Translations under genes and position numbers: made by a program
Assembly (NCBI GenBank): GCA_024919035.1
Contig: CP103442.1
Coordinates: 1,240,001-1,304,000, forward strand
Direction of reading: 5' to 3'
DNA: 64,000 nt
Source: Methylophilaceae bacterium LSUCC0401
GTDB taxonomy: Bacteria > Pseudomonadota > Gammaproteobacteria > Burkholderiales > Methylophilaceae
Part shown: piece by piece, positions 1 to 64,000 of the stretch
How the letters are laid out: every line of letters starts with the position of its first letter
Numbering within the stretch: position 1 is the first letter of the stretch
Notes under the pieces: generated by a model
Told to the model about the DNA's origin: nothing
Databases searched by the model: none
Seen by the model: only the letters and a program-made list of their open reading frames with translations

Positions 1-425
1 AAAGCTGCTGATGCTCCAATGATGGCTGGGACATCTGAATCAATTTCTGAGTCTGAGGATAAGACAGTTGCAACAATTTGCACGTCATTGTAAAAGTTTT
101 TTGGAAATAGTGGTCGAAGTGGTCGATCTATTAATCGGCAAACTAAAATTTCACTCTCACTAGGTCGGCCTTCTCTTTTAAAAAATCCTCCAGGAATTTT
201 CCCCGCAGCATATGTTTTTTCTTGATAATCGACAGTTAGTGGGAAAAAATCTTGCCCTTCTTTTACTGACTGATTACCCACTACAGTCACTAAAACAACA
301 GTATCTCCATAAGACACCATTACCGCACCATCAGCCTGGCGAGCAATTTCACCAGTCTCAATTTTTAATTCATGAGCGCCAAGCTTCATGCTTTTTGTTA
401 CTTTATTAAACATACTTTTTGTCAT
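1..425 (-). CDS. pnp: Polyribonucleotide nucleotidyltransferase (PNPase), N-terminal part
   Basis: This is the amino-terminal part of PNPase, the phosphorolytic 3'-5' exoribonuclease of mRNA decay; the gene runs off the left edge. Translating the minus strand from the ATG at 425 gives [19 protein letters not shown] followed by the first RNase PH-like domain, with family signatures such as [13 protein letters not shown] and [12 protein letters not shown] purine-rich GGGAAGAGAG lies just upstream of this ATG and supports the start. It is the last visible gene of the rimP-to-pnp operon, 94 bases after rpsO, with a terminator hairpin in between, so part of its expression probably comes from read-through. 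Identification is firm; the C-terminal KH and S1 domains are outside the window. Confidence 0.95.
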
Positions 426-455
426 TATTTTTACTCTCTTCCCAGTAAAAAATTA

Positions 456-495
456 TAAAAAAAGCCGACTAAGCATAAATGCTTAAAATCGGCTT
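456..495 (-). terminator. Intrinsic terminator after rpsO
   Basis: Read on the minus strand, AAGCCGA (489-495) pairs with TCGGCTT (462-468), an inner AAGCAT/ATGCTT arm extends the stem, and a run of T follows. It lies between rpsO and pnp, so it can only partly terminate if pnp is also transcribed from upstream. The rpsO-pnp boundary is a well-known RNA-processing and termination site in other bacteria. Confidence 0.8.
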
Positions 496-519
496 ATTAA
501 TAATTTGATTAATTGAATT

Positions 520-789
520 TTACTTTCTTAAACCTAAACGCTTAATTAAATCTTGATATCGAGTTAAATCCTTACGTTTTAGATAATCTAGTAGACGTCT
601 TCTCTGGCTCACAAGAGCGAGCAGACCACGACGTGAGTGGTTATCTTTGGCATTAGTTTTAAAATGCCCGGTCAAATAGTTAATACGATTTGTAAGCAAT
701 GCCACCTGAACCTCTGGTGAACCAGTATCGTTAGTTCCCTGACCATATTCTTTAACAATTTTTGCTTTTTCTATAGCTGTAAACGCCAT
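520..789 (-). CDS. rpsO: 30S ribosomal protein S15
   Basis: S15 is a primary 16S rRNA-binding protein of the small-subunit platform. The 89-residue product has the normal family length and the conserved patterns [34 protein letters not shown] and [12 protein letters not shown]. It lies between truB and pnp in the classical order. A promoter-like pair of hexamers sits just upstream (819-847) and a terminator just downstream, so it can be made independently of the long nusA-infB transcript. Confidence 0.98.
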
Positions 790-818
790 TTATTTTTTCC
801 TTCACTTTAGAACGTTGT

Positions 819-847
819 ATTTTATATAAAAAAACTCCAATTAACAA
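819..847 (-). promoter_or_regulatory. Candidate sigma-70 promoter of rpsO
   Basis: On the minus strand TTGTTA (842-847) is followed after 17 bases by TAAAAT (819-824), a good match to the housekeeping consensus with ideal spacing. It points at rpsO, whose ATG is at 789. It sits in the 72-base gap after truB, the only sizeable gap inside the operon. Assigned by eye. Confidence 0.55.
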
Positions 848-861
848 TGCTTTATATCAAT

Positions 862-1752
862 TTATTTCATTTTTATTAATCGAATAGGCTTTACAAAGTT
901 TCCATCAGATTGGCCAATTCCTAAGAATTTTTTTTTGTTCATCAGCGCATATTCACCAGGTATTGAAGTTAACTCTATTAGCTGACCATTTAGAATCTGC
1001 TGCATTTGATTACTATCTAATTCCAATAAAGAGATTTGAAGCATTTTTTCAATTGAAGTTAATAGTTTGACACGCTTATCAAAATCAATTGTTTCAATAT
1101 CTTCAATAGCGTAAGCATCCTCTTTTGATGTTTTTCCTATTCTGGTTCTTTGTAACTCAGTCAAATAGCCCTTTGTTCCCAGTCTTTTTGCAATATCCTC
1201 GCCCAAAGTTCTGATATATGTTCCTTTCGTACAAGATACATCAAAAATTAATGTATTTTTTGAAAAAGAAACTAAATTTATATTATTTATTATTATTTGA
1301 CGTTTTTTAATGGGTACGGATTTACCTTCTCGAGCATATTGATAATAAGGTTTCCCTTTATATTTCAATGCTGAATAGATGGGTGGGGTCTGAGATTGAG
1401 GACCTTCAAATTCTTGAATAATCTCAGATATATTATCTGGCAATTGCTCATATACAAAATCATTATCTTTGGTGATTTCCCCCTCTGTATCACCGGTTGA
1501 ACTCTCAAAACCTAACTTTAACTCGGCTTGGTATTCTTTATCACTATCCAAGAATCTACCTGAAAACTTGGTTGCTTCACCAAAAAAAACAGGCACTATT
1601 CCTGTTGCAAATGGATCCAATGTTCCACCATGGCCTGCTTTTTTTGTTTTAAATAGCCACTTTAATTTTGAAAGTAACTGGTTAGACGACCAGCCTTTGG
1701 GTTTGAGAACTGCAATAAAACCTGATACAGAATTTAGAGGATCATATTTCAT
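862..1752 (-). CDS. truB: tRNA pseudouridine(55) synthase TruB
   Basis: TruB converts U55 of the T-loop of tRNAs to pseudouridine. The 296-residue protein starts its catalytic domain with VLKPKGWSSNQLL and carries the signature GHGGTLDPFATG, in which Asp46 is the expected catalytic nucleophile. Later family motifs are also present (YSALKYKGKPYYQYAREG, CTKGTYIRTLGEDIA), and the C-terminal part resembles the PUA-like extension. It lies nine bases after rbfA, as in many proteobacteria. Identification is secure. Confidence 0.97.
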   Translation of the reverse strand: MKYDPLNSVSGFIAVLKPKGWSSNQLLSKLKWLFKTKKAGHGGTLDPFATGIVPVFFGEATKFSGRFLDSDKEYQAELKLGFESSTGDTEGEITKDNDFVYEQLPDNISEIIQEFEGPQSQTPPIYSALKYKGKPYYQYAREGKSVPIKKRQIIINNINLVSFSKNTLIFDVSCTKGTYIRTLGEDIAKRLGTKGYLTELQRTRIGKTSKEDAYAIEDIETIDFDKRVKLLTSIEKMLQISLLELDSNQMQQILNGQLIELTSIPGEYALMNKKKFLGIGQSDGNFVKPIRLIKMK

Positions 1753-1761
1753 TGATCTACA

Positions 1762-2103
1762 TTATTTTTTTAAAGCAGCATTGAGAAGCTCAGTGATTCG
1801 ATCATTATGGTCAATGCCTGCATCATAAATGAACTCAAGGTTTGGGATTCCTCTTGTGGTCATTTTTTTTGCTAAGGATTGTCTAATAAAGCTCATGGAT
1901 CTTTGTAGGGCTTTTAATAACTCAAATTTATCCTCTTTAGATATAAAGTATATTTTTGCATGGCGAAGATCTTTAGATAGCTCAATATCAGTGACGGTGA
2001 CATTTCTTAATGTAGGATGTTGAACTTCAAACTGCAAAATTCCAGCAATTTCTTTTTTTATTTGCTGACCAATCTGATTGGATCTTGGAAAATCCTTTGC
2101 CAT
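1762..2103 (-). CDS. rbfA: Ribosome-binding factor A
   Basis: RbfA is a KH-fold assembly factor for late 30S maturation and cold adaptation. The 113-residue sequence begins with the typical RSNQIGQQIKKEIAGILQ and continues with VTVTDIELSKDLRHAKIYF and the C-terminal IPNLEFIYD...RITELL pattern. It starts directly after the infB stop codon without a gap, so the two are probably translationally coupled. Confidence 0.96.
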   Translation of the reverse strand: MAKDFPRSNQIGQQIKKEIAGILQFEVQHPTLRNVTVTDIELSKDLRHAKIYFISKEDKFELLKALQRSMSFIRQSLAKKMTTRGIPNLEFIYDAGIDHNDRITELLNAALKK

Positions 2104-4536
2104 TTATAGCTTTCGAGCCACCTTAACAATTTCATAGGGCTCAAGGGTGTCTCCTTCTTTTAAATCATTAAAGTTTTTAATTGATAGACCGCACTCAAAA
2201 TTTGATTTAACTTCCTTGACATCATCTTTAAACCTTTTTAGGGAAGATAGCTCTCCATCATAAATAACGATATTATCGCGGAGAACCCTCACTTTTGATT
2301 CTCTTTTAATCAATCCATCAGTTACATAACAACCAGCGATGGTGCCAATTTTAGAGACTTTATAAATTTCTCTAATTTCAACAGAACCTAATACATTTTC
2401 TTTTTCATCTGGTGATAGCATTCCTGTGAGCGCTGCTTTCACATCATCTACGGCATCATAAATAATACTGTAATAACGAATTTCAATATCATTAGATTCA
2501 GCAGACTTTCTGGCTCCGCCTTCGGCTCTCACATTAAAGGCAATAATAATTGCATTAGAAGCTACAGCAAGATTTATATCAGACTCATTGACAGCTCCAA
2601 CCGCATTGTGAATAACATTAATTTTTACTTCATCATTTGATAATTTTTCTAATGATCCTTTTAAAGCTTCGTAAGATCCCTGCACATCTGATTTCAAAAT
2701 TAATGGAAGAGACTTCACATCACCTTCGGTCATTTGATCAAACATATTTTCGAGTTTTGCTGCTTGTTGTTTTGCAAATTTAACGTCTCTGAACTTTCCT
2801 TGTCTAAACAGTGCAATTTCCCTAGCTTTTCTTTCATCATTTAGCACAATGACCTCGTCACCCGCGTTTGGAACATCAGATAAACCAACAATTTCAACAG
2901 GGATGGATGGGCCTGCTTCTTTTATTTGACTAGCATTCTCATTCAGCATTACTCTAACTCGACCATAGCTTGATCCTGCAAGCAACATATCCCCTGTTTT
3001 CATTAGGCCTGACTGAACTAATATAGAAGCTACAGGGCCTCTGCCTTTATCTAGCCTAGACTCAACTACAATTCCTTTTGCTGGAGTATTTATAGGTGCC
3101 TTCAATTCTAAAATTTCAGCCTGTAACAAAATCGCATCAAGCAGTTCGTCTATGCCCTGACCCGTTTTCGCTGATAGTTCCAAAAACATACAATCCCCAC
3201 CCAATTCTTCTGGAATAACTTCGTGGGTCATTAACTCATTTTTTACTTTTTCTGGATTTGCTTCAGGTTTATCTATTTTATTTATTGCAACAATTAATGG
3301 CGTTTTTGCCGCTTTTGAATGATTAATAGCTTCAATCGTTTGAGGCATAACTCCGTCGTCAGCTGCAACAACTAAAATAACAATATCAGTTACACTCGCC
3401 CCCCTGGCTCGCATTGCAGTAAAAGCCTCATGGCCTGGAGTATCCAAGAAAGAAACCATCCCTTTTTTTGTTTTTACATGATAAGCACCGATATGCTGGG
3501 TGATTCCGCCAGCCTCTCCTGATGCAACTTTTGTCGTTCTAATATAATCAAGTAAGGATGTTTTACCATGATCCACATGGCCCATTACCGTAACAACCGG
3601 GGGTCTAACTGCAAATATTGGCTCAATTGTTTGATCCAGGTCAAGAATTGACTCAGGGTCATTTTGTTCTGCTTTCTTCGCGACATGTCCTAATTCCTCC
3701 ACCACAATCATGGCTGTATCTTGGTCTAGAACTTGATTAATGGTGACCATCATGCCCATACCCATTAATGACTTAATTACTTCAGCCGCTTTTACAGACA
3801 TTTTATGCGCCAAATCTGCAACAGTAATGGTTTCTGGAACCATAATATCTTTTATCAAAGGTTCTGTGGGAGCTACAAACGTTGTCTCAGCATCACTGGC
3901 GTGTTTGGTTTGATTATATTTTTTATGTCTACTCTTTGGAGGTCTCCATCCATCAGGAACAGGATTTGAATTTCTCGTTTTAATAACTTTCTTTTTAGGC
4001 GCATCTTCCCAATCAGACTTTGTCTCTTTTTTAATTTCTTTATTTTCAGGTTTATGAATTGTTCCATCGATATGTTTTTTTGGCTCTTGTTTTTTCTCTT
4101 CAGCTTTTTGTTTATCATCTGCTTGAGCTTTCATGAGCGCATCATGTCGGGCCTTTTCTTGATCTCTAATTTTTTGCTGCTCATCATCTAAAATAACCTT
4201 GGGAGCGATAACTTCAGTTTCAGTCTTTTGCTCTTCTGGAGTTTTAATCAGTGTTCTTTTTTTTCTAACTTCAACTTGAATGGTTCTTGATCGACCAGTA
4301 CTGTCAGTTTTTTTAATCTCAGTATTTTGTTTACGAGTCAGGGTGATTTTATTTTTAGGTTTTTGGGAATCTCCGTGTGATTGCTTTAAAAAATTTAATA
4401 ATGCTGATTTGTCTTCCTCAGACAATTCATCTTTTGAATCACTTTTTTTTACCCCTGCATTCTTTAGCTGATCTAAAAGTAAATCAACTGGTAAATTTAA
4501 TTCAGATGCGAACTGTTCAACTGTGTACTGACTCAT
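2104..4536 (-). CDS. infB: Translation initiation factor IF-2
   Basis: IF-2 is the GTPase that places initiator tRNA on the ribosome. The 810-residue protein has an IF2N domain (about residues 1-50), a long charged Lys/Glu-rich linker (about 60-220), a second IF2N-like segment, and the G domain. G1 is GHVDHGKT near residue 317, G3 is DTPGHE near 361 and G4 is NKID near 417. Domains II to IV follow and end in the [12 protein letters not shown]-type tail. It lies between nusA and rbfA in the universal order. The low-complexity linker accounts for several spurious reading frames on both strands here. Confidence 0.98.
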
Positions 4537-4546
4537 TATTTCTCCA

Positions 4547-6016
4547 TTATTCTGCGAACCAAGGGGCTCTTGCAGTCATTATTAATGATTTTGCACGTTC
4601 TTCATCAATTTTTATTAGATCTAAAAGCTCATCAACGGCTAATTCAGCTAAATCTTCCATAGATACTATCCCTTTTGAGGCTAAAAGATTAGCGGTGTTA
4701 GCATCCATACCCTCCATATTTTTAAGGTCATCTTGTGCTTCAGGAACTTTTTCTTCGTTGGCGATTGCAGCAGTTAAAATGGCAGCTTTGGCTCTTGATC
4801 TCAATTCTTCAATAGTTTCTTCATCAAAGATATCCATTTGATTCAACTCTTCGGTCGGAACATAAGCGATTTCTTCAAGGGACGTAAATCCTTCCTTGAC
4901 AAGAATATCAGCAACTTCTTCATCGACATCTAATTTCTGAATAAATAATTGGCTGACTGTTGAATATTCTTCTTCATGTTTTTTATCAGATTCTTCTTCA
5001 GTCATAATGTTGAGCTCCCAATTCGTCAACTGAGATGCTAAACGAATATTTTGCCCATTCCGGCCTATGGCTAAAGCTAGCTGATCCTCATCAACTACAA
5101 TATCCATGCTTCTTTTTTCTTCATCAACAACGATACTCGAGACTTCCGCTGGTGCCATCGAATTGATTACAAACTGAGCCGGCTCAATAGACCATAAAAC
5201 AATGTCTACTCTTTCACCAGATAATTCTGTTGTTACAGCTTGAACTCTTGAACCCCTCATACCCACACAAGTACCCACTGGATCAAGTCGTTGGTCATTA
5301 GCTTTAACTGCAATCTTCGATCTTGAGCCAGGATCTCGCGATGCTGACATGATCTCGAGGAGCCCCTCTTCAATTTCAGGAACCTCTAATTCAAATAATT
5401 TAATGAGGAATTCTGGAGACGTTCTTGATAAAACAAGCTGTGGTCCACGCATTGATGTTTCTATTTTTAATAGCGCTGCTCTAATTCTATCTCCGACTCT
5501 TAGATTCTCTTTGGGTATCATTTGATCTCTTGGAAGGACAGCTTCAAGCTTACCAATCTCGATAATTGCATTGCCTCTTTCCATGCGTCTAATTTGACCT
5601 GATACTAATTTTTCGTCTCTGGCCAAAAACTCGTTTAATATTTGCTCACGTTCGGCTTCACGGACTTTTTGCAATATAACTTGTTTTGCCGCTTGTGCTC
5701 CAATTCGGCCAAAAGCTTCAGAGGGAATAATCTCTTCAATGACATCACCTAGTTGTTTGTCAGCAGCACGCTCATCCTCTAGAGTGATTTCCGCTTCAGG
5801 ATTTTCAAAAGCCTCATCTTCAACAATTGTCCAACATCTGAATGATTCATAGGCCCCTGACTCAGGATCAATTTTTACACGAATATCCGTTCCATGAGGA
5901 TATTTCTTTTTTGTAGCTGATGCCAGAGCTAGCTCCAAAGCATTAAATACAATATCTTTTGCAACATTTTTTTCATGTGCTAACGCATCAACTAAAATCA
6001 ACATCTCACGATTCAT
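4547..6016 (-). CDS. nusA: Transcription termination/antitermination factor NusA
   Basis: NusA binds RNA polymerase and controls pausing, termination and antitermination. The 489-residue protein shows the N-terminal polymerase-binding domain, an S1 domain around residues 130-200, two KH domains (including the [11 protein letters not shown] and [12 protein letters not shown] loops) and two acidic C-terminal repeats (about 365-420 and 435-485) typical of proteobacterial NusA. It follows rimP and precedes infB. NusA autoregulates its operon in several bacteria, which makes the hairpin in front of rimP worth attention. Confidence 0.98.
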
Positions 6017-6033
6017 GTTTTTAAATCTCCATA

Positions 6034-6474
6034 TTACAAATCAGGGTCTAATCGAGCCAATTGAATTTCATCAAAAGGAACTTCTAAAATTTTATTTTTA
6101 TCAAGTTCTAACTGAACAAGGTTTTCTTTTAAACCAAGCAGTTTTCCTTGGTATTTTTTTTGGTTTTCAATTGGTGAATATAATTTCACTTTTATCTTTT
6201 CTCCGCTAAATCTTTCAAAATCAGCAATTTTAATGAGCTTCCTATCAACTCCAGGAGATGAAACTTCTAATCTCGAAAAATCATAATCAAGCTCAACAGA
6301 TAAAACAAGGTTTAAGTGATTACTCACTTTGACACAATCTTCAACAGAAATTATGTCTCCGTTATCAATAAAAATTCTTATTAACCCATTGTTTTGATTA
6401 TGTTCACACTCAACCAATTCATAACCAATGTTTTCAACTGAGTCTGAAATAATTTTTTGTATGTCCATAATCAC
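6034..6474 (-). CDS. rimP: Ribosome maturation factor RimP
   Basis: RimP assists 30S subunit assembly. The 146-residue protein has the N-terminal motifs [10 protein letters not shown] and LRIFIDNGD-like [19 protein letters not shown], followed by the diagnostic [12 protein letters not shown] and the C-terminal SH3-like domain. It is the first gene of the nusA-infB operon. Its ATG lies only seven bases after the T-tract of a terminator hairpin, so its leader is very short. Confidence 0.96.
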
Positions 6475-6480
6475 TTACCA

Positions 6481-6513
6481 GTAAAATAAAAAATGGGCCT
6501 AAATAAGGCCCAT
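6481..6513 (-). terminator. Intrinsic terminator after tyrS, or leader hairpin of rimP
   Basis: On the minus strand ATGGGCCT (506-513 side) pairs with AGGCCCAT (493-500) around a five-base loop and is followed by a T-rich stretch. It is positioned to end tyrS transcription. A TATAAT box lies just upstream (6525-6530), so the same hairpin would be the first structure in the rimP operon transcript. Confidence 0.8.
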
Positions 6514-6524
6514 CCAACATAAAG

Positions 6525-6553
6525 ATTATACTCTGTATTTTTATAAAAATAAA
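6525..6553 (-). promoter_or_regulatory. Candidate sigma-70 promoter of the rimP-nusA-infB operon
   Basis: On the minus strand a perfect TATAAT (6525-6530) is preceded, with 17-base spacing, by TTTATT, a weak -35. The predicted transcript would start near 6518, five bases before the hairpin at 6493-6513. It lies in the tyrS-rimP gap, where the operon promoter must be if the operon is not read through from tyrS. Confidence 0.5.
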
Positions 6554-6569
6554 TATTTAAATCAATATC

Positions 6570-7739
6570 TTAAGACAGAATAATTTTTGCAAACTTTCTC
6601 TTACCCACCTGAATCAAAAAATTACTGTTTTCAATTTGATATTGTAAGTCAATTTTTTCACCATCTATTCTGATTCCTCCACTTTTTATCAGCCTAATTG
6701 CTTCTGAAGTGCTTGTCACATAATTAATTGTTTTTAATATTTGTGGGATTGCTAGATTCTCTTGTTTACTGATTTTAAATTCTTTAACCTCATCCGGCGC
6801 TAAGCCCGATGATCTCTTTGCAAAGTCTTCTTTAGCCATGTGATATGCATCAGAATTATGAAAACGCTCAATAATTTCTTGCGTAAACTCATCTTTAATA
6901 TTTTTTGGATTTTCACCCTGCTTCAACCTTAATTTCCATTGTTCAATCTCTTCATTCGCCTTTAATGATAACAAGTCTATATAACGCAACATTAATTCAT
7001 CTGATATAGACATTAATTTTGCATACATAATTTCCGGCGGCTCGTTGATCCCAATATAATTATTCAAAGATTTTGACATCTTATTAACCCCATCTAATCC
7101 CTCAAGAAGCGGCATAGTCAAAATTGTTTGGGGATCTTGGCCATATGATTTTTGAAGCTCTCTTCCCATCAATAAATTAAATTTTTGATCTGTGCCTCCT
7201 AATTCAACATCCGCTTCAAGCGCAACAGAATCGTATCCCTGCATTAAGGGATATAGAAACTCATGGATGGATATCGGTTGATTGGCTTTAAATCTTTTAC
7301 TAAAATCATCACGCTCTAACATTCTAGCAACCGTATACTGAGCAGAGAGCTTGAGCATGCCATCAGCCCCTAAAGCTTTTAGCCATGATGAGTTGAATAC
7401 AACTTGAGTTTTATTTTTATCTAAAATCTTAAAAACTTGTGCTTGATAAGTTTTTGCGTTTTCTTGGACTTCAGCTTCTGTGAGAGGAGGACGTGTAGTA
7501 TTTTTTCCTGTCGGATCACCGATCATGCCAGTGAAATCTCCAATTAAAAAGATCACTTCGTGTCCTAAATCTTGAAATTGTCTTAGCTTATTCAAAAGGA
7601 CAGTATGTCCCAAATGAAGATCAGGTGCAGTTGGATCGAAGCCTGCCTTTATTTTTAATTTTTTACCAGTTTTAATTTTTTCTTCAAACTCTGATAAAAC
7701 TAAAATCTCATCGGCGCCTCTTTTGATGATTTCTAACAT
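6570..7739 (-). CDS. tyrS: Tyrosyl-tRNA synthetase
   Basis: This class I synthetase charges tRNA-Tyr. The 389-residue protein has the HIGH-type motif HLGH (about residues 42-45) within [15 protein letters not shown], the KMSKS motif near residue 221, and a C-terminal S4 RNA-binding domain from about residue 335. It is divergent from anmK with an 83-base gap. The anmK/erpA/argC neighbourhood matches betaproteobacterial genomes. Confidence 0.97.
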
Positions 7740-7822
7740 AATTTATTGAGCTAATTTATAAAACATGATTATATAGTTATATTCTAATAACTTTAATAGT
7801 AATACTAAGTTGGACAAAATTT

Positions 7823-8911
7823 ATGCAAAAAAATTTATTCATAGGTGTAATGTCAGGCACATCTTCTGACGGTCTTGACATTGTCTTATGTAAAATAACG
7901 CCTCAAAATTTCACAATTCTTAATTCCATTTCCAAAAAATACAGTAATCGTTTAAAACAAGATATTCTCAAATTAAATCAATCTTCTTTTAATGATTTAG
8001 AATCAAGTAAAGCAATGGGTTATCAAATTAGTAAAATTTGTATCCCTTTAATCAGTGAGCTACTTAATGAAAAAAAACTTAAATCAACCGATATTCAAGC
8101 GATAGGTTTTCATGGCCCAACCATTCGACATCAACCAAATAAAAATTTCAGTATCCAAATTGGTAATGAATTCACATTAGCTGAAAAGACAAATATTCCT
8201 GTTGTACATGATTTTAGAAATATGGATATCGCCAATGGTGGTCAAGGTGCCCCACTAATTCCTTTATTTCATAAATACCTCCTAAATCTGAAGGGAATAA
8301 AAAAAGGAATTTTTTTGAATCTTGGGGGCTTCGCGAATCTGACAATTATTGATCATCAATCTGTAACTGGTTTTGATACAGGTCCTGGAAATATATTCTT
8401 AGATTTATGGATAAAAAAATGTCTAAATAAAAATTTTGATCAGAAAGGCGTTTGGGCAAAAAGTGGAAAAATAATTCCATCATTATTGCAAAAAATGCTG
8501 TCTGATCCATACTTTAGAAAAAAAACTCCCAAAAGCACAGGTCGAGATTATTTTAATGAACAATGGTTGCAAAAATTTAATTTAACAAAATTTAATGAAA
8601 ATGACGTACAAAGAACTTTGTTAGAACTCACACTGTGTTCTATTCAAAGTCATTTAAAAAAGCTAATTCATTTAGAAAATTTATTTATTTGTGGGGGTGG
8701 AACATTTAATACGTTTTTGATTGAAGAATTAGCTCAACATACTCAATTAAAAATAAAAACGACTGAAAATTTGTCAATCAACCCACAGCTTATTGAAGCT
8801 TGCGGCTTTGCATGGTTAGCACAACAAAGAATAAGCTCAAAAAGATTAAATTACCAAAAAATAACTGGTTCCAGAAAAAAACATCTTTTAGGCGTTATCG
8901 TGCATCCATAA
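7823..8911 (+). CDS. anmK: Anhydro-N-acetylmuramic acid kinase
   Basis: AnmK phosphorylates and opens 1,6-anhydro-N-acetylmuramic acid released during cell-wall turnover, returning it to the peptidoglycan pool. The 362-residue protein begins GVMSGTSSDGLDIVL, the diagnostic ATP-binding signature, and also carries GFHGPTIRH, VVHDFRNMDIANGGQGAPL and the LFICGGGTFN loop near the C-terminus. Length and motifs are normal. It is transcribed away from tyrS and towards gltA. Confidence 0.96.
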   Translation: MQKNLFIGVMSGTSSDGLDIVLCKITPQNFTILNSISKKYSNRLKQDILKLNQSSFNDLESSKAMGYQISKICIPLISELLNEKKLKSTDIQAIGFHGPTIRHQPNKNFSIQIGNEFTLAEKTNIPVVHDFRNMDIANGGQGAPLIPLFHKYLLNLKGIKKGIFLNLGGFANLTIIDHQSVTGFDTGPGNIFLDLWIKKCLNKNFDQKGVWAKSGKIIPSLLQKMLSDPYFRKKTPKSTGRDYFNEQWLQKFNLTKFNENDVQRTLLELTLCSIQSHLKKLIHLENLFICGGGTFNTFLIEELAQHTQLKIKTTENLSINPQLIEACGFAWLAQQRISSKRLNYQKITGSRKKHLLGVIVHP

Positions 8912-8964
8912 ACTTATTTTTCATTCTAAGTTATAATAATTAATCTTAAATAATTCAACGACAT

Positions 8965-10263
8965 ATGGAACAAAAAAAAGCAAAACTAGTTTTGGAGGAT
9001 GGCACCTCATTTGATCTGCCAATAATTGAAGGCACAATGGGAAAGCCCGCCATTGACATATCCAATCTATCTCAAAATGGTTTTGTTACATATGATCCAG
9101 GCTTCATGTCAACCGCTTCATGTGATTCTGCAATTACCTATATTGATGGGGAAAATAGCACTTTACTCTATCGTGGATACCCGATCGAACAGCTCGCAGA
9201 GAATTGTGACTTTCTGGACGTCTCCTACTTATTGCTCAATGGTGAACTGCCAAACCAAAATGAAAAAAATAGTTATGTGTCAGAAGTAAAAAAACATTAT
9301 CTTCTGCATGATCAATTAAATAGTGTTTTTAGAGGTTTTAGACGAGATGCCCACCCTATGGCAGTGATGCAGGCTGTCGTTGCATCAAAATCAGCTTTCT
9401 ATTTTGAAGAAATGAATGTTTACAATAGAAATCATAGAAAACTATCAGCGAATCGTCTCATAGCTAAAGTCCCTTCTATAGCGGCTTGGAGTTATTTGTA
9501 TAATTTAGGAAGACCATTTAACTATCCAAGGAGTGACTTGGGGTACGCGGCAAATTTTCTTAACATGCTTTTTTCGAGCCCAACACAACCCTATGAAATT
9601 AACCCCATTCTTGTAAAGGCTTTTGAAAAAATTCTTATCCTTCATGCCGATCATGAACAAAATGCATCAACCTCTACCGTGAGGCTTGTTGGATCAAGTG
9701 GCGCGAACCCTTTTGCATGTGTTGCTGCTGGAATTGCATCTCTATGGGGTCCTGCTCACGGTGGTGCAAATGAAGCTACCCTAAAGATGCTGCAAGAAAT
9801 TAAAAATGAAAGTCGAATCAATGAATACATTGAGCGCGCCAAAGATAAAACAGATTCTTTTAGATTAATGGGTTTTGGCCACAGGGTTTACAGAAATAAA
9901 GATCCAAGAGCAGAAATCATGCGAAAAACCTGCCATGAGGTTTTAAGTGAACTTGGACTCGAGAATGATTCGATATTTAAACTGGCACTAAAATTAGAAA
10001 AAATTGCATTGGAAGATGATTACTTTGTTGAGAAAAAACTTTATCCAAATGTTGATTTTTATTCCGGAATCGTCATGAGAGCTATGGGAATACCAAATTC
10101 AATGTTCACAGCAGTCTTTGCGCTCGCAAGAACTGCGGGCTGGATAGCTCATTGGAATGAAATGTTCCTTGGTGAGAATTTAAAAATAGGTCGTCCAAGG
10201 CAAATTTATCAAGGTAAACGATTTAGGAATTTATCTCAAGACCGAAACGTTTCAAAGGACTAA
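8965..10263 (+). CDS. gltA: Citrate synthase
   Basis: Citrate synthase condenses acetyl-CoA with oxaloacetate as the entry step of the TCA cycle. The 432-residue hexameric-type protein has the conserved active-site histidines in GPAHGGANE (near residue 265) and [13 protein letters not shown] (near 307), the aspartate-containing [10 protein letters not shown] segment, and the C-terminal [15 protein letters not shown] box at 8932-8937, 27 bases before the ATG, suggests its own promoter. It converges on erpA with only nine bases between the stop codons. Confidence 0.97.
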
Positions 10264-10272
10264 TAATTTGTG

Positions 10273-10623
10273 CTAAACAGAAAAAGATGAGCCACAACCA
10301 CATGTTGTTGTTGCATTTGGATTTCTGATAACGAATTGAGACCCTTGAACATTGTCTTGATAATCTATTTCCGAACCCGTTAAATATTGAAGACTCATGG
10401 GGTCAATTAATAAAGTCACATTATCTTTTGTCACTTGCGTGTCATCTTCATTTACGGTTTCTTCAAATGTAAATCCATACTGAAATCCAGAACATCCTCC
10501 GCCACTGACAAAGACTCTTAACTTAAGATTTGGAGATTCTTCTTCAGCTATAAGCTCTTTCACTTTATTGACAGCATTATCTGTAAAAATTAATGGATCA
10601 GGCATTTTTATTTCATTTGTCAT
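10273..10623 (-). CDS. erpA: Iron-sulfur cluster insertion protein ErpA
   Basis: ErpA is an A-type carrier that delivers Fe-S clusters to apoproteins. The 116-residue protein shows the three conserved cysteines in [12 protein letters not shown] and the C-terminal TTCGCGSSF. Its start overlaps the end of the bactofilin gene by 11 bases, indicating translational coupling, in the conserved betaproteobacterial erpA-bactofilin-argC order. It could serve the Fe-S photolyase or respiratory enzymes, but that is only inference. Confidence 0.95.
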
Positions 10624-11014
10624 TGTTAATCTCTTTATTATTATTTTTTTTATTAATTTTTTTCTTTTTTGTTTCTGTTAATGTACCGTTGATTATTGCA
10701 CCCGAATGAACCTCAAGGGCTCCATAAAATATATCTCCACTGACAACTGCAGTGGAGTGGAGTTCTAAAAAATCAACGGCTTCAATATTACCTTTTACCT
10801 CTCCAGCAATAATAGCTGAATCAGTGGTAATATCTCCAATAATTTTACTTTTTGGGCCCATAATTACAGATCCTGCAGATCCCTCCGCAAGGGAAAGATT
10901 ACCATATAACTTCCCGTCGAGTCGAATTCCACCTGAAAAGCTCATACTGCCCCTGATATTCATTGTTTCATCAATCAGCGTATCAATGGAATGATTTTTT
11001 TTACGTTTGAACAA
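10613..11014 (-). CDS. Bactofilin (polymer-forming cytoskeletal protein)
   Basis: Bactofilins are small beta-helical proteins that polymerise into filaments and scaffold envelope proteins. The 133-residue sequence has the core pattern [21 protein letters not shown] and repeated hydrophobic/glycine strands ([35 protein letters not shown]), then a Lys/Asn-rich tail from about residue 115. It lies between erpA and a coiled-coil membrane protein, as in other betaproteobacteria, where the pair may work together at the membrane. Confidence 0.9.
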
Positions 11015-11016
11015 AA

Positions 11017-11382
11017 TTATCTCCTTTTGCCAACGATTTTTTCATAAAACAATACCTCTTCTTGTAATTCATTATTTTCTTCTTTTAACTTTTTAAGCTC
11101 TTCATCTTTTTTGCTTATTGCTACTTCTAGCATTTGATACTTTAAATTTACAGTATCTAATTCATCCTGAATGGCTGAATTATTAATTCTTAAATTATTA
11201 ATTTTTAACAGGTAATTTACAACCTCATCACCGTTAAAAACTTTATAAGCGAAAAAAATAGAAAAAGAGAAAATTAACAAGATAATAAAAGTATTTCTGA
11301 TCCAAAAGGACCCTACTTTGATGTTTGGCTTACCTTTGGCTAATTTAATTCTTCTTTTTCTTTGTATTTTATTTAGCATCAC
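11017..11382 (-). CDS. Single-pass membrane coiled-coil protein, DUF6776-like
   Basis: This 121-residue protein has a basic N-terminus (KIQRKRRIKLAKGK), one membrane helix at about residues 29-47 (FIILLIFSFSIFFAYKVF) and a coiled coil at about 60-118 rich in Lys, Glu and Leu. It lies between argC (one-base overlap) and bactofilin. Proteins of this architecture at this position in betaproteobacteria are annotated as DUF6776, but this copy is short. I infer a link to the bactofilin; its function is unknown. Confidence 0.75.
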   Translation of the reverse strand: MMLNKIQRKRRIKLAKGKPNIKVGSFWIRNTFIILLIFSFSIFFAYKVFNGDEVVNYLLKINNLRINNSAIQDELDTVNLKYQMLEVAISKKDEELKKLKEENNELQEEVLFYEKIVGKRR

Positions 11383-12422
11383 TAAGGACTCACTGGGATG
11401 ATGTCTAGTCCAATATTTTCTTCTATTCCAAACATCACATTCATATTTTGTATGGCTTGGCCTGCGGCCCCTTTTACTAAATTGTCAATGGTCGACAAAA
11501 TAATCAATCTATTCTTTCTTTTAAAGAATGATATTTTACATTGATTTGACCCTCTTACAGATTTTGTTTGTGGAACCTGATCATGCCCTAAAAAATTCAC
11601 AAAATAAGAAGATTGATAAAAATCTGTATACATTTTATTAATAAGCTCAACATTAGTATCCATTTTTAAATCTGCATAGATAGTTGCATAAATTCCTCTG
11701 ACCATTGGCAATAAATGGGGAACAAATACTGTATCGATTTTATTATTTCCTGTAGTTAGTTTTAAGTTTTCCTCTATCTCTGGTTCATGCCTATGTCCGC
11801 CGACTGAATAAGCATTAAAATTATCATATGCTTCACTCATCAGTAAATTAGTATCCTGTCTTTTACCTGCGCCACTGATGCCAGATTTTGCATCAATGAT
11901 AATTGATGATTCATTAATGACGTCTTTTTTTAATAGCGGAACTAATGCAAGCTGAATGGCTGTAGGATAGCATCCTGGGTTTGCAATCAGTTGTGCCTCT
12001 TTAATCTGATCCCTGTTGATTTCTGTTAAACCGTAAACAGCTTTTTGAGCTAATTCCGGGCACTCATGTTTCATTTGATACCAATGTTCCCACAAGGAAA
12101 TATCTTTGATCCTAAAATCAGCGGCTAAATCAATGATTTTTTTTCCCTGATCTAGTAAATTTTTTGCATATCTCATGGCCACTCCATTTGGAGTTGCGAA
12201 AAATACCAGGTCCGAATGGTCGAACGTTACTTTTTCAGGATGAGTAAAAATTTGATCTATTTTTCCTTCGAGAAAAGGAAAAACATCAGCTACACACTTG
12301 CCTTCATCTTGTCTTGAGGTAATTTGATCAATGGATATATGTGGGTGATTAATTAATAGTCTTAATAATTCCGATCCGGTATACCCAGAACCGCCCATGA
12401 TTGAAACTTTTAGCATTTTCAT
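11382..12422 (-). CDS. argC: N-acetyl-gamma-glutamyl-phosphate reductase
   Basis: ArgC reduces N-acetylglutamyl phosphate to the semialdehyde, the third step of arginine synthesis. The 346-residue protein has the NADP-binding loop SIMGGSGYTGSELLRLL, the catalytic cysteine in LIANPGCYPTAIQL, and FVPHLLPMVRGIYATIY. Two in-frame ATGs stand close together (12422 and 12416) and either could be used. It lies 22 bases after the rpsI terminator. argH for the last arginine step is at 24280-25674. Confidence 0.97.
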   Translation of the reverse strand: MKMLKVSIMGGSGYTGSELLRLLINHPHISIDQITSRQDEGKCVADVFPFLEGKIDQIFTHPEKVTFDHSDLVFFATPNGVAMRYAKNLLDQGKKIIDLAADFRIKDISLWEHWYQMKHECPELAQKAVYGLTEINRDQIKEAQLIANPGCYPTAIQLALVPLLKKDVINESSIIIDAKSGISGAGKRQDTNLLMSEAYDNFNAYSVGGHRHEPEIEENLKLTTGNNKIDTVFVPHLLPMVRGIYATIYADLKMDTNVELINKMYTDFYQSSYFVNFLGHDQVPQTKSVRGSNQCKISFFKRKNRLIILSTIDNLVKGAAGQAIQNMNVMFGIEENIGLDIIPVSP

Positions 12423-12443
12423 AATTTATTATAAATGATTTCC

Positions 12444-12476
12444 CAAAAAAAAAGCCGCTGTATTTAAGCGGCTTTT
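12444..12476 (-). terminator. Intrinsic terminator of rplM-rpsI
   Basis: On the minus strand AAAAGCCGCTT (466-476) pairs with AAGCGGC-complement GCCGCTTTT-type sequence at 449-459, followed by a run of about nine T. It lies 15 bases after the rpsI stop and about 20 bases before the argC start. Confidence 0.85.
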
Positions 12477-12490
12477 CAAAGAAACGATTG

Positions 12491-12883
12491 TTATCGCTTC
12501 GAGAACTGTTTACGTCTTCTCGCCTTGCGTAAGCCCACTTTTTTACGTTCAACTTCGCGAGCATCACGAGTAACATAACCCGCTTTAGATAAATCTGGTT
12601 TAAGTTCAGCATCAAAATCCATTAATGCTCTTGTAATACCATGTCTAACTGCCCCAGCTTGACCGGATTCACCGCCACCAGAAACATTAACCTTAATATC
12701 AAAAGTTGTTTCATTTTTAGTTAAATCCAAAGGCTGTCTTAAAATCATCTCAGATGTAAAACGAGAAAAATATTTATCAACAGGTAAGCCATTAATTAGA
12801 ATTTCTCCTTTACCTTGTTGCATAAATACTCGAGCAACTGAGCTTTTTCTTCTTCCTGTACCGTAATAATATTTACCAATCAT
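12491..12883 (-). CDS. rpsI: 30S ribosomal protein S9
   Basis: S9 sits in the head of the 30S subunit and its C-terminal tail contacts P-site tRNA. The 130-residue protein begins with [15 protein letters not shown], contains [19 protein letters not shown], and ends with the invariant basic tail [17 protein letters not shown]. It follows rplM by 13 bases in the universal order and is followed by a strong terminator. Confidence 0.98.
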
Positions 12884-12896
12884 ATTTATCTTTCAA

Positions 12897-13325
12897 TTAT
12901 ATTGTTAAAGGTTGGGGTTGTTGTGCTGAGTGCTCATGCTTGTCCCCAACATAAATCTTTAGTTTTTTTGCCATTGCATACCCTAAAGGGCCTTTAGGTA
13001 ACATGCCTTTAACAGCTCTTTGCAATGCTCTACCTGGAAACTTTTCTTGCATTTCTGTGAAAGTTGCTGAGTAAAGTCCGCCTGGATAACCAGAATGTCT
13101 ATGATAAATTTTATCTTGTGCTTTATTGCCAGTCACCTTAATTTTTTCAGCATTCACAACAACGATGTAATCACCCGTGTCAACATGAGGTGTATATATA
13201 GTCTTGTGTTTGCCTCTTAAGCGATGAGCAATTGCACTCGCAAGTCTACCTAAGGTGGCATCAGTGGCATCTACAAGAAACCAATCTCTTTTTACTTCAT
13301 GATTTTTAGCTGAAACAGTTTTCAT
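12897..13325 (-). CDS. rplM: 50S ribosomal protein L13
   Basis: L13 is an early-assembly protein of the large subunit. The 142-residue sequence shows the family motifs [48 protein letters not shown] and [19 protein letters not shown]. It is the first gene of rplM-rpsI, with a good sigma-70-like promoter 35-65 bases upstream. Confidence 0.98.
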
Positions 13326-13359
13326 CTGTCAATAATTCCAAAATTTATAAAAGAGCGTG

Positions 13360-13389
13360 ATTTTATTACGTTTCATAGGGTTTTGTCAA
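13360..13389 (-). promoter_or_regulatory. Candidate sigma-70 promoter of rplM-rpsI
   Basis: On the minus strand a perfect TTGACA (13384-13389) is followed after 18 bases by TAAAAT (13360-13365). The transcript would begin near 13353, giving a leader of about 28 bases before the L13 start codon. Confidence 0.65.
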
Positions 13390-13416
13390 ATAATTTATAT
13401 TTATTGATTCAAACAA

Positions 13417-14265
13417 CTACATTAAATATTCATAAATAAACAAAATAGTAATAATCATGCCTAAGTGATTGTTTAATTTGAATAATTTTATATAGCCCTC
13501 ACTCTGTATATCCTTATTATATAAGTATTTTTTGACCATTAACATCACATAAAATCCAAAGAACAAATTAAAGAAAAAAATTTCTTGTTTTTCTATTAAC
13601 AATGAGAGAAATAAAAAAAATAATGCGTAACAAAGCAGAATTATTGGAATTGTGTATTTCTTAAACAATTTTGGAGAAGAGTAAATTTTAATTTTTAAAT
13701 CATCTTGGTAATCAGCCATCGCATAAATCGTATCAAAAGCGATCACCCAGCAAAAATTAGCAAAAAATAATATCCAAGCTTGCAAAGGGAAAGATTGCTG
13801 AGTGTGAGCATAAGCAACTAAAATACTAGAACTAAATGCCAGAGCCAAAAAAAATTGAGGAATAACAAACACTCTTTTTGTAAGGGGATATATCAAGAGC
13901 AAGGCTGAACACAAAAATACTACTTTAACTGCATAAGGTTCTAATACCCATAACAGAGAAAGTGATAAAACTCCCAGAATAATAAAAAAAATCACCGCTC
14001 CCATTAGGGAAATTTTATTTTGTGCTAAGGGCCTTAAACTCGTTCTTTTTACATTGGAATCTATATTACGATCAAAAATATCGTTAATTACACAACCTGC
14101 CGAACGAGTCAAAACAATTCCAGCAAGAAAAATAAATAAATCAAAAAATTTCAAATTACCATCACTGGCTAATAGCAATGCCCACAGTGTTGGCCAAAGT
14201 AACAAAAAAATCCCAACGGGTTTGTCTAGTCTAGCTAATTTTAAATACCAACTGATTTTATTCAT
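13417..14265 (-). CDS. ubiA: 4-hydroxybenzoate polyprenyltransferase
   Basis: UbiA prenylates 4-hydroxybenzoate in the membrane during ubiquinone synthesis. The protein has about eight membrane helices and the Asp-rich prenyl-diphosphate motif NDIFDRNID, a second Asp-rich segment (YAMADYQDDLKIKIYS), and the N-terminal ARLDKPVGIFLLLWPTLWAL signature. An ATG exists 36 bases further upstream, but the start at 14265 fits the family. There the ATG overlaps the ubiC stop in an 8-base ATGAATAA junction. It follows ubiC, which makes its substrate. Confidence 0.93.
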   Translation of the reverse strand: MNKISWYLKLARLDKPVGIFLLLWPTLWALLLASDGNLKFFDLFIFLAGIVLTRSAGCVINDIFDRNIDSNVKRTSLRPLAQNKISLMGAVIFFIILGVLSLSLLWVLEPYAVKVVFLCSALLLIYPLTKRVFVIPQFFLALAFSSSILVAYAHTQQSFPLQAWILFFANFCWVIAFDTIYAMADYQDDLKIKIYSSPKLFKKYTIPIILLCYALFFLFLSLLIEKQEIFFFNLFFGFYVMLMVKKYLYNKDIQSEGYIKLFKLNNHLGMIITILFIYEYLM

Positions 14266-14767
14266 AATCATAGTTATCGATCTCATTAAAAAAAGCTTCA
14301 AAAAGTAATATTTTATCTTGCTTCAAATTAAAAAAAGATCGTCTGACAATTTTGATGTCGTTTAAGTGATGATCGTGAGTTATGAATAATTTTTTAAGAA
14401 ATCTTATGTTTTTAGGCTTACTGTATTCAAAATCACTGCGAGAATAATGATTGTTAAATAACATGTTACCCAGTGATTTTGAGCTTAATTTTTTTAGCAT
14501 ATAAATTAATTTTTTTGAATTTTGGATTTTTGTTATTGTTCTTGCATAAATTAAAGGTTTGTCTGCAAATCCAATCAAAACATCTCGAACATAAAAATTA
14601 TTGTTTAAGCCGCTCTGTCCATAAATTTCTCTTTCTGGTTTGCTGATTCTTTTAATTCGACTGGATATAAGTTTTATTTCTAGAGTTCCAAATCGACTCA
14701 AGTGTTTTGTTAAAGAATTTTTTGAGGAGATAATTTTTAAGTTTTGAAAGCTTCTTTTTGTCCACAT
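14258..14767 (-). CDS. ubiC: Chorismate pyruvate-lyase
   Basis: This 169-residue protein is assigned to the chorismate lyase family, which makes 4-hydroxybenzoate from chorismate for ubiquinone. Conserved elements include the N-terminal W, GSLTKHL-like NSLTKHLSRFG, RREIYGQ-like KPEREIYGQSG, VRDVLIGFADKPLIYARTI and a late R...F pattern. Sequence divergence is high, as usual in this family. The position directly before ubiA and after recG (4-base gap) strongly supports the call. Confidence 0.85.
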   Translation of the reverse strand: MWTKRSFQNLKIISSKNSLTKHLSRFGTLEIKLISSRIKRISKPEREIYGQSGLNNNFYVRDVLIGFADKPLIYARTITKIQNSKKLIYMLKKLSSKSLGNMLFNNHYSRSDFEYSKPKNIRFLKKLFITHDHHLNDIKIVRRSFFNLKQDKILLFEAFFNEIDNYDYE

Positions 14768-14771
14768 GGAT

Positions 14772-16817
14772 TTAAATTCTTAAATAATTTTTATGTTCAA
14801 ACCATAGTTTGCTATAGGATTTTGCAAAGGTTTGATGCTCCTTAAGATAAGTTTCTGCATCATGATGAGCCTCTTCAACTAGATCCGCATCTTCGACTAA
14901 GTTTGCCACTTTTAGATTTGGAATACCACTTTGGCGGGTTCCAATCATCTCACCGGGCCCCCTAATTCTAAGATCATTTTCAGCAATCACAAAACCATCA
15001 ATATTTTCATAGATAATTTGAAGTCTTTCTTTAGCATTTTCAGATAGATTGTCTTTGAAAATTAAAATACATATGCTTTCTTTATGGCCACGGCCTACCC
15101 TTCCTCTTAATTGATGTAATTGTGACAATCCCATCCGCTCAGCATGTTCAATCACCATTACGGATGCATTTGGGACATCCACACCAACTTCTATCACTGT
15201 TGTCGCAACCAAAAGGTTTATTTTTTTATTAATAAAATTTTGCATTACTTGATCTTTTTCAGACTCTTTCATTCTTCCATGAATGATGCCTATTTCGCTA
15301 TTAGGTAAGAATTTCACAAATTCTTCATAAGTATTTGTTACATTTTTTAAATTTAATTTGTCACTTTCTTCAATAAGAGGACAAACCCAATAAATTTGAT
15401 TTTGTTTCATTAATTCTTTTTTTAAAATTTCTATCAACTCAAGTCTTCGAGATTCTCTAATTAATTTTGTTTTAATTGGGATACGATTTCTTGGCATCTC
15501 CTTAATCGTACTAACCTCAAGATCCGCAAAATAACTCATCGATAATGTTCTTGGAATGGGTGTTGCACTCATCATTAATTGATGCGGAAAATATTGATTG
15601 TTTTTCCCTTTATTCATTAAATCTAATCTTTGTTTGACACCAAATCGATGTTGCTCATCAATAATACATAACCCCAAATTATTAAATTTTACATTTTCTT
15701 GAAATAAAGCATGTGTTCCAACAATCAAATTCACTGCTCCATGTTCAATTTCTTCTAAAATTATTTTTCTTTTATTCCCTTTTACATTTCCAGTTAAGAG
15801 CTCAACTTTCACATTCGTTTTCCCAAACCAATCTTTAAATTTTTCAAAATGTTGATTTGCTAAAATTTCCGTAGGTGCCATAAAAGCAACTTGATAATTC
15901 ATATGCAGCACATTAGTCGCTGCCAAAATGGCGACAATTGTTTTTCCTGAACCTACGTCTCCTTGAAGCAGTCGGTACATACATTTTCCTGTACTCAGAT
16001 CTTTTTCAATTTCTGCAATCACATTTTTCTGTGATTGCGTAAGTGAAAATGGCAATCCCGATTGAATCAATTTTTTTAAATGGTTATTTGAAGATAAAAA
16101 TACTTGACTGATTTTTTGGATATTCTGATCACGAGAAAACTTCAAAAATATTTGCTGTGCCAACAACTCTGCATACTTTAAGCTTTCATGGTGGGAAGTC
16201 CTATAATGGTTTAAATCAAAGATATTTTCGGTTTTTTTTGGTTTGTGAATGTTGATAAAAGCATGTATTAAATCTAATTCACGCATATTTTTAAATCTCA
16301 CGATGAACCCTTGTAGCTGACTGATAACTTCCTCACTATTTAAAGCCTTATTAATGATTTTTTGAATTATCTTTTGACCTAAACCTGCAGTTGTTGGATA
16401 AATAGGCGTATAAGTTTTTGGAAGTTCAAACGTTGGTGAATCTGACACTGAGACTTCAGGGTGGATCATTTCTATGCCTAACAGATTTTTTTTTACTGAG
16501 CCGAAAGCAAGCGCAAATTTTCCGGGCTGAAACTGCCTCACTTGGTTCGGATAAAAATTAACAAATCTTAAAAAAAATTGATTGTCATTGACGTCCACAA
16601 TATGAACAATTAAATTACGTCGCCCACGGAACACAATTTCACTTTTTAATATTTCCCCAGCGATCAGGCATAATTCACCATCTTTAAAATCGCTGGTGGT
16701 TTTTATCTTTGTTCGATCTTCGTATCGAACAGGGATATGCATTAACAAATCAAACCAATTAAAAACTCCTAATTTTTCAAATAAACTTGCCTGGTGATTT
16801 GTAAATAAAGACTTCAA
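14772..16817 (-). CDS. recG: ATP-dependent DNA helicase RecG
   Basis: RecG regresses stalled replication forks and remodels Holliday junctions. The 681-residue protein has the wedge/OB domain in the first 200 residues, Walker A GDVGSGKT near 284, the DEQHRFG box near 387, SATPIPRTLSMS, and the helicase C domain with ATTVIEVGVDVPNA and QLRGRVGRG. It lies four bases from both ridA and ubiC, in the order gmk-rpoZ-spoT-ridA-recG. Confidence 0.97.
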   Translation of the reverse strand: MKSLFTNHQASLFEKLGVFNWFDLLMHIPVRYEDRTKIKTTSDFKDGELCLIAGEILKSEIVFRGRRNLIVHIVDVNDNQFFLRFVNFYPNQVRQFQPGKFALAFGSVKKNLLGIEMIHPEVSVSDSPTFELPKTYTPIYPTTAGLGQKIIQKIINKALNSEEVISQLQGFIVRFKNMRELDLIHAFINIHKPKKTENIFDLNHYRTSHHESLKYAELLAQQIFLKFSRDQNIQKISQVFLSSNNHLKKLIQSGLPFSLTQSQKNVIAEIEKDLSTGKCMYRLLQGDVGSGKTIVAILAATNVLHMNYQVAFMAPTEILANQHFEKFKDWFGKTNVKVELLTGNVKGNKRKIILEEIEHGAVNLIVGTHALFQENVKFNNLGLCIIDEQHRFGVKQRLDLMNKGKNNQYFPHQLMMSATPIPRTLSMSYFADLEVSTIKEMPRNRIPIKTKLIRESRRLELIEILKKELMKQNQIYWVCPLIEESDKLNLKNVTNTYEEFVKFLPNSEIGIIHGRMKESEKDQVMQNFINKKINLLVATTVIEVGVDVPNASVMVIEHAERMGLSQLHQLRGRVGRGHKESICILIFKDNLSENAKERLQIIYENIDGFVIAENDLRIRGPGEMIGTRQSGIPNLKVANLVEDADLVEEAHHDAETYLKEHQTFAKSYSKLWFEHKNYLRI

Positions 16818-16820
16818 ATG

Positions 16821-17201
16821 TTAATCAAGCACAAGAAATCCATCTGCCTCAATTAAAGCGTCTTTTGGAAGTTGGGCCACTCCAACAGCAGCTCTTGCAG
16901 GATATGGAGCCTCAAAATATTCTTCCATAATTTGATTCACTAATGAAAAATGTTTGAGATCGGTCAAATAAATATTTAATTTTACGATATCGGCTTTATC
17001 GGCTTTTGCCGCTTTAATTACTGCTAATAAATTTTTAAAAACTTGATGGATTTGTAACTCAATTCCATCTACCAGCTTCATGGTGTGCGGATCAAGTCCA
17101 ATTTGTCCCGAAAGAAAGATCAAATTTCTTTTCTTTATAGCTTGAGAATATGTTCCTATTGCTTGGGGTGCTTCGTTTGTAGATATAATTTCTTTAGTCA
17201 T
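16821..17201 (-). CDS. ridA: RidA family reactive enamine/imine deaminase
   Basis: RidA hydrolyses reactive enamine and imine intermediates released by PLP enzymes. The 126-residue protein has the family pattern APQAIGTYSQAIK, FLSGQIGLDP, and the active-site arginine in YPARAAVGVAQLPKDALIEADG. It lies between spoT and recG in a co-directional cluster, as often seen in proteobacteria. Confidence 0.93.
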   Translation of the reverse strand: MTKEIISTNEAPQAIGTYSQAIKKRNLIFLSGQIGLDPHTMKLVDGIELQIHQVFKNLLAVIKAAKADKADIVKLNIYLTDLKHFSLVNQIMEEYFEAPYPARAAVGVAQLPKDALIEADGFLVLD

Positions 17202-17213
17202 GCTATTTTTCCA

Positions 17214-19415
17214 TTATTTAATTGATCCCATTTTAAAGCGGTTTATGCGACTTACCTGTTCAATTCTTCTAAGTTGCCTAATTATTTCTGCCAGGTGAAG
17301 TCTATTGCGAACCTCAATTAAAAAATTAATTGTTGTAAATGTTCCATCATCAACTTCTGCTGTTGTTAAATTATCAATATTTGATTCCATTTCAGCAATC
17401 ACTGATGTGATCTTTGCCAAAACACCTCTTTCATTTTTAACAAGAATCTCTAATTTAATTTTGAATAACCGGTCTGGGTTTGGCTCCCACTCAACATCAA
17501 CCCATTTATCAGGGTCCACTTTAATTTTCTTAATTTCATGACAATCATGAGTATGAATAATTAATCCCTTATCTTTATCTATGTATCCAAGAATAGGGTC
17601 TCCAGGAATCGGATGACAACAGTCAGCTAAGTGAATTGCCATACTTTCAGAGCCTTTTATAGATATCACATCTAAAAATTTCTCTTGACGGCCCAGGCTT
17701 GTTTGGCCACTAACAATTGAGGATAATTGGTGAGCGACCATAATATTAACCCTTCTTCCTAAAGCAATATCAATCAAAATATCATCTTTATTTTTTAAAT
17801 GATAATCGTGCAGTAATTTATCCCAATGTTTCTTTTTAATGCTATCCGGCTCAATGTGAAAAGCTTTTAGAGCTTTATTAAGGATACTGTATCCTAGTAT
17901 CACTAAATCACTCGATTCAGCCGTTTTCATGAATGCTCTAATTTGTGATCTTGCCTTACCAGTGATCACAAAATTCAACCAGGAGGGATTCGGTTTTGCC
18001 AGGGGGCCCGTAATGATTTCTATATGGTCTCCAGTTTTTAACACCGTTCTCAGAGGCATTAGCTCATTATTAATTTTGCATGATAAACAACTGTTACCCA
18101 CATCCGAATGCACAGCATAAGCATAATCGACCGCAGACGAGCCTTTTGGAAGTACAAAAATTTTGCCCCCGGGAGAAAAAACATAAACCTCATCGGGAAA
18201 CAGATCTACTTTAAGATGCTCCAAAAACTCCAAAGAGTCAGCGCTCTCAGATTGAATTTCAAGCAGTCTTTTTAACCACTGATTAGTATCTTGTTGCAAA
18301 CGTGAGACTTGACTTTCTTTTGTCTTATACATCCAGTGGGCAGCAACCCCGGCCTCGGCAAGATTATTCATCATCATTGTTCTAATTTGGATTTCTAAAG
18401 GCATACCAAAAGGTCCAAATAACGTGGTATGTAGAGACTGATAACCATTGGCTTTTGGTATAGCAATATAATCTTTAAATCGTCCCGGAATCGGTTTAAA
18501 TAGTGAATGTAATGCTCCTAGGGCAAGATAACAATTATTGGCATCTTCAACAATAATTCGAAACGCATAAATATCTGTAATTTCAGCAAAGCTCAGGTTC
18601 TTCTCTGCCATTTTTTTATGAATACTCGCTGGTTGCTTTTCTCTGCCTAAAATTTCAGCTTTGATTTTTTCTTTTTTAAGCTTTGCTTCAATTTCTGCTA
18701 AAATTTTTCCAACGACCTCTCTCCTATTGCCACGTGTCGCCTCAATGGCTTTAGTTATGGTTTGATGTCTTAATGGATGAATATATTTAAAACATAAATT
18801 TTCCAGCTCCTGATAAATCCTATTCATACCTAATCGATTTGCAATAGGAGCATAGATCTCCATCGTTTCTTGAGCAATTCTTTTTCGTTTTTCTTCATGA
18901 AGAAAATTTAAGGTTTGCATATTATGCAAACGATCACATAATTTTATTAACATGACTCTAATGTCTGATGACATTGCTAATAACATTTTTCTAAAGTTTT
19001 CAGCTTGTGCTTCAATCACATCACTAAAATTTAATTTATCTAATTTTGAAAGTCCGTCAACTAGCTTTGTTACTTGTTTGCCAAATAAAGCTTCAACATC
19101 TTTTAGAGAAGCCTCGGTATCCTCAACAACATCATGCAACAACGCAGCCATAATTGAGGGTGCATCTAAGTGAAGATTTGCAGCAATTTCTGCAACTGCT
19201 ACAGGATGAGTAATATAAGGTTCGCCACTTTTCCTGACTTGAGGTTCGTGATATTTTTTTGCAAAGTGATAAGCTCTATAAATATCTTGTACTTCATCAG
19301 GTTTAAGATAAGCGCTAGTTAATTGGGATAATTTAGAATCCTGATGATCAGCCGGATATAACGAGGGGATTTCCTCATTATTAGACTTATACTCAACTGA
19401 ATGTGATTTGGCCAA
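17214..19415 (-). CDS. spoT: Bifunctional (p)ppGpp synthetase/hydrolase, SpoT type
   Basis: This enzyme makes and degrades the stringent-response alarmone ppGpp. The 733-residue protein has an HD hydrolase domain with HPVAVAEI and ALLHDVVEDT (about residues 65-100), a synthetase domain with DIYAFRIIV and LEIQIRTMMMNNLAEAG, a TGS domain (VYVFSPGGKIFVLPKGSSAVDYAYAVHSDVG) and a C-terminal ACT domain. The intact HD motif means hydrolase activity is expected, hence SpoT rather than RelA. It follows rpoZ and gmk, the usual spoT neighbours. Whether a separate RelA exists elsewhere cannot be seen. Confidence 0.95.
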   Translation of the reverse strand: MAKSHSVEYKSNNEEIPSLYPADHQDSKLSQLTSAYLKPDEVQDIYRAYHFAKKYHEPQVRKSGEPYITHPVAVAEIAANLHLDAPSIMAALLHDVVEDTEASLKDVEALFGKQVTKLVDGLSKLDKLNFSDVIEAQAENFRKMLLAMSSDIRVMLIKLCDRLHNMQTLNFLHEEKRKRIAQETMEIYAPIANRLGMNRIYQELENLCFKYIHPLRHQTITKAIEATRGNRREVVGKILAEIEAKLKKEKIKAEILGREKQPASIHKKMAEKNLSFAEITDIYAFRIIVEDANNCYLALGALHSLFKPIPGRFKDYIAIPKANGYQSLHTTLFGPFGMPLEIQIRTMMMNNLAEAGVAAHWMYKTKESQVSRLQQDTNQWLKRLLEIQSESADSLEFLEHLKVDLFPDEVYVFSPGGKIFVLPKGSSAVDYAYAVHSDVGNSCLSCKINNELMPLRTVLKTGDHIEIITGPLAKPNPSWLNFVITGKARSQIRAFMKTAESSDLVILGYSILNKALKAFHIEPDSIKKKHWDKLLHDYHLKNKDDILIDIALGRRVNIMVAHQLSSIVSGQTSLGRQEKFLDVISIKGSESMAIHLADCCHPIPGDPILGYIDKDKGLIIHTHDCHEIKKIKVDPDKWVDVEWEPNPDRLFKIKLEILVKNERGVLAKITSVIAEMESNIDNLTTAEVDDGTFTTINFLIEVRNRLHLAEIIRQLRRIEQVSRINRFKMGSIK

Positions 19416-19434
19416 GAGTTATCCTCTGCCAAAA

Positions 19435-19704
19435 TTATAGCTTACCAGACTGCCCCTCAGGCTCGATAGAATCTTGATGAAACGCTGTGTTCGATGCTGG
19501 CTGACTTCCTGAAAGTAATTCAACACCTATGGTACCAGCCGCAATTTCTCTTAAAGCCAAAACTGCAGGCTTGTCATCATTCACATTTTCAATCGTAGGT
19601 TCAGCACCATTTGATAACTGGCGAGCTCTGATAGAAGCAATCAGGGTTAATTGAAACCTATTTGGTATTATTTCCAAACAATCGTCTACTGTAATTCTAG
19701 CCAT
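19435..19704 (-). CDS. rpoZ: RNA polymerase omega subunit
   Basis: Omega is the small chaperone-like subunit of RNA polymerase. The 89-residue protein starts [19 protein letters not shown] and contains [14 protein letters not shown] and [16 protein letters not shown]. It lies between gmk and spoT, as in most proteobacteria. Its association with the ppGpp enzyme gene is meaningful because omega contributes to a ppGpp-binding site on the polymerase. Confidence 0.97.
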
Positions 19705-19717
19705 ATATTCCTCTAAA

Positions 19718-20278
19718 TTAATTGTTAATTATCTTTACCAGTTGTTCAACTGTATTGTCGAGCTTGTCATTTATTGTAACATAATCAAATTCACTAGCAT
19801 GTGAGATTTCTTCCTCTGCTGAGCGCATTCTGGACTCAATAACCTCCATGCTGTCTTGATTTCTTTGTACGAGTCTCTCTCGTAGAATATCAAGATTAGG
19901 CGGCATGATAAAAATACTTATTGAGCTGGGAAATAATTTTTTTATGCTCTGTGCTCCCTGCCAATCAATTTCCAAAATAACATCATGCCCATGAGCTTGC
20001 AGAGCTAAAACAGAATCATTAGAAGTCCCATATAAATTTCCATGACAACGAGCATATTCAAGAAACTTACCTTTTTCAATCATCGATTCAAATTCTTCAG
20101 TACCAACAAAAAAATAGTCTTTTCCATTTACTTCACTTGAACGAGGTTTTCGAGTCGTATGAGAAACTGAAACTCTCAAATTTGGTATACGAGCCAATAG
20201 CTCTTTTACAATGGTTGTTTTGCCTGCTCCTGAAGCAGCGCTGATAATATATAACTGTCCCTTTTGGTCTTTCATCAT
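19718..20278 (-). CDS. gmk: Guanylate kinase
   Basis: Gmk converts GMP to GDP. The 186-residue protein is slightly short for the family but complete. It has the P-loop [13 protein letters not shown], the GMP-binding pattern [33 protein letters not shown] and [13 protein letters not shown]. It overlaps the end of yicC by four bases (ATGA) and precedes rpoZ. Confidence 0.97.
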
Positions 20279-21135
20279 TCAATATTTTGTATTTGTTCGC
20301 GCATTTGTTCAATCAGTACTCTAATATCAACTGCTAAACCAGAAATTCTTGCCGAAATAGATTTTGAACCCAGGGTATTTGCCTCCCGGTTGAGTTCCTG
20401 CATCATGAAATCAAGCTTCTTCCCCACAGGTTCATTGGAATTCAGTAATTGAATAATTTCTTGATTATGAGATAGGATACGATTTAATTCCTCTTCAATA
20501 TCAGACTTTTGTAAAAATAAAACAGCTTCTTGATGAAGTCTTTGGTGATCAATATCTTTTAATACAGTAGTTATTTTCTCTTTTAATTTATACTGATACT
20601 CTTTTGAATCAATTTTGTAAAACTTTCTAATTGAAATTATTTTTTTATTAATAGCATTTACATTCGCTTTTAAAATTAAGGATAAATTTTTTCCTTCTCT
20701 TTCTCGGTCTTGATCAAACTTAGTTATTATTGTTTTGAGAATAGACATAAACTTTTTTTCATCAAATTTTATTGTTGCGTGACTCTGATTAAGATGAATA
20801 AAATTGATAATTTCCATTGGAGTTACTTTGAAATCTTGATGTGAGAGCTTAGAAATTGTTCTCATGATACTCACAACTTTTTTAACTTCATCTTTAGAAT
20901 ATTTCTTTTCAGAACTAGTACTTATAGTTTTAATTATTCGACAATCAATTTTTCCACGCTTAATTTTTACATTAAGCAGTGCTTTTATTTTTGTTTCAAG
21001 ATACTTTAAGTCATCCTCAATGCGTAAATTGAAATCAAAATATCGATTATTGACTGATCGAAGCTCAATGGCATAACTTAGTTCCGAGTCAATTTTTAAT
21101 ATGCCATTGGCAAATCCTGTCATGCTTTTAATCAT
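20275..21135 (-). CDS. YicC family endoribonuclease-like protein
   Basis: This 286-residue protein matches the YicC family, shown in E. coli to be an RNase affecting small RNA stability. It begins MIKSMTGFA, has ELRSVNNRYFDFNLRI early, and ends with the DUF1732 region (PVGKKLDFMMQELNREANTLGSKS). It is next to gmk as in many proteobacteria and divergent from rph. Confidence 0.92.
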   Translation of the reverse strand: MIKSMTGFANGILKIDSELSYAIELRSVNNRYFDFNLRIEDDLKYLETKIKALLNVKIKRGKIDCRIIKTISTSSEKKYSKDEVKKVVSIMRTISKLSHQDFKVTPMEIINFIHLNQSHATIKFDEKKFMSILKTIITKFDQDREREGKNLSLILKANVNAINKKIISIRKFYKIDSKEYQYKLKEKITTVLKDIDHQRLHQEAVLFLQKSDIEEELNRILSHNQEIIQLLNSNEPVGKKLDFMMQELNREANTLGSKSISARISGLAVDIRVLIEQMREQIQNIE

Positions 21136-21224
21136 TCATCGATCTTTCATAAATATAATTGAAATCCATTTTATCTTTTTTATTCTTTATAATCTTAAAC
21201 ATATTCAAATATTTTAGGTATTTT

Positions 21225-21929
21225 ATGAGATCAGACAACCGAACCAATAGCCAACATCGCACTATTGAAATTATCAGAAATTATACATGTCATGCTGAGG
21301 GCTCCGTACTTATAAAATGTGGTCAAACTCATGTCCTTTGTAATGTAAGTGTTATTGAAGGCGTTCCTTCTTTTTTAAAAGGTCAAAATCAAGGATGGAT
21401 TACTGCGGAATATGGGATGCTTCCAAGATCCACCTCTTCAAGAATGCAAAGAGAAGCTGCTCGCGGAAAACAGTCAGGCAGAACACAAGAAATACAACGA
21501 CTTATTGGCAGAAGTTTGCGAGCCATGATCGATTTAAAAAAATTAGGAGAAATCACATTACAGATTGATTGTGATGTGATCCAAGCTGATGGTGGAACAC
21601 GAACAGCAGCAATTACAGGAGCTGCATGCGCAATAGAGGATGCTGTAGATTTCATGCTTGAAAAAAAACTCATTAATGAATCTCCTATTATTCATAAAAT
21701 TGCAGCCATCTCAGCAGGCATTGTCAACAATGAGATCATGGTTGATCTTGATTACAATGAGGATAGTGGTTGTGAAACCGATATGAATATTATCATGACA
21801 GATAATTATAAATTTATAGAGATACAGGGGACTGCCGAGGGAGCTCCGTTCTCAATTGAAGATTTAAATCACTTACTCTCCATGAGTCAAAATGCAATTA
21901 CTTCAATTTTTGAGACGGTAAAAAAATAA
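21225..21929 (+). CDS. rph: Ribonuclease PH
   Basis: RNase PH trims tRNA 3' ends by phosphorolysis. Starting at 21225 the product begins [19 protein letters not shown] and gives 234 residues, the family length, followed by [46 protein letters not shown] and [19 protein letters not shown]. The open frame extends 66 bases further upstream, but that part encodes a hydrophobic stretch not found in the family, so I reject it. The rdgB start follows directly. Confidence 0.95.
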
Positions 21930-22523
21930 ATGCAAAAGATTGTCTTAGCATCAAATAATAAAAAGAAAATTCAAGAAATTAATGAATTATTAATTGGAAT
22001 AAATTTAGAAATTGTTCCCCAATCATTATTTAAAATTGGAGAGGCTAAAGAACCATTTGATACCTTCATAGAAAATGCTTTAACAAAAGCACGTTATGCT
22101 TCCAAAAGAACAAATTTACCGGCAATTGCTGATGATTCAGGTATTTGTGTTGATTCACTCGATATGAGACCCGGTATTAAATCTGCGAGATATGCTCACA
22201 AGAAGGCAACTGATCAAGAAAATATTGATAAGTTATTATCAGCTCTTTCTGGAGAAAAAAATAGAAATGCTCATTATTATTGTTCTATTGTTTTCATTAC
22301 TCATCCTGAAGATCCCCAACCCATAATTTGTGAAGGTATTTGGCGAGGTAAAATAGTTGAAACTCCAAGAGGCAACAACGGGTTTGGTTATGATCCTATT
22401 TTTGAGGACTTTATGACAGAAAAAACTGCAGCCGAACTTGATCCTATAATGAAAAATAAATTAAGTCACCGTGGGCAAGCATTGCAGCAATTAAAACATA
22501 AACTTACAATGAAATATGAGTAA
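21930..22523 (+). CDS. rdgB: dITP/XTP pyrophosphatase (RdgB/HAM1 family)
   Basis: RdgB removes non-canonical purine nucleotides such as dITP and XTP from the pool. The 197-residue protein begins KIVLASNNKKKIQEI, then has FIENALTKARYASKRTNLPAIADDSGICVDSL and GNNGFGYDPIF. It starts right after the rph stop and overlaps the next small gene by eight bases. Confidence 0.96.
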   Translation: MQKIVLASNNKKKIQEINELLIGINLEIVPQSLFKIGEAKEPFDTFIENALTKARYASKRTNLPAIADDSGICVDSLDMRPGIKSARYAHKKATDQENIDKLLSALSGEKNRNAHYYCSIVFITHPEDPQPIICEGIWRGKIVETPRGNNGFGYDPIFEDFMTEKTAAELDPIMKNKLSHRGQALQQLKHKLTMKYE

Positions 22524-22734
22524 AAATAAATGGCCTATTTGGATTAGAGACGACTTATCAGCTGTCTCTTGCACAGAAAAAATCAAAGTCATGAAAGAAA
22601 ATTTCGACGAAATTAGTCAGCTCATGCAAGATGCTTTTGAGGATGGAATTATTATGGAGGTTTCTGAAAAACAAATTCGCGATGTCCTACATCACATTAT
22701 TGATCAGCTAGAAAATCCCTATAAAAAAAAATGA
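22516..22734 (+). CDS. Unrecognised 72-residue protein between rdgB and hemW
   Basis: The product is a small soluble protein with no signal peptide or membrane helix. The N-terminal KNKWPIWIRDDLSAVSCTEKIKVMKENFDE is followed by a strongly acidic, probably helical segment (ISQLMQDAFEDGIIMEVSEKQ) and a C-terminal helix ending NPYKKK. Its ATG overlaps the rdgB stop by eight bases and its stop overlaps the hemW start by four, so it is almost certainly translated with both. I do not recognise the family. Tight coupling suggests a real conserved gene. Confidence 0.75.
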   Translation: MSKNKWPIWIRDDLSAVSCTEKIKVMKENFDEISQLMQDAFEDGIIMEVSEKQIRDVLHHIIDQLENPYKKK

Positions 22735-23876
22735 TTCCCTCACCCAAATCAATTGGGCTTTATGTTCACCTTCCTTGGTGTATCCATAAATGTCCTTACT
22801 GTGACTTTAATTCTCATGAAGCATCATTTGATAAAGTTAAAGAACTTGAGCGTGATTATTTTAAAAATTTAATTAAAGAGTTTTCTTTTTATAAAGAGTT
22901 AATATCAGATCGACAAATATCTTCAATTTTTTTTGGCGGGGGAACGCCAAGTTTAATCGCACCACAATTATATGAAGAGCTAATTTCCGAAATTCATACG
23001 TATTTTAATTTATCAAATTCTGAAATTACCATGGAGGCTAATCCAGGAACAATTGATATCAATAATTTTAAAGATTACGCTAAAGTTGGTATCAATCGAA
23101 TATCTTTGGGCATTCAAAGTTTTAATGATAAACACTTGAAAAAGCTAGAGAGAATTCATAGCTCAGATGAGGCAAAACACGCAATTGATATCGTACAAAA
23201 ATATTTCTCAAATTTAAACTTAGACTTAATGTTTGGACTTCCACAACAGAACTTAGAAGAACTTCAATGCGATCTTCAAACCGCATGTGATTTTGAACCT
23301 AACCATCTCAGCTTTTATCATCTAACCATAGAACCACAAACAGCGTTTTATAAAACACCGCCTGAAATTCCCTCTGATGACGATGCATTTGAGATGTATC
23401 AAGAAATTAATCAACAACTTCAAAGATATCACTACGTTCATTATGAAACATCAGCATTTGCAAAACAAGGATATCAATCACAACATAATTTGAATTACTG
23501 GCTTTTTGGAGATTATTTAGGCCTGGGTGCGGGTGCACATTCCAAAATTACTCACTATGGTGAAATTTTTAGAATGAATAATACCAAAAACCCAAAAACA
23601 TATATTGACTCAGTTCACCAAAATAAATTTTTCTCCAACAAAACTAATATACTTAAGAATGATTTACCCTTTGAGTTTATGATGAATACATTAAGACTTA
23701 CAAATGGATTTCAAAAAAACTTATTTGAAGAAAGAACAGGCATAGAGCTTAACAACATCAGAAATCAAATTAATGACTCAATTAGTAAAGAGCTTCTTCA
23801 TGAAGATGAAAACATTATCAAACCCACCAAAAAAGGTGTATTTTTTTTGAATGAAATATTACATAATTTTTTATAA
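22731..23876 (+). CDS. hemW: Radical SAM heme chaperone HemW
   Basis: HemW is a radical-SAM protein that binds heme and delivers it to respiratory enzymes; it was earlier annotated as coproporphyrinogen oxidase-like. The 381-residue protein has LYVHLPWCIHKCPYCDFNSH with the CX3CX2C cluster motif, followed by the extra cysteine-poor segment typical of HemW, SIFFGGGTPSL, NRISLGIQSFNDKHL and LGLGAGAHSKI. The extra cysteine of true HemN (CX2CX2CXC) is absent. The start overlaps the upstream gene by four bases. Confidence 0.93.
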   Translation: MIPSPKSIGLYVHLPWCIHKCPYCDFNSHEASFDKVKELERDYFKNLIKEFSFYKELISDRQISSIFFGGGTPSLIAPQLYEELISEIHTYFNLSNSEITMEANPGTIDINNFKDYAKVGINRISLGIQSFNDKHLKKLERIHSSDEAKHAIDIVQKYFSNLNLDLMFGLPQQNLEELQCDLQTACDFEPNHLSFYHLTIEPQTAFYKTPPEIPSDDDAFEMYQEINQQLQRYHYVHYETSAFAKQGYQSQHNLNYWLFGDYLGLGAGAHSKITHYGEIFRMNNTKNPKTYIDSVHQNKFFSNKTNILKNDLPFEFMMNTLRLTNGFQKNLFEERTGIELNNIRNQINDSISKELLHEDENIIKPTKKGVFFLNEILHNFL

Positions 23877-23895
23877 TAATTATTGGGATTAAACT

Positions 23896-24300
23896 ATGAA
23901 CTTTAATAAAGTAACAGACAATTTTTGCGTTTCAGAACAAATCACAGTCTCTGACTTACAAACTATCAAGGAGGCTGGTTTTAAATCAATTATTTGTAAT
24001 AGGCCAGAAAATGAAAGTTCTGACCAAACGTCCTATCATGAAATACAAAAACACTGCGAACTATTAGGTTTAAGTTTTTTTAATTTACCGATTATCCCAG
24101 GACAATTTAATCAGGAATTAATCCATGAGTTTAAGCACATAATATCTGAAGACTCCCAGGGGCCTTTCTTTGCTTATTGTAGATCGGGAACAAGATCCTG
24201 TACCTTATGGGCCTTAGCTCATCTCGATCAAATTTCTAAAGAAGATATTCTGATTCAGACAAAAAAAGCGGGTTATGATTTAACTCAACTTTTTTCTTAA
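23896..24300 (+). CDS. TIGR01244/DUF442 family phosphatase-like protein
   Basis: This 134-residue protein matches the small dual-specificity-phosphatase-like fold (beta-lactamase-hydrolase-associated family). It has an N-terminal strand-helix region ([25 protein letters not shown]) and the P-loop [18 protein letters not shown], whose Cys and Arg form the CX4-5R active site. In other bacteria these domains are linked to sulfide oxidation or sulfurtransfer, often as fusions; here it stands alone. Its 3' end overlaps that of the convergent argH by 21 bases. The exact substrate is unknown. Confidence 0.8.
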
Positions 24301-25674
24301 GTTAATTTCTGCTTTTTTTATTGCTTGAAGAATTTGCTTAGGGCTTGTTGCGCCAATATGATCTCGAGCTGTTACAGAACCTAAGACTGTAAGAACTTCA
24401 TAAACATCATCGTCAATTTTGTTTGAATACTTTTTAAATTCTGACATTTGTATTTCATGTAAATGAACTTTTGATTTCACGGCATAATTGACTATTTCAG
24501 CCACAATCTCATGAGACGTTCTAAATGGAAGTCCCTTTTTAACTAAATAATCAGCAAGATCTGTTGCAGTCGAAAAACCATCCCCGGCATATTTGAGCAT
24601 AATTTTTTTATTTACTTTTATACTTTTAATCAATGCAGCATATATTTCAAGACTATCAACTATAGTGTCTGCTGAATCAAAAACAGGCTCTTTATCTTCT
24701 TGATTGTCTTTGTTGTATGCTAATGGCTGGGATTTCATCAAAGTTAATAAAGCCATTAAATTTCCATTCACTCTAGCCACTTTTCCTCTTATCAATTCAG
24801 GAACGTCAGGATTCTTTTTTTGCGGCATGATGCTTGAACCTGTACAAAAACTATCTGCTATTTCGATGAACCCAAAAAAAGGGCTCATCCACATAATCAG
24901 CTCTTCTGATAATCTAGATAAGTGTGTCATCAATAATGAGGCATCGAATAGGAATTCAATGGCAAAATCCCTATCAGAAACAGCGTCAATGGAATTCTCA
25001 CAAAGACCATCAAATTTTAATTTTTTTGCAACCCATTTTCTATCAATTGGATATGAGGTTCCAGCCAAAGCCGCAGCGCCAAGGGGTAATTGATTAATCC
25101 TCTTTTTTGAATCAAAAAATCTTCTCTTATCTCTTTCAAGCATTTCATAATAAGCCATTAAATGATGAGCAAAACTGATTGGTTGAGCTATTTGCAAGTG
25201 AGTGAGGCCTGGCATAAAAACATCTGCATTTTTTTTTGCAAAACTAATAATACTTTTTTGTAATTGAATAATTTTTTCAATCACCTCATCGGTGACATCT
25301 CTTAAAAATAATCTCAAATCTGTAGCCACCTGATCATTTCTTGATCTTCCGGTGTGTAACTTTTTGCCAGCCTCACCAATTAATTGAGTTAATTTTTTTT
25401 CAATATTTAAATGCACATCCTCATCATCAACACTCCATATAAATTCATTATTTATGACCAAGTTCTGAATTTTATTCAAACCTAGTTGAATTTTTTTAAA
25501 ATCACTGTTGGTGATAATTTTTTGCTTATTCAACATCTCTGCATGTGCAAGGGAGCCTTTAATATCATAAAGGGCTAATCTTTTATCAAAATCAACAGAT
25601 GCAGTGAAAATCTGTACCAGCTTATTTACCGGCTCATCAAATCTTCCTGACCATTTTTTAATTTGTTTACTCAT
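24280..25674 (-). CDS. argH: Argininosuccinate lyase
   Basis: ArgH releases arginine and fumarate in the last step of arginine synthesis. The 464-residue protein begins [22 protein letters not shown], contains [35 protein letters not shown] and the superfamily signature [16 protein letters not shown]. It is divergent from hemC, with 69 bases between the starts. It overlaps the 3' end of the upstream convergent gene. Confidence 0.97.
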
Positions 25675-25728
25675 ATACCTAAGTATATATCAAAGCCATT
25701 TATTCATCATTAATAAGCCAAGTGACTA

Positions 25729-25744
25729 TGCTAAAATTCCCTCA
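25729..25744 (+). promoter_or_regulatory. Extended -10 promoter giving a probably leaderless hemC mRNA
   Basis: TGC-TAAAAT (25729-25737) is an extended -10 element. Seven bases later comes the A of the hemC ATG at 25744, so the start site should coincide with the start codon. No Shine-Dalgarno sequence precedes the ATG, which agrees with a leaderless message. Confidence 0.55.
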
Positions 25745-26658
25745 TGAAAAATTTAATTAGAATTGCCTCAAGACAAAGCCAACTCGCATTATGGCAGTCA
25801 AATTTTATCGCTGATCTGATCAAAAAAAAATATCCACAGATCAGCGTAGAGGTAATTAGTTTTAAGACACAAGGAGACATTATCCTAGATCAGCCTTTAG
25901 CAGAAATAGGTGGTAAAGGTCTATTTATCAAAGAACTCGAGCAAGCATTGTTAGAGGACAAAGCAGATATTGCCGTTCACTCAATGAAAGATGTCCCAAT
26001 GACTTTAGCGAATCCTTTTGAAATTTGTACGATCACAAAAAGGGAAAATCCTACCGATGCATTTATCAGTAATCATTATGATGACATACAATATCTGCCT
26101 CCCGGATCAATTATTGGGACATCAAGCTTAAGAAGACAAAGCCTCATTCATCACTTATACCCAGGATTAAAAATACAAACCTTAAGAGGAAACTTACAAA
26201 CGCGGCTTTCTAAACTTGATGATGGACAATATGATGCGATTATTCTGGCCTCAGCTGGATTAATTCGATTGGGATTAGAATCTCGAATCAAAACAAAAAT
26301 GTCTGCTTATGATTTTATACCTGCTGTTGGCCAAGGGGCTCTTGGAATTGAAGTACTTAAAGAAAATAATTCAGTGATTGATCTTGTCGACTTTCTTAAT
26401 AATCTTGATTCAAGAAGGTGTGTTGAGGCTGAACGAATAATTAGCAAATCCCTTGCTGGAAGTTGTACAGTTCCCATAGGAGCCCATGCAATCATTGATG
26501 ATAATCAATTTAGTATGAATGCATTTGTGGGAACGGCTGATGGAGAGCAGATGATTATATCCAGAGGCAAGGGAGAAGTGTTCAATTCCCAAAAAATAGC
26601 CCATGATATTTGTCATGACTTAATTCAACAGGGTGCAAAAAAGATTCTTGGAATTTAA
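25744..26658 (+). CDS. hemC: Porphobilinogen deaminase (hydroxymethylbilane synthase)
   Basis: HemC polymerises four porphobilinogens into hydroxymethylbilane. The 304-residue protein shows RIASRQSQLALWQS at the N-terminus, AVHSMKDVPM, GTSSLRRQS, TLRGNLQTRLSKLD, and the dipyrromethane cofactor cysteine (about Cys241) in LAGSCTVPIGA. hemD follows three bases later. Expression probably starts from an extended -10 just before the ATG. Confidence 0.97.
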   Translation: MKNLIRIASRQSQLALWQSNFIADLIKKKYPQISVEVISFKTQGDIILDQPLAEIGGKGLFIKELEQALLEDKADIAVHSMKDVPMTLANPFEICTITKRENPTDAFISNHYDDIQYLPPGSIIGTSSLRRQSLIHHLYPGLKIQTLRGNLQTRLSKLDDGQYDAIILASAGLIRLGLESRIKTKMSAYDFIPAVGQGALGIEVLKENNSVIDLVDFLNNLDSRRCVEAERIISKSLAGSCTVPIGAHAIIDDNQFSMNAFVGTADGEQMIISRGKGEVFNSQKIAHDICHDLIQQGAKKILGI

Positions 26659-26661
26659 TTA

Positions 26662-27402
26662 ATGATTAATCTTTTAGCAACGCGCACCGATTTACAAAAT
26701 GAATCTTTAATAAATTATTTTAAAAATACTAAAATTAATGTTGTAAATTTTCCTTTTTTTAAAATTGACCCAATTTTAAAAAATGGTTCTATTCAATGCA
26801 TCTTAGACAACATTCATCGATATCAAAAATTAATTTTTATAAGTTCTAATGCAGCAAATTGTTTTAAACACATAGTCAAAAGTCATCAAATAAAATTATC
26901 TCGAGGCGTTCATTTTTTTTGTATCGGACCCACAACAAAAAAAGAGCTTTCTTTTTTTAACCACTTTGTTCATTCACCGGCAAATATTTTTGACTCTCAA
27001 GCCTTACTAAAACTTGAACAATTACAGAATATAACTCAAGAGCCTATTCTCATTATAAGAGGTGAAGGCGGAAAAGAATTACTCAAAAATGAATTAGAAA
27101 AACGAGGTGCTAAGGTTGATTATCTTGAATGTTATAAAAGAATTTTTTTGCCCATTGATTTTGATTTCATCATTAAAACAACTAAATCATCTTCCTTGTA
27201 CGTTATGATTACCAGTACAGAAATCGCCCGTCATTTTGTAGAGAGCTTTAATATCTATTCTGCTAAACATTCACAAGACCTTAAGCTAATTAAATTTATT
27301 GTAAATCACAATAACATTATTGATGTGCTGAAACCTTTGGGGAATGATATTTTTTTAACAACTTCCCTTAACCCGGAATGTATTGAAGAAATATTAAAAT
27401 AA
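26662..27402 (+). CDS. hemD: Uroporphyrinogen-III synthase
   Basis: HemD cyclises hydroxymethylbilane with D-ring inversion. This family is poorly conserved; the 246-residue product keeps typical elements such as LIFISSNAANCF, FFCIGPTTKKEL, PILIIRGEGGKELL and YVMITSTEIARHFVE. Its place immediately after hemC makes the call convincing. The stop abuts the stop of the convergent flavin reductase gene without any spacer. Confidence 0.9.
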   Translation: MINLLATRTDLQNESLINYFKNTKINVVNFPFFKIDPILKNGSIQCILDNIHRYQKLIFISSNAANCFKHIVKSHQIKLSRGVHFFCIGPTTKKELSFFNHFVHSPANIFDSQALLKLEQLQNITQEPILIIRGEGGKELLKNELEKRGAKVDYLECYKRIFLPIDFDFIIKTTKSSSLYVMITSTEIARHFVESFNIYSAKHSQDLKLIKFIVNHNNIIDVLKPLGNDIFLTTSLNPECIEEILK

Positions 27403-28392
27403 TTATTTTGGAGCAAAAGTAAATGCATCTGAAAAGAAATTTGAATCCTGTAACCCATATTCAATAAATGAATGGTAAGCCGTCTCAATCATTCCTGGTG
27501 CGCCGCAACAATATACTTGAAAATCATGAAGACTTTGATAATCATCTAAAACTTGCTGATGAACTAATTTCTTTTTAGCTCCATCTACCTCTTCATCAGA
27601 AAAGATATTAAAGACTGAAATATCTAATCCTGAAGAATACCAATCATCAATCACCTCGGATTGGTATAAATCCTTTTTAAAACGCATGCCACGATATAAG
27701 TAAATTTTTCTATTATTATTGGTCTTTATCATGTAATTGATAATAGACTTGATAGGGGCAAACCCTGTGCCTCCGGCAACAAAAATAATTGGATTTTCTG
27801 CATCGCGAAGATAAAACTGTCCCAAAGGGAGCTCGATTCGATGTATGCTCTTTTCAGGCATATCATTCAAAATGTAATTGGTAAACTTACCTCCCTTAAT
27901 GACACGTATATGCAACTCAATAAGATCATCTCCGGGACAATTAGCCATTGAAAAAGCTCTACGTGATCCATCTGCCAATATAAATTCTAGATATTGACCT
28001 GCTTGAAATTTAACAGACTCGCCAGCCGGGAGTTTTAATACGACTTGGATAACATCATGGTTTAATTGATTGATACTTTCCACTCTTACTGGGGATATTT
28101 TGGGAGGAAAATTAGTTTCAACCGAATAAGTGTCCTCAATTATTAAATCGCTTGTTGCATAAGTTTTACACAGCAAATGTTGTCCTGTTTTATGTTCTGC
28201 CTCATTTAAAACTCCTGGCATGATCTCTTCATGAAAAGCTTGTCCCTCTAAAATTTTTGTTTTACATGAGCCACATGAACCGCTTTTACAACCAAAGGGA
28301 AGATTTATTCCAGCAAGAATAGCTGCCTCTAATATTGTCTGACTGGGCTTAACTGAAAATGTTGGCCCATTTTTAATTTGCACTTTAAACAT
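27403..28392 (-). CDS. Ferredoxin-NAD(P)H reductase, AscD/CDP-6-deoxy-glucoseen reductase-like
   Basis: The 329-residue protein joins an N-terminal plant-type [2Fe-2S] ferredoxin domain (Cys pattern GCKSGSCGSCKTKILEG plus a later HLLCKTYA) to a flavin domain (RAFSMANCPGDD) and an NAD-binding domain (PIIFVAGGTGFAPIKSII). It ends at the family's CCGAPGMIETA...FFSDAFTF. Betaproteobacterial copies are annotated as AscD-like, but these organisms make no dideoxy sugar there, so it is better viewed as a general electron-transfer reductase of unknown partner. It directly follows fxsA. Confidence 0.85.
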   Translation of the reverse strand: MFKVQIKNGPTFSVKPSQTILEAAILAGINLPFGCKSGSCGSCKTKILEGQAFHEEIMPGVLNEAEHKTGQHLLCKTYATSDLIIEDTYSVETNFPPKISPVRVESINQLNHDVIQVVLKLPAGESVKFQAGQYLEFILADGSRRAFSMANCPGDDLIELHIRVIKGGKFTNYILNDMPEKSIHRIELPLGQFYLRDAENPIIFVAGGTGFAPIKSIINYMIKTNNNRKIYLYRGMRFKKDLYQSEVIDDWYSSGLDISVFNIFSDEEVDGAKKKLVHQQVLDDYQSLHDFQVYCCGAPGMIETAYHSFIEYGLQDSNFFSDAFTFAPK

Positions 28393-28817
28393 TATTCCTC
28401 ATCCTCTTTTTTATACTCCCCCTCAATCACAGAATCAGCAGATTTTGTATTCTCATGCTTATTGTATTTTTTTTGCATTTCCTCAAAAATATTCGAATGT
28501 GTATTTTTTGTCGGTACAACGAGAATTAGAACAGCTAGTAAATCGGTAAATACGCCTGGAAATAAAAATAATCCTCCGGCAATCATATTCTTAGCAGTGC
28601 CAAAGAGCATTTGTATCGGTGAACCCGCATTTTGAAATGAGGACATCATTTTGAATAATAGCTGTGATTTTTCCTCTTTGATCATCTTCCATCCAAGGAA
28701 CCCAACAATTAAAATATATAAAAAATACCACCACCCATACATGGCCCCTAATTTAAAATATCCCCAGATTTCAAATATGGGTATCAAAATAACTAACCAA
28801 ATACCAATAAATTTCAT
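28392..28817 (-). CDS. fxsA: FxsA family membrane protein
   Basis: FxsA is a small inner-membrane protein known in E. coli for its effect on phage T7 exclusion by plasmid F. The 141-residue product has hydrophobic segments at about 4-24, 27-42 and 72-98, the family-like WLVILIPIFEIWGYFKLGA and MIAGGLFLFPGVFTDLLAVLIL, and a charged C-terminal tail. It shares one base with the reductase gene downstream. Its physiological role is unknown. Confidence 0.85.
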   Translation of the reverse strand: MKFIGIWLVILIPIFEIWGYFKLGAMYGWWYFLYILIVGFLGWKMIKEEKSQLLFKMMSSFQNAGSPIQMLFGTAKNMIAGGLFLFPGVFTDLLAVLILVVPTKNTHSNIFEEMQKKYNKHENTKSADSVIEGEYKKEDEE

Positions 28818-28881
28818 GTTAATTTGCTTTCCTGTAAAATACTTATGTGAACTATTTCCACCCCTACGCTCTTAATTCCAT

Positions 28882-30564
28882 ATGATAAATTTCTTTACAT
28901 TTCTGTTACTTATTTTATCACCATGGGTCGGCAATGCCGATGATATTAGTAATATTAATGCATTAGTTAATAAACAAAATTCTATCTTAACGGTGCAACA
29001 AGCCTTTAATCCAGATATTTTTATAGCACCTACAAAAACTGCCATTACAATAAATTTTAATATTCAACCTGGATACTATCTATATCAATCAAAATTTAAA
29101 TACTCAACAAAAAATAATGAATCATTTCAAGTGATTATCCCAGAAGGTGTAGAAAAAGAAGATGAGTTTTTTGGCAAACAAATTATTTACAATCAACCTA
29201 TTTCCATTCAGGTAAATTTTAAAAATGCGCTGTTATCCGATGATGAATTTCGGATTCGATATCAAGGCTGCAGTGAACAAGGCCTGTGCTATCCACCTCA
29301 AGAAATTAATCTCATTGTCGATGATATTGATATCAATGTAATGAATGCCAATAATATGGATATTTATCGAAATGCTTATGAGGGCAATATTTTAGTTGCT
29401 TTCGCGCTTTTCTTTATTGGAGGAATTCTATTATCCCTGACCCCGTGTGTACTGCCTTTGATTCCAGTAATGCTAGGCATGCTAGCAAACTTAGATAAAA
29501 ATAAAAGTGTGGCCACCATTGCTTATGTTTTTGGAATTTGTGTGACTTATGCGCTGATAGGCATCTTCGCTGCAAAAACAGGGAGCGTTTTGTCTCTCTA
29601 TTTACAAAATCCGTTGATCATTGGATTCTCGTCATTGTTGTTTGTGGCATTTGCATTCGCCATGTTTGATTTTTATGACATAAGTCTTCCAACCAGCATT
29701 CAAACTAGGCTTAGTAATAAATCAAATTTAATAAATACGAAAAAGTATCTTGGAATCTTTTTTTTAGGAATGATCTCTTCTCTTATACTCAGCCCATGCG
29801 TTGCACCACCACTAGTAAGTGCGATTATTTATATTGGTCAAACTGGAAATATCATAATAGGATCAGTATCTTTATTTTTAATGGCACTTGGAATGTCTTT
29901 ACCGCTTCTAGTAATTGGCCTGAGCTCTACACAGATCAAATTAAAAACTGGGCCATTGAGTAATTTTATAAAAAAGCTGATCGGCTTCATTCTGCTTGCA
30001 ACGGCAATTTATATCTCGCATCGCTTCTTTTCTCCCATACTCATTAAATTATTTTACTTAACCTTAGCCTTAATTTTTTTCTTATTTGTTTTTCTATCTT
30101 TAAAAACATATAAAAACATTATTCTCTACATTGTTTTAATGTGCGCCCTTGGTATCTTTCTCCTTTTAACGTTTCAATTGGTTGATGAGTTTTCAAAAGA
30201 TCAGGCTAATAATGTAATTTTCAAAAGAGCTCAAACTAATGACCAATTAGATGAGTTAATTTCGCAAAGTCATCAACCAATTATTATTGATTTCTATGCT
30301 GACTGGTGTGTGGCTTGCTTAGAATTAGAAAAATATACTTTTACTCATGCTAACATTCGTCCGCTACTAGAGAAATTTACATTAATTAAAATTGATGTCA
30401 CCGAATATAACCAAAGCAATCAAGAACTGATGCAGCGCTTTAATGTTTTTGGACCTCCAAGTTTAATCTTCTTTAATTCAAAAAAACAAGAACTGCCCCA
30501 ATTACAAAGAAATGGCTTTGTAAATCATGAGAATTTTTTAGATTTAATCAAGGACTTTGAATGA
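28882..30564 (+). CDS. dsbD: Thiol:disulfide interchange protein DsbD
   Basis: DsbD carries reducing power from cytoplasmic thioredoxin to the periplasm. The 560-residue protein has a signal peptide (cleavage near 19-20), an N-terminal periplasmic alpha domain with the pair in CSEQGLCYPP, an eight-helix membrane domain with cysteines in SLTPCVLPLIPVM and LSPCVAPPLVS, and a C-terminal thioredoxin domain with DWCVACLE. All expected cysteine pairs are present. The TlpA-like gene that follows overlaps by four bases and is a likely client, as in cytochrome c maturation. Confidence 0.95.
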   Translation: MINFFTFLLLILSPWVGNADDISNINALVNKQNSILTVQQAFNPDIFIAPTKTAITINFNIQPGYYLYQSKFKYSTKNNESFQVIIPEGVEKEDEFFGKQIIYNQPISIQVNFKNALLSDDEFRIRYQGCSEQGLCYPPQEINLIVDDIDINVMNANNMDIYRNAYEGNILVAFALFFIGGILLSLTPCVLPLIPVMLGMLANLDKNKSVATIAYVFGICVTYALIGIFAAKTGSVLSLYLQNPLIIGFSSLLFVAFAFAMFDFYDISLPTSIQTRLSNKSNLINTKKYLGIFFLGMISSLILSPCVAPPLVSAIIYIGQTGNIIIGSVSLFLMALGMSLPLLVIGLSSTQIKLKTGPLSNFIKKLIGFILLATAIYISHRFFSPILIKLFYLTLALIFFLFVFLSLKTYKNIILYIVLMCALGIFLLLTFQLVDEFSKDQANNVIFKRAQTNDQLDELISQSHQPIIIDFYADWCVACLELEKYTFTHANIRPLLEKFTLIKIDVTEYNQSNQELMQRFNVFGPPSLIFFNSKKQELPQLQRNGFVNHENFLDLIKDFE

Positions 30565-31082
30565 AAAAATTAAAGCTAATCATTTTTGCGATTATATTTT
30601 TTGGGATTGGAATTTATACGAATATTTATTTTAAAACTTCAAATTCTAATGTCATAGATGGTCCCTCACTAGATGCAATATTAACTCTTCCTTTTCATTC
30701 ATCTGATGGATCCTCATTGAGTTTAAGTCAAATAGACATTCAAGATAAATTAGTCATCAACTTTTGGGCTACGTGGTGTGAACCTTGCAAAAAAGAATTA
30801 CCCCAATTAAATAAATTTCATCAACAATTTATTAATGACGACAAAATCCAAATCATCGGTATAGCTATTGATGAACCCGACGCAGTAAAAATCTTCAATA
30901 AAGAAATCCCCGTGGACTTTGTAAATCTTATTGATGAACAAAATGGCTTTTTAGTTACACGTTATTTGAAAAATGAAAAAGGGGTGCTTCCATATACAGT
31001 TATTGTTAATAAGCAATATGAGGTTATTGAACAGTTTTATGGGGAAATTACTCTTGAAATGCTTCTAAAAGCATTTAAATAG
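30561..31082 (+). CDS. TlpA/ResA-like membrane-anchored thioredoxin
   Basis: The 173-residue protein has an N-terminal membrane anchor (about 5-22) and a periplasmic thioredoxin domain with FWATWCEPCKKELPQL, the CXXC active site, and a late cis-proline segment (GVLPYTVIV). It belongs to the TlpA family that keeps apocytochrome or copper-site cysteines reduced. The four-base overlap with dsbD suggests DsbD reduces it. Confidence 0.9.
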   Translation: MKKLKLIIFAIIFFGIGIYTNIYFKTSNSNVIDGPSLDAILTLPFHSSDGSSLSLSQIDIQDKLVINFWATWCEPCKKELPQLNKFHQQFINDDKIQIIGIAIDEPDAVKIFNKEIPVDFVNLIDEQNGFLVTRYLKNEKGVLPYTVIVNKQYEVIEQFYGEITLEMLLKAFK

Positions 31083-31200
31083 CGCTTAAATCACTTTATT
31101 TTCTGTAAAATTCAAATTTTATATAAATATTAAAATCTAATTATTAGTAGACAAATTACCTGATTTTCGGCAAACTGATGTTCTAAATGTCGGTAAAATT

Positions 31201-31617
31201 ATGAAAATTTCTATTATTAACGGTCCCAATCTGAACATGCTCGGGAAAAGAGAGCCTCAGCACTATGGTGTTGATGGGCTTGAACAAATTAATAAAGAAA
31301 TTTGTTCAAATTTTCCTGATATAGACCTTCAATTCTTTCAGAGCAACAGTGAATCAGCAATAATCGACCATATTCATAATTTAGCTGTTGATTTTATTGT
31401 CATTAATCCGGCTGCCTTTACCCATACCTCCGTTGCTCTGAGGGATGCCATTAGCTCAGTAGATATCCCTTTTTACGAGGTTCATTTATCAAATGTTCAT
31501 GCTCGAGAAGAATTTAGGCATAAATCTTTATTTTCAGACAAAGCTGTCGCAGTAATTTGTGGTCTAGGGAAACATGGCTATACAGCAGCTTTAGAACACA
31601 TCGTTAAAAATAATTAA
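31201..31617 (+). CDS. aroQ: Type II 3-dehydroquinate dehydratase
   Basis: AroQ dehydrates 3-dehydroquinate in the shikimate pathway. The 138-residue protein has the family signature [18 protein letters not shown], with the catalytic tyrosine, [32 protein letters not shown] and [17 protein letters not shown]. It is first in an aroQ-accB-accC-prmA cluster, the order found in many proteobacteria. The 118-base gap before it probably contains the cluster promoter, though I cannot pick one confidently. Confidence 0.97.
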
Positions 31618-31631
31618 TAAGGTGAATAAAC

Positions 31632-32090
31632 ATGGATTTAAGAAAACTTAAAAAGTTAATTGATTTGGTTGAAGAATCAGGCATTAGTGAATTAGAGCTC
31701 ACCGAAGGTGAGGAAAAAGTTCGCATCAGTCGTCAAGGTCAAGCCTTTATCCAACAACCTCAACAATTTCATATTCCCCAACAGGTTGCACCGACAATGA
31801 CTGAAAATAAGTTAACCACCTACGAATCGAATGTGGTCCCTCCACAAATTGATGAAGGTCACGTTTTATCCTCACCTATGGTTGGTACCTTTTATAGGTC
31901 TTCATCGCCCGAATCGGCTCCATATGTAGAAATTGGATCTACAGTAAAAAAAGGAGATACTCTTTGTATTATTGAGGCTATGAAATTACTAAATGAAATT
32001 GAAGCTGATCGAGACGGCGTGATTAAAAAAATTATGGTTGAAAATGCTCAACCTGTTGAATTCGGTGAACCTTTATTTATTATTGAGTAA
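31632..32090 (+). CDS. accB: Acetyl-CoA carboxylase biotin carboxyl carrier protein
   Basis: AccB carries biotin between the carboxylase and transferase halves of acetyl-CoA carboxylase. The 152-residue protein has an N-terminal helical segment (DLRKLKKLIDLVEESGISELEL), a Gln/Pro-rich linker (about 35-75) and the biotinyl domain with IEAMKLLNEI, where Lys118 is the expected biotinylation site. It is followed after three bases by accC. Confidence 0.97.
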   Translation: MDLRKLKKLIDLVEESGISELELTEGEEKVRISRQGQAFIQQPQQFHIPQQVAPTMTENKLTTYESNVVPPQIDEGHVLSSPMVGTFYRSSSPESAPYVEIGSTVKKGDTLCIIEAMKLLNEIEADRDGVIKKIMVENAQPVEFGEPLFIIE

Positions 32091-32093
32091 TCT

Positions 32094-33440
32094 ATGTTTG
32101 AAAAAATTTTAATAGCCAATCGCGGTGAAATCGCCTTACGTATTTTAAGAGCTTGTCGTCAAATGGGAATCAAGGTTGTAACTGTTCATTCAGAAGCTGA
32201 CGTTGATGCCAAGTATGTCAAATTATCTGATGAATCAGTTTGTATTGGTCCTGCCCCTTCAAACCTAAGTTACCTAAATGTACCCGCAATTATTAGCGCT
32301 GCTGAGGTTACCGATGCTGAAGCTATTCACCCAGGATATGGTTTTCTCTCAGAGAATGCTGACTTTGCGGAACAAGTTGAAAAAAGTGGATTTACCTTTA
32401 TCGGGCCAAAGTCAGAAACCATAAGACTGATGGGCGATAAAGTGAGTGCAAAAGAAGCGATGATTAAAGCAGGGATTCCTGTAGTACCTGGGTCAGAGGG
32501 TGAGTTAAGTAATGAGCCTGATGAGATTATCAAAACAGCTAGAAAAGTTGGATATCCAGTAATTATTAAAGCTGCGGGTGGCGGTGGCGGTCGGGGCATG
32601 AGAGTTGTACATACAGAGGCTTCATTGCTTAATGCTGTATCCATGACCAAAAATGAAGCTCATAGTTTTTTTGGTAATGCAGCTGTTTATATGGAAAAGT
32701 ATCTTGAAAATCCAAGACACATTGAATATCAAGTTTTAGCGGATAATTATAAAAACGCCATTCATTTATTTGAACGTGATTGTTCAATGCAAAGACGGCA
32801 CCAAAAAGTTATTGAGGAAGCTCCTGCTCCTGGTTTACCTGAAAAGCTCAGAAGAAAAATGGGGGAACGTTGTGCTGACGCATGCCGTAAAATTGGGTAC
32901 CGTGGTGCTGGAACTTTTGAATTTCTTTATGAAAATGATGAGTTTTATTTCATTGAAATGAATACCAGAATTCAAGTTGAACACCCGGTAACAGAAATGA
33001 TCACCGGTGTTGATTTAATTAAAGAGCAAATTAAAATTGCCGCTGGAGAAAAACTAAGTTTAAGACAAAAAGATGTTCAAACAAAAGGTCATGCTATTGA
33101 ATGCCGAATCAATGCAGAAGATTCTTATACGTTTGTTCCATCTCCTGGGTTAATTAATCGCTTTCATGTACCTGGCGGACCTGGAATTAGAGTGGATACG
33201 CATGTGTATGGTGGATATAGAGTCCCCTCTCACTATGACTCAATGATTGGTAAATTAATTGCCTATGGTGATACTCGAGAAGAAGCTCTTGCTAAATTGA
33301 GAATGGCACTATCTGAGATGTATTGTGAGGGAATAAAAATAAATATCGACCTTCATAGGGATTTATTAATTGATTTAGCCTTTCTACAAGGTGGTGCGAG
33401 TATTCATTACCTAGAAGAAAAGCTTGGAATGAAAAAGTAA
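32094..33440 (+). CDS. accC: Acetyl-CoA carboxylase biotin carboxylase subunit
   Basis: AccC carboxylates the biotin of AccB using ATP and bicarbonate. The 448-residue protein starts [20 protein letters not shown] and contains [16 protein letters not shown], the glycine-rich ATP loop [39 protein letters not shown] and [10 protein letters not shown]. It is in the typical accB-accC order. Confidence 0.98.
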
Positions 33441-34328
33441 GTGATATCACTTACTTTCAATGTATCAGATCATATTGCTCAACTGATTGGTGATGAACTA
33501 ATTGAATTAAATGCACTGTCAGTATCTTTTAATGACTCAGATCTAGATACCGAAAATGAAAATGCCATCTTTGGCGAAGATCCAGATGATCATGAACGCT
33601 ATTGGAAAAATACCAAAGTCATTTCGTTATTCAATCCACAAACAAATATTGAATTGCTTGTTAGTAAGTTACACAAAAAATTTAATATTTATCAACATCA
33701 AATTGCAATTGAAAGTATAGAGGATATTGATTGGATCAAGGAAACACAGTCTCAATTTAAACCTATCCAAATTAATGAGAAGATCTGGATCATTCCTTCC
33801 TGGCATAAAATTCAAAATCATTTAGTCACCAATATTCATCTTGATCCAGGTCTTGCTTTTGGAACTGGCTCACATCCTACAACCAAGCTCTGTTTGGATT
33901 TGCTATCCAAAGAGGAGTTAACCAACAAATCCGTCTTGGATTACGGATGTGGTTCTGGAATTCTTGCCATTGCAGCAAAAAAATTAGGCTCTGCACATAC
34001 GATAGGAGTCGATATCGATCCACAAGCAATAATCGCTAGCAATCAAAATGCAAAAAAAAATGATATAAATGATATAAATTTTTTACAATCAAATCATTCA
34101 ATTGAAGCAAAATTCGACCTCGTTCTTGCAAATATTCTTTCAAGTGCATTAAAAGTTTTGGCTCCTATTATTGCTTCAAAATGTAATGCCAATGGAAAAA
34201 TTGCTTTATCCGGTATTTTAAAAAGCCAAGAAAATGAGATACGAGAAATTTATGCTAATGACTTTTTATTTAATGAGTCACTTTATCAAGATGGCTGGGT
34301 ATGCATGACTGCCACGAAAAAGTCATAA
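33441..34328 (+). CDS. prmA: Ribosomal protein L11 methyltransferase
   Basis: PrmA trimethylates ribosomal protein L11. The 295-residue protein has an N-terminal L11-binding domain, the linker GLAFGTGSHPTTKLCLDLL, and the SAM-binding motif VLDYGCGSGILAIAA followed by the NPPF-type LANIL. The start is a GTG placed immediately after the accC stop, which implies translational coupling. Its 3' end overlaps the photolyase gene on the other strand by six bases. Confidence 0.95.
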   Translation: MISLTFNVSDHIAQLIGDELIELNALSVSFNDSDLDTENENAIFGEDPDDHERYWKNTKVISLFNPQTNIELLVSKLHKKFNIYQHQIAIESIEDIDWIKETQSQFKPIQINEKIWIIPSWHKIQNHLVTNIHLDPGLAFGTGSHPTTKLCLDLLSKEELTNKSVLDYGCGSGILAIAAKKLGSAHTIGVDIDPQAIIASNQNAKKNDINDINFLQSNHSIEAKFDLVLANILSSALKVLAPIIASKCNANGKIALSGILKSQENEIREIYANDFLFNESLYQDGWVCMTATKKS

Positions 34329-35849
34329 TTGATTTATATTGTTTTTTAATTGTACAACTTTATTAGTTATCAATTTTTTGTCCTGATCAGACATTTTTTG
34401 TATCTGCATCTTAACAATACCCATTCTTGGATTATTATTTAATAAATTAGGATTATTGATAAAGAAATTCCAATACAAGGAATTAAAAGGACATGAATCA
34501 TCGTCATATTTTGTTTTTACATTGTATTTACAAGACTGGCAATAATCTCCCATCTTATTAATATAAGCGCCCGATGAAACATATGGTTTGGTTGCCAATA
34601 ATCCACCATCAGCATATTGAGACATCCCAATGACGTTAGGCAATTCAACCCACTCAATTGCATCGATATAAATACCTAAAAACCACTCATGAACATATTT
34701 TGGATTTGTTGCATTTAATAACATGAAGTTACCAAGAATCATCAATCTCTGAATATGGTGAGCATATGCATTTTCTAAAGATTGTTGAATGGATTTTTTT
34801 AGACAATTCATGTCAGTCTGAGCATTCCAAAAAAAGCTAGGCAACTTATTAGTAAAAGCAAAATAATTACTTGCGACATAACCCGGCATTTTTGCCCAAT
34901 ATATACCCCGAATATACTCTCTCCACCCAATAATTTGTCTAATAAATCCCTCTACTGAATTTAGGTTAGTTAAATCCGGATGTAGTTTTTTTTCTGCCAG
35001 TCGGACAACCTCCATAGGATGAAGCATTTTTGTATTCAAAGAAAAAGAAATTAATGAATGAAATAAATACTTATTATCTTCTGACATTGAGTCCTGAAAA
35101 TTTCCAAAATCAGATAAACACTCATTTAAAAAATGTTCAAGCAACATTAAAGACTCTTGTCTATTTTTTGGCCAGTTAAAATTATTTACATCGATGTCGC
35201 CAATAAATGAAATTTTTTTATCTTCAATTTCTGAAAAAATTTTACTAACATCATGATGAAATTTTATTCTGACGGGTAAATTAATTTTTGGATCCCATTT
35301 TTTACGATTATCATGATCAAAGTTCCATTTTCCTCCTATGGGTTTATCATTTTCCATCAGAATTGAATTATTTTTACGAATAGTCCTATAAAAATCTTCC
35401 ATGCGCCAAGTTTTTTTTTCTTTAAAAAAACGACCCACACTTTTTCTATCCGATATAAAGTGTTCTGAAGAAAAAACTTCTGTTTCAATATTTAACTGAT
35501 CAGTTATCACTTGAAATTGTTGATCTAAACGATACTCATCAGGCTCTTGCCATTCAAGTTTTGAATAATTATTTTTTAATAACTCTTGCTTGATATTTTC
35601 AAAAAAAGAATGCTCATTATTAGAATCAGATATCTCAATATAATGAATGTTATGGCCTATCTCTCTCAATTCATTCCTAAAAGATCTCATAGCATTAATA
35701 AACGCTATTATTTTTTGAATGTGATGTTTTACGTATGTCATTTCGGAGTTTATTTCCATCATTAAATATGTCACATCATCATTTATAGCTTTAAACCAAC
35801 TGTGATTTATGTTTAACTGATCTCCTAAAATTATTCTAAGTATTTTCAT
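34323..35849 (-). CDS. Iron-sulfur (6-4) photolyase/cryptochrome-like protein (FeS-BCP, PhrB type)
   Basis: The 508-residue protein matches the bacterial Fe-S photolyase family (formerly DUF523-linked 'photolyase-related protein'), whose characterised members repair UV (6-4) lesions. The N-terminus (LRIILGDQLNINHSW) is diagnostic. Four cysteines expected to hold a [4Fe-4S] cluster are present: one near residue 347 (TDMNCLKKSI), CQSC near 436-439 and one near 452 in SCPFNSLYWNF. The region YAHHIQRLMILGNFMLL and GVELPNVIGMSQYADGG is FAD-associated. The ATG overlaps the stop of the cryptochrome gene by four bases, so both are co-expressed. Repair specificity is inferred. Confidence 0.88.
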   Translation of the reverse strand: MKILRIILGDQLNINHSWFKAINDDVTYLMMEINSEMTYVKHHIQKIIAFINAMRSFRNELREIGHNIHYIEISDSNNEHSFFENIKQELLKNNYSKLEWQEPDEYRLDQQFQVITDQLNIETEVFSSEHFISDRKSVGRFFKEKKTWRMEDFYRTIRKNNSILMENDKPIGGKWNFDHDNRKKWDPKINLPVRIKFHHDVSKIFSEIEDKKISFIGDIDVNNFNWPKNRQESLMLLEHFLNECLSDFGNFQDSMSEDNKYLFHSLISFSLNTKMLHPMEVVRLAEKKLHPDLTNLNSVEGFIRQIIGWREYIRGIYWAKMPGYVASNYFAFTNKLPSFFWNAQTDMNCLKKSIQQSLENAYAHHIQRLMILGNFMLLNATNPKYVHEWFLGIYIDAIEWVELPNVIGMSQYADGGLLATKPYVSSGAYINKMGDYCQSCKYNVKTKYDDDSCPFNSLYWNFFINNPNLLNNNPRMGIVKMQIQKMSDQDKKLITNKVVQLKNNINQL

Positions 35850-37099
35850 TCCATCTCATTCCATCTCATTTCATATTCATTGGTTAGATCATATGTATTT
35901 TTTTGCTTGATCACATTAAATCTTCTTCCCCCTCTAGGGTCAGTACCATAACCAGCAATATAAAGCCAATTACCCTGATTTGAATAAATGTCAAAATCAA
36001 TCAAGTATTTTTGATAAAAATCTGCGCCCACTCGCCAATCTGTATATAAATCAAAAATAATGTAGGAGGCTAAAATCTGTCGCATGCGATTCGATAAAAA
36101 ACCACTCTGCATCAATTCTCTAATAGCTGCATTCATAAATGACGAATGGGTTTTCCCACATTCTAATTTTTCAAGAGTCATTTCATGATCAATTCTATTT
36201 ATTTTTGAATTCTTTAATCCATATTTAAAATATAAATTTTCACCATACTTAAAATGAAGAAATCTAAAATAATCTCTCCACAATAATTCAAAAAAAATCC
36301 AGTAGGTGCTGTCATTTGCACCTCTTGTTGATTCATATCTTTTTAATTTTTTATATAACTGTCTTGCTGAAATAAAACCTTGGCTCAGCCAAACAGAAAA
36401 TTTTGTTGAAAAATCTCTCCCAGAGAGTTCATTGCGAGTGATTTTGTAATTAGATGCCTTATTGTCTTTGAAGTAATCATCCACAAAACTTTGTGCTCCA
36501 TATTCACAAATGGAGTAATTGTTTAAGAAATCGACGCTACCGATAAATTTTGATTCACTTACACTAGGTAATTCAAATTCATCTAATCCTATGATTGAGA
36601 TAGATTCTGGAATAGCAGGCAAACACAGAGGCTCGGCTACGACTAGATTTTTTTCCACCATATTCCTAAATGTTGTAAATGTATCTGGAATTTTTGTGGG
36701 TGCGCATGGCAAATCATCAAGATCAATGAGAGAAGAGTCCCATATACAATTTATTTTTTTATCAACTAAACTTACCTCCCTCTTTTCATATGGAGCAATG
36801 ATCATTTCACAATAAATTTCATCAAAGCTGTTTAATTCAGATATCTGATTAAAGACTTGCCTTGGCTCTCCTTGAAAAATATGCAGTCGGTGTCCTCTCT
36901 TATTGAGATTTGTTTTTAAATTTAACAAGCCTTGGATAATAAATTTATCTTTGCTTGTTAAGTTATTTTTGATGTCTCTTAAATTAGAATTAATTATGTA
37001 GATAAAAGATATTTTCTGTGATTTTTTTATGCACTCATTTAAAGCATGGTTATCCTCAAGCCTTAAGTTGTTCCTGAACCAAAATATATTATGAGTCAC
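35846..37099 (-). CDS. DASH-type cryptochrome/photolyase
   Basis: This 417-residue flavoprotein of the photolyase/cryptochrome superfamily begins with [17 protein letters not shown]. The C-terminal FAD domain carries the DASH hallmarks [31 protein letters not shown], and [17 protein letters not shown] with [26 protein letters not shown] proteins repair CPD lesions in single-stranded DNA and may act as photoreceptors. The length is at the short end of the family. It is preceded by an overlapping DUF2256 gene and followed by the Fe-S photolyase, forming one transcription unit. Confidence 0.88.
35851..35870. repeat. Ten-base tandem repeat at the cryptochrome/photolyase junction
   Basis: Plus-strand CCATCTCATT occurs twice in a row (851-860, 861-870) and continues partly into 845-850. 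It encodes the last residues of the cryptochrome (EMRWNEME) and abuts the start codon of the photolyase gene. Because the unit is ten bases, a change of copy number would shift the reading frame at the cryptochrome C-terminus. Confidence 0.85.
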
Positions 37100-37223
37100 G
37101 ATGATTTCGACATCTTTGTGAGCAATATTTGACTTGTCCCCAACACTTTTCCCATTTCTTTCTCCATGTAAATGGTCGCTTACAAGTCTGGCATATCTTT
37201 TCAGGAAGATTAGTTTTTTTCAT
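37089..37223 (-). CDS. DUF2256 small zinc-finger-like protein
   Basis: This short gene, easily missed, encodes 44 residues beginning [18 protein letters not shown], then [21 protein letters not shown] and ending NHRDS. The four cysteines in CQTC...KYCSQRC resemble a zinc ribbon. This is the DUF2256 family, which is typically found beside photolyase or cryptochrome genes. The stop lies inside the cryptochrome gene (11-base overlap), so it heads the DUF2256-cryptochrome-photolyase unit. It may bind metal or support flavoprotein function; no function has been shown that I know of. Confidence 0.9.
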
Positions 37224-37300
37224 ATGTATACGACATTAAATTTTTTGATGGTTCTTAGAATATTTAGATAAAATTTATAAATTATGCTTATAATTAAACT

Positions 37301-37702
37301 ATGCGTCCTGTAATTATTAATGTTTTATTACTATTCCTACTTACTGCATGCTCATCCACAGGTACAAGCATTCAACGCCCTGCTCCACATAATGACTTTA
37401 CAGGAAGATACTTGGAAAAGCATTTTTCGAATGAAGATGCAAATGACTATATGATGAGAGTTTGTAAAGCTTACGGGGGGCTTAATCAAGATAGTGTTCA
37501 AAAAAAAGAAAGCGACCTACTTCTTCAAGATATTTTCGAATTTAAATGTAATTTTGCTAATAAAAATAAAGAAGAATTAGACATCGATGGCAAATCGTCA
37601 AAAAGACTTAATGGAACAATCGCTAAACAGAAATGTGAAAGACTTGGTTTTAAGGTTGGCAGCAAAGATTTTGCAAATTGTCTCCAAGAACTCACCCAAT
37701 GA
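37301..37702 (+). CDS. Unrecognised lipoprotein
   Basis: The 133-residue product has a lipoprotein signal with the lipobox LLTACSS, so Cys17 is the likely lipidated residue. The mature part has three further cysteines (YMMRVCKAYGG, EFKCNF, KQKCERLGF, ANCLQ), which may form disulfides. I do not recognise the family. It is divergent from the DUF2256 gene with a 77-base gap and overlaps the next gene by four bases (ATGA), so the two are co-translated. Confidence 0.75.
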   Translation: MRPVIINVLLLFLLTACSSTGTSIQRPAPHNDFTGRYLEKHFSNEDANDYMMRVCKAYGGLNQDSVQKKESDLLLQDIFEFKCNFANKNKEELDIDGKSSKRLNGTIAKQKCERLGFKVGSKDFANCLQELTQ

Positions 37703-38040
37703 TTAGATTTCTCATACTTGTTTTTATATGCCACATCTCCTTTGCCAATGAGAAAATTTATTCATGTGTTGGAATGAGTCATTTTGAGTTGGCTGGAGCC
37801 AGTGGTGCTAAAGAAGAAAAGCAAAATCGAGAGTATAGATTTGAAAATTTAACATTAAAAGATTTAAATGATATTCCTTGTGAAAATATTGACGAACATT
37901 TACTCTGTAATTCTACCCTTTTAAATATCAGATCCGTAGATTTTAACCTTCAAACTTTAACCATAGAAGATTCAATCTCAGGTAATAAAGGCTTTGGTCA
38001 TTATATTGAAAATTTTACGGGTACATGTCAGATCAAATAA
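37699..38040 (+). CDS. Unrecognised secreted protein
   Basis: With the start at 37699 (ATG overlapping the upstream TGA) the protein has 113 residues and a classical signal peptide MIRFLILVFICHISFA, cleaved before NEKIYSCVG. The mature domain has cysteines (YSCVG, IPCENI, LLCNST, GTCQ) and a mixed strand pattern suggesting a small disulfide-linked periplasmic domain. A longer reading frame upstream (from 37678) would lose the signal peptide and is less likely. Function unknown. Confidence 0.7.
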   Translation: MIRFLILVFICHISFANEKIYSCVGMSHFELAGASGAKEEKQNREYRFENLTLKDLNDIPCENIDEHLLCNSTLLNIRSVDFNLQTLTIEDSISGNKGFGHYIENFTGTCQIK

Positions 38041-38288
38041 AAATAGATAATTTATCAGGGTCAGAGTTTTTAGTGACGGTTACAGCTGATCATATAACCA
38101 CACATCAAGTTACCCTTGATGAAGACTTTCTTAATAATGTAAATATAAAAAATCTTTCTAAAGAGCAAATTATCCATAAATCATTTCTATTTTTACTCTC
38201 AAAAGAAACTAATATCTCTATTTTAAAAAAATTTAATATTGAAGTGATAGCATCCTATTTTCCTGACTTTTATAATCACTTTAATTAA
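38025..38288 (+). CDS. Small conserved-looking cytoplasmic protein
   Basis: The 87-residue protein has strands (SEFLVTVTADHITTHQVTLDEDFL) followed by a helix-rich part (SKEQIIHKSFLFLLSKETNISILKKFNIEVIASYFPDF). The ending 'SFxFLLxxE...ILxxFxxxVIxxYFP' resembles a short uncharacterised family I have seen in other proteobacteria, but I know no function for it. It overlaps the secreted-protein gene by 16 bases. Confidence 0.65.
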   Translation: MSDQIKIDNLSGSEFLVTVTADHITTHQVTLDEDFLNNVNIKNLSKEQIIHKSFLFLLSKETNISILKKFNIEVIASYFPDFYNHFN

Positions 38289-38343
38289 TCGAAACTAAAG
38301 TTATTAGAATCAGTCTTTTTATAATATTTCTGCTTATGAAGCT

Positions 38344-38778
38344 ATGCATAAAATTTTCTTTATATTTTTATTAACTATCGCATACTCTATTTACTCACAG
38401 GATCTAGAAAACGGAACTTATCAAGAGTTTTTTGATAACAAAAATCCTAAATATGAAATTTCTTATCTGAATGGGAAAAAAAATGGAATAGAAAAATTTT
38501 GGTATGAGAGTGGTCAATTAAAAATGCAGAGTGAGTTTAAAAATGGAAAAGAACATGGGCTCTGGCAGCAATGGTATGAAAATGGTCAAATTAAGCTACA
38601 AGTTGAGTATGAAAGCGGAAAAGAACATGGGCTCTGGCAGCAATGGTATGAAAATGGTCAGCAAAAATCAAAAAGTAAATGGGTATCGGGTAAAAAAAAT
38701 GGTCTTGAATGGATATGGGACAGTGATGGAAATTTACTTTCAAAAGATCACTACCAAAATGGAAAAATTATACAATAA
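38344..38778 (+). CDS. MORN-like repeat protein (YwqK-type), secreted
   Basis: The 144-residue protein has an N-terminal signal peptide (MHKIFFIFLLTIAYSIYS) and four to five repeats of about 24 residues of the form NGKxxGxxxxWYExGQLK. These are the 'toxin-antitoxin YwqK' or MORN-variant repeats, which occur in many secreted proteins of unknown role. Two adjacent repeats are identical over 44 bases at the DNA level. Another reading frame through the repeats is a shadow. No toxin partner is visible beside it. Confidence 0.75.
   Translation: MHKIFFIFLLTIAYSIYSQDLENGTYQEFFDNKNPKYEISYLNGKKNGIEKFWYESGQLKMQSEFKNGKEHGLWQQWYENGQIKLQVEYESGKEHGLWQQWYENGQQKSKSKWVSGKKNGLEWIWDSDGNLLSKDHYQNGKIIQ
38545..38660 (+). 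repeat. 72-base tandem coding repeat with 44-base perfect copies
   Basis: The 44 bases at 38545-38588 recur exactly at 38617-38660, giving a period of 72 bases or 24 codons. The unit encodes GKEHGLWQQWYENGQ. Synonymous sites are also identical, which points to a recent duplication or gene conversion of one repeat. Confidence 0.9.
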
Positions 38779-38806
38779 CTTGAAAAAACAATTTATATCT
38801 CCATAT
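38779..38806 (+). promoter_or_regulatory. Candidate sigma-32 heat-shock promoter of hsp20
   Basis: CTTGAAA (38779-38785) is followed after 13 bases by CTCCATAT (38799-38806), close to the heat-shock consensus CTTGAAA-N11-16-CCCCATNT. It lies directly after the stop of the repeat protein and about 76 bases before the Hsp20 start. Confidence 0.65.
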
Positions 38807-38882
38807 TGAAGATATAGAAATGGTTATGCCTAATGGGTAACCTCTCTATATTAATATTTTGCTTATTTAAGGAGATAAAAAT

Positions 38883-39362
38883 ATGAAAATTTCATTTGGA
38901 AATCTATACCCAAGTACTCTTGGATTTGAAACTGTTTTAAGAGATATTGAGGCGCTCATGGATAATTCAATTGAATCCATCAATGACAAGTTTCCACCTC
39001 ATAACATTATTAAAATCAATGACACATCGTATGCAGTAGAGCTTGCTGTTGCAGGATTTAAGCAAACTGAAATTGACATTACTGTTAAAGATGGATTGCT
39101 TGTTATCAAAGGTGACAAAAGTAATTCTCATTCAGAAACACAATACTTACACAAAGGAATTTCTAATCGATCCTTCACAAAATCCATTCGCCTTGCGGAC
39201 ACGATTGAGGTTCAAGGCGCAACATTGAATGATGGAATATTATCTATTAATCTTGAGAATATAATTCCTGAGTCAAAAAAACCAAAAAAAATTGAAATTA
39301 AGGAACTTAAAAATTTTGATGTCCCAAAAATTGAAAAGTCAATTGAAACTGTAAATACATAA
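38883..39362 (+). CDS. Hsp20/alpha-crystallin family small heat-shock protein
   Basis: This is an ATP-independent holdase that binds unfolding proteins. The 159-residue sequence has a short N-terminal arm, an alpha-crystallin domain from about residue 38 (PPHNIIKINDTSYAVELAVAGFKQTEIDITVKDGLLVIKG), the loop with SFTKSIRLAD, and the C-terminal ILSINLENIIPE segment with an IEIKEL-like tail. A strong AAGGAG precedes the start. The sigma-32-like promoter upstream and the terminator downstream make it a monocistronic heat-shock gene. Confidence 0.92.
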   Translation: MKISFGNLYPSTLGFETVLRDIEALMDNSIESINDKFPPHNIIKINDTSYAVELAVAGFKQTEIDITVKDGLLVIKGDKSNSHSETQYLHKGISNRSFTKSIRLADTIEVQGATLNDGILSINLENIIPESKKPKKIEIKELKNFDVPKIEKSIETVNT

Positions 39363-39390
39363 AAAGGAGTAGTCGCTACTCCTTTTTTTT
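39361..39390 (+). terminator. Intrinsic terminator of hsp20, shared with the opposite strand
   Basis: AAAAAGGAGTAG (361-372) pairs with CTACTCCTTTTT (376-387) around a three-base loop and is flanked by A and T runs on both sides, so it can work in both directions. The TAG of the minus-strand gene at 39376 lies within the stem. Confidence 0.85.
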
Positions 39391-39663
39391 AAAATTTTCT
39401 ATCACAAGGCAGCCAGCCGATTCCATACAAGGCCAATCAGAATCTGGGCCACATACATTTCCTGTAATTCTAGAGTTTGTTATTTGATAAAGCTGTACAT
39501 CAGAATTAATATCGGAACTCACAGAAACGTTTCTTGGTAACATATCAACCAAGTCATCAGCATAATCTTGAGCAGAAAAAGATAAAAGTATATAAATTAA
39601 TCCGATCCGGATAGATCTGTGATTGAATAGACTCCAGTTGGACGATCTTTTTCGGTTTTCCAT
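39376..39663 (-). CDS. Unrecognised small secreted protein
   Basis: With the start at 39663 the product has 95 residues: a basic N-terminus (MENRKRSSNW...) and a hydrophobic stretch (GLIYILLSFSAQDYA) that reads as a signal peptide, followed by a short mature part with three cysteines (NVCGPDSDWPCMESAGC). The first about 67 bases overlap the end of the upstream gene, and a GTG/TTG start further in is possible. Its stop codon is inside the shared terminator. Family unknown; existence moderately supported. Confidence 0.5.
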   Translation of the reverse strand: MENRKRSSNWSLFNHRSIRIGLIYILLSFSAQDYADDLVDMLPRNVSVSSDINSDVQLYQITNSRITGNVCGPDSDWPCMESAGCLVIENFKKKE

Positions 39664-40085
39664 GTTTTTCTTTTGACAATTCGACATCGATCTCGATTAA
39701 TATCAGATGCTCCAAATTTTAATTTTGCGTTTGGAATAACTCGATAAATGTGACGCTCTAATCCATCGATGGTCTCAGGAGCATCATCGTGGGCACAAAA
39801 AATTAAAACTCTCTGTTGCCTGTTGTCTGTCTGTCTGATAATTACCAAATCATCTCTTTTGAGCTCTTTAAAATATTTTTTTAACTTTTCAAGCTCCTCT
39901 TTGGAAATAGGTTCTGTTTTAAGCAGACTCACTCTTTTCATCAAAGAAATGGCATTGGCATTAAGTTTGTCTTTACTTAATAACTGAGGAATAAATCTTA
40001 TCACCCACTGATCACTTTGCTTTGATTTTTTTAGTTCAGCAACTATTTCATCAACCGGGTATTTTGATAGTATTGGAGGTCTCAT
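39597..40085 (-). CDS. Unrecognised 162-residue cytoplasmic protein
   Basis: No signal peptide or membrane helix is seen. The N-terminal half is helical and charged (DEIVAELKKSKQSDQWVIRFIPQLL; ISKEELEKLKKYFKELKRDD), the C-terminal half has strands and basic residues (RVLIFCAHDDAPETIDGLERHIYRV, CRIVKRKTWK). I do not recognise the family. The start overlaps the stop of the upstream membrane-protein gene by four bases and the gene ends inside the following one, so three short genes form one unit. Confidence 0.65.
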   Translation of the reverse strand: MRPPILSKYPVDEIVAELKKSKQSDQWVIRFIPQLLSKDKLNANAISLMKRVSLLKTEPISKEELEKLKKYFKELKRDDLVIIRQTDNRQQRVLIFCAHDDAPETIDGLERHIYRVIPNAKLKFGASDINRDRCRIVKRKTWKTEKDRPTGVYSITDLSGSD

Positions 40086-40357
40086 ATACCTGTAATTATA
40101 TTCAAAAATACACCTAGATAGTAAATAATCGATAGAGTAATAAAGGAAGCCAACAAAAATAAATATTTTTTAATTAAGAATTCAGATTTATCATGGGCAC
40201 TATTTATTATTCGGTATAAGTAAAATCCTAATAGATAAGAGGGGATAAGACCAATAATCCATACCCATGCTACTCGCCTAAATCCAAAGAAAAGACAAAT
40301 AATTAAGGTTATTAATAGGATAATTCCACCTAATCTTGACCAAAAATTATGATTCAT
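40082..40357 (-). CDS. Small membrane protein of unknown function
   Basis: The 91-residue product has three probable membrane helices (about 10-25, 29-49, 64-88; for example GIILLITLIICLFFGF and WVWIIGLIPSYLLGFYL). It is the first gene of a three-gene minus-strand unit and diverges from another small membrane-protein gene starting at 40376. Family not recognised. Confidence 0.65.
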   Translation of the reverse strand: MNHNFWSRLGGIILLITLIICLFFGFRRVAWVWIIGLIPSYLLGFYLYRIINSAHDKSEFLIKKYLFLLASFITLSIIYYLGVFLNIITGI

Positions 40358-40375
40358 GACGTTATAATAATAGAT

Positions 40376-40654
40376 ATGCCTAAAGAAATAAATTATTCTC
40401 GATTTGATACCGTTATTTTAGGATCAACTTTTCTTACTTCGATTGTCACATTTTTAATATACATTGGTTTTAGTCTTTATAAATTTTTTAAAGCGGGTAT
40501 CTGGATAAAATCATTAACTACTTGTCAGGTCTTTAATATATTTTGTTCTGATAATTTTTTAATAAAAATAATTGGTAACCTTGAAGCTCTTTTATTTGTA
40601 TCTCTAGTATTTGGTTTTTACTTTGCAATTCACTTATTGCTTACAAAAAAATGA
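40376..40654 (+). CDS. Small membrane protein of unknown function
   Basis: Starting at the second in-frame ATG (40376) the protein has 92 residues: MPKEINYSRFDTVILG followed by two membrane helices (about 15-38 and 70-88). The first ATG, at 40349, would overlap the divergent gene's start and is less likely. The stop TGA overlaps the ATG of the next gene by four bases. No family recognised. Confidence 0.6.
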   Translation: MPKEINYSRFDTVILGSTFLTSIVTFLIYIGFSLYKFFKAGIWIKSLTTCQVFNIFCSDNFLIKIIGNLEALLFVSLVFGFYFAIHLLLTKK

Positions 40655-41115
40655 AATTTATCTATTTAATTATCTCTTTATTTTTTTTTGAAAATCTATA
40701 TGCCCTCAACTGTAATGGAAAAATTTCCCAGCAATATGAAATAAACCATCAAATCCATGATCAACTAGATCTTGAGGATATAAATATTATTGTAAGTTTT
40801 AATAATGATTTCAGCGAAATTAATTTTGACTCCTCTAACCAATTAAGAATAAATAATGAAAATATTTTTAAGTGTGTAAAAAACAATACAGCTATTGAAT
40901 GCTCAAAAAATAAAAAGTACCGATCAGTAAAAAATGATATTGATCCTCAAACTGGATTTAAACATGAATTAACAGCTGAAAGTGAATATTCAATGATGAT
41001 TACATTTGCTAAAAGTAAATATTTAACATTTAACCATCTCATCAATTCTGATGTAACTGATCCTCAAATTATTCATTCAAAGGAAATTGCCAGTGGTAAA
41101 TTTACTTGTGAGTAA
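40651..41115 (+). CDS. Unrecognised secreted protein
   Basis: The 154-residue protein has a signal peptide (MKFIYLIISLFFFENLYA) and a mature domain with cysteines at the start and end (LNCNGK, FKCVKN, IECSKN, FTCE), alternating strands and many Asn and Ile residues. It resembles in style, not in sequence, the other small secreted protein at 37699-38040. It is co-translated with the small membrane protein upstream. Function unknown. Confidence 0.65.
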   Translation: MKFIYLIISLFFFENLYALNCNGKISQQYEINHQIHDQLDLEDINIIVSFNNDFSEINFDSSNQLRINNENIFKCVKNNTAIECSKNKKYRSVKNDIDPQTGFKHELTAESEYSMMITFAKSKYLTFNHLINSDVTDPQIIHSKEIASGKFTCE

Positions 41116-41117
41116 AC

Positions 41118-41195
41118 ATGTACTGGATTGATATTTTAGTCTTTGTAGCTCTTATTGGCCTACTGATCATCATTATCCTTATTGCTAAAAAATAA
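41118..41195 (+). CDS. Micro-protein of 25 residues with one membrane helix
   Basis: A short frame, ATG at 41118 and TAA at 41193, encodes MYWIDILVFVALIGLLIIII and LIAKK. It begins two bases after the upstream secreted protein's stop and ends exactly next to the stop of the convergent SDR gene. The perfect transmembrane pattern with a Lys-Lys end suggests a real membrane micro-protein. There is only a weak ribosome binding site (GTGAG), so it may depend on coupling. Not certain. Confidence 0.4.
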   Translation: MYWIDILVFVALIGLLIIIILIAKK

Positions 41196-41882
41196 TCATG
41201 GGCTTATTTCATTGGAATGATAGTCATAAATTTTACCTGAATGATCTATTGTTAGATTTTCAATGACCTCTACTAAATAATCAGTAGACTGACTTGGGGT
41301 AAAAATTTCATGCTGAACTGATCCAGTAAAAGGACTTGATAACCTGCTTGCCACCGTTCCAGGGTGAAGACCACATACAATGATATTTTTATATTTACGC
41401 TTCAACTCAATGGCTAAATTTTTTATCATCATATTCAGGGCTGTTTTACTCATCCGATAAGCATACCAACCTCCTAAGTGATTATCAGAAATACTACCGA
41501 CTTTAGCAGATAAGAAGATTATCTTCGTATGGTCTTTAAAAGATTGGCTTAGGGCTTTGATCAAGAGAGCAGGAATAATACAATTAATCCGGTAAGAATA
41601 AGCGAGTGCTTCAGCGTTCAAATCACGAATGCTTTTTTCAGGTTTATATGCCTCATTATGCAAATGCCCTGTTGCAAATATAATCAAGTCAAATTTTTTA
41701 TCTGTAGGTAAATCTGGAAGTATTTCAGAATTAAAATCATAAATAATTTCCACTACTGCTGTATTATCCTTTAATCTCGATCTTGAAATAGCTGTAATAT
41801 TATTACTTTTTAAATTTTGATATTTGTTCAACAAAGCAGAACCAATTGAACCTGAAGCACCTATAATTAATATATTATTCAT
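41196..41882 (-). CDS. Short-chain dehydrogenase/reductase, CsgA-like
   Basis: This 228-residue NAD(P)-dependent SDR has the cofactor loop IIGASGSIGSALL, an NAG-type FATGHLHNEA, and the active site with Ser in IIFLSAKVGSIS and YxxxK in GWYAYRMSKTALNMM, then HPGTVASRLSSPF. Similar small SDRs occur in photolyase/carotenoid light-response clusters of other proteobacteria. It ends back-to-back with the micro-ORF and is divergent from the DUF3147 gene. The substrate is unknown. Confidence 0.88.
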   Translation of the reverse strand: MNNILIIGASGSIGSALLNKYQNLKSNNITAISRSRLKDNTAVVEIIYDFNSEILPDLPTDKKFDLIIFATGHLHNEAYKPEKSIRDLNAEALAYSYRINCIIPALLIKALSQSFKDHTKIIFLSAKVGSISDNHLGGWYAYRMSKTALNMMIKNLAIELKRKYKNIIVCGLHPGTVASRLSSPFTGSVQHEIFTPSQSTDYLVEVIENLTIDHSGKIYDYHSNEISP

Positions 41883-41920
41883 TTATTGAATCTTTCATAG
41901 TCTTTTGAATCTTAAAAAAT

Positions 41921-42253
41921 ATGTTATATCTTGTTAAGACATTTATTGCTGTCGCAATTATTCTAATTGCATCTGAACTAAGTAAAAAAAGCACTACCCT
42001 GGCTGCAATGTTATTAGCTATGCCTATTGTTCTTTTTGTATCATTTGCTTTTATCTATCAACAAAAAAAAGACAATGCACAAATTGCTGCATTAACATTT
42101 GAAACCGTAATATATATATTGCCTGTTTTACCCTTTTTATTTCTTTTGTCTTTACTTTTAAAAAATGGTTTTAATTTTTATTTATCACTTTTTTTAGTTT
42201 CAATTGGCATATGTATAGTTACCTACCTTTTGAATCTCTACTTATCAAACTAA
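41921..42253 (+). CDS. DUF3147-like membrane protein
   Basis: The 110-residue protein consists of about four membrane helices (LVKTFIAVAIILIASEL, LAAMLLAMPIVLFVSFAFIY, VIYILPVLPFLFLLSLLL, FYLSLFLVSIGICIVTYLL). The arrangement and the small-residue MLLAMPI segment fit the DUF3147 family of unknown function. It converges on blh, with the 3' ends overlapping by nine bases. Confidence 0.75.
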   Translation: MLYLVKTFIAVAIILIASELSKKSTTLAAMLLAMPIVLFVSFAFIYQQKKDNAQIAALTFETVIYILPVLPFLFLLSLLLKNGFNFYLSLFLVSIGICIVTYLLNLYLSN

Positions 42254-43105
42254 TACTTTTTTCATTATATTTTTTAACATCATATGAGCAATGGTGAGTG
42301 CAAATAAAGTCGGAAAAATTAACAAGATTATCGAGATGTTTGTAAAAAAGGCGAGGTAACCCCATACCAGTAAGACTGGTGCGGTAAATAGAAGCATCCA
42401 TAGTATGTCTAATTTTAAGTTTATTGAATAATTAATGATTGCTTTCATTCCATGAAAAAAGCAAAAATAATAAGCAAACCAAACCAAAGGATGAAGCAGA
42501 TATCCAGCAAGCATCATAATGCTAAGTGAGGCTGCTAAAAGGAATAATTTTTTTTGAAATAAGATCTTCGACCAAAATAATATTGCAAACATAAATATTA
42601 TTACTATAAGAGAATATATCAATGAATTGATTTGTAAGCCTGCTAATTGTAAAAAAATATTATTTACTTCCTCAATTTTAAAAACCACCGGAATAAGTGT
42701 CACTATGATTCCCCAGTACATATTTTCAAATGTCGTTGTCTTATATCCCTGCATATCGCTTTCTCCAAAATGAACCAGGGACATAAGCAGTAATATGATT
42801 AGAGAGATAATTGGGCTTACAAACCAAAATATAAGACCAAATATTACTATGCCAATATAAATACAATAAATTTTTAGTTTAAATATAAGATTATTGGTTG
42901 AATCCCAAATAATTTTTCCATCTAATGCCCCATGCCCCATCCCTATCGTTGCAATCATCACAAAAGACCAAAAAATTGGTGAGGGTAAATTGAAAGTTGG
43001 TAAATAATTTGACCCTATATTTTCTGAGTAACTAAAAATTATTACCAGACTTAAACATATGAATAAAATCTGATGATATGTTATTTTTTTATTTAAATAA
43101 TGCAT
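42245..43105 (-). CDS. blh: Beta-carotene 15,15'-dioxygenase, Brp/Blh family
   Basis: Blh cleaves beta-carotene into two retinal molecules, supplying the chromophore of the rhodopsin. The 286-residue integral membrane protein has about seven helices and conserved histidines in GMGHGALDGKII, LVHFGESDMQG and FCFFHGMKAI, plus AHMMLKNI near the end. The ATG overlaps the crtY stop by 17 bases. It is the last gene of crtE-I-B-Y-blh. The combination with a rhodopsin gene is a well-established retinal cassette. Confidence 0.92.
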   Translation of the reverse strand: MHYLNKKITYHQILFICLSLVIIFSYSENIGSNYLPTFNLPSPIFWSFVMIATIGMGHGALDGKIIWDSTNNLIFKLKIYCIYIGIVIFGLIFWFVSPIISLIILLLMSLVHFGESDMQGYKTTTFENMYWGIIVTLIPVVFKIEEVNNIFLQLAGLQINSLIYSLIVIIFMFAILFWSKILFQKKLFLLAASLSIMMLAGYLLHPLVWFAYYFCFFHGMKAIINYSINLKLDILWMLLFTAPVLLVWGYLAFFTNISIILLIFPTLFALTIAHMMLKNIMKKVLV

Positions 43106-44195
43106 AAATCATTATTTTTTTGGGTGAAGTTTTTATCAGATGTATTAGATCTTTATATGATGGAATATCTGCTAAAAATCGAATAATAGATTGAATACAT
43201 TTAGCATTAAACAATTTCATAAATATTTCGGGAGCTAAATCAGGATAAAAATAACAAGCTTTTATAAACACCTTATCTAAGAAGTGAGTGATTATTTTCT
43301 CTTTAAACACTATTTGATTTAGATTCTTATTTTTAGATTCTTTTGCCCATGTAGCTGCCCGCAGTAATAAATAACCCGATGATGGACGTGCAAATCCACC
43401 GCTTATCCCTGTAGGGATTATTCTGTTTGTTCTTTTGAATGATTGAGATATTGACATTGGGATGATGCCTTTTTCAACAGATAATGATTTAAATGTTTTA
43501 TATTGTGTTAAAGATATCTGATGTAATTTTTCTAGATTATCAAAATTTTTCAATCGGCCAAAAGCTGTTGTTTCAACAAGTAAAGAATTATGATTAAATG
43601 GAATTACATAATTAAAAGCTATTTCTTTATCGGCTTGAATAAAATTCATTAGCTGACATTCTTTAATATTGTGATCCTTATTTTTTTTTATTGTAGTTCC
43701 TATAAAGTACTGGTAAAGCATAGGTTCTGATTTATCTATATTTGTCTCATGGCGAGGTGAACTATTGAGCACATACTTTGCTTTATAAATTTCTTTATTT
43801 GTTGACACAGAAACATATTTTTTATTTTCTTTTATCTGACTTACTTCACTATAAAGTATTTTTATTCCTCGAGCTTTTATTTGATTTAGCAAAATATTAA
43901 TTATTTCTGAATATTGATAAGTTTGATATTTGTATGGCTTTATTTTTCTTTTAATTTTATTATTTTTTTCTGATACAGAAATTTCATTAAAAGATTGAAT
44001 TGGAAATATATTATATTCTTTTTTGAGATCAATCAGCCCTGGCCCTTGCCATGTGCTAATAAAGCGTTCATCAATTTTTTTATTCTTTTCTAAAATTAAA
44101 ATTTTTAAATTTTGATGTGCTTTTAAATACTGACTGATAAAAAGTAAATTCGATAGCCCCCTTCCAATTAAAATTAAATCAAACATTTTATCCAT
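43089..44195 (-). CDS. crtY: Lycopene beta-cyclase (CrtY type)
   Basis: CrtY closes the two ends of lycopene to give beta-carotene. The protein (about 368 residues) starts MDKMFDLILIGRGLSNLLF, a flavoprotein-like dinucleotide fold, with STWQGPG after it, LNSSPRHET and GGFARPSSGYLLLRA, typical of the CrtY family. The cofactor loop reads GRGLSN instead of the usual GGGLAN. Two in-frame ATGs lie slightly further upstream or downstream (44201, 44186). The ATG at 44195 overlaps the crtB stop in an 8-base ATGGATAA junction. Confidence 0.9.
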   Translation of the reverse strand: MDKMFDLILIGRGLSNLLFISQYLKAHQNLKILILEKNKKIDERFISTWQGPGLIDLKKEYNIFPIQSFNEISVSEKNNKIKRKIKPYKYQTYQYSEIINILLNQIKARGIKILYSEVSQIKENKKYVSVSTNKEIYKAKYVLNSSPRHETNIDKSEPMLYQYFIGTTIKKNKDHNIKECQLMNFIQADKEIAFNYVIPFNHNSLLVETTAFGRLKNFDNLEKLHQISLTQYKTFKSLSVEKGIIPMSISQSFKRTNRIIPTGISGGFARPSSGYLLLRAATWAKESKNKNLNQIVFKEKIITHFLDKVFIKACYFYPDLAPEIFMKLFNAKCIQSIIRFLADIPSYKDLIHLIKTSPKKIMIYALFK

Positions 44196-45069
44196 CAACA
44201 CTTGGCGAATTTTTAATTGGTAAATGTAGCATATTGTTATGTACGGGATGATAATTAAATTCTTTCTTACTATTAAGATAGTAACTTAACGTTATAAATA
44301 TTTTTTCAAAATTATTTAAATAAACCCTTCCCTCTATATAGCTTTTTTCTTTTTTTAATATTTTTATGCCAATAGCCTGATAGAGTTTTGATGCTAGGCC
44401 AAAACATGTTGAAATATTATTCGGTAAAAAGCGAATTGCATAATTTGCACTGTTAAAATAATTCTCTGCAATTTTTAATATTTTTTTCTTTTCAATATCT
44501 ATTTTTTTAATCACTTGTTGATTATTAAGAACATCATCAGGATCTACTTGTCCGATCAAGTTTACTGGAATATAAACTCTTTTATTTTCCGCATCCTCTT
44601 TAATATCCCGAATAATATTTATGAGTTGCATACCTATACCAAGATCAATTGCAAAATATTTCATATTTTTATCTTTTATTTCGACTGCATCACATACCAT
44701 TAACCCTACGACACCAGCAACGCGGTAACAATATTTTAAAAGCTCATTGATTGATTTTGGTTGTTTAAATTCAATATCACTTTCTTGCCCTAAAATAAAT
44801 TCTTTTAAATACTCATTCCGAGGAAATTTTTTTTTACCAATTTTTTTTAAACAATTAAATCTTTTTTTTAATGTAATTATTGAAAGATTTTTTTTTAGTT
44901 TTTCTATCTCTTTTTTTGCATCCAGATTATTATTTTCATCAACCATATCATCAATTTCTCGACACATTTCATAAATCGCATAAATTGGTTCTATTAATTT
45001 TTTATCCATGAATTTGGAGGCCCAATAAAATGTTTTTCCATGCATCTGAATAACTTTATGATTAGCCAT
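44188..45069 (-). CDS. crtB: Phytoene synthase
   Basis: CrtB joins two GGPP molecules head-to-head into phytoene. The 293-residue protein has both Asp-rich motifs: YEMCREIDDMVDE (about residue 30) and LINIIRDIKEDAENKRVYIP (about 150), plus the RVAGVVGLMV segment. It overlaps the end of crtI by eight bases. The region is very AT-rich and has long poly-T runs on the plus strand. Confidence 0.95.
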   Translation of the reverse strand: MANHKVIQMHGKTFYWASKFMDKKLIEPIYAIYEMCREIDDMVDENNNLDAKKEIEKLKKNLSIITLKKRFNCLKKIGKKKFPRNEYLKEFILGQESDIEFKQPKSINELLKYCYRVAGVVGLMVCDAVEIKDKNMKYFAIDLGIGMQLINIIRDIKEDAENKRVYIPVNLIGQVDPDDVLNNQQVIKKIDIEKKKILKIAENYFNSANYAIRFLPNNISTCFGLASKLYQAIGIKILKKEKSYIEGRVYLNNFEKIFITLSYYLNSKKEFNYHPVHNNMLHLPIKNSPSVDG

Positions 45070-46525
45070 GGATTATCCTTTCAACCACTTTTGCTGAATT
45101 AAGGACTCCAGGTACTCCAGCACCAGGATGCGTGCCCGCCCCGACGTAAAATAAATTTTTATAATAATCATCTTTATTGTGGGTACGAAACCAGGCTGAT
45201 TGAGTCAGTATTGGGGCAATAGAAAATCCAGAACCATGTGGTGTCATGTAACTATCTTTAAAGTTTTCTGGAGTCATTACAAATAAGTCATCAATAACAT
45301 CTTCTAAATTTGGCATAATTGTTTTACTTAATGCTTTGACTATTTTTTTAGCATAATCCATTTTTATTTCTTCCCAAGGTATGCTGGCCTGAAGGTTGGG
45401 AACAGGCACTAGTGCATAGAAACTGTCTGCACCCTTTGGTGCAAATGTCTCATCTGTTGCAGTCGGTCTGTGCAAATATATTGAAAAATCTTCCGCTAAG
45501 ATTTTTTTATTAAAAATATCATTTAATAATTCTCTGTATCGAGGTCCCATCCATATTGTATGGTGAGCCACCTTATTATATTTTGCTTTTGTTCCAAAAA
45601 ATAATACAAATAACCCCATCGAATGTTTGGCATATTTTTTAAGGAAACGATTTTGTAACGATATTTTTTGTTTATCTAAAAAATTATTATTTACTGTGAT
45701 TGGATCTGCATTAGCAATCACAATATCTGGCTTGATTGATGGTTTATTTTTTATAATGATATTACTTATTGAATTCATAGAAGTTTCAAACTTTTCTACT
45801 TCATGATTCGTTTTTATTTTCACTCCTTGTCGAAGCATTAGATTTTTTAATTCATCAACGACTTTTGCCATACCGCCCATGGCAAAATATATTCCCCATT
45901 TCTGTTCTAGAGCATGGATGAGCGCATAAATTGAAGATGTCTGGAATGGATTTCCACCAACAAGCAGTGGTTGAATTGAAAACACTTGTCTCAGGTTTTC
46001 ATCTTTAAGGTAACTTGAAACAAATTGATATACGGACTGATAGCCCTTAAGTCTTAAAATATCTGGAGCATATCGAATCATTGTCGATAATTTATGAAAT
46101 GGTTGATCTGCTAATTTTAAATACCCAATTTCAAAAATTTCCTGTGCTCTTTTCAACATTTTTTTATATCCATCAACATCATTTAGATTTATCGATTCAA
46201 TCTGACTGAGCATTTTTTCTCGATCTGGAACATAATCAAATTCAAATCCATTAACAAAGTAAAATCGATACCATGGATCCAATGGTTTAAACTCCAAATG
46301 ATCTTCGAGCCTCTCATTAAATAATTCGAATAACTCGTAAAATAAATTAGGGGCAGTTATGACTGTTGGGCCAGCATCATGTAAATAGTCATCTCTTTTA
46401 AATTGTTGTGCCCTACCACCAACTTGATCTAACTTTTCTATTAAAGTGACATCGTGCCCTTTTGCCCTCATTCTTATTGCAGATGCGATACCACCAAAAC
46501 CAGAACCTATAACAACTATTTTCAC
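45062..46525 (-). CDS. crtI: Phytoene desaturase
   Basis: CrtI carries out the four desaturations from phytoene to lycopene. The 487-residue protein has the N-terminal FAD motif VVIGSGFGGIASAIRMRAKGHDVTLIEK with GGRAQQF, DAGPTVIT, and the C-terminal CrtI signature NLFYVGAGTHPGAGVPGVLNSAKVV. It overlaps crtE by four bases and crtB by eight, so the genes are coupled. Confidence 0.96.
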   Translation of the reverse strand: MKIVVIGSGFGGIASAIRMRAKGHDVTLIEKLDQVGGRAQQFKRDDYLHDAGPTVITAPNLFYELFELFNERLEDHLEFKPLDPWYRFYFVNGFEFDYVPDREKMLSQIESINLNDVDGYKKMLKRAQEIFEIGYLKLADQPFHKLSTMIRYAPDILRLKGYQSVYQFVSSYLKDENLRQVFSIQPLLVGGNPFQTSSIYALIHALEQKWGIYFAMGGMAKVVDELKNLMLRQGVKIKTNHEVEKFETSMNSISNIIIKNKPSIKPDIVIANADPITVNNNFLDKQKISLQNRFLKKYAKHSMGLFVLFFGTKAKYNKVAHHTIWMGPRYRELLNDIFNKKILAEDFSIYLHRPTATDETFAPKGADSFYALVPVPNLQASIPWEEIKMDYAKKIVKALSKTIMPNLEDVIDDLFVMTPENFKDSYMTPHGSGFSIAPILTQSAWFRTHNKDDYYKNLFYVGAGTHPGAGVPGVLNSAKVVERIIHG

Positions 46526-47427
46526 AAGCTTTCCTTTAATTGAGCAGATATGCTTATAAAAATAGGTTGCAGGATAATTGGAACTTGGTGAATGTAGCGA
46601 TCAATTTTTGATAATTTTTTTATGATCATTTCTTTTCCCTGTTCTATTGAGTCATTAAAATTAGATTTCCTACTTTTTCCTTTGTCATTATTTATTATGT
46701 TTATAAAATTCATATGTTTAAGTGTTATATCTGTTTTGTCACTCATCGCATTATTTAAATCATTGATCATTTGATACACCAGTCCAATAATATGCATCAA
46801 ATTTACCAATCCTGTTATTTCAGCCTCTGTTAACTCTTTACAACGAAACATTCCATCAAGCGGAGTCATTAATAAAGGTCCCGTTTTTTCATATGCTATT
46901 TTTTCATATTCTTTTAATGATATTTTTTTAATATTTACTTCGACATCTCGTATTTGGCCATCTATTATTTTTTTTACACTATCGGAAAGTGATTTTAAGA
47001 GTATCGTTTGATGCCATCCTGTTTCTATCTCTGAAATTTTATTAAATGCTTGAGCTATCAAAAAGTCCCCCGTACAGATTGCTGCAGGAATTCCATATTT
47101 TTTCCAAATGGTTTTATCGCCTCTTCTTTTTACATCTTGATCACAAATATCATCATGCACTAAAGATGCTGTATGCATAAGTTCACATGCTGTAGCCCAT
47201 TTTATTACGGTATTCTTAGGGAGATCTAAAAGCTCACCCGCAGCTAAGGCCAATTGAGCACGTATAAATTTTCCTTTAGATTTTTTTTGATGACTCAACC
47301 ATTTATTTAATAGCTTATTATTAGTGAGAAATGATTGTTTTAATTCAACTTCAACTTTTGGTAAGTCAATCTTTGCCTCTAGAGGCATATAGAATTCGTC
47401 AAAGTGACTACTGATAATTATCTTCAT
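46522..47427 (-). CDS. crtE: Geranylgeranyl diphosphate synthase-like polyprenyl synthetase
   Basis: This 301-residue protein supplies GGPP for carotenoid synthesis. The first Asp-rich motif is intact (SLVHDDICDQDVKRRGD, near residue 90). The second motif, normally DDxxD, reads NDLNN in YQMINDLNNAMSD. GGPP synthases with DDxxN are known in eukaryotes, but the change of the first Asp is unusual. The ATG at 47427 lies three bases after a terminator T-run with no ribosome binding site; an in-frame ATG at 47388 (MPLEAKIDL) is an alternative start. It heads the crt operon. Confidence 0.85.
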   Translation of the reverse strand: MKIIISSHFDEFYMPLEAKIDLPKVEVELKQSFLTNNKLLNKWLSHQKKSKGKFIRAQLALAAGELLDLPKNTVIKWATACELMHTASLVHDDICDQDVKRRGDKTIWKKYGIPAAICTGDFLIAQAFNKISEIETGWHQTILLKSLSDSVKKIIDGQIRDVEVNIKKISLKEYEKIAYEKTGPLLMTPLDGMFRCKELTEAEITGLVNLMHIIGLVYQMINDLNNAMSDKTDITLKHMNFINIINNDKGKSRKSNFNDSIEQGKEMIIKKLSKIDRYIHQVPIILQPIFISISAQLKESL

Positions 47428-47430
47428 AAT

Positions 47431-47459
47431 AAAAAAAAACGCGCCCAGAAGGCGCGTTT
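47431..47459 (-). terminator. Strong intrinsic terminator after the rhodopsin gene
   Basis: On the minus strand AAACGCGCC (451-459 side) pairs with GGCGCGTTT (437-445) around a five-base loop and is followed by nine T. The nine-pair GC-rich stem makes it one of the strongest terminators in the window. The crtE ATG is three bases beyond it. Confidence 0.9.
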
Positions 47460-47493
47460 CTTATCTCAAGATTTTAAAAGTGTAACTAAATTA

Positions 47494-48243
47494 TTATGCA
47501 CCCGCATCAGACTTACGCTGAGCGATCATATAAATCATTACACCAAACAAGGCTTTTGCTACCACGTCAGCTATAGTATATCCAACTTGAATAACTGGGT
47601 TTACTGCACCTGGATCAGCTTGAAATCCGATCATTGGTAAAATAAACACGATTGGGTAGAAACACCATGAAAGAATCGTTAAAGTTCTTGCTTTACTTAC
47701 AAGGCCTTGAACGGCTTTAGGCTGTTTACTGATAGATGCACCAAGGCCACTAACAAGATCCCTTACAATATATATAAATGGAATCATTGAAAGAACCCAC
47801 CACATCCAACGGTCACCATACATTGATGAATCAGTAATGATTTCACCTGGATAGCCTAGAATAACCATCACTGCTGCAGCTAATGCAAGTTTTGTACCTT
47901 TAGAATATGTTTCTTCTCTAGATAGTCTCATTACTAAAACAAGCTCTAGAAGTAACAATGGTACAGTTAATAACCAATCCACATAACGATATGCATCATT
48001 AAATTGAGCACCAGTTGCTTCAACAGAACCATTAACTAATGTGTATGCATCATTGAAACTTTCAAACATTCTTAAATAATGATAAAAAGCGATTAAACAA
48101 ACTAATCCTGATAAGGATAGCGCTGTTTTATATGCAGGAGCGACTTGAGAACGCTGTGCAAAAAAGAAAACTGTTGCCGCACCAAATGTTGCGATGGCAA
48201 ATGACAACGAGTTGTAAACTAAATTAAATCCACCTACTTCCAT
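47494..48243 (-). CDS. Proteorhodopsin (light-driven proton pump)
   Basis: The 249-residue protein has seven membrane helices. Using the green-proteorhodopsin numbering, the segment RYVDWLLTVPLLLLE contains Arg94, proton acceptor Asp97, Thr101 and proton donor Glu108, the DTE pattern of an outward proton pump; the retinal lysine is in VVAKALFGVMIY. FYHYLRM keeps the histidine that pairs with Asp97. Position 105 is Leu, predicting green rather than blue absorption. The LGYPGEI loop resembles the xanthorhodopsin-like clade, but at the carotenoid-antenna glycine position there is Trp (RWMWWVLS). GGAGA precedes the ATG, and two stop codons follow. Confidence 0.96.
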   Translation of the reverse strand: MEVGGFNLVYNSLSFAIATFGAATVFFFAQRSQVAPAYKTALSLSGLVCLIAFYHYLRMFESFNDAYTLVNGSVEATGAQFNDAYRYVDWLLTVPLLLLELVLVMRLSREETYSKGTKLALAAAVMVILGYPGEIITDSSMYGDRWMWWVLSMIPFIYIVRDLVSGLGASISKQPKAVQGLVSKARTLTILSWCFYPIVFILPMIGFQADPGAVNPVIQVGYTIADVVAKALFGVMIYMIAQRKSDAGA

Positions 48244-48372
48244 AGAGATTCTCCATTTTAAATTTATATTGCTCTTTTGAAACTATCATCACTTTCGAAA
48301 GATACAAAAAAACCCATAAACTTAAATAAATACCTCTCTTCATGTATTAACTTAAATTTATAGATCCAGAAA

Positions 48373-48389
48373 AATCAGTATAACTGATT
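48373..48389. promoter_or_regulatory. Palindrome overlapping the candidate -10 of the rhodopsin promoter
   Basis: AATCAGT-ATA-ACTGATT is a 7-base inverted repeat with a 3-base centre. On the minus strand it overlaps TATACT (48377-48382), the best -10 candidate for the rhodopsin gene, with TTTAGT 17 bases upstream. This would give a start near 48370 and a leader of about 127 bases. An operator role is inferred. Confidence 0.4.
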
Positions 48390-48424
48390 ATTGATAATGA
48401 CTAAAATGTTTTATAAAAGTTTCA

Positions 48425-48456
48425 TAAAAAAACCCTTGTATAACAAGGGTTTTTTA
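48425..48456 (-). terminator. Intrinsic terminator of the small membrane protein gene
   Basis: On the minus strand AACCCTTG pairs with CAAGGGTT around TTATA and a T-run follows at 48425-48432. It isolates the upstream small gene from the rhodopsin gene. Confidence 0.85.
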
Positions 48457-48474
48457 TTGTTCTAAACGCTACTT

Positions 48475-48711
48475 CTATTTACGTGCTTTCCATATAGAAT
48501 AAAGCACCCAGATGGCTACAAGACCAACAATTCCCTCACCGCCAAGTGAGTTTAGATGGCCAGTTACAGTTTCAATGACTCTTGGTTGACCGAAGAATGG
48601 TATTGCTGCTCCACCCATAAGTATCTGTAAAACAATACCAAGAGCTAAAAGACTTATTACGGTTTCCGCAAGTGCAGCGGCCCAACTTCTTACTGTTTTT
48701 AGAATATCCAT
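48475..48711 (-). CDS. Unrecognised 78-residue two-helix membrane protein upstream of the rhodopsin
   Basis: The product has an amphipathic N-terminus (MDILKTVRSWAAALAET), a first membrane helix (about 14-34, VISLLALGIVLQILMGG), a short loop with IPFFGQPRVIETV, a second helix (about 58-74, EGIVGLVAIWVLYSIW) and a KARK end. I do not recognise the family. It has a near-consensus promoter, a strong AAGGAG nine bases from the ATG, and its own terminator, the picture of a highly expressed single gene. It lies directly upstream of the rhodopsin in the same direction. A link to the rhodopsin is inference from position only. Confidence 0.8.
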   Translation of the reverse strand: MDILKTVRSWAAALAETVISLLALGIVLQILMGGAAIPFFGQPRVIETVTGHLNSLGGEGIVGLVAIWVLYSIWKARK

Positions 48712-48738
48712 CTATTACTTCTCCTTGTTTTAGTAATA

Positions 48739-48766
48739 ACTATAGAAATTACGTTTAAACTCTCAA
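48739..48766 (-). promoter_or_regulatory. Near-consensus sigma-70 promoter of the small membrane protein gene
   Basis: On the minus strand TTGAGA (48761-48766) is followed after 16 bases by TATAGT (48739-48744); each differs from consensus in one base. The start would be near 48732, leaving a leader of about 20 bases that contains AAGGAG. Confidence 0.6.
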
Positions 48767-48928
48767 CTCTTTAAACATATAAAAAACAATACTCTCTTTG
48801 TAAAAAAATACAATATTTAGTAAAAATTTTTATATTGACAACAATATATAGATATTATAAATTAATAAGTTCCCCTATATAATTCGTAAATATTTGCTCT
48901 TGCTAACATCAAAAAATGATAACTTGAA

Positions 48929-50758
48929 CTACTCCACTGTGACTGATTTTGCTAAATTTCGAGGTTTATCAACATCTGTTTTTTTAGATAATGCAACATG
49001 GTAGGCTAATAATTGTACTGGAATTGAATGGACGATGGGTGACAAGATTCCTACATGTCTATTGGTTCTAATAACATGAATACCCGTTTCAGCATCAAAA
49101 TGACTATCAGCATCTGCAATCACAAAAAGCTCTCCCCCTCTTGCTTTAACCTCTTGCATATTTGATTTTACTTTTTCTAATAATTTATCATTGGGAGCAA
49201 TCACAACAACAGGGAGGTCTTTATCCACCAATGCTAAGGGGCCATGTTTTAATTCACCAGCGGGATATGCTTCCGCATGAATATAAGACACCTCTTTTAA
49301 TTTTAGTGCTCCTTCGAGAGCAATAGGGTAATGCAATCCCCGTCCTAAAAAAAGAGCATTAGATTTTTGACTAAATTTTTTGGCCCATGCTTTAATTTGT
49401 GGTTCTAAATTTAATGCTGTTTGAATATGTCCAGATAATTTTCTTAGCTCTTCTATGTAGGCTAATTCATTTTTCTTTGTAATTTTTTTTCTTTGTTTTG
49501 CAAAAATTAATGCTAAAACAAAAAGGCAAACTAATTGAGTCGTAAATGCTTTTGTTGAAGCGACACCAATTTCAACTCCTGCTCTGGTATAAAAAACATT
49601 ATTTGATTGTCTAACTATGGCACTTTCTTGAACATTACAAATAGTTAAAGAATGTTTATTTCCGTTTTTCTTAGCTTGTTTCAATGCTTCCAACGTATCA
49701 AGCGTCTCTCCTGATTGAGATATGGTTATAATAAGTTGTTTTTTCGGAGTCACTACATCTCGATAACGATATTCGCTAGCAATTTCTACGTTAACAGGCA
49801 CTTTAGCTAGATGTTCAAACCAATATTTAGCTGTTAAACCTGCATAGTAACTTGTTCCTGCCGCTAAAATTAAAATACTTTCAAACTTTGATGCATCAAA
49901 TTTTGTTCCACCAATCAATTTTGGATTAATGGAACCCTCATCGATAATGGACTCAATAGTATCTGCAATTGCAACAGGTTGTTCATATATCTCCTTTTGC
50001 ATAAAATGATTATATGGGCCAAGTTCCATTTGGTTTTCTTTAACAGAGCTTTTATGAACTTTTCTATTAATTTGATTTAAATTATTATCAAAAATTTGAT
50101 AGTCATCTGAAGCAATTAAAGCTATATCTCCATCCTCAAGAAACACTACATTATTTGTTACTGATATTAATGCCGAAATATCAGATGCAATAAAATTTTG
50201 ATCCTCTGATACTCCTATAATTAACGGACATCCATTTCTTGCAACAATAATTTCATTTGAGTATTTATCACTCACTGCTATTGCATAAGCTCCCTCAAGT
50301 TTTTTACAGGTTTTATGCACCGCATCTAAGAGCGAAGATTTATTTTTTCTATAGAAGTGAATTAAATGTGCGATTACCTCGGTATCAGTTTCTGATTTAA
50401 ATTTATAACTTTTATTTTTTAAGAACTCACAAAGTTTTGCATGATTTTCAATAATGCCATTGTGCACAACTACTATTTCATTATTTGAAATATGGGGATG
50501 TGCGTTTTTTTCTGATACTCCACCATGTGTTGCCCACCTTGTATGACCAATACCTGTTTTACCCTTAAAATCTTTTTCTAATATTTTTTTATGAATTGTT
50601 GAAACTCTTCCAACTGATCTAATTCTTTGAATTCGCTGATGATGAATAATCGCGACTCCTACCGAGTCATATCCTCGATATTCAAGTTTTTCCAATCCAT
50701 TAATTAAGATTGGAACAATATTATTATTTTTTGATACACCGCCAACAATTCCACACAT
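48929..50758 (-). CDS. glmS: Glutamine-fructose-6-phosphate aminotransferase
   Basis: GlmS makes glucosamine-6-phosphate, the first step to UDP-GlcNAc. The 609-residue protein has the N-terminal Ntn glutaminase domain starting MCGIVGG, with Cys2 as the catalytic nucleophile, [10 protein letters not shown] and [10 protein letters not shown], then two SIS isomerase domains ([41 protein letters not shown]). It ends with the invariant [13 protein letters not shown]. It follows glmU by two bases. No glmS ribozyme-like structure is seen before it, as expected in a Gram-negative. Confidence 0.98.
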
Positions 50759-50760
50759 AT

Positions 50761-52122
50761 TTATTTTTTCTTTGGTCTTTGCCAGTTACTGATACTTTTT
50801 TGACTTACTCTGGATAAGGTTAATTGATTCTCCGGTGCATCCTCTACTATTGTTGATCCTGCTCCAATAGTAGCTCCTTTTTTAATAATAACAGGTGCAA
50901 TCAATTGTGTATCTGATCCAATAAAAACATCATCTTCTATAATTGTCTGATGTTTATTTGCTCCATCATAATTACATGTAATTGTTCCCGCTCCAAGGTT
51001 AACGCTTTCTCCAATTATAGAATCGCCTACATAAGATAAATGATTAATTTTTGTATGATTGCCTACAGTCGATTTTTTTAATTCCACAAAATTCCCGATA
51101 TTAATATTATTTGATAAAGATGTTGCGGGTCTTATTCTGGCATAGGGGCCGATATTACACCCATGTCCAATTATTGCCTGATCAATATGATTAAATGCTA
51201 ATAATTGATTGCTCTCTCCAATAGTTGTGTCTTTGATAATATTATAAGGACCGATATAGGTACCTTTTTTTAAAATTACATCGCCTTCAAAAATACAGCC
51301 TATATCAATTACGACACCTTCTTCACACATCAAAGAACCACGTATATCAATTCTTTCTGGATCAATAATTTTTATGCCTTGATCAATTAATAACTGTGCT
51401 TTTTCTTTCATATAAGATCTTTCTAGGTCAATCAACTCTCTCATTGAGTTAACTCCCTGAATTGTATTTTCATTGCTGGAGATAACGTCCGCAATGTCGA
51501 CTTGATCATTAACAGCCAATTCTATGATATCAGTTAAATAATATTCTTTTTGTGCATTATTATTATTAAGCTTTAATAACCATTGGTTCAAAAAATCTGT
51601 TTTTACACACATGATCCCCGTATTAATTTCATTGATAAGAAGCTGTGATTGATCACAATCTTTTTCTTCAACAATTTTTATAATTTTTTTTGTTTGTTGG
51701 TTACGAACAATTCTTCCAAAACCATGTGAATTTTTTTTAAAAAAAGTAATCAATCCTATTCCTGTTTTTGATGTTGCTGTAAACAATTCTTGTAAGATAT
51801 TAGAGCTAACCAATGGGACATCGCCATATAAAATCATTGTGTATTCGCTATCTAATTTTGGTATCGCCTGAATAACAGCATGCCCTGTACCCAATTGTTG
51901 CTCTTGAATTACAAAATGTAAATCTTGTGATTTGAAATAATTCTGGATTTCTTCTGCTTGATAACCAATTATTGGGATTATTTTTTTTGGATGAAGTGTT
52001 CTTGCAGTTTCGATTACTTTTTCAAGAAAAGGCTTTCCTAAAAAGTGATGCATGACTTTTGGTTTAGTGGACCTCATTCGAGTTCCTTTACCTGCAGCCA
52101 ATATAACAATATCTAGATTCAT
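50761..52122 (-). CDS. glmU: Bifunctional UDP-N-acetylglucosamine pyrophosphorylase/acetyltransferase
   Basis: GlmU acetylates glucosamine-1-phosphate and then attaches UMP, giving UDP-GlcNAc for cell wall and LPS. The chosen ATG at 52122 gives [18 protein letters not shown], the family N-terminus, and 453 residues; a start 21 bases earlier is also open. The nucleotidyltransferase domain (about 1-230, with LYGDVPLVS) precedes left-handed beta-helix hexapeptide repeats with [11 protein letters not shown] and [11 protein letters not shown]. It starts only about 20 bases after the atpC terminator. Confidence 0.96.
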
Positions 52123-52141
52123 AATATTAGGAAGTATAAAC

Positions 52142-52170
52142 AAAAAAAGCAGCCTTATCGCTGCTTTTTT
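52142..52170 (-). terminator. Intrinsic terminator of the ATP synthase operon
   Basis: AGCAGC (148-153) and GCTGCT (160-165) form a stem around CTTATC with A and T runs on the two sides. It lies 13 bases after the atpC stop. Being symmetric it could work on either strand, but no plus-strand gene ends here. Confidence 0.85.
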
Positions 52171-52182
52171 AGATCAACCAGA

Positions 52183-52602
52183 TTACTTTTTCTTTCTTAA
52201 TCTTTGAATTGCTTGAACCTGTGCCACAGCCTCAGCTAATTCAGCTTGTGCTTTCGCATAATCAATATTACCTTTTTGATTATTTAAAGCATCTTCAGCT
52301 TGTTTTTTTGCTTGATTAGCTTTGGCTTCATCAAGATCAGTTCCACGAACGGCTGTATCTGATAAAACAGTAACTGAACCAGGTTGAACTTCTAAAATTC
52401 CCCCTGAAACATACACGAGCTCTTCTTCATTCTTACCAGATATTTTTATTCTTACTGAGCCTGGTTTTAAAGTTGTTATCATAGGCGCATGATTTGGATA
52501 TATACCCACCTCTCCCATTGATGAGGGTGCCACAACAAACTCCGCTTCCCCAGAAAAAATGGATTCTTCAGCGCTTACAACATCAACTAAGACTTTACTC
52601 AT
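52183..52602 (-). CDS. atpC: F1Fo ATP synthase epsilon subunit
   Basis: Epsilon belongs to the central stalk and regulates F1. The 139-residue protein has the N-terminal beta-sandwich ([38 protein letters not shown] and [22 protein letters not shown]) and a two-helix C-terminal domain rich in Ala, Gln and Lys (about 85-139). It is last in the operon atpIBEFHAGDC, followed by a terminator. Confidence 0.97.
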
Positions 52603-52622
52603 AAAATACCTTGCTTAAATTA

Positions 52623-54065
<1,443 letters not shown>

Positions 54066-54087
54066 TTACTCATCTAAAAAATTTAAA

Positions 54088-54954
54088 TTATGAAACCGCA
54101 GCAGCCCCGCCAACGATTTCCGATATTTCTTTTGTAATTGCTGCTTGACGTGCTTTGTTGTAAACCAAAGTCAACTCATCAATCACATTTACTGCATTAT
54201 CTGATGCTGCTTTCATTGCCACCATTCGAGCAGATTGCTCAGATGCCATATTTTCTGCTACAGAATGATAAATTATTGATTCGATATACCTTTTCAACAA
54301 CTCATCAATAACAGCATCTACATTAGGCTCATAAATATAATCCCATGGGCCTTCTGGTGCGCCAATTTTTTCACCACTTAAAGGTAATACTTGATCCATC
54401 ATTGGCTCTTGTTTCATGGTATTAATAAATTTTGTGTAACAAATATATAATTGATCAATTTCTCCATTGATATATTCATCTAGCATGACTTTGATACTTC
54501 CGATTAAATCATTCACATGCGGAGTGTCTCCTAAACCGGTGATATTTGATTTAACATCTGCGCCTATGCGCTTCATAAAACTGAAGCCTTTTGTACCAAT
54601 AGCTGCTATATGAACTTTTTTACCCTCTTTTTCCCAATCTTTAATTTGATTTAAGGATGTTCTTAAAACGTTTGTATTTAATCCGCCACATAATCCTTTA
54701 TCAGAGGTCACAACGATCAATCCAACATTTTTAATCTTTTCTCTTGTAATCAAGAAAGGGTGTTTAGACTCCGATTGTGCAAACGAAAGATGCGCAGCAA
54801 CATTTCTGATTTTTTCAGAGTAAGGTCTTGATGCAGCCATACGATCCTGAGCTTTTCTCATTTTAGAGGCAGCAACCATTTCCATCGCTTTAGTGATTTT
54901 TTTGGTATTTTCTACACTCTTAATTTTCGTTCGGATTTCTTTACTACCGGCCAT
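54088..54954 (-). CDS. atpG: F1Fo ATP synthase gamma subunit
   Basis: Gamma is the rotating central shaft. The 288-residue protein starts [35 protein letters not shown] and ends with [41 protein letters not shown], the two long helices that form the coiled coil, with the [10 protein letters not shown] segment between. Confidence 0.98.
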
Positions 54955-54971
54955 AATTTTTCCAAATAATC

Positions 54972-56513
54972 TTAATATTTACTTGAAGATTTAAAATCTT
55001 CAATAGCTTTAACAAGGTCTTTTTCATCTTTTTCAGAAAGCTCAAGACTTTTCTCAATACTCTCCATAACCTTCTTATGTTTTGACCCAATAAAACCATG
55101 AAGATCTGATTCGCAATTTAGAATTTTATCAACAGGAACATCGTCAAAATAACCATTATTTGCTGCATATAATGTTATCGCCATTTTTGAAACACTTAAT
55201 GGACTATACTGGGCTTGTTTCATTAATTCAGTAAACATTCTTCCACGGTCAAGCTGTTTTCTAGTAGCTTCATCTAGGTCCGAAGCAAACTGAGCAAAAG
55301 CTGCAAGTTCACGATACTGAGCTAGAGCAAGTCGCACACCGCCACCTAATTTTTTAATAACTTTCGTTTGCGCAGCCCCCCCTACTCGAGAAACTGAAAT
55401 ACCTGCATTGATCGCCGGACGAATACCTGCGTTAAATAAATCAGATTCTAGGAAGATTTGTCCATCAGTAATAGAAATTACGTTTGTTGGTACAAAAGCT
55501 GAAACATCACCAGCTGCTGTTTCAATAACAGGAAGGGCTGTAAGAGATCCTGTCTTACCCTTAACCTTTCCTTTTGTAAAATCCTCAACATATTTTTCGT
55601 TCACCCGAGCAGCTCTTTCAAGCAATCTTGAATGAATATAAAACACATCGCCAGGGTATGCTTCACGTCCAGGCGGTCTTCTTAAAAGTAATGATATTTG
55701 TCGATAAGCAACTGCCTGTTTGCTGAGATCATCATAAATAATTAATGCATCTTCGCCTCGATCTCTAAAGTATTCCCCCATTGTGCAACCTGAGTATGGA
55801 GCAAGAAACTGTAAAGCTGCTGAATCAGATGCAGATGCGACAACAACGGTTGTATAGTCCATTGCTCCTGTTTCTTCAAGTTTGCGAACAACGTTAGCAA
55901 TTGTTGAAGCCTTTTGTCCAATGGCAACATATATACAGGTCATATTTTGACCTTTTTGATTAATAATTGCGTCAACAGCAACTGCCGTTTTACCCGTCTG
56001 TCTGTCACCGATAATGAGTTCTCGTTGACCGCGGCCAATTGGAACCATCGAGTCAACTGATTTCAATCCAGTTTGCACTGGCTGTGAAACAGATTTTCTC
56101 GCAATAACGCCAGGAGCAACTTTTTCAATTTTGTCTGTAAGTTTTGATTTAATTGGTCCCTTGCCATCCAATGGATTTCCAAGGGCATCTACAACGCGTC
56201 CAATAAGTTCTGGGCCAACAGGCACTTCTAAAATTTTGCCTGTACACTTACAGGTATCGCCTTCAGAAATATGTTCATAATCACCTAAAACAACTGCGCC
56301 TACTGAGTCTCTTTCCAGGTTAAGAGCCATGCCAAAGGTATTGCCAGGAAATTCAATCATTTCTCCAGACATTACATTTGAAAGACCATGAATTCGAACA
56401 ATACCATCAGTCACAGAAACAACTGTACCTTGTGTTCTCGCTTCTGATGAAGGTTTGAAATCTTTGATCCGACTTTTTATCAGTTCACTAATTTCTGAAG
56501 TTGATAATTGCAT
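54972..56513 (-). CDS. atpA: F1Fo ATP synthase alpha subunit
   Basis: Alpha carries the non-catalytic nucleotide sites. The 513-residue protein has an N-terminal crown domain ([13 protein letters not shown]), Walker [61 protein letters not shown] and the C-terminal [27 protein letters not shown]. It follows atpH. Confidence 0.98.
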
Positions 56514-56531
56514 TATTTTCTCCTGGGTAAA

Positions 56532-57068
56532 TTACGCTTTCATCGAGAAAGCTAAACTTTGTAACTGTCCTTTAACTGAAGCGTCAATAACTGTATCGCC
56601 AACAGTAATAACACTTCCTCCTAAAATTGATTCATCAATCTCTACTGATGCTTCAATTTTTTTATTTAATTTTTTTTCTAAATTTTTAACAATTTCATCT
56701 GTTTCTTTTTTTGTTATTTTTGTTGCGACAATAATTTTTGCAGAAACAGAATTTTCCTCATTTGCCTTCAATGACTCAAATGCATCGCTGATGAAGGGAA
56801 GAACCAGCAAGCGTTTATTTTCTATTAAAAGCTTTATCAAATTTTCACATTCACTTGAAATCTTTTTTTGACAAATATTAAACAACAATTTCTCTTTATC
56901 GGACTCGAGAATTTTTGAATCCTGAATAACAGACTTAATTGAATCATTTTCAACAACGCCTGATAATAACTTGAGCATTTCTGACCAATCGTTTAACTTC
57001 TTTTGATCTTTAGCCAGATCAAAAATAGCATGAGCATATGGTCTAGCAATTGTTGAAATTTCAGCCAT
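56532..57068 (-). CDS. atpH: F1Fo ATP synthase delta subunit
   Basis: Delta connects the peripheral stalk to the top of F1. The 178-residue protein starts ISTIARPYAHAIFDLAKDQKKLNDW, has the helical N-terminal bundle, and ends with the family's ASVEIDESILGGSVITVGDTVIDASVKGQL segment. It follows atpF after four bases. Confidence 0.96.
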   Translation of the reverse strand: MAEISTIARPYAHAIFDLAKDQKKLNDWSEMLKLLSGVVENDSIKSVIQDSKILESDKEKLLFNICQKKISSECENLIKLLIENKRLLVLPFISDAFESLKANEENSVSAKIIVATKITKKETDEIVKNLEKKLNKKIEASVEIDESILGGSVITVGDTVIDASVKGQLQSLAFSMKA

Positions 57069-57072
57069 TTGA

Positions 57073-57543
57073 TTAAAGATCCTTAGAGAGTTTAGTTAAC
57101 ATTGCACTGTGAGTCTTAGCATCTATTTCTTTTTCAAGAATTTTTTGTGCGCCCTCTATTGCAAGAGATGCAACTTGTGCTCTAAGATTTTCTTTGGCTT
57201 TATTAACTTCTTGTTGGATTTCAGATTTTGCATTAGCAATAATGCGATCTGCATCGATTTTTGCATTTTGTTTGGCTTCTTCAATTATTTCACTAGCTCT
57301 TTTTTCTGCTTGAGAAACAATTTCTGAAGACTTTTCTTTTGCACCGTCTAAAACCTCGGTTGTTTTTTTCTCTGCCATCTCCAAAGAAGCCTTTCCTTCT
57401 CTGGCTGCTGCCAATCCGTCAGCAATTTCTTTTTGTCTATTTTCAATTGCATTAAGTAATGGCGGCCAAACAAATTTGACAGTGAACCATATTAAAATTG
57501 CAAAAGTTAAAGCTTGTGCAATTAAAGTAAACTGGATATTCAT
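57073..57543 (-). CDS. atpF: F1Fo ATP synthase b subunit
   Basis: Subunit b forms the peripheral stalk. The 156-residue protein has one N-terminal membrane helix ([24 protein letters not shown]) and then a long, charged, Ala/Glu/Lys-rich helix typical of the stator ([20 protein letters not shown] onwards). Position between atpE and atpH and the length are normal. Confidence 0.97.
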
Positions 57544-57577
57544 TTAATCTCCAAATTTATGATATCTAAATTAAACA

Positions 57578-57859
<282 letters not shown>

Positions 57860-57880
57860 TTAAATTCCCTTCAAATAAAA

Positions 57881-58696
<816 letters not shown>

Positions 58697-59101
58697 TCAA
58701 CTTAATTTATCTAATTTAGATATCGCCAACCCTGACATCAATGCTGAAATAGCCAATCCAAGCACCAAACCAAAGGGCTGTATATCTGTATAAAATTTAA
58801 ATCCCAACCACAAAGCCACAATTATAAATATTAATTTTACAAGTTCAGCTTTTATAATATTAACTATGACTGATGATGCGGGCTGACCCTTTACATTTAT
58901 TTTTGCAATGGGAAAGGATAAAACAAATCCACCTAAGACTGCACCGAATCCAATCAATAATGATAATCCCAGTGCTAAGGAGTAGTAATAAACCAAAAAC
59001 AAAAACAATACTGATGCAACAATTATTTGACGCAAGAGCATTTTTTTTAATTGTTTTGGCAATCCTCCCAATTTTTCAGTGATTAAACCCGAATCTTTCA
59101 T
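58697..59101 (-). CDS. atpI: ATP synthase I subunit
   Basis: AtpI is a small membrane protein that may assist c-ring assembly or magnesium transport; its role is debated. The 134-residue product has four membrane helices (about 26-45, 48-68, 84-100, 108-128) and stands in the usual first position of the atp operon, three bases before atpB. Sequence conservation is low, so the position is the main evidence. Confidence 0.85.
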   Translation of the reverse strand: MKDSGLITEKLGGLPKQLKKMLLRQIIVASVLFLFLVYYYSLALGLSLLIGFGAVLGGFVLSFPIAKINVKGQPASSVIVNIIKAELVKLIFIIVALWLGFKFYTDIQPFGLVLGLAISALMSGLAISKLDKLS

Positions 59102-59175
59102 TTCACTGAAAACGTTCCTTACAAAAACATTGAATTTTGAATGGAAATTAGAGACAAGTCAAGGCTTAATCATGC

Positions 59176-60051
59176 TTAAAGTTTTAAGCTCTTAATTAAA
59201 ATTTCAAGCTCATCTAAATTGCGATATTTTATTTTTATTTGCCCAGAATTATTAACCTTATTGTCTATGCTAACCGTGTAACCTAATTTTTCTGATAATT
59301 CTTTTTCTAAATTCCTTAGGTCTTTGTTAGATTCTTTTTGGACTTGTGGTTTTTTGGTCTTTTTCCCGTTTAAGTTATCATTAATTAAATCTTCAACTTT
59401 TCTTACAGATAAATTTTCTTGAATAATTTTCTGACAAATCATGTTTTGTTGATCTGGCGCTAATGACAATAAAGCACGAGCATGTCCCATATCAATCTCT
59501 TTAGCATTTAATTTTTCCTTAACAAAATCACTTAATAAAAGCAGCCTTAACAAATTCGTGACCGATGATCTTGATTTACCAACCGCATCCGCAGCCGCTT
59601 CATGAGTCATTCCAAATTCATTGATCATTTTTTGAATCCCCTCTGCTTCTTCTAAAGCGGTGAGATCTTCTCGCTGCATATTTTCAATCAATGCAATAAT
59701 GGAAGCCGATCTATCATTTATGTCTCTGACAATTGCTGGCATCGAATTAAGTTTGGCTAATTGTGCGGCTCGCCAACGCCTTTCACCAGCAATAATTTCA
59801 AATAAGTTTTTCTCCGCTTTTCTAACTATTATCGGTTGCATTAAACCTTGTTCAATTATTGATTCAGAAAGTTCTTTAATTGACTCTAAATTAAAAGATT
59901 TTCTCGGCTGGAATTTTCCTGAAATTAATTTATCAATTGAAATTTCTTGTATTGACTCCCCTGAAATTACTTCTTCATTTAATATATTTTCTTCAAGCTC
60001 ATTTTCAAATAGAGCACTTAAACCCCTTCCCAGTCTTTTCTCTTTAGTCAT
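59176..60051 (-). CDS. parB: Chromosome partitioning protein ParB
   Basis: ParB binds parS sites near the origin, spreads using CTP, and recruits SMC. The 291-residue protein begins KEKRLGRGLSALFE, has the CTPase/ParB domain with ISGKFQPRKSFN and ENLFEIIAGERRWRAAQLAKL (GERR motif), ENMQREDLTALEEAEG, the helix-turn-helix MTHEAAADAVGKSRSSVTNLLRLL, and a C-terminal dimerisation part. Its start overlaps the parA stop by eight bases. Two parS sites lie 3.3 kb away, between mnmG and mnmE. Confidence 0.97.
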   Translation of the reverse strand: MTKEKRLGRGLSALFENELEENILNEEVISGESIQEISIDKLISGKFQPRKSFNLESIKELSESIIEQGLMQPIIVRKAEKNLFEIIAGERRWRAAQLAKLNSMPAIVRDINDRSASIIALIENMQREDLTALEEAEGIQKMINEFGMTHEAAADAVGKSRSSVTNLLRLLLLSDFVKEKLNAKEIDMGHARALLSLAPDQQNMICQKIIQENLSVRKVEDLINDNLNGKKTKKPQVQKESNKDLRNLEKELSEKLGYTVSIDNKVNNSGQIKIKYRNLDELEILIKSLKL

Positions 60052-60808
60052 TATTTTTTTCCTTTAAAATAATTTCATTAGCAAGCTCTAAGTAAGCCTT
60101 TGCACCTTTTGATCTTTTATCAAACTGTATCGCAGACAATCCATGACTTGGGGCTTCGGCTATTCTTACATTACGTGGCACGATTGTCTTATAAACTTTA
60201 TTTGGGAAGTAAGCGGATAATTGAGCGGAAACCTCTTTTGTTAATGTATTTCTTCCATCGTAAATTGTCCTCAATAGCCCTTCGATTTGAATATCCGTAT
60301 TCATAAATTGTTTTACTTTTTTTATTGTATTTACCAAATCTGTTAACCCCTCTAAAGCAAAATATTCACATTGCATTGGTATTAATACTGAATGAGCAGC
60401 TGTTAAACCATTTAGTGTGATCAATCCTAATGAGGGTGGGCAATCCAATAAAATATAATCGTATTTATTTTTTTGATGAAGTTTGTTTTTTAACAACGCC
60501 TCTCGATGTTTAATGTTTATCATTTCCAATTCCGCAGCAGCTAAATTTTGATTAGCTGGCATCACATCGTAAAGTTTTCCTTTGCAAATGACCTCAGTAA
60601 CATCTAAATCATTAATTAAAAGATCATAAACCGTTTGTTTAATTTTATTTTTCTCCAGGCCCGAGGATGAGGTTGCATTTCCTTGAGGGTCTAAATCAAC
60701 TAAAAGTACTTTTTTTCCCTTCATCCCCAATGCAGCAGACAAATTAACCGCAGTTGTGGTTTTACCCACACCACCTTTTTGGTTTGATATCGCTAGAATT
60801 TTAGTCAT
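60044..60808 (-). CDS. parA: Chromosome partitioning ATPase ParA
   Basis: ParA is the P-loop ATPase that positions ParB-parS complexes. The chosen ATG at 60808 gives MTKILAISNQKGGVGKTTTAVN, with the deviant Walker A motif, then DLDPQGNATSS, LLDCPPSLGLITLNGL, and QCEYFALEGLTDL. The ATG overlaps the rsmG stop in an 8-base ATGACTAA junction; an ATG 15 bases upstream is also open. Confidence 0.97.
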   Translation of the reverse strand: MTKILAISNQKGGVGKTTTAVNLSAALGMKGKKVLLVDLDPQGNATSSSGLEKNKIKQTVYDLLINDLDVTEVICKGKLYDVMPANQNLAAAELEMINIKHREALLKNKLHQKNKYDYILLDCPPSLGLITLNGLTAAHSVLIPMQCEYFALEGLTDLVNTIKKVKQFMNTDIQIEGLLRTIYDGRNTLTKEVSAQLSAYFPNKVYKTIVPRNVRIAEAPSHGLSAIQFDKRSKGAKAYLELANEIILKEKNND

Positions 60809-61415
60809 GTTTTGTAATTTCAATTAGTTTTCTTATGCCATTAAAATAAGGTACTTTAAGATCATATATTTCATTATTTCCATTTATGTTATTGATTTCA
60901 TTCAGATAATCTGGGCCTTTCATAGCTAAATATTTACCTTTTTCTTTTAACAAATGTTTTGTAAGAGTCATCATTTTTTGAATATCGGCAAATGCCCTTG
61001 ATATGACTAAATCGACGCCTTCATTCATTTTTAAATCTTCAACCCTACTGTGGTAAGTTGTAACATTATTCAATTTTAACCTACCTTTCATCTCGTCGAT
61101 GAAGGTGATTTTTTTAAAAACTCCGTCAACCAAAAAAAACTTTTTATCAGGATTAAATATTGCTAAAACCAATCCTGGAAAACCAGCTCCTGTGCCAACA
61201 TCTAGTATTCTTGTTGCATCTTTAATGTATTCATTAACACTTAAGCTATCAAAAAAATGCTTTATGACAATATCTTTATCAGATGAAATAGCTGTTAAAT
61301 TAAATACTTTGTTCCATTTTTTTAATGCTTCTAGATAAATTTGTAATTTGTCTATTTGTTCTTGATGGACATCAAGTTTTAAAAGCTTTAAACCATCTTG
61401 AACAAAATTTTCCAA
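60801..61415 (-). CDS. rsmG: 16S rRNA (guanine-527-N7)-methyltransferase RsmG
   Basis: RsmG methylates G527 of 16S rRNA using SAM. The 204-residue protein has YLEALKKWNKVFNLTAISSDKDIVIKHFFDSL, the SAM loop ILDVGTGAGFPGLVLAI and VISRAFADIQKMM. It lies between mnmG and parA, as in the conserved origin region of many bacteria. Confidence 0.97.
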   Translation of the reverse strand: MENFVQDGLKLLKLDVHQEQIDKLQIYLEALKKWNKVFNLTAISSDKDIVIKHFFDSLSVNEYIKDATRILDVGTGAGFPGLVLAIFNPDKKFFLVDGVFKKITFIDEMKGRLKLNNVTTYHSRVEDLKMNEGVDLVISRAFADIQKMMTLTKHLLKEKGKYLAMKGPDYLNEINNINGNNEIYDLKVPYFNGIRKLIEITKHD

Positions 61416-61422
61416 ATTTGAT

Positions 61423-63321
61423 TTACGCTTTCAATTTTTCTTCAATATCCATATTGCCCATCCTCTTAAGATGGATTACCACCAGTGTGATATTAGCAGA
61501 CGTTATGCCAGAAATTTGACTCATTTGGCGTATATTTTCTGGCCTGATTTGCTCGAGTTTTTGTATGGCTTCATTACTTAAACCATTGATTTTATTATAT
61601 TTTATGTTCTCTGGGATTTTTAAATCATATTGTGATTGAAGTTTCAATACTTCATCTTTTTGTCGATTTATGTATCCTGAATACTTTGCATTAATTTCAA
61701 CTTGTTCTAATACTTCTGGTAAAAACTGTGCTTTGATATTTAATGCCGAGAGCAAATCATAAGCTAATACATTTGGCCTTTTTATAAGCTCGAAAGCACT
61801 ATAATCCCTCTCAATTTTCTTTCCAAACAAATTAATTTGAATATTTTCAGGAATATCTTTTGTTTTAATGGGAGTTTTTTTAAATAATTCCTCACACAAT
61901 CGAACTTGTTCTTTTTTGGCCATTAATTGATTGTACTGCTCTGACGAGACCACACCGATTTTATATCCTATTTCGGTTAGTCTGAAGTCAGCATTATCTT
62001 CGCGTAACAATAAGCGGTATTCTGCTCTACTAGTAAACATTCGATAGGGCTCAGTCACTCCTCTAGTTATCAAGTCATCAATTAAAACACCCATGTAGGC
62101 CTCTTCTCTTGTTGGGCACCAAGGCTCATTATCTTGAATACTTAATGCTGCATTAATTCCTGCAATGAGACCTTGTGCAGCAGCTTCTTCATAACCCGTT
62201 GTTCCATTAATTTGACCAGCAAAAAATAGCCCTGAAATAGTTTTCGTTTCTAGAGATTTTTTTAAATTTCTTGGATCAAAATAATCATATTCTATTGCAT
62301 AGCCTGGCCTTAAGATAAATGCATTTTCAAGCCCTTTTATTGATCTGACTAAGTCATATTGAACATCAAAAGGAAGACTGGTAGATATACCATTGGGATA
62401 AATCTCATGGGTATTTAAACCCTCAGGCTCTAAAAAAATTTGATGTGAGTTTTTTTCTGAAAAACGATGAATTTTGTCTTCAATTGAGGGGCAATATCGT
62501 GGTCCAACCCCTTCAATGACACCGGTATACATGGGTGAGCGATCAAGTCCTTTTTTTATAATATTATGGGTATTCTCATTCGTGTGTGTTATCCAACAAG
62601 AAATTTGCTCTGGATATGAAAAATTATCAATTTTATTTGAAAAATACGGAATTGGATTATCGCCGGGTTGTTCCTCCATGCTTGTATAATCAATAGACCG
62701 GCCATCAATACGAGGAGGGGTCCCCGTTTTAAGTCTTCCAACAGGCAAATTTAATGTTCTTAATTTTTCTGCTAAACTTTTCGATGAGGGATCCCCCGCT
62801 CTCCCAGCCTCATAATGATCAAGACCAATATGAATCTTGCCCTGCAAAAATGTTCCAGCTGTCAAAATGATTTTAGACGCATGAAAATGTATGCCTGATT
62901 CTGTGATAACTCCGGTAACTTTATTATTATCAATTGATATATCATCAACGGGTTGCTGGAAAAGCCATAAATTCTTTTGATTCTCAAGATAGCTTCTAAC
63001 CGCGGCTCGATACAACACTCGATCTGCTTGGGCTCTTGTCGCTCTGACTGCAGGCCCTTTACTGCCATTGAGCGTTCTAAAGTGAATGCCTGCTTGATCA
63101 GCCGCCCTACCCATTATTCCTCCAAGCGCATGAATTTCCTTAACTAAATGCCCTTTTCCAATACCTCCAATCGATGGATTACATGACATTTGTCCAAGTG
63201 TCTCGAGATTGTGAGTAATAAGTAACGTTTTTTGACCCATGCGTGCAGACGCTAAACAGGCCTCTGTTCCTGCATGGCCGCCGCCGATAACGATAACATC
63301 AAATTTATTAGGAAAATTCAT
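61423..63321 (-). CDS. mnmG: tRNA uridine-5-carboxymethylaminomethyl modification enzyme MnmG (GidA)
   Basis: MnmG, with MnmE, adds the carboxymethylaminomethyl group to wobble uridine-34 of some tRNAs. The 632-residue FAD protein has [78 protein letters not shown] and [19 protein letters not shown]. It is next to mnmE, with the parS sites in between. Confidence 0.98.
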
Positions 63322-63375
63322 GAGTCAATGTTTTATTAAAAAAAACATTTTACTTGAAATAAGGTTTTTATGACA

Positions 63376-63391
63376 CGTTTCACGTGGAACA
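63376..63391. promoter_or_regulatory. parS site 1 (one mismatch)
   Basis: The 16-base sequence CGTTTCACGTGGAACA differs in its first base from the second site, TGTTTCACGTGGAACA, which is a consensus parS. It is a near-palindrome with core TTCACGTGGAA, the known binding pattern of chromosomal ParB. It lies between mnmG and mnmE. Confidence 0.85.
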
Positions 63392-63411
63392 AAATTGCAT
63401 AAATAAACTAA

Positions 63412-63427
63412 TGTTTCACGTGGAACA
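63412..63427. promoter_or_regulatory. parS site 2 (consensus)
   Basis: TGTTTCACGTGGAACA is a consensus-like parS element. It lies 36 bases (centre to centre) from the first site and touches the mnmE stop codon at 63428. Together the sites mark an origin-proximal partitioning locus for the ParA/ParB system encoded here. Confidence 0.92.
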
Positions 63428-64000
63428 TTATTTACCGATACAAAATCGACTAAAAATTTCCCCTAAAAGATCATCTGCAGTAAATTCACCAGTAATAGAA
63501 GACATTGATTTTTGAATCAATAATAGCTCCTCAGCCAGAAGCTCAGGGTGTTCAAAATTATTAAATGCTTCATTCATATGCGTCATAATGTCAGATAGCG
63601 CCTCAATATGCCTCTGTCTTGCTGAAAATATCTGCTCATTGGCTTCTAGATTTCTTAGGCCTAAGGATTTAATAATTTGTTTCTCTAGAAGCTCTAAGCC
63701 TATATTAAATTTTGCGGAAATGGCAATAAGCGGATATCCCTTAACTTCCTTTTGATAAATCTTATGAGGCAATAAATCTATTTTATTTAAAACCCAAATT
63801 ATTTTTGCATCATGACTAAAAATACCCTGATCAATATATTGATCAACTTCATCTTCATGCTCTAAAACAAATAAAACTAATGAAGATGATTTTATTGTCG
63901 CTAATGTTTTATCAATACCTGCCTTTTCAATTGAATCTGATGTCTCTCTTATTCCTGCAGTATCAACAATTTTAATTGGTATACCAGATAAATTAATTAA
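63428..64000 (-). CDS. mnmE: tRNA uridine modification GTPase MnmE (TrmE), C-terminal part
   Basis: This is the carboxy-terminal part of MnmE, continuing past the right edge. Reading minus strand from 64000 the frame gives part of the G domain: DTAGIRET (G3) and, near 63780, WVLNKIDLL (G4), then the GLELLEKQIIKSLGL region and the C-terminal helical domain. It ends with the invariant Cys motif FCIGK, needed for tRNA modification. The frame begins before the window, so only the last 190 residues or so are visible. It works with MnmG. Confidence 0.93.
   Translation of the reverse strand, partial: LINLSGIPIKIVDTAGIRETSDSIEKAGIDKTLATIKSSSLVLFVLEHEDEVDQYIDQGIFSHDAKIIWVLNKIDLLPHKIYQKEVKGYPLIAISAKFNIGLELLEKQIIKSLGLRNLEANEQIFSARQRHIEALSDIMTHMNEAFNNFEHPELLAEELLLIQKSMSSITGEFTADDLLGEIFSRFCIGK

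Follow-up and report, generated by a model that had tools for sequence, protein, structure and literature searches.

A family of predicted membrane-hairpin proteins encoded by planktonic bacteria and by phages

Several described systems resemble parts of the locus reported here. The class II holins and pinholins, such as the phage 21 S protein and N4 gp63, are small two-helix proteins with charged ends, and to our knowledge few lysis proteins have been characterised in aquatic phages. The T4 superinfection-exclusion protein Imm, of ~80 amino acids with two hydrophobic helices, is phage-encoded and made early. In cyanophages, psbA is an auxiliary host gene carried by T4-like marine phages. On the bacterial side, the lpp-type units of Gram-negative bacteria consist of an abundant single gene with a strong promoter, a structured leader and a strong terminator, encoding a small envelope protein.

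The gene described here, called X, shares features with each of these. Bacterial X has the same layout as lpp-type units (single gene, apparently strong promoter, structured leader and strong terminator), although its product is a predicted inner-membrane hairpin without a lipobox and without sequence relation to lpp. Like cyanophage psbA, X is a host-type gene present in many phages and in several genome contexts; unlike psbA, it appears to be under T4-late-type control in one phage set, and no recent host donor was found. Class II holins and pinholins match X in size, in the two helices and in the charged ends; some phage copies carry a late-promoter-like box, and one group of them lies upstream of an exported-looking endolysin. 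However, X has no match to a holin profile, its bacterial copies show conservation and apparently strong promoters, and we know of no lethality caused by them. X is similar to T4 Imm in size, in its two hydrophobic helices and in phage carriage, but differs in matching no profile, in looking late in the first phage set and in having bacterial orthologues.

Gene X, its protein and its expression signals

The window, meaning the whole 64,000-nucleotide stretch analysed, covers bases 1,240,001-1,304,000 of a single-contig 1.31-Mb genome, and the features of the X locus are collected in Table 1. A preliminary description of the window had proposed a 78-residue, double-helix membrane protein. The open reading frame, two hydrophobic segments (residues 19-37, maximum 2.26, and 55-73, maximum 1.60, by Kyte-Doolittle with a 19-residue window) and two predicted helices (residues 2-31 and 45-77 in a structure model of modest to medium confidence, pLDDT 67.8) were all found. 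With these features X falls within the size and shape of two-TM holins (60-150 amino acids, two TM helices, charged termini).

The protein shares 95-97% identity with its counterparts in Methylophilaceae of the OM43 clade, KB13 and LSUCC0665 among them. Compared with KB13, X is 95% identical, glmS 79% and glmU 71%; overall, X roughly equals the rhodopsin in conservation and exceeds glmS, glmU and crtE. Its dN/dS is 0.03-0.09 against KB13, L008 and HTCC2181, and on these ratios purifying selection on X is real and strong. In the loop PFFGQPRVIE, described earlier as conserved-looking, the PF is invariant in the OM43-type set and the remaining residues vary. A Foldseek search of the medium-confidence X model against PDB and BFVD returned no match. 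The inovirus coat protein, suggested by a profile search of solved structures, was set aside as a chance match (E 0.4), and F1Fo ATP synthase subunit c was rejected because no aligned member has an acid at residues 60-77.

Table 1. Features of the X locus in window coordinates
Feature	Coordinates	Strand	Basis or remark
X CDS, 78-aa two-helix membrane protein	48475..48711	(-)	ATG ORF, homologues, helix model, dN/dS
Ribosome-binding site AAGGAG, 9 nt from ATG	48721..48726	(-)	GGAG core invariant in 17 OM43 genomes
Promoter of the preliminary description, TTGAGA-N16-TATAGT	48739..48766	(-)	present here; -35 not kept in close relatives, -10 lost in other OM43 clades
24-bp element GTTTAAAGAGTTGAGAGTTTAAAC, inverted repeat GTTTAAA/TTTAAAC with 10-nt loop	48753..48776	(-)	alignment of 17 genomes
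TATTGT, TAnnnT -10-like box just upstream of the 24-bp element	48786..48791	(-)	alignment reading, inference
Intrinsic terminator separating X from the rhodopsin gene (stem-loop, T-runs on both strands)	48427..48455	(-)	
Rhodopsin gene, adjoins X only in KB13/HTCC2181-type genomes	47494..48243	(-)	context
glmS, upstream of X throughout the genus	48929..50758	(-)	context

Among the expression signals proposed earlier, the AAGGAG nine bases from the ATG and the strong terminator are present, the latter as a stem-loop with a T-run that is kept in close relatives. The remark that few genes in the window are so well equipped also held, as in a scan of 75 ORF-based gene calls X alone combined a promoter-like site of at least 10/12 with a Shine-Dalgarno match of at least 6. 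The proposed TTGAGA-N16-TATAGT promoter did not survive comparison, since it fits this one genome only. Its -35 reads ATGAGA in L002, whose protein is 97% identical, and AAGAGA in KB13, and in the locus alignment the HTCC2181-type and AH-578-type genomes lack its -10; promoter-like matches in the region number 24, below the 31.3 +/- 5.3 of shuffled sequences. Thus the earlier observation stands for the reading frame, the helix layout, the ribosome-binding site and the terminator, and falls for the promoter.

The sequence GTTTAAA-N10-TTTAAAC, which overlaps that promoter, is kept in 17 OM43 genomes aside from small changes in arm or loop. Because this invariant element has a TAnnnT box just upstream, the leader of about 20 bases proposed earlier is probably wrong, and TATTGT can tentatively be taken as the true -10 of X. 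The element itself may be either a dedicated operator or a 5'-leader hairpin. When single sequences were folded, the hairpin did no better than shuffles, and an element this invariant leaves no room for covariation. It was also considered as a regulon motif and rejected, as further sites in the genome occur at chance level.

Distribution in bacteria and genomic neighbourhood

X belongs to a previously undescribed family of predicted helical hairpins of ~72-78 residues. For the window protein and the phage members, searches of Pfam, NCBIfam, PHROG and PADLOC yielded no entry for the family and chance matches only, and none of 21 members matched a holin profile in Pfam or PHROGs. A profile search placed the family in at least three planktonic bacterial groups. 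In a Methylophilaceae sample, X was confined to the OM43 genus (20 of 150 genomes, 1 of 24 genera). Relatives were present in 46 of 80 genomes of a gammaproteobacterial family, f134, often as two to three tandem copies, and in 18 of 21 genomes of family f57 as tandem pairs; genome sizes and gene content suggest that f134 is SUP05/Thioglobaceae. Further relatives outside the OM43 genus were found in G042 and G400, and beyond these almost none appeared in samples of the class (369 genomes) and the phylum (398 genomes). The bacterial relatives are chromosomal and lie outside prophages, at the glmS locus in OM43 and in a UbiA-like/DapD-like interval in G384. Within f134, X was missing from every tested g141 genome. 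The g141 genomes (G823, G828, G832, G842 and others) measure 1.0-1.6 Mb, mostly in one contig, and their size indicates that they are probably intracellular symbionts.

Twelve f134 loci were read for expression signals; these were the top matches, not a random draw, and their script-assigned -10 boxes are imperfect. An exact TTGACA was present in all 12, and a leader hairpin in 11, with shuffle p<=0.05 in 10. A purine-rich ribosome-binding site stands upstream, and a stem-loop with a T-run follows the gene. Several planktonic bacteria carry X as a single-gene unit that, judged from its flanking signals, is apparently strongly expressed.

Throughout the OM43 genus, X stands at the glmU-glmS locus and its constant neighbour is glmS. 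X and rhodopsin were each detected in 26 of 31 genomes of the genus and adjoin in just 12 of the 26 that carry X. In AH-578/AH-273-type genomes, other genes lie downstream of X and the rhodopsin is elsewhere. The distance between the two is 533 kb in G018, where they share one contig, and 397 kb in G029. In G017 (92% complete), X is present and no rhodopsin was detected. Many OM43 genomes of other clades (G002, G005, G018, G022, G027 and others) have two rhodopsin genes close together and away from X. In their main text, papers on OM43 give transcript numbers for rhodopsin and none for X.

In f134, rhodopsin was found in 12 of 80 genomes and was not detected in 36 of the 46 genomes with X. Some genomes are incomplete, so that single rhodopsin absences are weak evidence; the highly complete G384, G805, G810 and G820 show the same pattern of X without detected rhodopsin. 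In the two single-contig f134 genomes with both genes (G801 and G811), the genes are ~60 kb apart. Both are common in f57, but in G886 and G890, each a single contig, ~410-430 kb lie between them.

Phage copies of X

Relatives of X were recovered from 167 IMG/VR viral contigs, in three sets of 65, 22 and 80 loci. This phage connection was not anticipated by the preliminary description. The larger contigs examined are phage; the 117-kb contig L040 carries a PHROG baseplate hub and an SbcC-like nuclease, with tail and capsid genes along its length from reading of the sequences. A run of radical-SAM/SPASM-like genes, noted by eye near 90-103 kb of the 117-kb phage contig (L275-L280), is unusual for a T4-like phage. 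A tblastn search of INPHARED phages and of plasmids gave no match, a weak negative since the low-complexity filter may mask hydrophobic queries, and a viral scan with an f57 protein as query returned no relative.

Phage X occurs in at least four gene contexts, in which the neighbours are named from sequence readings. It follows gp26/gp51-like genes, stands beside another gene set in L055 and L061, lies directly upstream of a hydrolase gene in L113-L130 (18 of 18 loci, 31-127 nt), or, in the third set, stands between dUTPase-like and Hsp20-like genes or beside DNA polymerase. Near X, most loci in L135-L214 have one or occasionally two dUTPase-like genes along with an Hsp20-like gene. The L113-L130 hydrolase scored above the Pfam Hydrolase_2 cut-off in both records tested and matched PHROG endolysin profiles, and its N-termini are hydrophobic and export-signal-like. 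In the other phage groups and in bacteria, X lies away from endolysins. An 89.5-kb phage-like contig binned in an OM43 MAG (L101 / G029:C2) carries an endolysin beside an X relative and a glutamine-synthetase-like gene, and stems either from an infecting phage or from faulty binning.

Of 61 loci in the first, T4-like set, 57 have a TAAATA box in the 100 nt upstream of X, mostly between -47 and -56; the background rate is 0.08 per 100 nt. The box is present in 14 of 22 loci of the second set and in 8 of 79 of the third. CTAAATA and NATAAATA are late promoters described for phages Aeh1 and S-PM2 (PMC1524935, PMC2984593). The first set and part of another phage group combine such a CTAAATA-type, late-promoter-like box with a leader hairpin and a strong ribosome-binding site, and X there looks like a late-infection gene. 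Between the TAAATA box and the ribosome-binding site, the phages keep a hairpin in position while its sequence differs between them. Across 45 distinct phage leaders, the median folding energy was -8.5 versus -3.3 for shuffled leaders and 80% reached p<=0.05, a test made with mononucleotide shuffles on leaders that, being related, are not independent. A few other genes of L040 share this leader layout, which is thus not unique to X.

In a tree of 77 columns, the first phage set branches as sister to the OM43 proteins (91/91); both are separate clades, and most other forks lack resolution. Among the phage copies retrieved, the best identity to the window protein is 61%, so that neither recent exchange nor a recent capture from any known host is seen.

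Readings of the family

Our preferred reading, which we hold tentatively and at somewhat less than an even chance, is that X forms abundant hairpins in the inner membrane, associates with itself and is supplied anew by phages late in infection. Both termini would face the cytoplasm, and faces of glycine and other small residues would allow self-association. Small planktonic cells would make X in quantity as a general membrane component, and gene-capturing phages would re-supply it late, so that the membrane of the host is kept or reshaped up to lysis. A captured accessory gene of this kind would be expected in scattered phage contexts, as seen, and a lethal pore is hard to square with strong promotion and constraint in bacteria. 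In one phage group the adjacent endolysin fits lysis better than re-supply, and the third phage set, which mostly lacks the TAAATA box, also speaks against this reading.

Phages seem to exploit a membrane function via X. A bolder reading, which we consider possible but somewhat doubtful, is that planktonic bacteria make X in quantity and that phages, which also encode it, express it late, so that the two versions meet in one membrane. There the phage version would prop up an essential bulk membrane component until lysis, or the host version would interfere with a lysis protein that the phage makes from this family. In bacteria as abundant and streamlined as the marine methylotrophs of OM43 and the SUP05 type, a gene that purifying selection keeps as a unit of its own, that some lineages have duplicated and that many phages carry points to a membrane function important in plankton and in infection. 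The late-promoter-like signal in one T4-like set and the adjacent endolysin in another group make the family a testable candidate for a lysis protein of aquatic phages.

That lysis role is the core of the closest rival, in which phage X proteins are holins or pinholins, late two-helix proteins that build up and make the inner membrane leaky, starting lysis, and bacterial X proteins are resident holin-like relatives under other control. The size, hydrophobic helices and charged ends of X agree with it, as do the late-promoter-like box of the first phage set and the position of X before an export-signal-like endolysin throughout L113-L130. The L040 contig, moreover, shows only one other plausible small multi-TM ORF, and phage N4 is known to use a two-gene holin/regulator system alongside a SAR endolysin (PMC12642591). 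However, strong purifying selection in bacteria and the TTGACA promoters of f134 would be odd for a lethal pore, X lies away from endolysins in the remaining phage contexts, and neither Pfam nor PHROG holin profiles match it. We therefore consider this rather unlikely and prefer the membrane-hairpin reading, the two being close.

It is improbable that bacterial X interferes with phages, as a dominant-negative spoiler of lysis or by superinfection exclusion of the T4 Imm type, with the phage copies serving exclusion. The family is common to bacteria and phages, the first phage set has its nearest relatives in the OM43 proteins, and X is absent from the probably intracellular g141 symbionts, all of which would suit such a role; the very low dN/dS is not an arms-race pattern, however, and PADLOC gave no match.

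The earlier proposal that X is an accessory or structural partner of rhodopsin is very improbable, because the adjacency in 12 OM43 genomes is inconsistent across the genus, the two genes are unlinked in other OM43 clades, most f134 carriers are without detected rhodopsin, and a terminator separates the two genes in the window. It does not pass the adjacency check suggested in the preliminary description. In HTCC2181-type genomes, a second, diverged copy of 77 aa stands in tandem with X, on the side of the rhodopsin gene and ahead of it (HTCC2181, L100:3975-4208, minus strand). The alternative offered with the rhodopsin proposal, an unrelated abundant membrane protein, stands and gains support from the expression layout seen in other bacteria, from which X is probably well expressed.
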